A program made the translations under genes and the position numbers. The notes beneath the pieces are model-generated. The model did not search any database and was not told the DNA's origin. It saw only the letters and a program-made list of their open reading frames with translations. Shown here one piece after another: positions 1 to 45,168 of a stretch of DNA of 45,168 nucleotides. Within the stretch, counting starts at the first letter, position 1; every line of letters starts with the position of its first letter. Origin of the DNA: a virus; the IMG/VR virus record IMGVR_UViG_3300025674_000082, positions 1-45,168 of that record. One strand, 5' to 3'.

Positions 1-1209
1 TCTGAAAGTGCAGTTACTTTTAATGAAGAAACGGGTGAGTTTGATATTCCTGTAACTGAAATGTATCGTTTGAAAGAGATGGCTCAGATGACAGGAAAGT
101 CGTATGAACAAATGGCAGATGAGGCGATTAAGGCGAAACAAAGAACTGAAAAATTAAAATTACTTGAAAACGCTGTTGGAGGATATACTGAAGAACAAAA
201 AGAATTAATTGCTAATTTATCTGAATTTGGTGAAAACGGTGAGTTAAAAATAAAATTACCGGGTATGGATGAAATGGTTGACGCTAGTTCGTTAACTAAA
301 GAACAGTTAGACCAATTAGATGACCTACAAAAAGACCAAGCAAAATCGGCTGAAGAAGTTTCTCGTGAAATAAGAGACATTAACAAAGAACAATTATCAG
401 TTTTACAGTCATTAAAAGGGACTAAAGCCGAAATTGGTGCGATATCTTTATTAAAAGCTGAGGACACACAAGCATATGGTGATATAGCGGACGTTTTTGG
501 TGAAATAGCATTAACACAGAGTGATAGAGTTAGGAGTTCAGTTGAAAGTACAGAAATGGAAACACAAGGGACACTGATGACTCAAATGATTGAGGAAGGG
601 TTCTCAAATCCAACAACCATACAAGCATATGCTGCGGGACAATTAAGTCTTATTAATCATGTTTTTGGTAATGTACCCGAATTTTTCGACCAAGTTAATT
701 TAGGTTTAGATGAAGAAAATATTTTTAAAGATGCCGAATTACTTGATAAATTTGGTGAATCATTAAAGAAATTTGGAATTGATGTGGGTGGAATAGATGT
801 TAATGCGTTTAACACTTTAACAGATGGGTTATTAAATAGTTTTAATAAATTATACCTTGAACAAAATACGGGACAAAACACTGGTCAAAATACAGATATA
901 AGTGAAAATAACGATATTAGTAATTTAAATGAATCGGTAGAACCAATAAACAAACCTGAAAACAGTGGTGTAGTTGAGGTTACACCTGTATTAAATACAG
1001 ACACGAATATAGACTACGCCAACACACAAGAAACAAGTTCGCCGATAGAGATGATAAGAGAAGGTGAGGTTAAAGTTAATGGTAATATTAATTTAACTCT
1101 AAATGGTACGGATTTACAAAAAATTGATGTGGTGCAACTAATGAATAATCCAGAATTTAAATCGCAGGTGTTGAAAATAGTTTCAGGTACAGAAACAACA
1201 TACGCATAA
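1..1209 (+). CDS. C-terminal part of a long tail protein, probably the tape measure (5' truncated)
   Basis: The reading frame is open from base 1, so the gene begins upstream; the ATG at 61 is just an internal methionine. The visible 402 residues are rich in Glu, Lys, Leu and Gln with long helical, coiled-coil-prone stretches (about residues 20-160). A low-complexity NTGQNTGQNTD run at about 862-897 precedes a more polar C-terminal tail. No enzymatic motif is seen. Being the helical end of a long protein directly before baseplate genes, where T4-type phages place the tape measure before the tail-tube cap genes, it best fits a tape-measure C-terminus. It could be another large virion protein; the N-terminal part would decide. 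Confidence 0.5.
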   Translation, partial: SESAVTFNEETGEFDIPVTEMYRLKEMAQMTGKSYEQMADEAIKAKQRTEKLKLLENAVGGYTEEQKELIANLSEFGENGELKIKLPGMDEMVDASSLTKEQLDQLDDLQKDQAKSAEEVSREIRDINKEQLSVLQSLKGTKAEIGAISLLKAEDTQAYGDIADVFGEIALTQSDRVRSSVESTEMETQGTLMTQMIEEGFSNPTTIQAYAAGQLSLINHVFGNVPEFFDQVNLGLDEENIFKDAELLDKFGESLKKFGIDVGGIDVNAFNTLTDGLLNSFNKLYLEQNTGQNTGQNTDISENNDISNLNESVEPINKPENSGVVEVTPVLNTDTNIDYANTQETSSPIEMIREGEVKVNGNINLTLNGTDLQKIDVVQLMNNPEFKSQVLKIVSGTETTYA

Positions 1210-1224
1210 AATTAACAATTAATC

Positions 1225-1241
1225 TATTTATCTATAAATAG
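1225..1241 (+). promoter_or_regulatory. Putative late promoter / AT palindrome before the 1646-aa gene
   Basis: TATTTAT at 1225-1231 is followed at 1233-1240 by TATAAATA, identical to the T4 late promoter core. The two halves form an 8-base inverted repeat with a 2-base loop (1224-1231 and 1234-1241). The start codon is at 1249. Similar TATTTAT leaders precede other late genes in the window. Confidence 0.45.
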
Positions 1242-1248
1242 AAATATT

Positions 1249-4200
1249 ATGCCGAGTGAATTAACTTTTAACGCTACAGAGAGTTTTAGAAGAAAACTTT
1301 TAGTTAGAAATTTACCACCCTATAAAGAGGGGTACAAGGGTGATGAAAAACCTGGTGAATTTGAATTCTCGGTAAATGATATTGGGGTTATTGATTCGGG
1401 TAACATACAGGATATAGGTGATATACAGGAGAGTAAATTATACGTTAAAAATAAATATGGACCCGAAAACACTAGAGGGTTTGGAGATACCGTAAATATT
1501 AATAATAATAATCAAACGGAATCAAACTATGGTGAATATGAGTACTTTAGTTCTGAACCATCTATAGATACAGAAACATCACAAAAAAGAGCAGAGATAA
1601 AAAACCAATATCTTCCTGAAGAGGGTTACACAAAACTAATTAATATTGAAGATATTGAGAGGATTATAGAAAGTAGAGGAAATTACTACACGTTTATATT
1701 CTCAACGTATAACCCCGGAAGTATTTTAAATGATTTAAACCCACTCGGTTCTAATGGTAATTTATCACAAGATTCTGATTTAGCTAAAATAGGTGCGGAG
1801 TCATTAAAGAGTGAGTTTTTAAATAGAATTGCATTTGAGACTAGACAACAAACATTAGGTAGGGTTAATGCGCTTGACGCATTATCAGACCCTTTTGACG
1901 CGTTAGCAATTGTCACTGGAAATAGAAGTGTAATTGAAAAAGACTATCACATATCTGTACCTGAAAATATAATAGGTAAAGGGCTGGATTTTATAAGCAG
2001 AGTTACTGGTGTGTATTCACCGTACTCATGGATTGCGGGTGACTATTTTTCACCTGAAACAAAACAAACTTCAGAAGAGCAAGCAACAATAGGAGGACTA
2101 TTTTCTAAAAGAGATAAACTCAAAACACAGTCAAATAAGAGAGCTTCAGACCTGATGCTTAAAAGCACTGGTAAAGGACAGTCAGGGAGACTATTTTCTA
2201 ATTTATCGTACAATAAATTTAGACCGGACTATCAAGAGACGAATTCAAAAGCACCCGTTGGCGACTATTACTTAGGAAGTAAAATATTATCAGTACAAGA
2301 CATAATATCACCACCCGACGCTTTACCTGTGGATAATAGGGGTAATAAAATAGATATACCTGTAAGGGGTTATGGTGAGTTAGGTACCTTATATGAAAAT
2401 AAAGAAGCTACAAATAATTTTAGTTTCGGATTAAACGGTAGTAAGTTTATTCCAGGTAGTGAAACATATACTAATAGTAGTTATGATAGTAAAAGACTAC
2501 AAGGTGGTTTCACTTGGATTACAGACGAGTCATCTAAAGGGGCAAAAAAGGCGCCGACAAGAGGTGGAGGTGTAAACGGTCAAGTACAAACACAAGGTAA
2601 TGTTGATGACCTATTAAATAGCTTATCCAACTATGGAAGTACAACAAATGTTGATAATGGATATGACTCAACACCAAAATCAAGTTCATATAATTTTACT
2701 AAGGGGTCAATTTTAGATAATACCCAAAAAATAATATTAGCTTCAGACGCATTACAAGGACCAAAAAAATTACAACATGTCGGTAATGCTATTAATCAAA
2801 TCTCTAAAGTTTTTAATGATGGTACTAGAGAAATGACAAAAGGTTCTATGGTGTATAAATATGAAGATTTAAGTAGTGGTAGAATTGTAGGTACTGAATA
2901 CTGTAGGGTTTTTAGTAAAGATAGAACATATTCACATAATAAAGACTTACAAAAAGATAAAGGTGCAGTAAATGACTATAGAAAGTTTTCTAATTCTGTT
3001 TTAGATAACACATATAATTTAAATATTGCCCCTATGAGGGGTAAATCGTCCACAAACATAAAAGACGGAAGCGTAAAAAAGTACATGTTTTCAATAGAAA
3101 ACTTAGCATGGAGGACATCAAATAAAAAAGGATATACATACCAAGACTTAGCGGTTTGTGAAAGAGGACCAAATAAAGGTAGGATTATGTGGTTCCCACC
3201 TTACGACCTAAAAGTTTCAGAAACTAACTCAGTTAATTGGACAACTAATGAATTTTTAGGTAGACCAGAACCTATATACACATACAATAATACAATGAGA
3301 CAGGGTACACTAAGTTGGAAAATAGTTGTAGACCACCCATCAATCTTAAATGTTATTGTTGATAAGGAATTAAAAAATAAAACAAAATCTGAAATTAATG
3401 ATATAGTGGATTCTTTCTTTGCTGGATGTAGGGATTATGACATGTATGATTTAGCAACAAGGTTTCCTCAGTTTACTATGTCAGATATATATGAAATATT
3501 ATCAGAAACACAGAATGTTGAAACCGCATATACATATATGGAGGAAATACCTCGTGTAGATGTTATAGAAACTACACCAGTTATAGAGGATTATGTTAAA
3601 AAAACAGAACCTGAAGACTATAGTTTCTTTTATTATTTCCATCATGATATACCGGGTCCACAAAATGCGACCTCAACAACCGCAGATAAACCATACAGTG
3701 AATCTTTAAGTGATTACTTAGGTCTTAGGTCTAAGTACGAAGAAAGATGTAAAGACAGTTATAAGGAAGAAAGTTTATTTTTTATAGATAATTTTGTTAC
3801 AAAAATAGAACAAAATACAATTGAACTATTAAATAAAATAAAGGATGCGGTTAATGAAAAGGCTAAAATTAATATTGTTATTTATGGTTCTGCATCTGCA
3901 CCTGCATCCGAAACCTATAACTCAGCACTTTCTAAAAGAAGAATTAATAGTGTTAGAAGTTATTTAGAAAACCTAAAATTTGATAGTGAAAATAATACAC
4001 TAAAAAAATATATAGATGAGGGTTATGTTACAATAACCGAAAGTGCACAAGGAGAAAATGCAGATGTATACACACCCGATGGGGCGGGACCTTATGATTG
4101 TACAGAAAATTTCGCAGACGTAACCGACTCGATATACACCCCAACTGCTATGGCATGTAGGAGATGTAGAATAGATGTTCAAGAAACACCCCCATCACCC

Positions 4201-6189
4201 GAAGATAGAAAACCTGAACCAACATATGAAGAGATAGTAACTTTTGATGAAGTTGAAAGAACAGGATATACCTCAAGTCAAGTAGTAAGTTCAAGTGCGT
4301 CAACTAGAAACGATGTAGCGAAAAGAATACTTAGAAGATTATTAAGTGAATGTGATTATTTCGATATACTAAAAGAAGATAGTCCATTGGTGTATGAAGG
4401 AATACAAGATAAAATAAAATTCTTCCAACCGGCATTTCACTCTATAACACCCGAAGGACTTAATAGTCGACTTACTTTCTTACAGCAATGTTTAAGACCT
4501 GGAGACACCATACCCGTAATCGGTCCTGACGGTAAACCTAAAAAGGGTGGAATACAAAATACGGCATTTGGTGCACCACCAATCTGTATATTGAGAATAG
4601 GGGACTTTTACCATACTAAAATCGCCATAAATCAAATGTCAGTAAGTTTTGACCCACTAATACTTGATTTAAACCCGGAAGGTATTGGTGTACAACCAAT
4701 GATTGCAGATATTAGTATGTCTTTTTATTTCATTGGTGGTCAGGGATTACAAGAACCTGTTACAAGGTTACAAAATGCCTTATCATTTAATTATTATGGT
4801 AATACTGAAATGTATGACGACAGAGCAGTCCCGACTGAAGATAGGGATGAAGTCAATAATCAGGTAATGAGAAAAATTGAAGAAATTCAAGGATTCAGTG
4901 TAAAAGATGGTGAGGTTGAAAGACCTGAAGAGGCGGGAAACACTATAGGTGAGATAATAAGTACTGATTTAGATATAGAAAACAACACGGTTACGGGTCA
5001 AATAAAATACAAAGAAACTGTTAAGGAATTAGTTAAAAAGTCCGAGACCTATGCCCAAGGTATGGGAAGTACCCTTGAGGAAATATCAAAAAGTAATTCG
5101 TTAATAGGATTATATTATTTTAGTAAAAATACTAAATATTTTTATGGTGAAATGACGGGTTACTTTGATGGGAATGATGAATTTCCTATGAATATTTTTG
5201 GTAAACCAGAACAAATACAAAATGAAATGTCAACCTTATCCACAAATTTAATTAGTGATGTTGACAATAATTTAAATCCATTTTTAAAGGATATTGAACA
5301 ATTTGATTTTAAAAGTACTGATAAGAAAAAATTTAAAAGAAACCTTAAAACTTTTATAAATAATGCGGTTCTTGAGGCTGAAGAAAATTTAAACTCACAA
5401 ATTGGTTCATTAGTTGATAATCAGTTAAGTTTAGTGAGAGTTATAGATAAAATTAATTTAATTCATACAAAAACAGATGGGTTTAGAAATAAATCGGGCA
5501 AAAACATATTGTTTGATTTATCGGGTACGACAGACGTTGATGTATCATCAACACAAAGTAATACAATGGATGAATTCATTTATGATGTACAAACTGTTGG
5601 TATAGATTTAACTAATTTCTACATAAAAATAACATCAGATAGTGATGATTCATTAGTTAATAACACTAAAGATAATTTATATGAAGGATTTTTAACTGGT
5701 GATTTTGACACTGAACCACAGACAAGATTTTGTACTGTTGCTTATTCACATATAATTAATGACCCTGAAGGATTTGCGAACCAAATTTTAGGGGAAGAAT
5801 TAAAAGAAAAAACAGAGTGGGTTTCTTATGTAAATAAGATTATTTATGGTGTCGATGCGGTAACTATAGATATCGGTGTTGGAGCTATGTTTGAAGACGG
5901 TACAAACACAATAGAAGTTTTATCTCCCGATGTACCCGGTTTATTAGATGAATATAATAAATTAAAAACCGAGACATCAAAGAAAGTTAACACGTTTAAA
6001 AATGACAATAGTGTTAAAAAGTTCACATTATATGACCCATTTAATTTAGATAAAGAAAGGGTATTTGATTATATACAAGAAAATGATAGCACTTTCAATT
6101 CTACAAAAAATGACTACTTTAATAAAGTATATGAAGGTATTAACGGAGGAGACTTAAATAAATTTAATCAAAAATACACCTTTAATTAA
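1249..6189 (+). CDS. Large tail-tube-cap/baseplate protein with an inserted OmpA-like domain
   Basis: 1646 residues, probably a structural protein at the tube-baseplate junction. About residues 640-700 carry a conserved-looking block (GRIMWFPPYDL, then EPIYTYNNTMRQGTLSWKI, then VDHPS). About 1113-1193 carry a second block (LRIGDFYHTKI, DLNPEGIGVQPM, LQNALSFNYYGNTE). Between them, about 840-980, lies an OmpA C-terminal-like peptidoglycan-binding module: NSALSKRRINSVRSYL at about 889-904 follows the family pattern N-x2-L-S-x2-R-x3-V-x3-L. The usual GHTD segment reads GSAS, so the diaminopimelate-contacting Asp appears absent while the key Arg is kept. A Cys pair (CRRC) closes the module. The stop codon shares a base with the next start. 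The tail role is inferred from position and size; the OmpA-like call rests on the motif. Confidence 0.6.
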   Translation: MPSELTFNATESFRRKLLVRNLPPYKEGYKGDEKPGEFEFSVNDIGVIDSGNIQDIGDIQESKLYVKNKYGPENTRGFGDTVNINNNNQTESNYGEYEYFSSEPSIDTETSQKRAEIKNQYLPEEGYTKLINIEDIERIIESRGNYYTFIFSTYNPGSILNDLNPLGSNGNLSQDSDLAKIGAESLKSEFLNRIAFETRQQTLGRVNALDALSDPFDALAIVTGNRSVIEKDYHISVPENIIGKGLDFISRVTGVYSPYSWIAGDYFSPETKQTSEEQATIGGLFSKRDKLKTQSNKRASDLMLKSTGKGQSGRLFSNLSYNKFRPDYQETNSKAPVGDYYLGSKILSVQDIISPPDALPVDNRGNKIDIPVRGYGELGTLYENKEATNNFSFGLNGSKFIPGSETYTNSSYDSKRLQGGFTWITDESSKGAKKAPTRGGGVNGQVQTQGNVDDLLNSLSNYGSTTNVDNGYDSTPKSSSYNFTKGSILDNTQKIILASDALQGPKKLQHVGNAINQISKVFNDGTREMTKGSMVYKYEDLSSGRIVGTEYCRVFSKDRTYSHNKDLQKDKGAVNDYRKFSNSVLDNTYNLNIAPMRGKSSTNIKDGSVKKYMFSIENLAWRTSNKKGYTYQDLAVCERGPNKGRIMWFPPYDLKVSETNSVNWTTNEFLGRPEPIYTYNNTMRQGTLSWKIVVDHPSILNVIVDKELKNKTKSEINDIVDSFFAGCRDYDMYDLATRFPQFTMSDIYEILSETQNVETAYTYMEEIPRVDVIETTPVIEDYVKKTEPEDYSFFYYFHHDIPGPQNATSTTADKPYSESLSDYLGLRSKYEERCKDSYKEESLFFIDNFVTKIEQNTIELLNKIKDAVNEKAKINIVIYGSASAPASETYNSALSKRRINSVRSYLENLKFDSENNTLKKYIDEGYVTITESAQGENADVYTPDGAGPYDCTENFADVTDSIYTPTAMACRRCRIDVQETPPSPEDRKPEPTYEEIVTFDEVERTGYTSSQVVSSSASTRNDVAKRILRRLLSECDYFDILKEDSPLVYEGIQDKIKFFQPAFHSITPEGLNSRLTFLQQCLRPGDTIPVIGPDGKPKKGGIQNTAFGAPPICILRIGDFYHTKIAINQMSVSFDPLILDLNPEGIGVQPMIADISMSFYFIGGQGLQEPVTRLQNALSFNYYGNTEMYDDRAVPTEDRDEVNNQVMRKIEEIQGFSVKDGEVERPEEAGNTIGEIISTDLDIENNTVTGQIKYKETVKELVKKSETYAQGMGSTLEEISKSNSLIGLYYFSKNTKYFYGEMTGYFDGNDEFPMNIFGKPEQIQNEMSTLSTNLISDVDNNLNPFLKDIEQFDFKSTDKKKFKRNLKTFINNAVLEAEENLNSQIGSLVDNQLSLVRVIDKINLIHTKTDGFRNKSGKNILFDLSGTTDVDVSSTQSNTMDEFIYDVQTVGIDLTNFYIKITSDSDDSLVNNTKDNLYEGFLTGDFDTEPQTRFCTVAYSHIINDPEGFANQILGEELKEKTEWVSYVNKIIYGVDAVTIDIGVGAMFEDGTNTIEVLSPDVPGLLDEYNKLKTETSKKVNTFKNDNSVKKFTLYDPFNLDKERVFDYIQENDSTFNSTKNDYFNKVYEGINGGDLNKFNQKYTFN

Positions 6190-6506
6190 TGCAGTACTAT
6201 AATAGATATAAGGATTTTTTAATTAATGGTAAGCAAACTGTTGTGCCTTTTGTAAATATAGAATCTAAACCTACCGATAAAAGGTATATTTATCGTATTG
6301 GTAAAAGTAGGTTAGATAAGATAAGTTATGAGTTTTATGATTCACCATATTTTGGATGGTTAATATTGGCGGCAAATCCTCAGTACGGAGGATTAGAAAA
6401 TAACATTAATGATGGGGCTATTTTATTTGTACCTTTTCCATTAATTGACTCATTACAAGACTATAAAAAAGCATTAGATACACACTTCTTCTACTATGGC
6501 AGGTGA
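6189..6506 (+). CDS. gp53-like baseplate wedge subunit
   Basis: 105 residues beginning MQYYNRYKDF. The pattern YRIGKSRLDKISYEFYDSPYFGWLILAANPQ (residues about 34-64), followed by a GAILFVPFP segment, is the LysM-like fold typical of T4 gp53 and related small wedge proteins. In T4, gp53 joins wedges around the hub. The start overlaps the upstream stop by one base (TAATG) and the end overlaps the next gene by 11 bases, indicating translational coupling within one late operon. T4 gp53 is longer, so this may be a minimal version. Confidence 0.75.
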   Translation: MQYYNRYKDFLINGKQTVVPFVNIESKPTDKRYIYRIGKSRLDKISYEFYDSPYFGWLILAANPQYGGLENNINDGAILFVPFPLIDSLQDYKKALDTHFFYYGR

Positions 6507-9500
6507 TAAGTTATTTAACAACCAAAACGTATATGTTGAGACAGATTACGAAAACATTATAATTGTTGACCCAAATAAAGTTGTCGACAAAAATAATAAG
6601 GTGCAAGAAAGGCTGGTTAACCATGAAGAACTTGTAAAATATGTCAACTTAGAGGCGAAGGTTTTACCTAGAACTAAATTGGTGGTTGGAGATAACTTTG
6701 ACGATACCATAGAAAACCTAAGAATAGGTACTATGAGTAACGACGACCAAAGGAAGATAAATTTTGTGTTTCCTGATGATAAAGATGGATATGATACCTC
6801 TTGGACAGAAGAAATAACAGGAAATGATTCACTTCAAGGTAAGGGGTTAAATCAAGGACAAACAATAGAGGTGGGTAGTGGAGAAAACAAAAAAGTAATT
6901 AGAAAAATATCCAATCCTGAAGACACACAATTACTTGGTATCACAAATGTACAGGTAAAAATAAATACTGCATTTGCACCACAAGTAACCATTGAAATGG
7001 TGGATATACAAGGAAGAACATTGTTTGAACAAGGTGAAAACTCACCGTATAGTGCATTTATGCAATTACCATACCCACTATTCATTTTAACTATAAAAGG
7101 ATATTTTGGTAAGGCAGTAAAGTATGAATTAATGTTAAAAGACTTTAATGCCAGATTTGATTCTTCTGATGGTAATTATAAAATAACAACAAACTATATT
7201 GCTCGTACATACGCGATTTTATCTGACATATCTATAAATAATTTATATACCTTTCCTCATATGTTCCAAAAAACAGGTGAGATTGAAGGGAATACGACGA
7301 CACAAACCAACACTGCAGGACTAAACAACACAGAGATTAATACAAGACAATCCACTAAAGGTCTTGAAATATTAAAACAAGTTTATAGTGAATATAGGTC
7401 TAAAGGATTAATAGGGGACGACTTTCCAAATCAACAGGGATATCCATTAACCCTTTCTGTGTTAGAGAAAAAACTGGAGAAATTTGAAAATTACGTAATG
7501 CAGGCGTATGGTAAAGAAGATATGTCTGTTTTGAATGATATTGGTGCTTTTAGTAAAACTATAAATGATTTCAGGAAAAAAGTTTTTGGAGCCAACAGTG
7601 AATGGTTTTCTAAATATATTGACATTAATAATGTATTAATACCTTTACAAAATAATGAACCTGTACTTTATGGATTTAAAAAAGAAATTGATTTACAAGG
7701 TAAAAAAGATGCAATCGCCGAATTAAAAAATATAATTAATGAGTATAACGAATTAATTAATAATGACCCCACATTCGGTAGTAAAGGTAGTTGTGTAATA
7801 GACAATCAAAAAGTTGACAGCAGTCTATCCTTCAAAGTCGGGATAAATAATTTTTTAAAAAGTCTTGATGGGTTAGATAATATTGATATTAAATTAACTT
7901 ACGCTAAAAGGAATAATGTTATAAATAATGATGAATTAGTTTTAAACACATTTAGGTCAAACTTAGAAAAACAATACTTTATCGATAGTATGACATTGGA
8001 CGCTAAAACTTATGAAGTGGTAGATGATGGTAATAACTTATTTTTTAAATTTGGTAATATTAATGGAAGTGCTAATTTAGCGTCAAATACGATACTAAAA
8101 AAATTACAAGATTTAGAACAAAAATTCCAAGCTCAGAAAAAAATAATTGAAGATTTACTTTCGGAGGCATTAGCTAAGAAAATAAAATCACCGTCAGGTC
8201 TTGGATTCAACCCAACAATAAAAAATATTATGGCGGTAATAGCTGCCAATACCGACGCCTTTTTTAGGTTAATGGATAATGTTCATGAAAATTCTTGGAG
8301 ACAAAGAAATAATCCTATAAGGTTGAATGTTATATTGGGTGGAGATAAAAGTTTAGGTACTGATAGTAAAGATAATGTACAAGAAGTTGGTGATAATGGA
8401 TTACCGTCTGATACTAATGTTATTTACCCGTGGCCACAATACTTTGAAATAACTAATGATGAAAATGGAAACCCACAATATGAGGATAAATATCCAGGAG
8501 ACGTAAATTCAATTAACACCACACAGGGATATAGATATGATGTTTGGCCTGAGGTTGAATTTGTTGAAGAATATATAAGGGCTGCGATTGAGATAGAGGA
8601 ACAAGAAATTGACACAAACAACCCAAACGAAGCTAGCGTCACACCATACGTTTCAGTTAACTCTCTATTGTTTCCTTATAGTAATAATATATATGAAAAC
8701 AAATCTATAGTTCCATTTTTATATGAAATTCTTGAAAGAACCATGGTAGATTCGACATATACTAATTTATATAAAGATAGTGGTTATGAGGACTCAATAT
8801 ATGGTGTTATTGGTGATTTTGAAAACTTAAATATTAGTACCGCGTCTTCAGATTCATTGGAACTAATACAATTGTTAAAGAATTTTTCTTTTAGTTATGA
8901 AAATTTATTAAGATACCTTAAATCAACATCAGGTGGGGGAAGTTGGAATATGTTTGTTAGAAACGAATATATAACACCATATATAAAAAATTCACTCAAA
9001 AAAGATTATGGGTTATATAATAGTAGCTTTATATCTGATTATTCCACTAGTGTAGAGGGCTCTACAGAATCTGTTGAAAAATTAAGAAAATATTTAAAAT
9101 CTAATAAATCTAATGATATTTCATTTTTAGACAAATATCCGTTTACCGATTTAAATTGGTTAAAAAGTAACTTATCTGAAGGTGAAAAAATAAGTAGCGA
9201 GGTTGATGCAAATAATACATCTAACATTTATAATTTTATAGACACTAAAAAGACTATATCTACTTTTGACATAAATGAAAATGATTTAGACAAAAAAGTT
9301 TTTACATATTTTGAATGGATAACAAATGTAAGTGGAAATCCTGAACAAGGAGGTACACCACCAGAAGATTTAGTTAATACACAAGCAAATCCTAACGTAA
9401 CATCTAATAATGGTGCAATTAATTACTACCTAAGTAGAACAGAAAAAAAATTACTTTTAACTGAATCATATATTGACTATGGTAAAAATTATGATACCAC

Positions 9501-12500
9501 AGTTAATAATATAGTGGCAACACAAACCACGTCATTGTTAAACACACCATATTTTGTAAATGCCTTTATTAAAGGAGTAGAAAGACATAAAAACGGAGAA
9601 GAAAATCCATATGTTGCATTAGGGTACCTATACTTAAACTCGTTACCATTAGCGACACTTAGAGAAAAATTCAAAAGTTTTGGTGATGGTCTCACAACTA
9701 ATTTAGACTATATTTTTGCCGGTTTAAATAAATTTTCGGCAATACATAAATTACCATATCTTTGGATTTTAAAATACGGTTCTATTTGGCATAGATATAA
9801 AAAGTATATTGAAAATGGAAATGATATATTGAGTGATATATGGGAAGACTTTAATTTTGTAAATGCGTATGACCCTATAACAAATAATCGACAAAAAACA
9901 TATCTTATAAAAGATAATCTAAATTCAGATTATAATTATAAACAAAAAAATATAGAAAGTAGTCTACAAACTATCGATGATATACCGACTAACGTTGAAT
10001 ACGTAACATTAAATAACGGATTTTATCCTAAAATAGTTAATGATGTATATTGGTACTTTACGAAAAAGAATATTTTTAATGGATATACAAACCAAGAGGT
10101 TGAAGACGCATACGTAAACAGAAACTTTAAATCAATAAATGATTCGTCAAACACGTTAAATAAGAATAGAAAATACGACCCGCAAAACCCAAACAGAATC
10201 TTAAATGTCAATAACTGGTCTTATTATTTTGAAATTAAGAATAATACAGAATTTGAGGATTATGACAAAGATAGACTTTTAATTATACCGTCAGTAGGTT
10301 CAGTAAAATTTAATCAATCAAATTTTGAATGTTTTAATACACAAGGATTAATAACACAGGATATTATAGATAATCCCGCGGTTTATAACGGTACTTGTAG
10401 ATTCTTATGGGAATCCTCTAACTATGGTTATTTTGATAATGATTTAATAAATAAACCGGCGACTTTTGAATACCTTAAATATGTGGACCCTAAAAAGGAT
10501 AATAAACAAGCATTTAATCTTTTAGATAAAACAGACATTACAAAGTATTCAAATATTGATGATATGTTTAATGTTTTTACGAAAGAAATGTTGGATACCT
10601 TCGAGGAAAAGTTCTTAAATTTTTGTTTACCTAAAGATAAATTTGACTCCAACTCTATAGGTAGAGGTTCAGAAACATTTGAGGATTTTATAAGTCAACC
10701 ACAATATAAAGACTTGTTTATATATAACGAAGAGAGTGGAGAAAATGAACTACCAACAGAAGAGATTTTTAGATTAAGGGCTCTTTATGAAAACCAATCA
10801 CCATCATATGGAATTACACCAACAGTTAATCCTTATGATATTAGTTTATACGCAGTTTTAAAAAGTCTGTTAATTGTTAATAAACCAGAATTTAGTGAGA
10901 ATTTTTCAGAAAATTTAAATAAAATTTCTAAAAAACAGTTAGACTCATTTACATTACAACACAAAATAAATTTTTTAAATAAAGACTTAGTCTTAAAAAT
11001 AGGTAATCCTGGAAAGTATAATAGAAAGGTGTTTAATTCATTTAGTAATGAAGAATTGAACAATCCTGTTGATAAATATGAATTCGGTACTTACATAGGC
11101 AACACCCTACCTAGTAATAATAACAACATAACCCTAAATCAAAGTAAGAGTAATAATCCTGAGGCTTGGAATGCAATGTACCTATATGTTGGAGAATATT
11201 TTGACAATTATAATTTTATTTATAAAGACAGTGGTTCATATCTAACAGACTTTTTTATTGATATGGACGTTGAATTTAATGAAAGTAATGTCAAACTATT
11301 AAGTAATATTATTAAACTTTATGCGGATAAAAAACTAAAGACTCCAAACATAACACCACAAGAGTTCTACGACGAATTTAATGGGTTTATCGAAGACCAA
11401 AAAACGTTTCAAACGAATATTTTAAATCATACATTTATACAACTTAATAAAAATTTACCAAACGTAACATTCACACAAAAAGAACAAAGTAGTCTATCCG
11501 CGACTGATGGTGAGGTTGAAAAAGTTGGTTTGTGGAAAGCGTTCCAAACACTGAATGATAAATGGATTTCGGGTCAAGATTTTAAAACAAAAACAATATT
11601 TGAAGACTTCTTATTTTTAGATAGGGCAAATAGACCTGTTGGTGATAAGGTGATTATTAATATTGAAGAGTTAAGAAGCTTTTTGAAAAATAGAAATTCT
11701 GACATGAGTGTATACTCACTCATGGGTCATATATATGAAAAAAATAATTTTACATTTATGCCTACACCAGTATATACAAATTTCTATGGATTAAATGACA
11801 GGTCACCGGGGGCTGAAGGAATACCACAGGATATACCAAACGATACTTTCGGAACTTTTATGGAGGTAGATACTAGAGATACTAGACCAAGAATGTTGGC
11901 GATTTATGTTGGAGAACCATCGTCAAATTTAGATATGAAGGGTAATAAAAATGTTAGGAAAAATGATGATTCATTTGATATTACTAGACCTTCAGGGAAT
12001 CCATTAATTGAAAGTGGGACCAATAAAACGGATTACTCAGAAAGTAACAGGTGCGTTGGATTCAACGTGGACTTTGGGATAAGAAATCAAGGAATATTTA
12101 AATCAATATCCTTAGATATGCAACAACATAGAAATATTGCACCAACATTTCAAGTATTGGCGGATTTAGGGTCACAAGCATCAGGACAAAAAACTGCGCA
12201 ACAGTCACAATCCCTTTATAATTTCTACAGAAGTAAAAGTTATACTTGTCAAGTAACCTCTATGGGTAACGCCATGATACAACCCACCATGTATTTTAAT
12301 CTACAGAGGGTCCCATTATTTTATGGACCTTATTTAATAATGAGTGTAAGTCATACGATTAATTCTAGAGACTTTGTTACTCAGTTTGAAGGTATAAGAG
12401 TTTCAAAATATTCACTACAACAACCAGATAAATTAGTTATAAGTGTTAATAGAAAGATTTTAGAGTCATACAAAGATAAATTATTTAAACAAAGACAACA

Positions 12501-13137
12501 AGAGGAAAATTCAGGAACGACAGAAAATAGTACTGTTAATAACTCTATTGCTGTAGATGAGAGTAGATGTGAGGGACTGTCAAACTATCCACTCAAACCG
12601 TTCCTACCATTAGTATCTAGTAATGTTAATTCTCAGGATATTGTTCAATATCTTAATAATGTACAGACAATAAATGGGGATATGAGGGCATTTATATATG
12701 GTAATATTATGAAAGGTAAAAATTCTATAGAGGTACAGAATAATAACCTTATAAATGTAGGTATAAATAGTTTAAATACTACGTTAGCTAATACCTATAC
12801 TAATGGACAAGTATGTGTTAAAAAAGACAGTAATATTGGATGTATGGCCTCTTTTGATAGTATAGATGACTGCCTAAACTTAATAGTTGAAAAGTTTAAA
12901 AATCAACAAATACTATTAAATGACCTAAAACCACTATCAAACCCAGATTCAACAGATGGTAAAGCAATAGCAATGACTAGACTACTATATAAAAATATTT
13001 ATAAGTCAGACTTCACAGCCTCAAATGCTACAGAGATTAAAAAACAAATAAATGACGCTTTAGATAAAAACCCAAATTTAGAAGAAAACTACAATGAATG
13101 GATTAATATTTTTAAACGAGCGGTGAATACTCAGTAA
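6496..13137 (+). CDS. Giant baseplate hub-like protein (2213 aa)
   Basis: Residues about 150-250 (TNVQVKINTAFAPQVTIEMVD, QLPYPLFILTIKGYFGKAVKYELMLKDF) form a beta-rich block of hub type. Residues about 1852-1970 form a second block (CVGFNVDFGIRNQGIFKSIS, SKSYTCQVTSMGNAMIQPTMYF, LFYGPYLIMSVSHTI) resembling the gp27/gpD-like hub family. Some 1600 residues of Asn/Tyr-rich, low-recognition sequence separate them. After a Gln/Glu/Asn/Thr-rich linker, residues about 2027-2213 (RAFIYGNIMKGK, NNLINVGIN, CMASFDSIDDCLNLIVEKF) look like a lysozyme/glucosaminidase-type tail lysin, but a clear catalytic Glu is not visible. T4 gp27 is under 400 aa, so this protein is greatly expanded. The hub call is moderate; the lysin is tentative. 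Confidence 0.55.
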   Translation: MAGDKLFNNQNVYVETDYENIIIVDPNKVVDKNNKVQERLVNHEELVKYVNLEAKVLPRTKLVVGDNFDDTIENLRIGTMSNDDQRKINFVFPDDKDGYDTSWTEEITGNDSLQGKGLNQGQTIEVGSGENKKVIRKISNPEDTQLLGITNVQVKINTAFAPQVTIEMVDIQGRTLFEQGENSPYSAFMQLPYPLFILTIKGYFGKAVKYELMLKDFNARFDSSDGNYKITTNYIARTYAILSDISINNLYTFPHMFQKTGEIEGNTTTQTNTAGLNNTEINTRQSTKGLEILKQVYSEYRSKGLIGDDFPNQQGYPLTLSVLEKKLEKFENYVMQAYGKEDMSVLNDIGAFSKTINDFRKKVFGANSEWFSKYIDINNVLIPLQNNEPVLYGFKKEIDLQGKKDAIAELKNIINEYNELINNDPTFGSKGSCVIDNQKVDSSLSFKVGINNFLKSLDGLDNIDIKLTYAKRNNVINNDELVLNTFRSNLEKQYFIDSMTLDAKTYEVVDDGNNLFFKFGNINGSANLASNTILKKLQDLEQKFQAQKKIIEDLLSEALAKKIKSPSGLGFNPTIKNIMAVIAANTDAFFRLMDNVHENSWRQRNNPIRLNVILGGDKSLGTDSKDNVQEVGDNGLPSDTNVIYPWPQYFEITNDENGNPQYEDKYPGDVNSINTTQGYRYDVWPEVEFVEEYIRAAIEIEEQEIDTNNPNEASVTPYVSVNSLLFPYSNNIYENKSIVPFLYEILERTMVDSTYTNLYKDSGYEDSIYGVIGDFENLNISTASSDSLELIQLLKNFSFSYENLLRYLKSTSGGGSWNMFVRNEYITPYIKNSLKKDYGLYNSSFISDYSTSVEGSTESVEKLRKYLKSNKSNDISFLDKYPFTDLNWLKSNLSEGEKISSEVDANNTSNIYNFIDTKKTISTFDINENDLDKKVFTYFEWITNVSGNPEQGGTPPEDLVNTQANPNVTSNNGAINYYLSRTEKKLLLTESYIDYGKNYDTTVNNIVATQTTSLLNTPYFVNAFIKGVERHKNGEENPYVALGYLYLNSLPLATLREKFKSFGDGLTTNLDYIFAGLNKFSAIHKLPYLWILKYGSIWHRYKKYIENGNDILSDIWEDFNFVNAYDPITNNRQKTYLIKDNLNSDYNYKQKNIESSLQTIDDIPTNVEYVTLNNGFYPKIVNDVYWYFTKKNIFNGYTNQEVEDAYVNRNFKSINDSSNTLNKNRKYDPQNPNRILNVNNWSYYFEIKNNTEFEDYDKDRLLIIPSVGSVKFNQSNFECFNTQGLITQDIIDNPAVYNGTCRFLWESSNYGYFDNDLINKPATFEYLKYVDPKKDNKQAFNLLDKTDITKYSNIDDMFNVFTKEMLDTFEEKFLNFCLPKDKFDSNSIGRGSETFEDFISQPQYKDLFIYNEESGENELPTEEIFRLRALYENQSPSYGITPTVNPYDISLYAVLKSLLIVNKPEFSENFSENLNKISKKQLDSFTLQHKINFLNKDLVLKIGNPGKYNRKVFNSFSNEELNNPVDKYEFGTYIGNTLPSNNNNITLNQSKSNNPEAWNAMYLYVGEYFDNYNFIYKDSGSYLTDFFIDMDVEFNESNVKLLSNIIKLYADKKLKTPNITPQEFYDEFNGFIEDQKTFQTNILNHTFIQLNKNLPNVTFTQKEQSSLSATDGEVEKVGLWKAFQTLNDKWISGQDFKTKTIFEDFLFLDRANRPVGDKVIINIEELRSFLKNRNSDMSVYSLMGHIYEKNNFTFMPTPVYTNFYGLNDRSPGAEGIPQDIPNDTFGTFMEVDTRDTRPRMLAIYVGEPSSNLDMKGNKNVRKNDDSFDITRPSGNPLIESGTNKTDYSESNRCVGFNVDFGIRNQGIFKSISLDMQQHRNIAPTFQVLADLGSQASGQKTAQQSQSLYNFYRSKSYTCQVTSMGNAMIQPTMYFNLQRVPLFYGPYLIMSVSHTINSRDFVTQFEGIRVSKYSLQQPDKLVISVNRKILESYKDKLFKQRQQEENSGTTENSTVNNSIAVDESRCEGLSNYPLKPFLPLVSSNVNSQDIVQYLNNVQTINGDMRAFIYGNIMKGKNSIEVQNNNLINVGINSLNTTLANTYTNGQVCVKKDSNIGCMASFDSIDDCLNLIVEKFKNQQILLNDLKPLSNPDSTDGKAIAMTRLLYKNIYKSDFTASNATEIKKQINDALDKNPNLEENYNEWINIFKRAVNTQ

Positions 13138-13156
13138 ATATTACTAAACAATTACA

Positions 13157-13174
13157 TATTTATATAAAAAAAGA
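13157..13174 (+). promoter_or_regulatory. Putative late promoter leader before the 74-aa gene
   Basis: TATTTAT at 13157-13163 runs into ATAAAAAAAGAG and then the ATG at 13178. The same arrangement and spacing occurs before 42867 and, less exactly, before 1249 and 24862. Confidence 0.5.
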
Positions 13175-13177
13175 GTT

Positions 13178-13402
13178 ATGAATATAAAAAATTTATTAGA
13201 CAACTACTTACAAAAAGATACAAGGTTGACAGAGAGAGACCAAGGTAATGGGTATAAAGAGGTATGTGATTTGGATACTGGGGATTGTTATACCGTTAGG
13301 ATGAGAGACGGATTAATAGAAAGAGTTGATAATACTATGAATTTAAATAAAACTCTAAGAGTTGAAACACCTACAGGTATGAAAACATTATTAAACGGTT
13401 AA
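13178..13402 (+). CDS. Small unknown protein
   Basis: 74 residues, MNIKNLLDNYL at the start, with a short amphipathic N-terminal helix and then a polar, probably beta-rich domain containing the close repeat-like pair VCDLDTGDCYTV, whose two Cys are five residues apart. No membrane segment, signal peptide or recognised domain. It has its own TATTTAT leader and lies 13 bases before the next gene, so the pair is probably co-transcribed late in infection. A minor virion or assembly protein is possible, but no function can be assigned. Confidence 0.6.
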   Translation: MNIKNLLDNYLQKDTRLTERDQGNGYKEVCDLDTGDCYTVRMRDGLIERVDNTMNLNKTLRVETPTGMKTLLNG

Positions 13403-13415
13403 AATATTTACTAAA

Positions 13416-14075
13416 ATGTCAGTAGAAAAAAAGTTATTAAAAGAAATAGAAAGATATAAAAAAATAAATTCTTATGTCTTAGAACAAGAAGGTGAATTAC
13501 CGCCACCTGTTGATTTAGAGGGAGGTAATGAAGAAACCACAGATGAATTACCACCGACGCCTGAAGGTGGAGAAACTGATAGTGTTGAAGAAGTACCGGA
13601 ACCTGTGGATGTTGAAACAGACCCTGATGTTGAAATTGTTGGAGATGAGGGGGAAAGTATCGATAATAGTGAGGAAAATGGTGGTACTGAGGAATTAGAC
13701 ATCACTGATTTAGTTACTACTCAAAAAGATATATCTGACAAACAAGATGAGTATATGGAGACAATGTTTAATAGATTAGAAGACTTAACATCTAAATTAG
13801 GTGAAATGGATAGTATATTAAGTAAGATAAATGACTTAGAACAGAAAGTTGAAAAGTATAGACAAAAGTCACCCGAAGAAAAACTACAGTTAAGAAGTTT
13901 AGATAGCTATCCGTTTAATCAAAAATTAAGTGATTTTTTTATGGATAAACAAGATGAGTTTGAAAAAACAGGTAAAAATGAATATGTTTTAACGAGCGAT
14001 GAGATTGAAAATTATTCAGATGGTGATATAAAGAAGTCTTTTGATAAACCATTTGAAGATGAAGAACGTTTATAA
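13416..14075 (+). CDS. Acidic coiled-coil protein of unknown function
   Basis: 219 residues in three parts. After a basic helical start (MSVEKKLLKEIERYKKINSY), residues about 23-100 are a very acidic Glu/Pro/Thr-rich segment, likely disordered. Residues about 104-155 are a coiled coil (EYMETMFNRLEDLTSKLGEMDSILSKINDLEQKVEKY). The remainder is a polar C-terminal domain with SLDSYPFNQKLSDFFMDK. No catalytic motif. It follows hub genes and precedes the lipoprotein gene, which begins inside its last 17 bases. This layout suits a virion linker or scaffold-type protein, but that is inference. Confidence 0.65.
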   Translation: MSVEKKLLKEIERYKKINSYVLEQEGELPPPVDLEGGNEETTDELPPTPEGGETDSVEEVPEPVDVETDPDVEIVGDEGESIDNSEENGGTEELDITDLVTTQKDISDKQDEYMETMFNRLEDLTSKLGEMDSILSKINDLEQKVEKYRQKSPEEKLQLRSLDSYPFNQKLSDFFMDKQDEFEKTGKNEYVLTSDEIENYSDGDIKKSFDKPFEDEERL

Positions 14076-14385
14076 TATTTTATTAATAATAACATTACTT
14101 TTATTCAGTAGTTGTGGTAGTGCAACAATGAATAAACTATTTGAAAACCCCGAAGAATATTATTTTTTATCTGAAATTGAATTAGAATGGGATGGTAAAC
14201 GACCGACACAAAGATTTAAAAAACAAATAAAATTAAACGAACCATTTGTTGATAGAGATGGTTATATACTTTTTTTAAAAAAAACTAATAATGATTCTAT
14301 ATTTGAAATAGTTGTTAGAGTTGATAGAAATATTTATGACCCCCCATACTTTGCAGATGAAGAACATTTAAGAGACCGTTACTAA
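14059..14385 (+). CDS. Small phage-encoded lipoprotein
   Basis: The frame opens at a TTG at 14041, but I choose the ATG at 14059 because it places a classic lipoprotein signal at the N-terminus: MKN, a hydrophobic core (about residues 4-16), then lipobox FSSC with the lipid-accepting Cys at residue 19. The mature part is about 90 residues, charged and probably beta-rich (YYFLSEIELEW, DGYILFLKK, IFEIVVRVDR), with no known domain. It lacks an obvious acidic Bacteroidota surface-export signal right after the Cys, so it probably faces the periplasm. It overlaps the upstream gene by 17 bases and its last codons form the terminator stem. Phage lipoproteins elsewhere act in superinfection exclusion or lysis; either is possible here. 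Confidence 0.7.
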   Translation: MKNVYNILLIITLLLFSSCGSATMNKLFENPEEYYFLSEIELEWDGKRPTQRFKKQIKLNEPFVDRDGYILFLKKTNNDSIFEIVVRVDRNIYDPPYFADEEHLRDRY

Positions 14386-14399
14386 CGGTCTTTTTTTTT
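14374..14399 (+). terminator. Rho-independent terminator overlapping the lipoprotein stop
   Basis: GACCGTT (14374-14380), a 3-base loop and AACGGTC (14384-14390) form a 7-bp stem followed by nine T. The stem covers the last codons and stop of the lipoprotein gene and closes the first structural block. Confidence 0.85.
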
Positions 14400-14409
14400 A
14401 TGTGGTGAT

Positions 14410-14439
14410 TTGACTTAACGTTTTTCGTTGTTATATTTT
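14410..14439 (+). promoter_or_regulatory. Host-type promoter for the replication block
   Basis: TTGACT at 14410-14415 and TATATTTT at 14432-14439 are separated so that TTG and TAnnTTT lie 19 bases apart. This matches the Bacteroidota primary-sigma pattern (TTG, 17-23 bases, TAnnTTTG) except for the last base. It sits between a terminator and the gp32-like gene, giving a leader of about 35-40 bases. Confidence 0.6.
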
Positions 14440-14483
14440 ACTTGAGTAACAGATAAATTTTTAACGAATAAAAGAAAAACAAA

Positions 14484-15347
14484 ATGGCAAATGCACTCGA
14501 CGCGGTACTCGCACAGTACGAAAAGAACACCACATCTCGTGGTGGTGGTGACGGAATGTCACAAGAAGAGAGGTTGAAGAAGTATTTCACAACTTATCTC
14601 CCTAAGGGGACTAAATCAGGACAGGCTCGTATCCGTATCCTTCCAACATCAGATGGTTCATCACCATTTAAGGAGGTATGGTTCCACGAAGTCCAAGTTG
14701 ACGGAAAATGGGTTAAACTCTATGACCCAGGTAAAAATGATGGTGAGCGTTCACCTTTGACCGAGGTCTACGAAGAGTTGATGTCAACGGGTAAAGAGTC
14801 TGATAAGAAGCTCGCGATGCAATATCGTCCTCGTAAATTCTACATTGTAAAACTTGTTGACCGTGACAATGAAGAAGATGGTGTTAAGTTTTGGCGGTTT
14901 AAGGATAATTACAAACAAGAAGGTATCCTTGATAAAATCATTCCGATTTGGAGAGCGAAAGGTGATATCACCGACGCTAACGAAGGTCGTGATTTGATTA
15001 TTGAGTTGGCAAAATCTAAGACCAATTCAGGTATTGAGTATACCATCGTTCAAACCATCATGTATGACGACCCATGTCCTTTGAGTGAAGATTCAGATTT
15101 GATGAAGGAGTGGATGGAAGATGAGATGACTTGGAGTGATGTATATGCTCAGAGACCTACTGAATACTTGGAAGCAGTCGCTCGTGGTGAAACACCTGTA
15201 TGGGACTCTGAACTTAAGAAGTTCGTATATGGTGATGGTGAAGATACTGAAACTATCGGTGGCTCACAACCAAAACAACGTGTGGTTAAGGAAGAAGTTG
15301 AGGACCCACAAGAAGAGATGGAGGTTGATGAGGACCTTCCTTTCTAA
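14484..15347 (+). CDS. 32: gp32-like single-stranded DNA-binding protein
   Basis: 287 residues. It coats ssDNA during phage replication and recombination, working with the downstream UvsX and helicase. The N-terminal segment (about 1-40) is basic/Gly-rich with EERLKKYF. The central core (about 45-180) includes GQARIRILPTSDGSSPFKEVWFHEV and FYIVKLVDRDNEEDGVKFWRFKDNY, similar to T4-type gp32 cores. The Cys-rich zinc site of T4 gp32 is missing: only one Cys occurs in the protein, late in the core. The C-terminus is acidic and ends DEDLPF, very like the DDDIPF tip that recruits partners to bacterial SSB. Codon use (many CGT, TTG, CTT) is unlike the structural genes. The leader is A-rich without a Shine-Dalgarno sequence. 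Confidence 0.85.
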   Translation: MANALDAVLAQYEKNTTSRGGGDGMSQEERLKKYFTTYLPKGTKSGQARIRILPTSDGSSPFKEVWFHEVQVDGKWVKLYDPGKNDGERSPLTEVYEELMSTGKESDKKLAMQYRPRKFYIVKLVDRDNEEDGVKFWRFKDNYKQEGILDKIIPIWRAKGDITDANEGRDLIIELAKSKTNSGIEYTIVQTIMYDDPCPLSEDSDLMKEWMEDEMTWSDVYAQRPTEYLEAVARGETPVWDSELKKFVYGDGEDTETIGGSQPKQRVVKEEVEDPQEEMEVDEDLPF

Positions 15348-15361
15348 AAACCAAAACCTAC

Positions 15362-15395
15362 AGATGGGAGGGTGTAATGCTCTCCCATCTTTTTC
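15362..15395 (+). terminator. Terminator/attenuator between gp32 and uvsX
   Basis: AGATGGGAG (15362-15370) pairs with CTCCCATCT (15382-15390) across an 11-base loop and is followed by a short T run. It probably lets gp32 be made in excess of the downstream recombination genes. Confidence 0.75.
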
Positions 15396-15398
15396 ATG

Positions 15399-15433
15399 AC
15401 GAAAAGTTCATTACGAAAAACTCGTAACGAAAA
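15399..15433 (+). repeat. Three ACGAAAA direct repeats at exact 14-base spacing
   Basis: ACGAAAA begins at 15399, 15413 and 15427, ending 12 bases before the uvsX start codon. A related AACGAATAAAAG lies in the gp32 leader from 14463. The regular spacing in a short leader suggests a protein-binding or translational control site. Confidence 0.7.
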
Positions 15434-15445
15434 AACAAAAATACA

Positions 15446-16465
15446 ATGGCAATTAAAAAGAATAGTTTTAAAGACATAAAGAAGAAGTTCTCTTCTTCTG
15501 CTAAATTCAAACCTCAGAGGTTTTACGACTTAGGTTCTGAATTTTTGGATGCGGTAGGGGTACCAGGTCCTGCTATGGGACATATCAATATGTTCTTGGG
15601 TCACTCGGACACGGGTAAGACTACTGCGTTAGTAAAAGCTGCGGTTGACGCACAGAAGAAGGGTATCCTTCCTGTGTTTATTATCACAGAACAAAAATGG
15701 TCTTTTGACCACGCAAAACTTATGGGTTTTGACTGTGAAGAAGTTGTTGATGAAGAAACGGGTGAACTTGATTGGGACGGGTTCTTCATCTTTAATAACG
15801 ACTTTGAGTATATTGAACAAATTACTGAGTTTATAAATAATTTGTTGGACTCCCAAGAGAAAGGGGAGTTGGAGTACGACTTGTTGTTCCTATGGGACTC
15901 AGTTGGTTCTGTACCTTGTAAGATGACTTACGAAGGTAAGGGTGGTAAGCAACACAACGCTGCCGTTCTTGCTGATAAGATTGGTATGGGCATCAACCAA
16001 CGAATTTCAGGTTCACGTAGGTCGGACTCAAAATTTGAAAACACTTTGGTTATTGTTAACCAACCGTGGGTTGAACTTCCTGACAATCCGTTCAGTCAAC
16101 CGAAAATTAAAGCTAAGGGTGGTGAAGCCATTTGGTTGAACTCATCTTTGGTCTTTTTGTTCGGCAATCAGAAAGGTGCGGGAACGAGCAAAATCACGGC
16201 GGTTAAAGATAAGAGAAAAGTGAAATTCGCAACGCGTACAAAGGTTTCTGTACTTAAAAACCACATCAATGGATTGGGTTATGAGGATGGTAAAATTCTC
16301 GTTACCGCTCACGGATTTTTGGCAGGTAAAGACTCTGCTGAGGAGAAGAAATCTATTGAACAGTATAAGTCAGAGCAATCTGAGTATTGGAAAGAGGTCA
16401 TCGGAACCGGTGGAGATTTCAAATTAGAAGAAGACGGTGGAACCTTTGATATAAATGCGTTGTGA
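15446..16465 (+). CDS. uvsX: UvsX-like RecA-family recombinase
   Basis: 339 residues. An ATP-dependent strand-exchange protein for recombination-dependent replication and repair. Walker A is GHSDTGKTT at residues 52-60; Walker B ends LLFLWDSVG with Asp151. A ssDNA-binding loop region follows (KMTYEGKGGKQHNAAVLADKIGMGINQRIS), then NTLVIVNQPW and the GGEAIWLNSSLVFLFG segment of the RecA core. It is somewhat shorter than T4 UvsX (about 390 aa) and has a compact acidic C-terminus (EEDGGTFDINAL). The leader holds the triple ACGAAAA repeat. The stop overlaps the GTG start of the nuclease gene, so the two are translationally coupled. Confidence 0.9.
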   Translation: MAIKKNSFKDIKKKFSSSAKFKPQRFYDLGSEFLDAVGVPGPAMGHINMFLGHSDTGKTTALVKAAVDAQKKGILPVFIITEQKWSFDHAKLMGFDCEEVVDEETGELDWDGFFIFNNDFEYIEQITEFINNLLDSQEKGELEYDLLFLWDSVGSVPCKMTYEGKGGKQHNAAVLADKIGMGINQRISGSRRSDSKFENTLVIVNQPWVELPDNPFSQPKIKAKGGEAIWLNSSLVFLFGNQKGAGTSKITAVKDKRKVKFATRTKVSVLKNHINGLGYEDGKILVTAHGFLAGKDSAEEKKSIEQYKSEQSEYWKEVIGTGGDFKLEEDGGTFDINAL

Positions 16466-17475
16466 CAAAAACCTTATTAGTTGACGGAAACAACCTATTC
16501 AAGATAGGTTATCACGGAGTTCGTGAATATTACCATAAAGGTAATCACATTGGAGGTATCTACCACTTTGTGAATACCTTGCGTAAATTTATTTCCGAAT
16601 ACAACTATGATAAGGTAATTGTTTTTTGGGACGGAGATGATAACTCCGTTCAGAGAAAAAAAATATTTGCTGAGTACAAAGAGAACAGACGATACAACCG
16701 ACTTAACGATATTCAAAAACAATCTTTTGATTGGCAACTCAATAGAGTAAAACAATACCTTGAGGAGATGTTTATTCGTCAGGTGGTGGTAGATGGTAAC
16801 GAGTCTGATGATATGATTGCCTACTACTGTCAAATCTCTTCAGACGAACACAAAACCATTTTCTCTGCGGATAAAGACTTAACACAACTCATCTCTGAGA
16901 ATGTGCAAATTTATTCTCCGTCCCAAAAACAAATGATTAAAAACGGGGACAAGGTCAAACTGAAAGATATTTCAATCCCCCACCAAAACGTGGCGACTTT
17001 CAAAATTATATCTGGTGATAAATCAGATAACATTGACGGTATCTACTACTTTGGTGAAAAGACCTTTTCAAAACTTTTTCCTGAGATACTTGACTCCGTA
17101 GTCTCTGTTGACGACATTTTACAAAAAGGTGAAAAACTACACGAAAATGATAAAGACAATAGAGCATTACAAAACTTGTTATCAGGGAAGACAAAAAGAG
17201 GGGTATATGGAGAAGAGTTTTATGTTATCAACAAACAACTCGTGGACCTTTCACAACCTTTGTTAACAGAAGAAGCAAAGGAACTCGCTCAACTTTATTA
17301 TGAAGAGGATATAGACCCTGAGGGAAGGGGATATCAAAACCTTATGAGGATGATGATGGACGATGGAATATTTAAATACTTACCTAAAACAGACAACGCA
17401 TGGGTGTATTTCTTGACACCTTTTATGAAACTCACAAGAAAAGAAAAACGAAGATTTAAAAAAACAAAAAACTAA
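16462..17475 (+). CDS. rnh: RNase H / 5'-3' exonuclease of the FEN family
   Basis: 337 residues starting with GTG in the GTGA overlap with uvsX; no upstream ATG fits. T4-type Rnh removes RNA primers and flaps from lagging-strand fragments. Metal-binding acidic motifs of the FEN/PIN-like fold are in order: LLVDGNNLF (Asp8), VIVFWDGDDN, the basic arch segment RKKIFAEYKENRR, DGNESDDMIAYY, FSADKDLTQLI, and the helix-hairpin-helix region ISGDKSDNIDGI. The C-terminus is basic (KLTRKEKRRFKKTKN), plausible for DNA or gp32 contact. Mixed CGT/AGA/CGA arginine codons set it apart from the tail genes. Confidence 0.88.
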   Translation: MTKTLLVDGNNLFKIGYHGVREYYHKGNHIGGIYHFVNTLRKFISEYNYDKVIVFWDGDDNSVQRKKIFAEYKENRRYNRLNDIQKQSFDWQLNRVKQYLEEMFIRQVVVDGNESDDMIAYYCQISSDEHKTIFSADKDLTQLISENVQIYSPSQKQMIKNGDKVKLKDISIPHQNVATFKIISGDKSDNIDGIYYFGEKTFSKLFPEILDSVVSVDDILQKGEKLHENDKDNRALQNLLSGKTKRGVYGEEFYVINKQLVDLSQPLLTEEAKELAQLYYEEDIDPEGRGYQNLMRMMMDDGIFKYLPKTDNAWVYFLTPFMKLTRKEKRRFKKTKN

Positions 17476-17490
17476 TTAAAAACAAACAAA

Positions 17491-17946
17491 ATGAGTAAAG
17501 AAAAGAATGAAATCACTAAGATGGAATTTTTGTTGACGCTTAACGACAACATCATTGTACAAAGGTTTTACAATGTTAAAGGATTTAACGAAGATGTTAA
17601 AAATAGTATCGACTTACATGAGGCGGTAAGTGACATCTACGATAAGATTCATGACGATTTGAAAACCAAGACAGTTTGGTATATGCTGGACAATCAGTTT
17701 CAAATTATGGCTGACCAAATGATACTTGAAACATCTATGACTGACGATGATGAGATGTTTAACATCTACATAAAACATAATGATAATATTATTTTTCATC
17801 GTGGATGGGACGGAAAAATCTACCCACCAAAGGTAAGATATACCGTTGACGTACGCCCACACCTAAAGTCTGTCTTGAAGTCATTGACCGAGGTCTGCTC
17901 TACTGACAAATTGACATGCGAATACCAAGAATATAGACTCGCATAA
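17491..17946 (+). CDS. Unknown protein in the replication block
   Basis: 151 residues, MSKEKNEITKMEFLLTLNDNIIVQRFYNVKGFN at the start. A short basic N-terminus leads into a probable alpha/beta domain (KTVWYMLDNQFQIMADQMILE, FNIYIKHNDNIIFHRGWDGKIYPPKVRYTVDVRP). No signal peptide, no membrane helix, no nucleotide-binding motif. It sits 15 bases after rnh and 40 bases before the helicase gene, so it is very likely expressed with the replisome. T4 has helicase-loader and mediator genes (59, uvsY) of related size in such modules, but I see no sequence match to either. Confidence 0.7.
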   Translation: MSKEKNEITKMEFLLTLNDNIIVQRFYNVKGFNEDVKNSIDLHEAVSDIYDKIHDDLKTKTVWYMLDNQFQIMADQMILETSMTDDDEMFNIYIKHNDNIIFHRGWDGKIYPPKVRYTVDVRPHLKSVLKSLTEVCSTDKLTCEYQEYRLA

Positions 17947-17986
17947 GCATATTTATTTAAACAACCTTTTAGTAATTTCAATCAAC

Positions 17987-19366
17987 ATGTCAAAAGAAAA
18001 AAATTTTGGATATCTCGGCAACACATTTCAAATTCAACTACTCAATAACATCGTTCTTTATAAGGACTTTGCAACGTCTATTGTTGATGTAATCGAGCCA
18101 AAATACTTTGACAACCAATATTTCAAGTTGATTATGCAAATTATGAAGGAGTACTATCAAAAGTACGAACACACACCTTCATATAATACATTAGAACAAC
18201 TTGTAAAATCTGAAGTGTCATCACCTATGGCGCAGAAGATGGTATTGGATATGATTGACCAAGTAAAGGAAGCACCTGCGGAGGGTGAAACGTTTGTTCA
18301 AGAGAAGGCTTTGAAGTTTTGTAAACAACAAGAACTTCAGAAAGTTATGGGTAAAGCTCAAAAAATCATAGATAAAGGTGATTTTGAAAGCTATGACCAT
18401 CTTGAAGAAATGGTGAGAGAAGCCTTACAAGTTGGTGAGGTCGACACCGGAACTGCAGATGTATTCTCTAATTTGGATGATGTTTTGGAAGAAGATTTCC
18501 GTCACCCAATCCCCATGGGTATACCTGGTATTGATAACCTTTTAAAGGGTGGTATTGCGAAAGGTGAGTTAGGAGTTATTTTAGCACCAACAGGAGTTGG
18601 TAAATCTACACTTCTCACAAAAATTGCGAATCACGCATTTAATCTTGGGTATAATGTTCTTCAAATTTTCTTTGAGGACAACCCAAAAATCATCCAAAGA
18701 AAACACTTCACTTTGTGGACAGGTATAGCGCCTGATTTGTTGTCTATGCATAAGGACAAAGTTCTTAGTAAAGTACAAGAAATTAAGGAAAATGCGCCTA
18801 ACAAACTAATTCTTAAAAAGTTGCCGTCTGACACATTGACAATAAATCAGATTAAGAATCAGATTCGTAAGATGATGGCAGAAGGTAACAAAATTGATAT
18901 GGTCGTTTTGGATTATATTGATTGTATTGTCCCTGATAAAAATTTAGGAGATGAGTGGAAAAGTGAGGGCTCTGTTATGAGAGGTTTTGAAGCAATGAAC
19001 CACGAACTAAATATTGTTGGTTGGACAGCAACACAGGGTAATAGAAGTTCTATCTCTTCTGACGTGGTCACAACCGACCAAATGGGTGGTTCTATCAAGA
19101 AAGCACAAGTAGGTCACGTAATTATATCCGTAGCTAAATCATTACAACAAAAAGAGATGAACTTGGCAACTATCGCAATTACAAAATCTCGTATCGGTAA
19201 AGATGGTGTTGTATTTGAAAACTGTAAGTTTGATAATGAAATGTTAGAAATTGATACCGAACAAAGTGTTACTTTCTTAGGTCTTGAAGAACAAAAAGAA
19301 GAAAGGAATAGAGACAGGATTAGAGAATTACTTGAAAAAAGGAAACAAAAAGAAAATAAACAATAA
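17987..19366 (+). CDS. 41: gp41-like replicative DNA helicase (DnaB family)
   Basis: 459 residues. Unwinds the phage replication fork 5' to 3' as a hexamer with primase. The N-terminal helical domain (about 1-150) contains QIQLLNNIVLYKDFATSIVDVIEPKYFDNQYFK. The RecA-like motor follows: IPGIDNLLKGGIAKGELGVI, Walker A APTGVGKST at 200-208, FFEDNPKIIQRKHF, Walker B MVVLDYID with Asp309, then ATQGNRSS and the arginine-finger/DNA-loop segment DQMGGSIKKAQVGHVIISVAKS. The C-terminus is highly charged (EEQKEERNRDRIRELLEKRKQKENKQ). A TATTTAT at 17950-17956 lies in its leader. Motifs and length match T4 gp41 well. Confidence 0.9.
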   Translation: MSKEKNFGYLGNTFQIQLLNNIVLYKDFATSIVDVIEPKYFDNQYFKLIMQIMKEYYQKYEHTPSYNTLEQLVKSEVSSPMAQKMVLDMIDQVKEAPAEGETFVQEKALKFCKQQELQKVMGKAQKIIDKGDFESYDHLEEMVREALQVGEVDTGTADVFSNLDDVLEEDFRHPIPMGIPGIDNLLKGGIAKGELGVILAPTGVGKSTLLTKIANHAFNLGYNVLQIFFEDNPKIIQRKHFTLWTGIAPDLLSMHKDKVLSKVQEIKENAPNKLILKKLPSDTLTINQIKNQIRKMMAEGNKIDMVVLDYIDCIVPDKNLGDEWKSEGSVMRGFEAMNHELNIVGWTATQGNRSSISSDVVTTDQMGGSIKKAQVGHVIISVAKSLQQKEMNLATIAITKSRIGKDGVVFENCKFDNEMLEIDTEQSVTFLGLEEQKEERNRDRIRELLEKRKQKENKQ

Positions 19367-19380
19367 TCTTATTAGTAATA

Positions 19381-20661
19381 ATGGAAAATTTAAATAATAT
19401 GTTAGAGAAGGATATACGCTATGTTATTAAAAGAAGCGGTAATAAAGTACCATTTGAAACCGAAAAAATAGAACGTGCGGTTTTAAAGGCAATGAATAGT
19501 GTTGGTATGATTGATGAGGATATGGCAGAAAAAATTGCCAGAATTTCTACAAAGGCAATATTCAGAAATAATAAAGATAGAGTACCGCACGTAGACGAAG
19601 TTCACGATATGGTTGAGAATAAGTTGATGGATAATGGACTTAATGATGTGGCAAAAGAATATATTGTTTATAGGGCAAAACACATGCCGAATATCTTTGC
19701 AAAAAGAGTAAATCTAAAACCATATGATTATCCTAATTTAAACGATTACGTGGATGCTATACGACATTCTTATTGGGTTCATACAGAGTTTAACTATACA
19801 TCAGACATTCAAGATTTTAAGGTACACCTTAACGAAAAAGAAAGGTCTGCGGTCCAAAGAGCAATGTTAGCAATTTCTCAGATTGAAATTGCGGTAAAGA
19901 CATTTTGGGGAGATATATACAAGAGAATGCCAAAACCTGAAATTGGTAATGTTGGCGCTACTTTCGCAGAATCGGAAGTTAGACACGCAGATGCTTACTC
20001 ACACCTAATCCAATTATTAGGACTTAATAAAGAGTTTGAGAACTTATTACAGGTTCCCGCAATTCGTAGAAGAATTAAATACTTGGAAAAATCAATAGTA
20101 AACTCCAAAGCGGTTGAAAATAAAGAGTACTTTGAATCAGTAATTTTATTTTCAATGTTTGTCGAGAACGTATCACTATTCTCGCAGTTTTTAGTTATTA
20201 TGTCATTTAACAAACATAAAAATAAATTAAAGGGTATAAGTAACGCTGTTGAGGCCACCTCAAAAGAAGAAAATATTCATGCCGAATTTGGGTTTGATTT
20301 AGTAAATCTAATTAAATCAGAAAATCCTGATTGGTGGACAGAAGATTTGGTTGAAGATTTAATAGACGCAACTATTGAGGCTTATGACGCTGAAGAGGAA
20401 ATAGTGAATTGGATATTTGAAAACGGCGACTTAGACTTTTTGACTAAAAAACAAACTATGGAGTTTATAAAACACAGATTTAACGTATCATTAAATTCAA
20501 TTGGTATTGATAGTATTTTTAAGGTTAACGAAACTTTATTGTCAACAACTGAATGGTTTGACGATGAAATCTTAACCACAAAACATACTGACTTTTTTAA
20601 TAAGAGAAGTATTAACTACAGTAAAAAATCAAAATCAATTACATCTAACGACTTATTTTAA
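19381..20661 (+). CDS. nrdB: Ribonucleotide reductase small subunit NrdB with N-terminal ATP-cone
   Basis: 426 residues. Generates the oxidising cofactor that starts dNTP synthesis in partner NrdA. Residues about 11-103 are an ATP-cone (VIKRSGNKVPFETEKIERAVLKAM, VDEVHDMVENKLMDNG, EYIVYRAKH), normally found on NrdA, where it senses ATP/dATP. The ferritin-like core follows, with likely metal ligands Glu169, Glu199, His202, Glu262, Glu297 and His300, and Tyr206 at the radical-tyrosine position. The first ligand is Glu where E. coli has Asp. The tail (RSINYSKKSKSITSNDLF) keeps a Tyr and a hydrophobic tip for NrdA docking. NrdB with this fusion is known in the flavobacterium Leeuwenhoekiella blandensis, where the cofactor is dimanganese (class Id). 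Gene order nrdB-nrdA. Confidence 0.93.
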   Translation: MENLNNMLEKDIRYVIKRSGNKVPFETEKIERAVLKAMNSVGMIDEDMAEKIARISTKAIFRNNKDRVPHVDEVHDMVENKLMDNGLNDVAKEYIVYRAKHMPNIFAKRVNLKPYDYPNLNDYVDAIRHSYWVHTEFNYTSDIQDFKVHLNEKERSAVQRAMLAISQIEIAVKTFWGDIYKRMPKPEIGNVGATFAESEVRHADAYSHLIQLLGLNKEFENLLQVPAIRRRIKYLEKSIVNSKAVENKEYFESVILFSMFVENVSLFSQFLVIMSFNKHKNKLKGISNAVEATSKEENIHAEFGFDLVNLIKSENPDWWTEDLVEDLIDATIEAYDAEEEIVNWIFENGDLDFLTKKQTMEFIKHRFNVSLNSIGIDSIFKVNETLLSTTEWFDDEILTTKHTDFFNKRSINYSKKSKSITSNDLF

Positions 20662-20677
20662 TAATTAACTATACACA

Positions 20678-22384
20678 ATGAAAGAGAGAAAACCATTTGA
20701 TTGGATTAACGAGGAGTCTATTACATTTCTTCGTAGAGGATATTTAAGTGAGGGTGAAGAACCTTTAGAAAGAATTAGAACAATTGCGGACCATGCTGAA
20801 AAACTTTTAGGTATGGAAGGTTTTTCCGATAAATTTTATGAATATATGAGTAAAGGATGGTACTCGTTGTCATCACCTGTATGGGCCAACTTCGGTAAAA
20901 AAAGAGGGTTACCAGTAAGTTGTTTTGGTTCTAATATTGGAGATAATATAGAATCAATTCTTTATACTCAGGCGGAAGTTGGTGAAATGAGTAAAATGGG
21001 TGGTGGTACTTCAGGTTACTTTGGTAATATCAGAGAACGTGGTGCAGAAATTACAGATAATGGACATGCACCAGGTGCGGTTCACTTTATGAATCTATTT
21101 GAAAGTGTTGTGGACAATATCTCACAAGGGTCTACTAGAAGAGGTAGATTCTCACCATATCTACCCGTTGAACATCCTGATATTATGGAGTTTTTAGAAA
21201 TTGGTACCGAAGGTTTCCCTATTCAAGACCTAACACATGCGGTTACAGTCACTGATGATTTTATGTATGACATGATTGAGGGAGACGAAGAAAAAAGAGC
21301 AATATGGGCTAAGGTAATCCAAAGAAGAGGGGAGATTGGTTATCCGTATATTATGTTTACTGATACCATGAATAAAAAGTCACCTGAAGTATATCAAGAT
21401 AAAGGAGCTAAAATATATAACTCTAACCTTTGTTCTGAGATTGCACTACACAATTCAGAAGAAGAGTCGTTCGTTTGTGTATTGTCGTCAATGAATTTAC
21501 TTCATTATGATGAATGGAAAGATACTGATGCAGTTGAAACTATGACTTACTTTTTAGATGCGGTCGTTACTGAGTTCTTAACTAAAATTGAAGACATAAG
21601 AGACAATGGAACTATTGAAGGTAAGAGAGGGTTCTTTTATTTAGAAAAAGCATACAATTTTGCTAAGAGACAAAGAGCACTTGGATTAGGAGTTTTAGGA
21701 TGGCATTCTTTACTACAATCAAAAGGATTGGCTTTTGATACTGTAGATAGTGCTAAATTAAACGTAGAAGTGTTTAAACTAATTAAAGAAAAATCGTATA
21801 AGGCTTCTGAAGAATTGGCAAATATTTTTGGTGAACCTGACTATCTTAAAGGTTACGGTAGAAGAAATGTAACATTAAACGCCATTGCTCCTACCACATC
21901 ATCGGCATTTATTTTAGGTCAGGTGTCACAGTCAATTGAACCTATTTGGTCTAATTGTTATGTTAAGGATGTTGCTAAGATGAAAGTTACTATTAAAAAT
22001 CCTGTTCTTGAAAATCTTTTAAAAGAAATTGATAAAGACAATAAAGAAGTATGGGATAGTATTAAGAAAAAAGATGGTTCTGTACAACATTTAGATTTTT
22101 TAAGTAATGAACAGAAAAACATATTTAGAACTTTTGCAGAAATTAATCAAGCCTCAATCATTAATCAGGCGGCGATAAGACAAGACTTTATTGACCAATC
22201 ACAGTCTTTAAACTTAATGATTTCTCCTGATATGCCAACAAGAGATGTGAATAAGCTACTGATAGACGCGTGGAAGTTAGGAGTTAAAACACTCTACTAT
22301 CAACACTCAATGAATTCCGCTCAAGCTTTCGCAAGGAAAAAACTAAATCTAAATGATTTACAATGTGTAGCCTGTGAAGGTTAA
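20678..22384 (+). CDS. nrdA: Ribonucleotide reductase large subunit NrdA lacking an ATP-cone
   Basis: 568 residues, short for NrdA because it begins straight in the catalytic domain; the allosteric ATP-cone is on NrdB instead. Reduces ribonucleotides to deoxyribonucleotides. Active-site residues are Asn250, Cys252 and Glu254 (NLCSEIAL), with the redox Cys pair Cys82 (PVSCFGSN) and Cys267 (SFVCVLSSMN). The radical-transfer Tyr pair is at about 540-541 (TLYYQHS). The C-terminal CVAC carries the two cysteines (563, 566) that re-reduce the active site via thioredoxin or glutaredoxin. The gene starts 16 bases after nrdB and is followed by a strong terminator, closing the replication/nucleotide block. 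Confidence 0.95.
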   Translation: MKERKPFDWINEESITFLRRGYLSEGEEPLERIRTIADHAEKLLGMEGFSDKFYEYMSKGWYSLSSPVWANFGKKRGLPVSCFGSNIGDNIESILYTQAEVGEMSKMGGGTSGYFGNIRERGAEITDNGHAPGAVHFMNLFESVVDNISQGSTRRGRFSPYLPVEHPDIMEFLEIGTEGFPIQDLTHAVTVTDDFMYDMIEGDEEKRAIWAKVIQRRGEIGYPYIMFTDTMNKKSPEVYQDKGAKIYNSNLCSEIALHNSEEESFVCVLSSMNLLHYDEWKDTDAVETMTYFLDAVVTEFLTKIEDIRDNGTIEGKRGFFYLEKAYNFAKRQRALGLGVLGWHSLLQSKGLAFDTVDSAKLNVEVFKLIKEKSYKASEELANIFGEPDYLKGYGRRNVTLNAIAPTTSSAFILGQVSQSIEPIWSNCYVKDVAKMKVTIKNPVLENLLKEIDKDNKEVWDSIKKKDGSVQHLDFLSNEQKNIFRTFAEINQASIINQAAIRQDFIDQSQSLNLMISPDMPTRDVNKLLIDAWKLGVKTLYYQHSMNSAQAFARKKLNLNDLQCVACEG

Positions 22385-22392
22385 AAAATAAA

Positions 22393-22416
22393 ACCCGTCA
22401 ACTGACGGGTTTTTTT
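22393..22416 (+). terminator. Rho-independent terminator after nrdA
   Basis: ACCCGTC (22393-22399), loop AACT and GACGGGT (22404-22410), then six T. It separates the replication block from the wedge genes. Confidence 0.88.
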
Positions 22417-22435
22417 ATAAAATTATTATTTTGAA

Positions 22436-22442
22436 TATTTAT
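22436..22442 (+). promoter_or_regulatory. TATTTAT motif before the gp25-like gene
   Basis: TATTTAT occurs between the nrdA terminator and the ATG at 22447, only 4 bases before the start codon. A promoter here would give almost no leader, so its role is less clear than at the four better-spaced sites. Confidence 0.25.
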
Positions 22443-22446
22443 TAGT

Positions 22447-22926
22447 ATGGCATTAAGTAAGACATACGGTGTAAATTTTCCATTTAAAGAAAGTCAAGAA
22501 GGTAAGTACCTATCTTTAAGTAAATCTGTGCAAGAAGAAGTAAGGACTGACTTACTACATTTAATATTGACAAGAAAGGGAAGTAGGTACTATTTACCTG
22601 ATTTTGGAACAAGAATATATGAATTCATATTTGAGCCGATGGATGGACCAACATTTGATTCTATAAGGGACGATATTAAAACTGCGGTAGAAAAATATAT
22701 ACCAAATTTACAAATAAATGAAATTAATATTACTCCATATACTGAAGACGATAAGAGTATTGTTGGTGAGTTAACATTCACAGAAGAACCCTCAGAATAC
22801 CAAATGTTTGACATTTATAGAACGGCAGGTGAAGGTGTAGATGAGTACACTGCTAAAATTAGAATTGATTATTCGGTTAGTGACAGTACATTTAGTACTA
22901 GAGATTTCATAATTATAAATATTTAA
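22447..22926 (+). CDS. 25: gp25-like baseplate wedge protein
   Basis: 159 residues. Core (about 30-105) shows the GPW/gp25 family signature: SVQEEVRTDLLHLILTRKGSRYYLPDFGTRIYEFIFEP, then a helix (TFDSIRDDIKTAVEKYIPNLQINEINI). In T4 and P2 relatives this protein sits at the sheath-baseplate junction and triggers sheath contraction. It heads the second structural block, right after a terminator, and is followed 6 bases later by the gp6-like gene, the same pairing seen in many contractile tails. Length is slightly above T4 gp25 (132 aa), with an extended C-terminal beta segment. Confidence 0.88.
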   Translation: MALSKTYGVNFPFKESQEGKYLSLSKSVQEEVRTDLLHLILTRKGSRYYLPDFGTRIYEFIFEPMDGPTFDSIRDDIKTAVEKYIPNLQINEINITPYTEDDKSIVGELTFTEEPSEYQMFDIYRTAGEGVDEYTAKIRIDYSVSDSTFSTRDFIIINI

Positions 22927-22932
22927 TAATAA

Positions 22933-24771
22933 ATGGCAAATCGTAAAATATCATATACCGAAAGAGATTTCGAGTCATTAAGACAAGAACTTATAAATTA
23001 TACTCAACAGTACTACCCTGAGTTAATAAGTAATTTTAATGACGCGTCAGTTTTCTCCGTATTTATGGATTTAAACGCGGCTATAGGTGATAACCTACAC
23101 TACCATATAGATAGAAGTATTCAAGAAACCGTTTTACAATACGCTCAACAGAAATCTTCTATTTTTAATATTGCAAGGACTTATGGATTGAAGATACCTG
23201 GTAATAGACCTTCGGTGGCTTTATTAGATGTTTCTATAACCGTTCCCGCATATGGTGACCAAGAAGATAGTAGATACTTAGGGTTGTTAAGAGCGGGGTC
23301 ACAATTTATAGGTGCTGGTCAAATATTTGAAAATCCTAATGATATTGATTTTAGTAGTCAGTATAATTCAGAGGGATACCCTAATAGAACCAAGATACCA
23401 AATTTTGATAGTAATAATAAAATAATTAATTATACCATCACAAAAAGAGAGGTGGTAGTTAACGGGACTACAAAAGTATTTAAAAAAGTTATTAATCCAC
23501 AAGATGTAAAACCTTTTTTTGAATTCTTTTTACCTGAAAAAAACGTACTTAGTATAACATCTTTAATACAAAAAGACGGAACATCATTTAACAGTCCGCC
23601 ATCTTATTCAGAGTTTATTACCTCTAACAGTAAGTGGTATGAAGTTGACGCGTTAGCGGAAGATAGAATTTTTGTGGAAGACCCGACAAAGTCATCTGAC
23701 AAACCAGGAATTAAAGTTGGTAGATATATTGAAACAGAAAATAGGTTTGTCAGTGAGTTTACACCTGAAGGATATTGTAAATTAACATTTGGTGGGGGTA
23801 CAACAAGTGCTGATGAACAATTGGCACAATTTAGTAGAACAGGTGTACCGTTAAACATTGCTAATTATCAGAATAATATTGGTTTAGGGTTAACGGTGAA
23901 ACCAAATACGACATTATTCGTTCAATATAGAATAGGTGGTGGAAGTGCCTCAAATGTTGGTGTTAACTCAATAACTCAAATAGGTAATATACAATTTTCG
24001 GTAACAGGACCATCAAATAATGTAAATCAAAATGTTAGACAGAGTCTTAGATGTAACAATGTCACGGCTGCGATAGGTGGAGGGGATTTTCCAACGGTTG
24101 AAGAAGTAAGAAATATGGTAACATTTAACTTTTCGGCGCAAAAAAGAGCGGTTACAGTAAACGATTATAATTCATTGATAAAAACTATGCCAAGTAGGTT
24201 TGGTGCACCGGCCAAGGCCTCCATAACTGAAGAGGATAATAAAGTTAAGGTTGAGATTCTATCATATGATACGACAGGTAAGCTAACAAATAGTGTGTCA
24301 AATACCCTAAAGCAAAACATAGCTAATTACCTCTCAAATTATAGGATGTTAAACGACTACATTTCAATAAGTAGTGCTCAAGTTATTGACGTAGAGTTTG
24401 AATTTTCGGTAGTAATGGACTCAACTGAAAATCAAGGACAAGTTATTACAAATATTGTTGATAGTGTTAACTCTTATATGTCTCCATTAACAAATGAATT
24501 AGGTAAAAATATAAATATTTCTGACATCAGAAGAATAGTACAAGATGTTTCGGGAGTTAATACACTATCAGAATTAAAAGTATTTGGCAAAACAGGAGGA
24601 CAGTACTCATCAAGCGAAACATCACAACCATATGTCGACAAAGATACTAAACAAATTAGGTTAATAGATGATACTATTTTTGCACAACCTAATCAAATAT
24701 ATCAGATAAGATTCCCTGAAAGAGATATTAAAGTTAGGGTTAAAAATCTAAAAGGTGTTTCATTTTCTTAA
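22933..24771 (+). CDS. 6: gp6-like baseplate wedge protein (baseplate J family)
   Basis: 612 residues, close to T4 gp6 (660). The start (ISYTERDFESLRQELINYTQQYYPELISNFNDASVFSVFMDLNAAIGDNLHYHIDRSIQETVL) is typical of gp6/gpJ wedge proteins, which dimerise to form the ring around the hub. The middle contains KVGRYIETENRFVSEFTPEGYCKLTFGGGTTSADEQL and the C-terminal region RNMVTFNFSAQKRAVTVNDYNSLIKTMPSRFGAPAKASI is the conserved J-family core. Its neighbour is gp25-like, its expected partner. The 90 bases after it carry only AT-rich sequence and the next leader. Confidence 0.88.
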   Translation: MANRKISYTERDFESLRQELINYTQQYYPELISNFNDASVFSVFMDLNAAIGDNLHYHIDRSIQETVLQYAQQKSSIFNIARTYGLKIPGNRPSVALLDVSITVPAYGDQEDSRYLGLLRAGSQFIGAGQIFENPNDIDFSSQYNSEGYPNRTKIPNFDSNNKIINYTITKREVVVNGTTKVFKKVINPQDVKPFFEFFLPEKNVLSITSLIQKDGTSFNSPPSYSEFITSNSKWYEVDALAEDRIFVEDPTKSSDKPGIKVGRYIETENRFVSEFTPEGYCKLTFGGGTTSADEQLAQFSRTGVPLNIANYQNNIGLGLTVKPNTTLFVQYRIGGGSASNVGVNSITQIGNIQFSVTGPSNNVNQNVRQSLRCNNVTAAIGGGDFPTVEEVRNMVTFNFSAQKRAVTVNDYNSLIKTMPSRFGAPAKASITEEDNKVKVEILSYDTTGKLTNSVSNTLKQNIANYLSNYRMLNDYISISSAQVIDVEFEFSVVMDSTENQGQVITNIVDSVNSYMSPLTNELGKNINISDIRRIVQDVSGVNTLSELKVFGKTGGQYSSSETSQPYVDKDTKQIRLIDDTIFAQPNQIYQIRFPERDIKVRVKNLKGVSFS

Positions 24772-24839
24772 TGACATAGAAACACAATTTATAATTTAGT
24801 TACTTTTCTTGAAAAAATTTTAAAATTAAGGTAAATAAC

Positions 24840-24857
24840 TATTTATCTTAAAAGGAA
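24840..24857 (+). promoter_or_regulatory. Putative late promoter leader before the 1889-aa gene
   Basis: TATTTAT at 24840-24846 is followed by CTTAAAAGGAAAAA and the ATG at 24862, in a 90-base gap. Spacing matches the other TATTTAT leaders (15 bases from motif to ATG). Confidence 0.45.
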
Positions 24858-24861
24858 AAAT

Positions 24862-27800
24862 ATGCCTAAATCGTATAGAATAAAAACAGAACCTGGTGTT
24901 GATAAACATATAAGAGTTAATATAGAACAGGACTTTGATTTTTTAGAGATACTATCTTTAAAATTAAGACAAGAAGATGTATATACTAGATTTTGTGCCG
25001 ATTATGGGGTTGTTGTTGGTAGAGTGATAGCCAACGGAGGTTTCGGTATACCTAATGCGACCATTTCTATATTTGTACCATTAGATGACTTAGATATAAA
25101 TGACCCGATAATATCAACATTATATCCATATACAAATCTAAGAGAAAAAAATGAAGACGGATATAGATATAATCTTTTACCATATGTTTCTGAAAATGAA
25201 GGACACACACCTACAGGTACATTCCCTACAAGAGAAGATGTTTTAACTAGACGAGAGGTATTACAAGTGTATGAGAAATACTATAAGTATACGGTAAGAA
25301 CTAATGAAAGTGGGGACTTTATGATTGTCGGGGTCCCACTAGGAAGCCAAAAACTTGTAATGGATTTAGACCTTTCCAATATGGGAGAGTTTTCACTAAG
25401 ACCTGCAGATTTAGTTAGAATGGGTATGGGAGTACCTTCACAGTTTAATGGACAGAGATTTAAGTCATCCCAAGATATAGATAGTTTACCGCAGATAGTT
25501 AATAGTGTACAAGATATTGACGTTTCGTCTTTTTGGGGTGACGGTGATGTTTGTGATGTTGGTATTACTAGAGCGGATTTTGATTTAAGGGATTTAGGTA
25601 TTGAAATACAGCCACAAGCAGTATTTATGGGCTCCATCTTCTCAACAACAGAACAAGACTTCTTGAGAAGAAATTGTAAGGCTAAGAGCGATGCGGGTAA
25701 TTTATGTGATACTGTTGTAGGTCCTGGACAGATATTATCAATAAGACAAACAATAGGAATTGATGACAATGGAGACCCTGTTTTGGAGTCACATCAGTTA
25801 GATAACAATGGTTATGTCATCGATGATGATGGCGTTTGGCTCACTGAATTACCTATGAATTTAGACTATGTCATTACTAATGAATTTGGTGAACAAATAA
25901 TATCACAAGACCCTAGTGTAGGTATACCTACGAAGGCTAAATACCGTTTTAAAATTAAATGGATGGATGAAAGCGGTCTTCAAGCAGATGTTATGAGAGC
26001 CAATTATTTGGTCCCAAATATTAAAGAACACGGGTGGTCTGGTCCATCAACTTCACAAAGACCAACAGATGAAATACGTAACAAATCATATGCGTTTTCT
26101 TTAAGTTGGGATGATTATTATGATAAAGAAGCCGCTATTAATTGTGAAGATACTTTCTATGAGTTCTATTATAATAAAGTATATACAGTGGCTTCACACA
26201 TCGATAGGTTTAAGTGGGGGTTAAATAGGGCGAGACACCTAGGTATTAAAGAAATTACAGATAGAAGGTGTCAGTCTGAGGTTAATAGGATGCCTATTAA
26301 TGATGGGCAAAGGAACTTTGATTTCCTATTCTTCGTATTCAATTTACTCTTAACAGTTGCTGGATTTATATTAATTGCGTTAATACCTATAATACACATA
26401 GCTCTTTGGATATATGACTTTATTGTAAGAGTATTAATTGGTATTATAAGATTTATAAATAGTATCATAAGGACTATTTGTAAGGTTGTTTGCTGGGCGT
26501 TTCCCAAGAGATTACCGTGTGATTCATGTGATGAAAGAGGTATTGATGAACCTGAAAGACCTGAGGGTAAAGGTATTTCATTACCATCTATGTCATATCC
26601 TGACTGTGAGGCATGTCCCTGTGAAGCGGATTCTATAGACACCGATTCACAAGATGTATATATAACATCATTAATTGACCAATATTATGTACCTAATACA
26701 TCTGCTTTAGCTGACATATCCAGTAGAAATACCTACGAGGATTTTTCAACATGTGAATTAACACCAGAATACAACGCGGCAAAAATAACATTCCTTTCAG
26801 GGTATGATTTAGCCGACGAATTCGATATTACAGACGAATTGATACCACCTATTGGAGACCCAAATGTCACAGGTACTATTGCATATGTTTGTCAATACGT
26901 CAGCGATAATTGCCCTGGAGATTTTTTTTGTAATGTTTATGAAAATATTTGTAATAATTACAATGATGGTGTCAGTACTAGTAATTATATTTTTTACAGA
27001 GATAAAAAGTTTTATAAAAGTCCTGTTTATGTTAATTACTTTAATTGGGATGATTTAAGTGCGAATTTTGGACTTGCAGAACCTCAGGTGAAGGCGTATT
27101 TAGAATCACAAGGTTATACATCATCACCTAATTATGCGGTAGATGGGCTTAGGTCTGATATAAATGTGACGTTATCCCAGTCACTTAACTTGATGAATCA
27201 AAGGTCACAATATTTTATTGAAGCCACAGATGAAACTGCACCTAATAGAATTAGAGTAAAAGTAAAAAATCAAAATTTTGCGGGTGAAGATAATGAGGTA
27301 GGTCTTGGTGGTGGAGGTGGTGGTGGTGTAGGTGGACAGACAAATTTGTCTTACTATGAAGACCAACCATTAATATTAATATTTGATGCTAACGTTAATA
27401 TCACTGCGGGTCAGTTATTAACTTTTAATGAAACTGAAAATTTACAAGACCCTAATTTTATTATTCCTTCTAATGATATTTTATATACAGGTATTACCGT
27501 AACTAATAATAATATACTTACTATGGATGCGGATTATAATGGTGAAGTAGGTATATCTTGGATTACAGGACAAGGACAACAGGTTACCGGACCCATATTA
27601 AACCCTGGTGAAACTTATACTATACCTGGTTGTGTGAAATTTAATAGCGTAAACACAACAGCACCTATAGGTGGTGGAGACACGTCATTAGTTGATATAA
27701 TACCAGGCACACCTTGTCAGATACCTATAACTTCAGGATTTACCGAATATAATGAAAACTCTTATATAACAAAACAAATTGATTGGATTGATTGGGAAGG

Positions 27801-30531
27801 TAATATACAAACGTCTGATTTAAAATTATTTAATGATAATCCTGACGCTACGTATAAGTTTAGAACCGGAGTTGAATACTTTCAAGTAATCACCGCACAC
27901 ACACTTAGTCACTTTATACCTTGTGATGAATATAATGACCCTAACTGTGATAATATAGAAAATAGTATTGCTGGAGGACAATGGTGGGAGTTTGCAAATA
28001 ACGTATTTAGAAAATTCTTAATTAATAGAGACCAAACATACTGGTGCCAATTTGAACAAGGACCTTGGTCTGCTAAGGCGTGGAACTATATTTTAAATAA
28101 AGAAAACTTACAAGTTGCTATATTAACTAGAGGTGTAGACCCGTGGACACCAAAACAAAGAATTGAATATGATTTATCATTGTTATACGGTTATAATGAT
28201 TTTATTAATAGTAATAATCCCACACAAAGCGTTAAGGTTATCGGTGACTACTTCTTAAATATTCCAATACAACCCAATAATGGTAGTGCTACAGATGATT
28301 GGTTTTTTGATTATAAGTCACCAGCACCACACTTCAATGTTGACCAAATAAATACGAATGTAACATACGGTAATAGTAATGGTGAATTAGATATAACATG
28401 GAATAATAATAGTGTCAGTGCAGATACTGTTGGAAATGTATTTTTTCCGTCCTATCTATATACTTTAGATACACCAGATTATGATTTTATACCATTTGAG
28501 AGTAAATCACTGACATATTATTCATCATTGGATAAATCTGTAAACCCTGATAACAATAACATATTTAGTAATACCTTTTTCTTTAATGGAGTAGGTGCGG
28601 ATAACTACTTTGCGGATTTTAATGCCATGGTTGATGTAGACCCTAATAACCCTACAACTCAAGTTGGTAACAATAGATTAGGTCAAAATCTGCAAGAAAT
28701 TTTAGAAGGAGGTACATTACAAATCTCTAATGTTGATTTCGCTAATCAGGCTACACAACCTGATGGGTTATTTGCACTTGATGTTCTACTTCAAAATAAA
28801 CTTATAAGACCTGTTAATCAGTTTTTGAAACCTGGAGGTAAAAAAACTTTAACATTATCTATGATTTATAGTGGATTGACTGATTCCCCAACAACGTCAA
28901 TTGACGACCCGAATAAATTGGTTATTAGGACTGACCGATTACCTTCTTCTGATTTGGTCGAAACCCTTGACGGGGGAGATGACCCAACTTTTAAAATGAT
29001 GAGAAGGTATATTCTAAACCTAAATAACTTCTTTGGTTTATATGAAATTAATTCTAACGGTGATTTTACACAAACTATAAACCTATCAGGGGAACCAATA
29101 GATGCTACAGATGCTTCGGGTAACTTAGAGGATTTAACTGGTGATACTACTAACCCGTTATATCAGAGTGGTGTTTTAGAAAGTTTCACTTGTGAAGGTA
29201 TGGTTCCGTTAACTTGTTATTCTGGTAGTGCGGAGTCATTTGCGGTAACTGACCCATGTGAAAATGAAGATAGAATGGTTGGTGGTTGTTATAAAGTATT
29301 GAGACCTCCTTATATATCTGGGATAGCAGATGACTTAAGAATAGCTAAAGAATGGAGAATAAGGTTAAGATTTATATTCGGTGCCTGTAGGGGTGTTATA
29401 GGGGAGATGTTTCAAAATAATTGGATTAACGGTTCCTTGTATATGCCTTCATTCCAAAAACAATCTATATTTAATTCTGATAATGAATTAGATAGTTACA
29501 GATATTGTGGATACCCTGAGGGTAATCAAGAATATAACGGACCATTATATTTTAATAATGAAACTAATAGTTTTTATTATAGGTCAACACCATACGGTAA
29601 TAACACATTTTATGGTCAGATACCATCTAAAGAGTATAGAGGCGCTAATAAGAAAAACATATGGTCACCCACTACAATTATGGAATTAGGGCCAAGAGAT
29701 GCTTACGCAAAGGAAGTTTCATTCTCTAGTGAATTCGATGGGTATATTATAGACACCATAAAAAGTAGTAGTTATCAAGATAATTCGGACATTTTAAATT
29801 TGTTTATAATTGGTAGATTAGTAAATGGTAGTTTCTTAAATCAGATTATTGGGGGTAATGGTGGAGACGCAAGTATAAATCAGTTATTTAGTAGAGAAGA
29901 AGGTGCGAACTTTTTAAATAGATTCTATGACGCACGTGTTGATGGTGATTATGCTCAGTTAATCAGTATTAATTCTGAATATGGGGTAATACCATATATA
30001 GATGGTAATTATGGTGATGATATTACAATTAGTGATGATAGAATGGGTATTTGGTTTGATTCTAACACTATAAACAGAAGGACATTAACTAATGGTTACA
30101 CAACTTTTGGAAATGACCCTACAGGACCTGTAAATTATTTTGGGTATAGTAAGTCACAAGAAGTTCCTTATTATATGTGGGAAATGAAACAACCTGATGA
30201 AGAGAATGTATTATATCCACAAATTAATTTATTTGGCTCACAGAACAACAGTTGGAACACACAAAATATCTACAGCTCAATATACCAAGGAGATGATTTC
30301 TTTGATGGTACAACACAAAAATATATGAAACCGAACTTCGGGTATGGTTTAGGTTATATTTATAATAGAAGTAGTAATGACCCACAATTAGATGCTGTAC
30401 CAACACAAAACCCAAATAGTAATAGATACAAAGTTGGTTCACCATTTCACTTTTATTTTGGACAAAAAAGAGGTAAGAGTGCTATAAATAAATTTATTGT
30501 TAGATATATAGCGGGAGAACTTTTAACATGA
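24862..30531 (+). CDS. Giant baseplate-region protein with regulatory-type beta domain and membrane-like helices
   Basis: 1889 residues, between gp6-like and further wedge/fibre genes. Residues about 45-180 look like a carboxypeptidase-regulatory/transthyretin-like beta domain with a large insert (VVVGRVIANGGFGIPNATISIFVPL, TNESGDFMIVGVPLGSQKLVMDLDLS). Residues about 486-545 are strongly hydrophobic (FLFFVFNLLLTVAGFILIALIP and ALWIYDFIVRVLIGIIRFI), enough for two membrane helices, followed by a Cys-rich stretch (CDSC, CEACPCE) at about 550-593. A Gly run (GLGGGGGGGVGG) lies near residue 815. The C-terminal third has mixed polar sequence with HFYFGQKRGKSAINKFIVRY near the end. No enzyme motif. 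The stop overlaps the next ATG (ATGA). Structural role is inferred from position; the exact wedge component is unknown. Confidence 0.6.
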   Translation: MPKSYRIKTEPGVDKHIRVNIEQDFDFLEILSLKLRQEDVYTRFCADYGVVVGRVIANGGFGIPNATISIFVPLDDLDINDPIISTLYPYTNLREKNEDGYRYNLLPYVSENEGHTPTGTFPTREDVLTRREVLQVYEKYYKYTVRTNESGDFMIVGVPLGSQKLVMDLDLSNMGEFSLRPADLVRMGMGVPSQFNGQRFKSSQDIDSLPQIVNSVQDIDVSSFWGDGDVCDVGITRADFDLRDLGIEIQPQAVFMGSIFSTTEQDFLRRNCKAKSDAGNLCDTVVGPGQILSIRQTIGIDDNGDPVLESHQLDNNGYVIDDDGVWLTELPMNLDYVITNEFGEQIISQDPSVGIPTKAKYRFKIKWMDESGLQADVMRANYLVPNIKEHGWSGPSTSQRPTDEIRNKSYAFSLSWDDYYDKEAAINCEDTFYEFYYNKVYTVASHIDRFKWGLNRARHLGIKEITDRRCQSEVNRMPINDGQRNFDFLFFVFNLLLTVAGFILIALIPIIHIALWIYDFIVRVLIGIIRFINSIIRTICKVVCWAFPKRLPCDSCDERGIDEPERPEGKGISLPSMSYPDCEACPCEADSIDTDSQDVYITSLIDQYYVPNTSALADISSRNTYEDFSTCELTPEYNAAKITFLSGYDLADEFDITDELIPPIGDPNVTGTIAYVCQYVSDNCPGDFFCNVYENICNNYNDGVSTSNYIFYRDKKFYKSPVYVNYFNWDDLSANFGLAEPQVKAYLESQGYTSSPNYAVDGLRSDINVTLSQSLNLMNQRSQYFIEATDETAPNRIRVKVKNQNFAGEDNEVGLGGGGGGGVGGQTNLSYYEDQPLILIFDANVNITAGQLLTFNETENLQDPNFIIPSNDILYTGITVTNNNILTMDADYNGEVGISWITGQGQQVTGPILNPGETYTIPGCVKFNSVNTTAPIGGGDTSLVDIIPGTPCQIPITSGFTEYNENSYITKQIDWIDWEGNIQTSDLKLFNDNPDATYKFRTGVEYFQVITAHTLSHFIPCDEYNDPNCDNIENSIAGGQWWEFANNVFRKFLINRDQTYWCQFEQGPWSAKAWNYILNKENLQVAILTRGVDPWTPKQRIEYDLSLLYGYNDFINSNNPTQSVKVIGDYFLNIPIQPNNGSATDDWFFDYKSPAPHFNVDQINTNVTYGNSNGELDITWNNNSVSADTVGNVFFPSYLYTLDTPDYDFIPFESKSLTYYSSLDKSVNPDNNNIFSNTFFFNGVGADNYFADFNAMVDVDPNNPTTQVGNNRLGQNLQEILEGGTLQISNVDFANQATQPDGLFALDVLLQNKLIRPVNQFLKPGGKKTLTLSMIYSGLTDSPTTSIDDPNKLVIRTDRLPSSDLVETLDGGDDPTFKMMRRYILNLNNFFGLYEINSNGDFTQTINLSGEPIDATDASGNLEDLTGDTTNPLYQSGVLESFTCEGMVPLTCYSGSAESFAVTDPCENEDRMVGGCYKVLRPPYISGIADDLRIAKEWRIRLRFIFGACRGVIGEMFQNNWINGSLYMPSFQKQSIFNSDNELDSYRYCGYPEGNQEYNGPLYFNNETNSFYYRSTPYGNNTFYGQIPSKEYRGANKKNIWSPTTIMELGPRDAYAKEVSFSSEFDGYIIDTIKSSSYQDNSDILNLFIIGRLVNGSFLNQIIGGNGGDASINQLFSREEGANFLNRFYDARVDGDYAQLISINSEYGVIPYIDGNYGDDITISDDRMGIWFDSNTINRRTLTNGYTTFGNDPTGPVNYFGYSKSQEVPYYMWEMKQPDEENVLYPQINLFGSQNNSWNTQNIYSSIYQGDDFFDGTTQKYMKPNFGYGLGYIYNRSSNDPQLDAVPTQNPNSNRYKVGSPFHFYFGQKRGKSAINKFIVRYIAGELLT

Positions 30532-32249
30532 TAACTAATGAAAAAAATAGTCCAATAAAGATAGTCCGAGGTGAGGATAAATTTGCTGGTGCCAATAATG
30601 TTGATTTAGGGTTAAGAATTAATTTAGATAGTACTAAAAAAAACTATGTTGAAGGTAATAGGTCTATAATTGTAAATTTAGAAGAAAGATTCGATATTGA
30701 AAGACAAAAGAGTACGACCTTTAGAGTTTCAGGTAAAATAACAAATATATTTAACAATATTGTTAGCGGACAAACCTCATACGAACCGTTTAAAAATAGT
30801 TTATATTATACTAACGCATTTAACGCAGTAACCAATGGCTCGGTATGGCAAGGATACCCACAATACGATGAATTTTCTTTTTTTAGAACTAGAGGAATTG
30901 ATGGACATATTCCTTTTGTTACTAAGAGTGCGTCAACATATAATTGGATGACATATGTTTCATATCCCTCTGAAAATTTATTAAATAAACAATTAAAAAT
31001 AAAATTTGAAGTAGAAGAAGATAATGTCATAACATATAATTTTAATATTGTTGATGGTATACCATATTATATCAAAAATAGAAGAGTTAATGGTAAAAAA
31101 TTGGTTACATTTTATTGTGGGTTTAATCACAATCTAAGTGTTGGTGAATGGATAGAACTAAAAAATAGCGTAAACGGAAAAAGATTATTTCAAGTATACG
31201 AAATTGGTGATGAATCATATGGTAATGAAGATAAGGTATTTTCTATATATGATTTTGGTTTTAATAACCCACAGTTTGGAGATAACGCGAAAGGTAATTT
31301 CAAAAGAGTCATAAATAATGGTAATTTAGGAGAAACGACTAGTGTATATTACATTAGAAAACATAAAATATTAACTAGCAACTCAAATTCTGACATAACA
31401 AAAATGGGGTTTGAAAGAAACCCGTTCCCAATCGAGAAACAATTAGAATACTCAGGACTTACCCCAAATAACCAACAAAGAATCTCAGTAAAAGACGGTT
31501 CACAAACCGTTGCCTTTTCTTTTGATAAAGATATAGATATAAATGGGTTAAGAGATAACCTAGATAGACCATTAACTGAACTTTTTGTTACTATTTTAAA
31601 TAGAGGTTATATGGGATGGTTTAATAATCCATATTATGGTAGTAATACAACTGGCGTACAAGTTGGGTGGGAATTTAATTTCTTAGAAAATGAAGTTGAT
31701 GACTGGTGGAAGCTAAATAATATAGATAATAGAGATAATATAGAATCTTTAAGTTACACATTCAATAACGAAGAATTTTTTTACAACAAAGCCTTAAATA
31801 TTGGAGATGTTATAATGGGTGATATATGTGAGTTTAATGAATATGAACAAAAAGAAACGAAAGTTTCTGACATATACCACAAAATATCATTCAACCCTCA
31901 AATATTTGATAACAGTAGTTCGAATACACTACCTGATGGATACGCTTACAAACCTCATTATTCTATTAAAATAAGAGAATTCTCAGATTATGTTGAATTT
32001 GGTGATAAAGATAAAGTAGATTTAATACCTGGATACGCATTTTTTTCCAAATACGATAATCAGTGGAGGTGGAGAGATTTATATCCATACGGTACCGTGG
32101 ATAGTGATGGTAATGGTGTAGATTTACCATTTTTAAATGGTGCTCACTATGCTTTCAAGGACATATTATTCCTACAAACACCAATAATGAGAAACATTAA
32201 CGTCAATAACGACATAATCTTTGCCCCATTAATAGACAACTGTGAATAA
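30528..32249 (+). CDS. Unknown baseplate/tail structural protein (573 aa)
   Basis: Begins MITNEKNSPIKIVRGEDKFAGANNVDLGLRI. Predominantly polar, aromatic-rich, beta-type sequence with many Asn, Tyr and Asp and no Cys-rich or hydrophobic segment. Visible features are NLEERFDIERQKSTTFRVSGKITN and several GY/GW loops (YMGWFNNPYYG, DDWWKLNN). Overlaps the upstream stop by 4 bases and the downstream GTG start by 8, so it is translated as part of one operon of tail genes. In T4 the order here would place gp7/gp8-type wedge proteins, but I recognise no specific match. Confidence 0.6.
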   Translation: MITNEKNSPIKIVRGEDKFAGANNVDLGLRINLDSTKKNYVEGNRSIIVNLEERFDIERQKSTTFRVSGKITNIFNNIVSGQTSYEPFKNSLYYTNAFNAVTNGSVWQGYPQYDEFSFFRTRGIDGHIPFVTKSASTYNWMTYVSYPSENLLNKQLKIKFEVEEDNVITYNFNIVDGIPYYIKNRRVNGKKLVTFYCGFNHNLSVGEWIELKNSVNGKRLFQVYEIGDESYGNEDKVFSIYDFGFNNPQFGDNAKGNFKRVINNGNLGETTSVYYIRKHKILTSNSNSDITKMGFERNPFPIEKQLEYSGLTPNNQQRISVKDGSQTVAFSFDKDIDINGLRDNLDRPLTELFVTILNRGYMGWFNNPYYGSNTTGVQVGWEFNFLENEVDDWWKLNNIDNRDNIESLSYTFNNEEFFYNKALNIGDVIMGDICEFNEYEQKETKVSDIYHKISFNPQIFDNSSSNTLPDGYAYKPHYSIKIREFSDYVEFGDKDKVDLIPGYAFFSKYDNQWRWRDLYPYGTVDSDGNGVDLPFLNGAHYAFKDILFLQTPIMRNINVNNDIIFAPLIDNCE

Positions 32250-33084
32250 GTTTAAGTTTACGATATCACCCAACCAAAAAAACATAAATATTCCTATAAA
32301 AATTGACTTCGATAATTTAGGTAGGGATGATTTAGTAAAGGAATATGAAAAAGAAGTTACAGAAAAAGTAATCAACCCCATTGAAGACTTTGAAATAACT
32401 AGATTTGGTCATAAACCTTGGATATCGGGCGATACCATGGCGTCAAGTATTAATTATAAATTTTTCTTTTTTAATAGAGAAATATCGGTAGATAATACTA
32501 ATACTAATAATGTCAGTAATTGGGTTAATGATTATAATTTTACTACGGTACCTGAATATACGGGGCAAACGTTCCAATATAAAGACATTTATTACTTTGC
32601 CAATTCCTTTAAAAGAAGTTTCTTTAAGTTGGATTTATATGATACACCTGACGCAGAGACACAAAGGTTATATTTAACAATAATAATACCGACACAACAG
32701 GGGGTTGAAACACAGCAAGATATAGGTACGGACTTGGTGCCTTTTGTTGTTGATGTTAAGACACCAAACTTTATTTTAGATTACATTGGTGATAAAGAGG
32801 GGTACTTTATCTATTGGTTAAAAAATAATACAGATTTGAGTATTGACGAGTTTTATATGAGTGTGAAATTCTTTAACGCTAAAATAGGTCAGTTCATTAG
32901 GATGACAACCCAACCACAATGCAACTTCTCAAAAAAGTTTAACATTGAAAAAAACAAGTATTTTTATCATAAGGTTGTTATTGATTATGATAATTATGAA
33001 TATGAAATTAAGAACATTATTAATGGTAATAGAATAGGGACTACTAACCCAATAAAATGGTATGAATATGTTAACCCACAATGA
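32242..33084 (+). CDS. Unknown tail protein, GTG start (280 aa)
   Basis: The start is GTG inside the last codons of the upstream gene (TGTGAATAA); no nearby ATG is available in this frame, and the first internal Met is over 60 codons in. Sequence is beta-rich and polar (KFKFTISPNQKNINIPIKIDFDNLG, FKRSFFKLDLYDTPDAETQRLYLTIIIP), possibly a small fibre-attachment or wedge component. Its stop overlaps the following ATG by 4 bases. No recognised domain. Confidence 0.6.
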   Translation: MNKFKFTISPNQKNINIPIKIDFDNLGRDDLVKEYEKEVTEKVINPIEDFEITRFGHKPWISGDTMASSINYKFFFFNREISVDNTNTNNVSNWVNDYNFTTVPEYTGQTFQYKDIYYFANSFKRSFFKLDLYDTPDAETQRLYLTIIIPTQQGVETQQDIGTDLVPFVVDVKTPNFILDYIGDKEGYFIYWLKNNTDLSIDEFYMSVKFFNAKIGQFIRMTTQPQCNFSKKFNIEKNKYFYHKVVIDYDNYEYEIKNIINGNRIGTTNPIKWYEYVNPQ

Positions 33085-34157
33085 TACAGGATACAATATA
33101 TGTTAGAATTTCGCCTGAAAGTTTAAAAAATGATATTATACAAAAAACTTTTAGTGGTGACACTTTTGGTGTTTATTCTAATATGTCTGAAGTTTTAAGT
33201 GGTGGTACGGGAGGACAAAGTGCCCTTACAAACATGTCGATACCCATACTATTTACTCAGAGTATTGACGACATAGGTTTTTATAGTGAATTTGATGGAT
33301 TTATCTTACAAAAAGAAGTTGTAACTAATTTTTTAGTTGTTCCTGATGAAAATAATATTTATACCGTAAAATTATTTAATACCTCTGAAGAAACAAAAAA
33401 GTTTTTAAAGCTTTCATCGTATATTGTTAATTGGGGTGACGGTAGCACAGACACTTTTAATAGTAGTACCGAATACTTAACCCATAGTTATCCAAATATT
33501 GACACCGATTATGTTATAGAGCTAACACAAAAAAATCCGTGGGGTATTACTAAAATACAAAAAACAGTAAAGATACCCACAACAACAGCAACTATAACAA
33601 ACCCACAAGGTAATGTCACTTTCACACCCAACGGAGGTAGTTGGGAGGGAATACCCGTAAGTTACGATTTTATTTTTACTGGGGACAGTGAAAATAATGT
33701 TGAGTCACAGATATCGGAAAATTATACTTCAACACCATTTACGATTACAGGATTTACATCCTCAAAACTTAATGAGTTAAAATTATATGGACCTACAAAA
33801 TTTAACCCATCTGTTGTTGTTAAAAAATATGGACAAGACTACGGTCAAATAAACGAAATAACATCAACCTATACCGCCTATACTGTCAATGATATACAAT
33901 ATTATGACTACAATGATGGTACTACACTATTCTTTATTGAGTCTCAGGGTTTGACTGAAGACATGATAACTGCAGAACCCATTACTAAAGAGGAAGTTTT
34001 AATGGGAGTTGTGGACTCACCGGAAATACAATCTGGAATATTTATTGAAAGAGGAAAAAATTCTGCTTTTGAATCATTACAGAGACTTGGAGAAGTTGAT
34101 AATATTGGAGACCTTATCTCATACGGGTACGGTTTCTTTAAAATAAATAAAACCTAA
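33081..34157 (+). CDS. Tail protein with a PKD-like domain (358 aa)
   Basis: Residues about 110-170 show a PKD-type beta sandwich: YIVNWGDGSTDTF, then LTHSYPNIDTDYVIELTQKNPWG, matching the WGDGS and Y-x-V signatures of PKD domains used in Bacteroidota surface and adhesive proteins. Flanking parts are unassigned; the N-terminus (MIQDTIYVRISPESLKNDII) looks like a structural anchor and the C-terminal part has FESLQRLGEVDNIGDLISYGYGFFKI. It overlaps the upstream gene by 4 bases and lies 4 bases before the next. Likely a tail surface or fibre-linking component. Confidence 0.65.
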   Translation: MIQDTIYVRISPESLKNDIIQKTFSGDTFGVYSNMSEVLSGGTGGQSALTNMSIPILFTQSIDDIGFYSEFDGFILQKEVVTNFLVVPDENNIYTVKLFNTSEETKKFLKLSSYIVNWGDGSTDTFNSSTEYLTHSYPNIDTDYVIELTQKNPWGITKIQKTVKIPTTTATITNPQGNVTFTPNGGSWEGIPVSYDFIFTGDSENNVESQISENYTSTPFTITGFTSSKLNELKLYGPTKFNPSVVVKKYGQDYGQINEITSTYTAYTVNDIQYYDYNDGTTLFFIESQGLTEDMITAEPITKEEVLMGVVDSPEIQSGIFIERGKNSAFESLQRLGEVDNIGDLISYGYGFFKINKT

Positions 34158-34161
34158 AGAA

Positions 34162-35070
34162 ATGGCGTTAGGAACATACGGAACAACAAGACCAGCTGAC
34201 ATGTCACCTGAGGACGTGGAAATATTATTAAATTACACACCTTCTAGAGACCAAACAAACACTTTTGAATTAAAAAAATTAAATTCTACTGATGTTTTAA
34301 CACCTTATTTTCACAATGGTGAAACGGGTGGTAACGCCAATATTGAGATTTTAGGTGGACTATATAACCTAACTCTACCAACAGAAGAGTTTAATAGATT
34401 AGGTGTTTATACTGTCTATATAAGACCTGCGGAAATAAGAACAACTATAACCGACTGTGGAGTATTATCATCACTCCCGAATGTTAAAGGTATAGTAATT
34501 GATTTGAATAGTGTACCGTCACAATATAGAAATAAATTTACTAACCAAGGATTAGTTGGTTTTAGAGTTGAATATTTAAATGATGATGGGAGTAAAATAA
34601 CTAATTTTTACAGAATTATCACATCTTCATTCTATTGTGAACCCGTAGTTACAAACTTAACTAATAGTTCACAAAAGGCAATAAGATATAGATACGTTGA
34701 AAATGGTAGTGACCTAATATTCTGTACGTTATCACCATCTAGTTCACCATCAAATAAACCAACCGCGACACCATTCATAGGGCAACCTAATCAAAATATT
34801 ATTATCACAAATACTTCATTTAACCCTATAAGTGTTGATATTGAAATTGTAGAACATGACGTAGAAACTCTAGCTATTGCATTGTATGGTAACCAAACCA
34901 AGAGTATTGAAGACGGTATCTACACATTATATGATACTGATAATAATATCTATAAACAATACAACCTATACGAAATACGTGACGAGTTTAATAATTTATT
35001 ATTTGAGGTTAGAGAGAATAGAGGTGACAATATAGACTTCAGTAAAAACTTTACGAATATAACTGAGTAA
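34162..35070 (+). CDS. Unknown tail protein (302 aa)
   Basis: MALGTYGTTRPADMSPEDVEILLNYTPSRD at the start. An N-terminal domain with beta character (IEILGGLYNLTLP, GVYTVYIRPAEIRTTI, VKGIVIDLNSVPSQYRNKF, GLVGFRVEYLNDDG) is followed by a short Ser/Pro/Thr-rich linker (SPSSSPSNKPTATPF, about residue 190-206) and a second beta-rich region (NIIITNTSFNPISVDIEIVEHDVETLAIALYG). This two-domain-plus-linker shape suits a fibre connector. The stop shares a base with the ATG of the gpI/gp7-like gene. No known family recognised. Confidence 0.6.
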   Translation: MALGTYGTTRPADMSPEDVEILLNYTPSRDQTNTFELKKLNSTDVLTPYFHNGETGGNANIEILGGLYNLTLPTEEFNRLGVYTVYIRPAEIRTTITDCGVLSSLPNVKGIVIDLNSVPSQYRNKFTNQGLVGFRVEYLNDDGSKITNFYRIITSSFYCEPVVTNLTNSSQKAIRYRYVENGSDLIFCTLSPSSSPSNKPTATPFIGQPNQNIIITNTSFNPISVDIEIVEHDVETLAIALYGNQTKSIEDGIYTLYDTDNNIYKQYNLYEIRDEFNNLLFEVRENRGDNIDFSKNFTNITE

Positions 35071-38018
35071 TGGCAGATAATAAATATAGATATCCTCCGG
35101 CCCCCGCAAGTGGTAGGGGAACTTTTTCGGATAGGTTAGTCGGTTTACAAATAGTTGACGGAGGAGGTCTAACGCAATCAAATTTCGAGTTTTCTACTAA
35201 CGTAGTTGAAAAATCAAATAGAAATTTTGATTTGGGGGTGTTCTCTGAACCAATTTCATTAAAAGACCTTGAAATTACAAATATTGAAGAGGCGAAGAAA
35301 ATAATAGCCAAGGACCTAAATGTATATCCTAATTATGATATCTCAAAGGTTACTTCGTTTAGTCTATATGGTTCACTAAGTAAAAGAATATCATCCTCTA
35401 TAACAAAAATAATTAACTTTTTCCCTGCGGCAATACAAGTTGATAGGGTTTATTATGATTTAAGTACAGGAAATACCGCTTACAATATTGTTTATGATGA
35501 TGTTGAGGGTACCACCACTTTTGAATTAAATGTTAATAGGTTAAAAAACCCGTTTGATATTGATTATTCTGTTAATGCAGATAGAAATTTATCTGTTAGA
35601 CCTATGGAAGTGAGTGAACTTAGAAATTTTAAGAAAAACTACTTAAAATATTCACTTTTTTTAGATAACGTTACTAAAGAATATAAAGTACTAGATTTAG
35701 AACCTTCTCTAACTTTATCCGCAGGTACCATAGAAATAATTGTCGAAGGAAATCCGTTTAGTGGTGATACAGAAACCACTAAAACTTTAGTTTTGAAACC
35801 AAATACGTTTGTAACTGATAAAGAATTTAAGGATAATTTTGATGAGGTAGAAGACTTTTTATTAAATAGGTTAATCTCACCTAAATATACCGCAGTTTTT
35901 GAAGTTATAAGGGAAACAAACAATGGAACATTCTATAAAACTAATGAAAAGATAAAATGGTCGTTAGATGGTGAATGGAATTTAGATATAAGGACTAAAA
36001 AATATGATAATTATTTAGAGCAATTAAATATTATTGCCGAAGATATTGATGAATATAAAACAAATCTAATAAGTAGATTTTTAACCACAGGGGCATTTAA
36101 AGACTTCGATACTCAGTCAAAGAATGTAGAAAAAGTTTTACAAATATACGGAAGAAGTTTTGATGAAACTAAAAAATTCATAGACGCATTATCGTTTATG
36201 AATTCAGTTAATTATATAGTAAAAAATGATATTCCGTCACAACTACTTAAAAATTTAGCACAAACATTAGGGTGGGATACTAATATATCACCAATAACAA
36301 ATGAAGGGTTTTTAAGTTCAGTGTTTGGTGACGGGGCAGATTCATTATATGAAGGACAAAGTAGAAATAAAACACCTAATGAATTAAATTATCAGTATTA
36401 TAGTAATTTAATATTAAATTCCGCTTACCTATTTAAGTCTAAAGGAACGAGAAAATCTATTGAGGCGTTAATGAGATTAATAGGTGCACCTAAAGCTTTA
36501 ATAGAGTTTAATGAGACAATTTATTTGGTTGACGGACCAATTAATATGAACAACTTTGATGAGGAGTTCAACTCAATATCAGGAGGTACAAAAGTTGATA
36601 TCTTACCAACCGAAGACCCATCAATTTTATTCTCAATTGAGGGTACTACCTACACAGGATTTACAACAGAATCGTATACTTCATTTGTTGATGTTATTAG
36701 AGATGATTATCCTGTAGATAATGAAGGGTATCCTAAGATGCAGTCTCCTACAGAAGAGTTTTTCTTTGAAAGAGGGGCGGGTTGGTATCAACAAACACCT
36801 GACCACAGGTCATTAGAGGAAGTTGACGTAACAAACTCAACATTTACTGGTCAGAACACTGATGTACAAACTACATTAGAACCATTCACATATGGACAAA
36901 AATATTTTAACAGATATGAAAATTTTCCATATATGGATTTAGGTTTTAGTATATCAAGAACTTATGATAATAATAAATCTTGGGCAAATTACGAGACCGG
37001 ATTAAGAAGAAATAAGGGAGGTGGTTATAACGCTTATTATAATGTATACGATGAAAAATTAGTACTTAATGCTAAAAATATAGAGTTAAGTTTAAATATG
37101 GGGCAAGGTATATTATATGACATATGGGACATGTCAAAGAAGTATAATTACCCAATCCCTTCAACTGGTTTAACTACACCATATCCTTCACCTGAAGGTA
37201 TTGATTGGACGGTAATTAATCCAAAACCTAAAGAAAAAACATTTTTTGAATTCGCTCAAACTTTCTATACGAATATGATTAATGTTCGTAATAGACAAAC
37301 GATAACTGACGGAAAGGGAGGGGGGTATCCAACATTACAATCATTATATTGGAAATATCTTCAGTCTGAAGAAGCGGTCGGAATACCATCGAATAAGTAT
37401 ACATACCAAAAGATGATTGATTTCACAAATGGTATCGGTGACTATTGGATGAGACTTGTCGAGCAAATGATTCCCGCTAGTACAATATGGACGGGTGGTC
37501 AAAAAATGGAAAATAATGTCTTACAGAGGCAAAAATTTGTTTGGAGAAGACAAAGAGGTTGTGAATTTATAACAATACCTTGTGTTCCATGTACATATAA
37601 AGGACAATTATTTGGGTATGATTGTACAAATCAATATGTGCAATGCGATATAACAATATCATCATTCCAAAACATATTAAATCAAAGTATCACTGAAGTT
37701 GCTAATAGTGGTGGTTATAATGTTAGTAATTGTGATTTATCTACAACAGAAAGTGAATGGTATGTGGATGTTAGATTGGAAGATGAAATCTTAGCACAAA
37801 ATAAATTTTATAATGGATACGGTTCTACGGACATACCTAATGAAACACAATGGTTTGATGGCGTGGAAAATGGATTGAAATATTTATATCAAGAAGGTTT
37901 ATATTACACTTTAAATGAAAGTGTTTTAACTATTTCTAATATTGGATGTAATGATAATTTTACTGATAAAAGACTCAGAGTTAACCTTGGGGTTAACGTT
38001 AATCTAAACTGTGGATAA
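35070..38018 (+). CDS. gpI/gp7-like baseplate wedge protein (982 aa)
   Basis: Residues about 370-490 contain the P2 gpI-type signature: DIPSQLLKNLAQTLGWDTNISP, then ILNSAYLFKSKGTRKSIEALMRLIGAPKALIEF, where LGWD and KGT...SI match the family's LGVD and KGT..AI pattern. P2 gpI corresponds to part of T4 gp7 (1032 aa), and the length here is similar. Other segments: GRGTFSDRLVGLQIVDGGGLTQSNFEFSTN near the N-terminus, and a long aromatic beta region. The C-terminal ~125 residues form a Cys-containing domain ending NLGVNVNLNCG that resembles a domain in the following protein. One-base overlaps at both ends. It probably links the wedge to the fibre proteins. Confidence 0.68.
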   Translation: MADNKYRYPPAPASGRGTFSDRLVGLQIVDGGGLTQSNFEFSTNVVEKSNRNFDLGVFSEPISLKDLEITNIEEAKKIIAKDLNVYPNYDISKVTSFSLYGSLSKRISSSITKIINFFPAAIQVDRVYYDLSTGNTAYNIVYDDVEGTTTFELNVNRLKNPFDIDYSVNADRNLSVRPMEVSELRNFKKNYLKYSLFLDNVTKEYKVLDLEPSLTLSAGTIEIIVEGNPFSGDTETTKTLVLKPNTFVTDKEFKDNFDEVEDFLLNRLISPKYTAVFEVIRETNNGTFYKTNEKIKWSLDGEWNLDIRTKKYDNYLEQLNIIAEDIDEYKTNLISRFLTTGAFKDFDTQSKNVEKVLQIYGRSFDETKKFIDALSFMNSVNYIVKNDIPSQLLKNLAQTLGWDTNISPITNEGFLSSVFGDGADSLYEGQSRNKTPNELNYQYYSNLILNSAYLFKSKGTRKSIEALMRLIGAPKALIEFNETIYLVDGPINMNNFDEEFNSISGGTKVDILPTEDPSILFSIEGTTYTGFTTESYTSFVDVIRDDYPVDNEGYPKMQSPTEEFFFERGAGWYQQTPDHRSLEEVDVTNSTFTGQNTDVQTTLEPFTYGQKYFNRYENFPYMDLGFSISRTYDNNKSWANYETGLRRNKGGGYNAYYNVYDEKLVLNAKNIELSLNMGQGILYDIWDMSKKYNYPIPSTGLTTPYPSPEGIDWTVINPKPKEKTFFEFAQTFYTNMINVRNRQTITDGKGGGYPTLQSLYWKYLQSEEAVGIPSNKYTYQKMIDFTNGIGDYWMRLVEQMIPASTIWTGGQKMENNVLQRQKFVWRRQRGCEFITIPCVPCTYKGQLFGYDCTNQYVQCDITISSFQNILNQSITEVANSGGYNVSNCDLSTTESEWYVDVRLEDEILAQNKFYNGYGSTDIPNETQWFDGVENGLKYLYQEGLYYTLNESVLTISNIGCNDNFTDKRLRVNLGVNVNLNCG

Positions 38019-41000
38019 TGGCTTTATATAGTTTTACAGCTTGTACGGGGAATAATAATATCGGTAATATTATCGTTAGTGCTGATACTTCAGTGATATC
38101 TGGAGGTACAGTACCACCGATAACACTCTTTAACGAAACTTTTAGTGGTATGTGTTATACTTGGGATGGTACCACCACGACAGGTTCTCCTGATATAACA
38201 CTTACTGGTAGTTCTGAGTTTGATACTCAGGATTGTGGTGATGTTTGTAGGGACGATTACAGTATTAGAATAAGTGGATGTACAGGTCAAGGAACGTGGA
38301 TTTTAGGTTCCTTAAGTCCAAATCTTACATATGTTGAAGGTGATTCAATACATATAACATCATCAACCATAAATGGTTGTTTTGAGGTGTTAAGTGATGG
38401 GTACGCTTCACAAAATTACTTATTAAATGGTGATGATAATGTTACAGGTCCTTATGTTGGATGTAGCGGTTGTACTGGTGACTACTGCAACTATCAAGAC
38501 GTGATGATTCTATTAGATGAGTCGGGCAGTATTGATTATGGTGAATGGGAATATATGATAAGTGGTGTTACTAACATTGTAGAAGGACTTAAATTATCTA
38601 TGGACTCAAATGCTACTCAAGTAGGTATCATGAGATGGGCTGCTTGTACTCAAGTTAACACTTTAGTGGGACTAACTTCAGATTATGATACGGTTTACAA
38701 TGCATTAACAGGGGCTACCAAATTATATAGTGGTACTACACAACCATCTAGAGCTATAAGGACTGCTTATAATACTTTAACAGGTTCTTCAGTAACTGAG
38801 GCTGAAAAAAATATAGTTTTAATTACTGATGGCTCATTAAATGATTTTGATGATGACTCATGTAATATTGGTTATAGTTCAACACAATTATGTAATAATA
38901 TAAAGGCCGGAACGTTTAGTAACGGTCAAGTTATGAAAATCCTAACTGTGGGTATAGGAAGTGGCTCAAATTCAGATGAATTATCGGCACTTTCATCTGG
39001 CTCAGAGTTCTCGTTCGAAGCTAATACTTTTGAAGTGTTTAGAGATGTTACATCATTATTAATACCTGACTTGACTTGTGAAGATACACCAGACCCTGGT
39101 ACGACAGATGTTTGGTTAGGTGTGGATTGTTGTGGAATTAATAATGACATTTTAATAGGCATAAACGACCAAATATCTATAACACCTTCAACAGATGCGG
39201 TAGTATTTAATGGAAACTGTTACTATTTTGATAGTTTAAGTGCAGGTACAATTGATTACTTAGCATTAAGTGGTGATGTTGTTACTTGCTCATTTAGTGG
39301 ATGCCCTACTTGTCCAACACCAACCCCAACACCAACTCAGACGCAAGGAATAACACTCACACCAACACCTACATTAACGAGTACCCCAACTCCAACACCT
39401 AGCGACCCTATTACCTCAAATAAATTTATTGGATGTAACTCAGGACTAATTTATTCTTTATATGATAGTGGTAATAATCAAATTTACGGTACTACAAATA
39501 CAGTATACTTTATTGAAACTACAGGTTCCACTACCCCAAACATACTTGATAAATGTGTCACTGCTACCGATTCTGCTTCTACTAATATAGTAGTCACTGG
39601 TGGTGGGATAACTTTAAGTGCTACCACATCATGTAATACCTTAGAATGTATAAAATGTAGACAAGGTACGACAAATGGTGTTTATCAATATGTCGATTGT
39701 TGTGGTGTAGTAAAAAATGGCAACTCGGTGGGTCAAACAATATGTTATGATAGAGATTATGTTACTACAGGAATTATTGAATCGACAAGTCCGTGTACCA
39801 GTTCTTGTGATGGAGGTGACTTGACATACACATTTTTAGTTAATGGTACTTGTTTAAATAGTAGTGGTGGTACGATTACAATATTCCCGTCAGGAGGTAT
39901 AAAACCGTACACTATACAAAATAACGGGACTTTACCAACATTAACTGGTTATAGTACTTTTGAGTACACAGGGTTAACTGAGGGTATATATGGATTCACG
40001 TTAAATGATAGTAGTGGGGGCTCAAACCAAACAATAAACTTTAGTGTAATTGTTGAAGGTTGTTTGGGTGTTTCGGCATCTAAAACGAATGCTACTTGTG
40101 GAAATAATAACGGTTCATTTACAATAACGGGAGACTCGAATTCTTTACCGTATAATTATGAAATTTATAGAAATTCTAATATAGCTTTTAGCGGTTTAAC
40201 AACTGGTAAAATAATAACATTAAATAATCTCACAAGTGGAGAATATTATGGTGTAGTTACAGATTACGGAGGGGCGACAGCTCAGACCACTAATTATACT
40301 ATTACAAGTGGCACGTCTTTAGACTTCGGATACACTGTTACAGGAAGTTCAATATGTAATAATACTATAGGTGCTGCTAGAATTACAGGTGAGACAGGTA
40401 CTGCTCCGTATACTTACTTATGGAATGATGGGCAAACTGGCTCAACCGCAACAGGATTGACGTATGGGACCACTTCGGTAATTGTAACCGACTCAAGTGG
40501 TTGTACTAAAACTAAACAAGTTACAATACCACAAATACAAGGACTTGGTATTGGTAGTTTAACAACGACACAAGCGACTTGTTCTAATTTAGACGGAACG
40601 GCTACGGTTGTAATAACTGGTGGTAGTTCACCGTTTATATATTCTGCAGATACAGGTGCTTCTACAGGTTATATCACTGATACTACATATACATTCACAG
40701 GATTAAATGGTAATCATATATTAAGAATTCTAGACTCAGAATTTTGTGATATTACCCAAAGCGTAAACGTACCATCTACCGCGGGTTTTGGAAACGTTTC
40801 AGTTAATACATCAAATGCGGTCTGTGGTAATAATGGAGAAATAACAATAAGTGTTGACGGAGTACCCACCCAACTTACCTATTCAATAACAGGTAGTACA
40901 GGTAATACTTCATCGGTACAAACCACATTACAAACACATACATTTAGTAATTTAAAAAGTGACACGTACATTGTTAAAGTATCAAATAATAACTTATGTG

Positions 41001-42820
41001 AATATATAGACACTGTAACGATAAATAATGAAAACAAATTTAATGTAAGTACTTCAGTATCTGACACGTCTTGTGGTTTATTTAATGGTTCGGTTGATAT
41101 AAGTGTAACATCAGGTGCTACTGCATTAAGTTATCCCTTTGATTATATAATCAGAAGAGTAAGTGATAATACAGTAATATATCAAAATATTGATTCACCA
41201 TATTCTTCAGATACTGTAAATAATTTAGCAGGTACTACTTACAAAGTAATTGTAACTGACAATAATGGGTGTACTGTTGAAGATTTCTTTACTGTTAGTG
41301 CATCTAACGGAGTTTTAGCTACTCTACAAAAGACAGATTGCCAAACAGGAAATGATGGTAGTTTAAACTTAGTTATATTCCAAGGGACTCCACCATTTAC
41401 AGTTAATTGGTCAGATAATGTTAATAATCAGACTGGTTTTACTATAAATAACTTATCAGGAGATACTTACTCTGCGAATATTACCGATAATAATGGGTGT
41501 AGTTTAACTGTTAGTAATGTTATAACATGCGCACAAGAAAAGGCTGAGGGATACTCAATTAATAATATTTGTGACACTAACTTTATAACAACCACGGGTA
41601 ATAAGAGAAGTTTCTATACTATGTTAAATGAGTCTTTCTTAGACGCGTCTAGTGGTAATACTAATTGTGTTTTAGAAAGTGCTATTTTTACAGCAAACTT
41701 TGTTGTTAGTTCTACTACCGTTTCTTATAATTTTAGTGAGGAATTTTATACCGGAACAACACTTACAGACGTACCTAGTGATAACCTATGGGCAGATACT
41801 TTAGATGGATTTTTAAGTGGTATTGGTGAATTAGAATCATATGATATAAATTTATTCAATAATCAGTATACTTTAATTTCTGATTGTAATGGTGATGAGG
41901 ACCCATTAAGAGGTGCTTATGTTGAATTAGGGTTAGATATTGATATAACTGTTAACTGTATAACACCACCGGGTCCTGACCCAACACCATCGGTAACTCC
42001 AACAAGAACTTCGGCACCAACACCAACACCGACATCAACTTTAACACCAACTCCTAGTACTACACCTACTTTAACACCAACACCTACACACACAAGTACA
42101 CCAACTACGACGCCCACATTTGGTCTAACACCTACCCCAACCACTACTATAGGTTTAACACCTACACCAACTCCTACTATAACATTAACGTCAACAAATA
42201 CACCGACGACTACATCAACTCCGACACCTACATCAACTCCGACACCTACAAACACACCACCAGTTCAACCTAAGGCTCTATTATTTATACTTGAACAATC
42301 AAATAATGTTGATTTCGCCACCTATATGTACAACAACGGCTCGACATTCTATGGATTTGGATTAGATTACGCACCGACATCGGATAGTGATGTTACTTTA
42401 TTCATGGACTGGGATGGTTGGTTTGATGGTACCGCACCTACAGTTATTGAAACAGATATACCTCAGACTACAGGTGGGTTAGATACATACGGTAATATAA
42501 AAACCGAATTTAACTTCGAGACTACACAAGTACCTCAAGGAACCGCAACTGATGCTTGGTATATATGGTTAATACCTCAATCTATGTTAGGAGGAAGTGA
42601 TAAGAGACAAACATACATCGGATATAATATTAATAATAGCCCGACATCACTAACTTCACAACCAATGACAAGTAGTATATATCAGTATGGAGGTAATTAT
42701 ACTGGTAGTAATTGGATTAATGATACCTATAGAATGTACACCACACACCCAGGACTTGCATTTAGCATTTCAACCAATAATATAAGAACAATTTATTTTA
42801 AGGGAGATACTGTTGAATAA
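38018..42820 (+). CDS. Tail adhesin-like protein: VWA domain, SprB-like repeats and Thr-Pro linkers (1600 aa)
   Basis: Domain order: Cys-rich N-terminal module (1-155, ends GCSGCTGDYC); von Willebrand A domain (about 158-350) with MIDAS residues Asp167, Ser169, Ser171 (DESGS), Thr at 240/241 and Asp271 (ITDGS); second Cys-rich module ending CPTCPTP; Thr-Pro linker (about 432-464); another Cys-rich module; about seven SprB-like repeats (about 602-1174) of 70-90 residues with the pattern C-x-N/G-x-G, PYTYLWNDG, VTDSSGCT; a domain shared with the upstream protein (about 1176-1315); a long Thr-Pro linker (about 1316-1415); and a C-terminal beta domain (about 1416-1600). SprB repeats are typical of the flavobacterial gliding adhesin. 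No signal peptide, so it is a virion part rather than an exported host protein. Likely a host-contact fibre or tail decoration. Confidence 0.75.
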   Translation: MALYSFTACTGNNNIGNIIVSADTSVISGGTVPPITLFNETFSGMCYTWDGTTTTGSPDITLTGSSEFDTQDCGDVCRDDYSIRISGCTGQGTWILGSLSPNLTYVEGDSIHITSSTINGCFEVLSDGYASQNYLLNGDDNVTGPYVGCSGCTGDYCNYQDVMILLDESGSIDYGEWEYMISGVTNIVEGLKLSMDSNATQVGIMRWAACTQVNTLVGLTSDYDTVYNALTGATKLYSGTTQPSRAIRTAYNTLTGSSVTEAEKNIVLITDGSLNDFDDDSCNIGYSSTQLCNNIKAGTFSNGQVMKILTVGIGSGSNSDELSALSSGSEFSFEANTFEVFRDVTSLLIPDLTCEDTPDPGTTDVWLGVDCCGINNDILIGINDQISITPSTDAVVFNGNCYYFDSLSAGTIDYLALSGDVVTCSFSGCPTCPTPTPTPTQTQGITLTPTPTLTSTPTPTPSDPITSNKFIGCNSGLIYSLYDSGNNQIYGTTNTVYFIETTGSTTPNILDKCVTATDSASTNIVVTGGGITLSATTSCNTLECIKCRQGTTNGVYQYVDCCGVVKNGNSVGQTICYDRDYVTTGIIESTSPCTSSCDGGDLTYTFLVNGTCLNSSGGTITIFPSGGIKPYTIQNNGTLPTLTGYSTFEYTGLTEGIYGFTLNDSSGGSNQTINFSVIVEGCLGVSASKTNATCGNNNGSFTITGDSNSLPYNYEIYRNSNIAFSGLTTGKIITLNNLTSGEYYGVVTDYGGATAQTTNYTITSGTSLDFGYTVTGSSICNNTIGAARITGETGTAPYTYLWNDGQTGSTATGLTYGTTSVIVTDSSGCTKTKQVTIPQIQGLGIGSLTTTQATCSNLDGTATVVITGGSSPFIYSADTGASTGYITDTTYTFTGLNGNHILRILDSEFCDITQSVNVPSTAGFGNVSVNTSNAVCGNNGEITISVDGVPTQLTYSITGSTGNTSSVQTTLQTHTFSNLKSDTYIVKVSNNNLCEYIDTVTINNENKFNVSTSVSDTSCGLFNGSVDISVTSGATALSYPFDYIIRRVSDNTVIYQNIDSPYSSDTVNNLAGTTYKVIVTDNNGCTVEDFFTVSASNGVLATLQKTDCQTGNDGSLNLVIFQGTPPFTVNWSDNVNNQTGFTINNLSGDTYSANITDNNGCSLTVSNVITCAQEKAEGYSINNICDTNFITTTGNKRSFYTMLNESFLDASSGNTNCVLESAIFTANFVVSSTTVSYNFSEEFYTGTTLTDVPSDNLWADTLDGFLSGIGELESYDINLFNNQYTLISDCNGDEDPLRGAYVELGLDIDITVNCITPPGPDPTPSVTPTRTSAPTPTPTSTLTPTPSTTPTLTPTPTHTSTPTTTPTFGLTPTPTTTIGLTPTPTPTITLTSTNTPTTTSTPTPTSTPTPTNTPPVQPKALLFILEQSNNVDFATYMYNNGSTFYGFGLDYAPTSDSDVTLFMDWDGWFDGTAPTVIETDIPQTTGGLDTYGNIKTEFNFETTQVPQGTATDAWYIWLIPQSMLGGSDKRQTYIGYNINNSPTSLTSQPMTSSIYQYGGNYTGSNWINDTYRMYTTHPGLAFSISTNNIRTIYFKGDTVE
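39313..39412 (+). repeat. First Thr-Pro coding repeat tract
   Basis: ACACC/CCAAC-type short repeats encode a TPTPTPTQTQ...TPTPTPS linker inside the 1600-aa gene. The tract is a simple-sequence element that can slip and change linker length. Confidence 0.8.
41965..42262 (+). repeat. Second, longer Thr-Pro coding repeat tract
   Basis: About 300 bases of degenerate ACACCAACACCT-like units encode a roughly 100-residue Thr/Pro/Ser linker before the C-terminal domain. It gives an artefactual Val-Gly open frame on the other strand. Confidence 0.85.
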
Positions 42821-42845
42821 TTTTATAGAATACTAACTTTGATAG

Positions 42846-42862
42846 TATTTATTATAAAAAAA
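42846..42862 (+). promoter_or_regulatory. Putative late promoter leader before the 557-aa fibre gene
   Basis: TATTTAT at 42846-42852, then TATAAAAAAAGAG and the ATG at 42867. It is the closest match to the leader at 13157. A 7-bp inverted repeat (AATACTA 42829-42835, TAGTATT 42843-42849) overlaps its 5' side. Confidence 0.5.
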
Positions 42863-42866
42863 GAGA

Positions 42867-44540
42867 ATGGCTTTTGAGTATAAAAATCCTAACGCTTCTG
42901 GGGGTACTATAGTTAGTTCATTTGACGTTGTTGGTTATGATGAAACTACAGGTGTAAATTTTAGTGTACATACAATAGGTGGTTATATGGAAGTTTGGTC
43001 GTTAGGTGACCTAAATTATACTATACCTAGTGGTTCGACAGGAAATATAAGATATAGTGGTAATACTATACCTATAACATATACACAAGGTTTAACCACC
43101 CCTATCACTACCAATAGTAGTATTATGATAGAATCTGATGGTATTTCATCAGGTAGAAGAAGATTGGGTATGTTAGTTTATGTTCATGAAACTGACAAAA
43201 CATATCAATATCGAATTAATGATTATGAAAATCTTTTTAATGCCGCTAGTGGGGCCACAACTGTAAACTCAACAACAGGACAATATACAATTAATAACTC
43301 AACAACTGAAGGTCAAGACTTTATTAATTTATGGCTTGATTCATCTATAGAAGGGGTTAGTGGTGTAACTAAAGAAAACGCTAGATGGGTTATTTTTCAT
43401 GATACCGATACATTTATTACTGGAGGTACTTATAATTCAGGGACTACTACACTCACTTTATCTAGAAATGACGGACAAGATATTGATGTAACAGGTTTTA
43501 GTGCGTCGGGTTTAGTTAGTGTTTCTGCTAACACTGGTTTAGGTATTGAAAACGATGTATTATACACTACCTATAACACACTATTGGATTCTAGTTTATC
43601 AATGGCTGAAACAATAGGTGGTTTAGAGGCGGGAACTACAGTGGCTGACATTAGCGGAGACACATTCGTAAGCCTGTTTAACGATTTATTGTTCCCAACC
43701 GTAAATCCTACATATACAATACCGACAATTAGTATAGGTGGAGTTGGTAACTCAACTAGAGAGGTTGGTACAACACTTAGTTTATCTATAACCGCATCTG
43801 CAACTAAAAATGATTCGGGAAATTTCACACAGTTAAGGGTATTAAGAGATGGTAGTGCATTGGTTACAGATACTACTATGACTATATCTTCGGCTACTGA
43901 TGTGCCTGACCAGTTTGGATACAGTAACCCTAATAATCCAAACTCAGGTTTTACTTTAAATAGTAGTCCTTATTCTGAGTCTTATACTGTACCCGCACCT
44001 GGCGGGTCATCTACATCGACAAGTACACAATATAGAGTTGATGGTAATTATGATGCAGGTCTTGCCAAAAACGATAATAAGGGTAGTGTAGATACAAGAA
44101 CACCTGTAGTTAGAAGTGTAAACGCACCACAAGCAGCATCAAACAATTTTCAAAGCAGTCAATACACTTACACAGGTATATACCCGTATTTTTGGGGTGT
44201 TTCTACAACTCAACCAACTGCGAGTGATATAGTTGATGAAATAACAGGTGGTACTGCGAATAAAGTACTATCCTCGGCTTCAAGTACTATTACAATAACT
44301 TTTGGAGCTAGCTCTCAATATTTATGGTTTGCTCATTTTACTAATTATACAAATAAAACAGTATGGTATGTTGACGCATTAAACAGCGGTAGTATTGGAG
44401 GTGGTACAAATTTATTTGGCACACCCACAACAAATTCAGTTAACAGTCCTGATGGGTATTGGTCAGGAATAAACTTTGAGATATATATAAGTAACTATCA
44501 AACATCAACAACTGGTAGTATGCAATTAAGAAATTCGTGA
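42867..44540 (+). CDS. Probable tail fibre protein (557 aa)
   Basis: Gly/Ser/Thr-rich, beta-type sequence without Cys. The start (MAFEYKNPNASGGTIVSSFDVVGYDETTGVNFSVHT) and repeated strands such as YTIPSGSTGNIRYSG, GTYNSGTTTLTLSRNDGQDIDVTGFSASG and TNTGLGIENDVLY-type turns are characteristic of trimeric fibre shafts. A central Ig-like stretch (YTIPTISIGGVGNSTREVGTTLSLSITASATKN, about 285-320) and a C-terminal globular part (YLWFAHFTNYTNKTVWYVDAL) follow. It has its own late-type leader and lies 4 bases before the collagen-like gene, so both are probably host-contact components made together. The receptor is unknown. Confidence 0.65.
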   Translation: MAFEYKNPNASGGTIVSSFDVVGYDETTGVNFSVHTIGGYMEVWSLGDLNYTIPSGSTGNIRYSGNTIPITYTQGLTTPITTNSSIMIESDGISSGRRRLGMLVYVHETDKTYQYRINDYENLFNAASGATTVNSTTGQYTINNSTTEGQDFINLWLDSSIEGVSGVTKENARWVIFHDTDTFITGGTYNSGTTTLTLSRNDGQDIDVTGFSASGLVSVSANTGLGIENDVLYTTYNTLLDSSLSMAETIGGLEAGTTVADISGDTFVSLFNDLLFPTVNPTYTIPTISIGGVGNSTREVGTTLSLSITASATKNDSGNFTQLRVLRDGSALVTDTTMTISSATDVPDQFGYSNPNNPNSGFTLNSSPYSESYTVPAPGGSSTSTSTQYRVDGNYDAGLAKNDNKGSVDTRTPVVRSVNAPQAASNNFQSSQYTYTGIYPYFWGVSTTQPTASDIVDEITGGTANKVLSSASSTITITFGASSQYLWFAHFTNYTNKTVWYVDALNSGSIGGGTNLFGTPTTNSVNSPDGYWSGINFEIYISNYQTSTTGSMQLRNS

Positions 44541-44544
44541 TAAC

Positions 44545-45168
44545 ATGGCTATTATAGTAAATGATAATTTTGAACAGTTTGCGCCAAAACCATTAGACGA
44601 TAGATATGGTCCGTGGACTAGTACCACTCAAGCGAACGATAGTATATTAATTGCTAATAGACATATTGGTTTAACTGTTGGTATTTTAACAGGTGATACG
44701 AGTTATAGTGGTGGAAGATATGTTACTGCGAGTGGAGGTACTGTTGAGTATTGGTATTATACAGGTATAACTGATTTAGATTTAGTTATAAAAATTAATG
44801 AGGGTTTTGACGGAACATCAGGCTCTTCAGGAAGCAGTGGAACTTCAGGCAGTTCAGGCTCATCAGGAACATCAGGTTCATCAGGAAGCAGTGGAACTTC
44901 AGGTAGTTCAGGTTCATCAGGTTCTTCAGGAAGCAGTGGAACTTCAGGTTCATCAGGTTCAAGTGGAACTAGCGGAAGTAGCGGTTCATCAGGAACATCA
45001 GGTTCTTCAGGTTCAAGTGGAACAAGTGGAAGTAGTGGTTCGTCGGGAACATCAGGTTCATCTGGCTCATCAGGAACATCAGGTTCTTCAGGTTCAAGCG
45101 GAACAAGTGGAAGTAGTGGTTCGTCGGGAACATCAGGTTCAAGTGGAACTAGTGGAAGTAGTGGTTCA
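44545..45168 (+). CDS. Collagen-like (Gly-X-Y) tail fibre protein, 3' truncated by the window
   Basis: An ATG at 44545, 4 bases after the previous stop, opens a frame that stays open to the last base (208 codons so far). Residues 1-89 (MAIIVNDNFEQFAPKPLDDR, SYSGGRYVTASGGTVEYWYYTG) form a globular head that probably attaches the fibre. From residue 90 every third residue is Gly: GTS, GSS and similar triplets run without a break for about 40 triplets, a collagen-like pattern common in phage fibre shafts, here using only Ser and Thr at X and Y. The missing C-terminus should hold the trimerisation or receptor-binding tip. Confidence 0.82.
   Translation, partial: MAIIVNDNFEQFAPKPLDDRYGPWTSTTQANDSILIANRHIGLTVGILTGDTSYSGGRYVTASGGTVEYWYYTGITDLDLVIKINEGFDGTSGSSGSSGTSGSSGSSGTSGSSGSSGTSGSSGSSGSSGSSGTSGSSGSSGTSGSSGSSGTSGSSGSSGTSGSSGSSGTSGSSGSSGTSGSSGSSGTSGSSGSSGTSGSSGTSGSSGS
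44812..45168 (+). repeat. 9-base-based satellite encoding Gly-Ser/Thr triplets
   Basis: Runs of GGTTCATCA, GGAACATCA, GGAAGTAGT and variants. A 72-base block at 44989-45060 recurs at 45070-45141 with one mismatch, an 81-base period. It continues past the window end. Confidence 0.9.

Follow-up and report, generated by a model that had tools for sequence, protein, structure and literature searches.

The phage analyzed here very probably encodes all of a class Id ribonucleotide reductase (RNR; NrdAi/NrdBi), the activity of which is switched by an ATP-cone on its NrdB subunit. The sequence, a virus record from IMG/VR, was 45,168 bases long with a G+C content of 33%, and this whole stretch is referred to as the window. 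The source was a tailed phage of marine type, the baseplate and replication genes of which were T4-like. The gene content, the domain order, the ligand and cone-contact residues, the predicted fold, the homology and the selection on the cone were established directly.

The nrdB gene (positions 19381-20661, plus strand) encoded a class Id (NrdBi) radical-generating subunit of 426 aa with an N-terminal ATP-cone, and was followed after 16 nt by nrdA (20678-22384, plus strand), which encoded an NrdAi-type catalytic subunit of 568 aa without an ATP-cone. An earlier note on this DNA had given the same coordinates for the pair. The beta gene preceded the alpha gene, an order which goes with ATP-cones on beta (PMC9669993). 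An intrinsic terminator (22390-22413, plus strand) started 6 nt past nrdA and was composed of a perfect 10-bp stem (AAAACCCGTC / GACGGGTTTT), a 4-base loop and a T run. It marked the end of the replication and nucleotide module, beyond which came the baseplate genes (gp25, gp6-like). The hairpin was conserved, as a similar stem followed nrdA at a distance of at most 110 nt in 48 of 63 relatives. No tRNA was found in the 45,168-nt window or in six relatives examined, and no phage was matched when 12 kb of the window were searched by megablast. Two big proteins, of 1646 aa (1249-6189) and 2213 aa (6496-13137), were encoded upstream of the RNR. PHROG matches were obtained neither for the 1646-aa protein nor for five proteins between 30528 and 38018.

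The ATP-cone (19414-19683, plus strand; NrdB residues ~12-101) was delimited by Pfam, residue alignment and predicted fold. The Pfam ATP-cone model (PF03477) matched residues 14-101 with an E value of 4.1e-21 and 75.7 bits, the cut-off being 25.8 bits; Ribonuc_red_sm matched residues 109-383 (E 2.6e-57). The cone residues were Lys17-Arg18, Phe25, Lys29-Ile30, His75, Glu79, Ala91-Lys92, Tyr94, Ile95 and Tyr97-Arg98, of which Lys17-Arg18 represented the Lys-Arg near the cone start that is a hallmark of ATP-cones. In the AlphaFold2 model of NrdB (53 sequences, mean pLDDT 82.9), residues 11-100 were predicted as a beta-hairpin cap and four helices (pLDDT about 72-91), with strands 14-16 and 22-24 and helices 27-40, 46-60, 71-84 and 88-100, which is the ATP-cone topology. 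Both the Pfam match and the predicted fold thus agreed with the earlier note, which had described NrdB as opening with a complete ATP-cone and had proposed modelling of the N-terminal ~100 residues as the check; the observation as a whole was far beyond chance. In a Foldseek search with the model, the four chains of 5OLK ranked first. The core alone was superimposed on 6SF5 with an rmsd of 1.2 A, and the full-length model on 5OLK with 9.6-10.4 A, therefore the orientation of the cone relative to the core was not fixed by the model.

Further, the selection on NrdB was compared between its parts. Within the phage clade the pN/pS values were 0.166 for the cone, 0.097 for the core and 0.018 for the C-terminal tail, values obtained on 14 diverse members with synonymous sites near saturation, so that dN/dS was rough and only a relative comparison was intended. 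The tail (20575-20658, plus strand; residues 399-426), expected to bind NrdA, was the most conserved part of NrdB, and the protein was modelled as disordered from residue 402 on (pLDDT below 50). The cone was under purifying selection, therefore it was not decaying. It could be argued that the cone is a non-functional relic that came with the gene from a bacterium, since phage NrdBi without a cone exist (loci L156 and L240-L260) and the domain is hence dispensable in phages. Such an origin was judged very improbable, because the pN/pS of the cone was low over diverse members, Lys17-Arg18 was invariant and every member examined had a full-length cone.

The metal-binding core of NrdB (19690-20574, plus strand; residues 104-398) carried the ligands Glu169, Glu199, His202, Glu262, Glu297 and His300, together with Lys173, Trp176, Tyr206 and Thr293 at the metal site. 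The corresponding set in the NrdB of L. blandensis (LbNrdB) is Glu170/Lys174/Trp177/Glu200/His203/Tyr207/Glu263/Thr294/Glu298/His301 (PMC6754362, PMC5794259), and all ten class Id positions were the same in both proteins. NrdBi is defined by an Asp-to-Glu exchange of the first ligand and a Tyr-to-Trp exchange seven residues on, and a Lys near the first ligand marks the NrdBi subgroup with demonstrated Mn dependence (PMC6754362); these signatures were all present as Glu169, Trp176 and Lys173. The top eight matches in a PDB sequence search with NrdB (5olk, 6sf4, 8dq3, 6cwo/p/q, 8dq4/5) were all class Id, the best being 5OLK, L. blandensis NrdB, with E 1e-158 across residues 6-426. Class Ia/Ib/Ic structures matched much worse (class Id 1e-86 to 1e-158, E. 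coli R2 4e-5), and class Id structures were also the closest by fold in Foldseek. Glu169 as the first ligand and the presence of Tyr206 had been read correctly in the earlier note, and the fit to the dimanganese group suggested there was borne out, as judged from a ligand set identical to that of LbNrdB.

In the alignment, Tyr206 took the position of the Tyr that bears the radical in class Ia/Ib, which might suggest an enzyme of that kind with a tyrosyl radical. However, Tyr207 of LbNrdB is held at too great a distance from the metals (PMC5794259, PMC6754362), and the same Tyr is unused in both LbNrdB and F. ignava NrdB (PMC5794259, PMC6754362), hence Tyr206 was no argument for a tyrosyl radical. 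Considering also the class Id marks Glu169/Lys173/Trp176 and the poor E value of E. coli R2, a class Ia/Ib assignment was hardly tenable.

The NrdA subunit matched large-chain RNR domains only in Pfam and NCBIfam TIGR02510 (NrdE-prime) above its cut-off at residues 5-568 (E 1e-226); no ATP-cone was detected by Pfam, as stated in the earlier note. Its best PDB match was 6dqx, F. johnsoniae NrdA (E 4e-205). The key residues Cys82, Asn250, Cys252, Glu254, Cys267 and Tyr540-Tyr541 were present, as was a C-terminal CxxC (Cys563/Cys566). NrdAi proteins are recognized by a short length (median 564 aa), the absence of a cone, the catalytic cysteines and a C-terminal CxxC; the 568-aa phage protein lacked a cone and had the cysteines and the CxxC in place.

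It was proposed that the phage-made NrdA/NrdB pair would provide more dNTP during phage DNA replication. NrdB would carry a Mn2(IV,III) oxidant and no tyrosyl radical, and the electron hole would be passed to the active-site cysteine of NrdA. With ATP on the cone, NrdB dimers would form active alpha2beta2; at high dATP, two NrdB dimers would join by their cones, via helices 3 and 4, into beta4, which would bind NrdA unproductively. The metal, the dATP inhibition and the tetramer of the phage RNR are suggested here by analogy with L. blandensis and F. ignava. In LbNrdB, ATP leads to active alpha2beta2, and dATP above about 30 micromolar leads by cone-cone contacts to beta4, which yields inactive alpha2beta4/alpha4beta4 (PMC5794259). 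The residues of the tetramer interface in LbNrdB are Asp73, Met80, Lys89, Ile92, Ile93 and Arg95 (PMC5794259), and their equivalents in the phage NrdB were Asp76, Met83, Lys92, Ile95, Val96 and Arg98. The Tyr that touches the second dATP in cones binding two dATP (PaNrdA, LbNrdB) is probably Tyr94 here, a placement that starts from PMC8772380. Tyr94 and the helix 3-4 interface residues fit the two-dATP cone type at the residue level only. As the interface, the cone and the catalytic residues of NrdA were kept and the cone was not decaying, dATP control via NrdB was the most likely mechanism by homology. The dATP feedback through the small subunit proposed in the earlier note would accordingly remain the most plausible, by the same homology with LbNrdB. 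No biochemistry of any phage NrdBi was found in the literature.

Against the proposed switch stand a hinge unlike that of the only solved relative and the advantage that a phage may draw from escaping dATP inhibition. The RNR of T4 is not known to be inhibited by dATP. The cone of T4 NrdA has Lys-Ser where the aligned cones show Lys-Arg, which may relate to the dATP insensitivity of T4. If the proposed control operates, a large environmental phage clade retains the dATP switch on a class Id RNR under purifying selection, unlike T4 and the cyanophages treated in PMC6370689, which presumably evade inhibition by dATP.

The phage NrdB differed from bacterial homologues in the hinge between cone and core, the length of which was counted as the residues between YxxYR of cone helix 4 and NIF of the core. 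The hinge (19675-19689, plus strand; residues 99-103, AKHMP) was 5 residues long in the window, and the viral clade showed this length at 82/82 loci, in contrast to 9 residues in LbNrdB and in 40/40 readable bacterial cone-NrdB. A separate draw of 296 Bacteroidota genomes contained NrdBi in 22, 5 of them with a cone, and the hinge was 9 residues long in all five. The stretch lost from the phage hinge holds an Arg (Lb Arg102) common to all bacterial sequences read. A hinge of 5 was also recorded in Salicola phage SCTP-2 and viral locus L239, and a hinge of 9 in viral loci L164 and L165; hence, the four-residue-shorter hinge was met only in viruses among the sequences compared. The short hinge was not accepted as the mark of a single viral clade, since the window clade, SCTP-2 and L239 were grouped at only 88/68 with long branches. 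A scan with SCTP-2 NrdB for further short-hinge viruses gave one weak match, to the ATP-cone only. Additionally, position 75 was His in the viral clade and SCTP-2, and Gln in all bacterial cone-NrdBi examined. By our own placement, His75 would correspond to Gln56 of A. aeolicus R1, a residue in contact with the nucleotide ribose (PMC8772380). No previous description of the 5-residue hinge or of His75 was found in the literature consulted.

These differences bear on the possibility that the enzyme is class Id with a retuned cone, where dATP binds but leads to another oligomer or to weak or no inhibition, so that dNTP synthesis continues. The loss of about one helical turn together with the Arg shared by the bacterial sequences read, as well as a His at the ribose-contacting position, would favor a retuned cone. 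However, the aligned residue of E. coli NrdA is also a His (His59), and that enzyme is nevertheless inhibited by dATP; moreover, the other nucleotide-contact and tetramer-interface residues were kept under purifying selection. Retuning was thus regarded as possible but unlikely, and the cone-switched class Id enzyme was preferred. The shorter hinge and His75 may alter the inhibited oligomer. It is a rather doubtful proposal that the viral NrdBi, with His75 and a hinge shortened by one helical turn, is a variant in function whose dATP control by the cone was rebuilt for lytic replication, either through another inhibited oligomer or through a relaxation of the inhibition. The natural pair of 5- and 9-residue hinges could show how the ATP-cone geometry sets the inhibited oligomer.

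The architecture with the cone on NrdB was already known in bacteria and in phages. The L. blandensis NrdAi/NrdBi (5OLK, 6SF4/5; PMC5794259, PMC6754362, PMC8350387) resembled the phage enzyme in domain order, including an NrdA without a cone. LbNrdB (427 aa against the 426 aa of the phage protein, to which Foldseek aligned it with 56% identity) had the same metal-site and tetramer-interface residues, whereas it differed in its hinge of 9, in Gln at the position of His75 and in being bacterial. The earlier note had cited the cone swap as known for some Bacteroidota enzymes of the class Id type, and the similarity to such an enzyme was borne out by the full-length homology to L. blandensis NrdB; that the cone had moved from NrdA to NrdB is a published view of the subclass (PMC5794259), which was not visible in the sequence itself. 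Class Id NrdB of F. johnsoniae and Aggregatibacter (6CWO, 8DQ3) shared the core fold and the ligand set but had no ATP-cone. The cone-bearing bacterial NrdBi that were read came from Flavobacteriia, Patescibacteria, Gammaproteobacteria, Spirochaetota and Bacillota.

Among phages, 71 INPHARED records covered at least 80% of NrdB. Among them, the Silviavirus phages of staphylococci (Remus/Romulus and kin), Sporosarcina phage Lietuvens and Salicola phage SCTP-2 (GenBank) encoded NrdBi with an N-terminal cone, 46-51% identical to the window NrdB, with nrdB ahead of nrdA; the hinge was 9 in the Bacillota phages (Silviavirus, Lietuvens) and 5 in SCTP-2, as in the window. IMG/VR contained 470 relatives of NrdB, and the 80 that were read showed 85-97% identity. 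Subclass Id viruses have been reported as abundant in the ocean (PMC12918982, 2026 preprint).

In the NrdB core tree the window was placed in a phage-only clade (100/100), inside a 27-row group (96/94) to which a Paceibacterota pair, Flavobacteriia and Hydrogenovibrio-type Gammaproteobacteria also belonged. Rows with long branches (a Thermus plasmid, Maribacter phage Molly, Rhizobium phage N34 and SCTP-2) had been left out of this tree, and the placement of the phage clade changed with sampling. None of the three candidate sisters was rejected by AU tests (Bacteroidota p 0.35, Gammaproteobacteria p 0.42, Paceibacterota p 0.57). In the NrdA tree a distinct phage clade was obtained, not adjoining Bacteroidota. 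Since none of the three was rejected and the NrdA clade was not beside Bacteroidota, the RNR phylogeny named no host, and the assignment of a host phylum from the NrdB tree, where sampling shifted the clade, was rejected. The earlier note had taken the enzyme to point to the host phylum, which was not supported, as three sister groups were left and cone-NrdBi occurred in several phyla and their phages.

A Bacteroidota host was nevertheless probable from other genes. The closest phage relative of the recombinase was that of Flavobacterium phage immuto (44%), and the gene order of immuto equaled that of the window: ssDNA-binding protein, recombinase, 5'-3' exonuclease, DnaB helicase, nrdB and nrdA. 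Immuto's protein was also among the few relatives found for the gp6-like baseplate protein (28%). The RNR pair of immuto (NC_055915) occupied the same syntenic slot, but its NrdB (289 aa) had no cone and Asn replacing Lys, and the identities to the window were 33% (beta) and 41% (alpha). As the immuto RNR (L263:6895-9480) differed from that at 19381-22384, different RNR pairs occupied the same slot, which suggests an in-place RNR replacement between related phages.

Several unusual proteins were observed among the relatives. NrdA of SCTP-2 (903 aa, L152:7258-9966) and of Paenibacillus pini (894 aa, L110:6255-8936) were ~330 aa longer than usual, perhaps owing to an intein. An Aerococcaceae NrdB (L111:4710-6236, 509-codon frame) had ~83 extra residues ahead of the cone, which may be a fused glutaredoxin like that of Facklamia ignava. 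At locus L276 of a Bacteroidota genome (G257, from contig C65:6566-7543 onward), a class Id NrdB that lacked a cone was in frame with NrdA in a single open frame, 933 codons as reported and 839 in the DNA read, an apparent natural beta-alpha fusion of bacterial origin.
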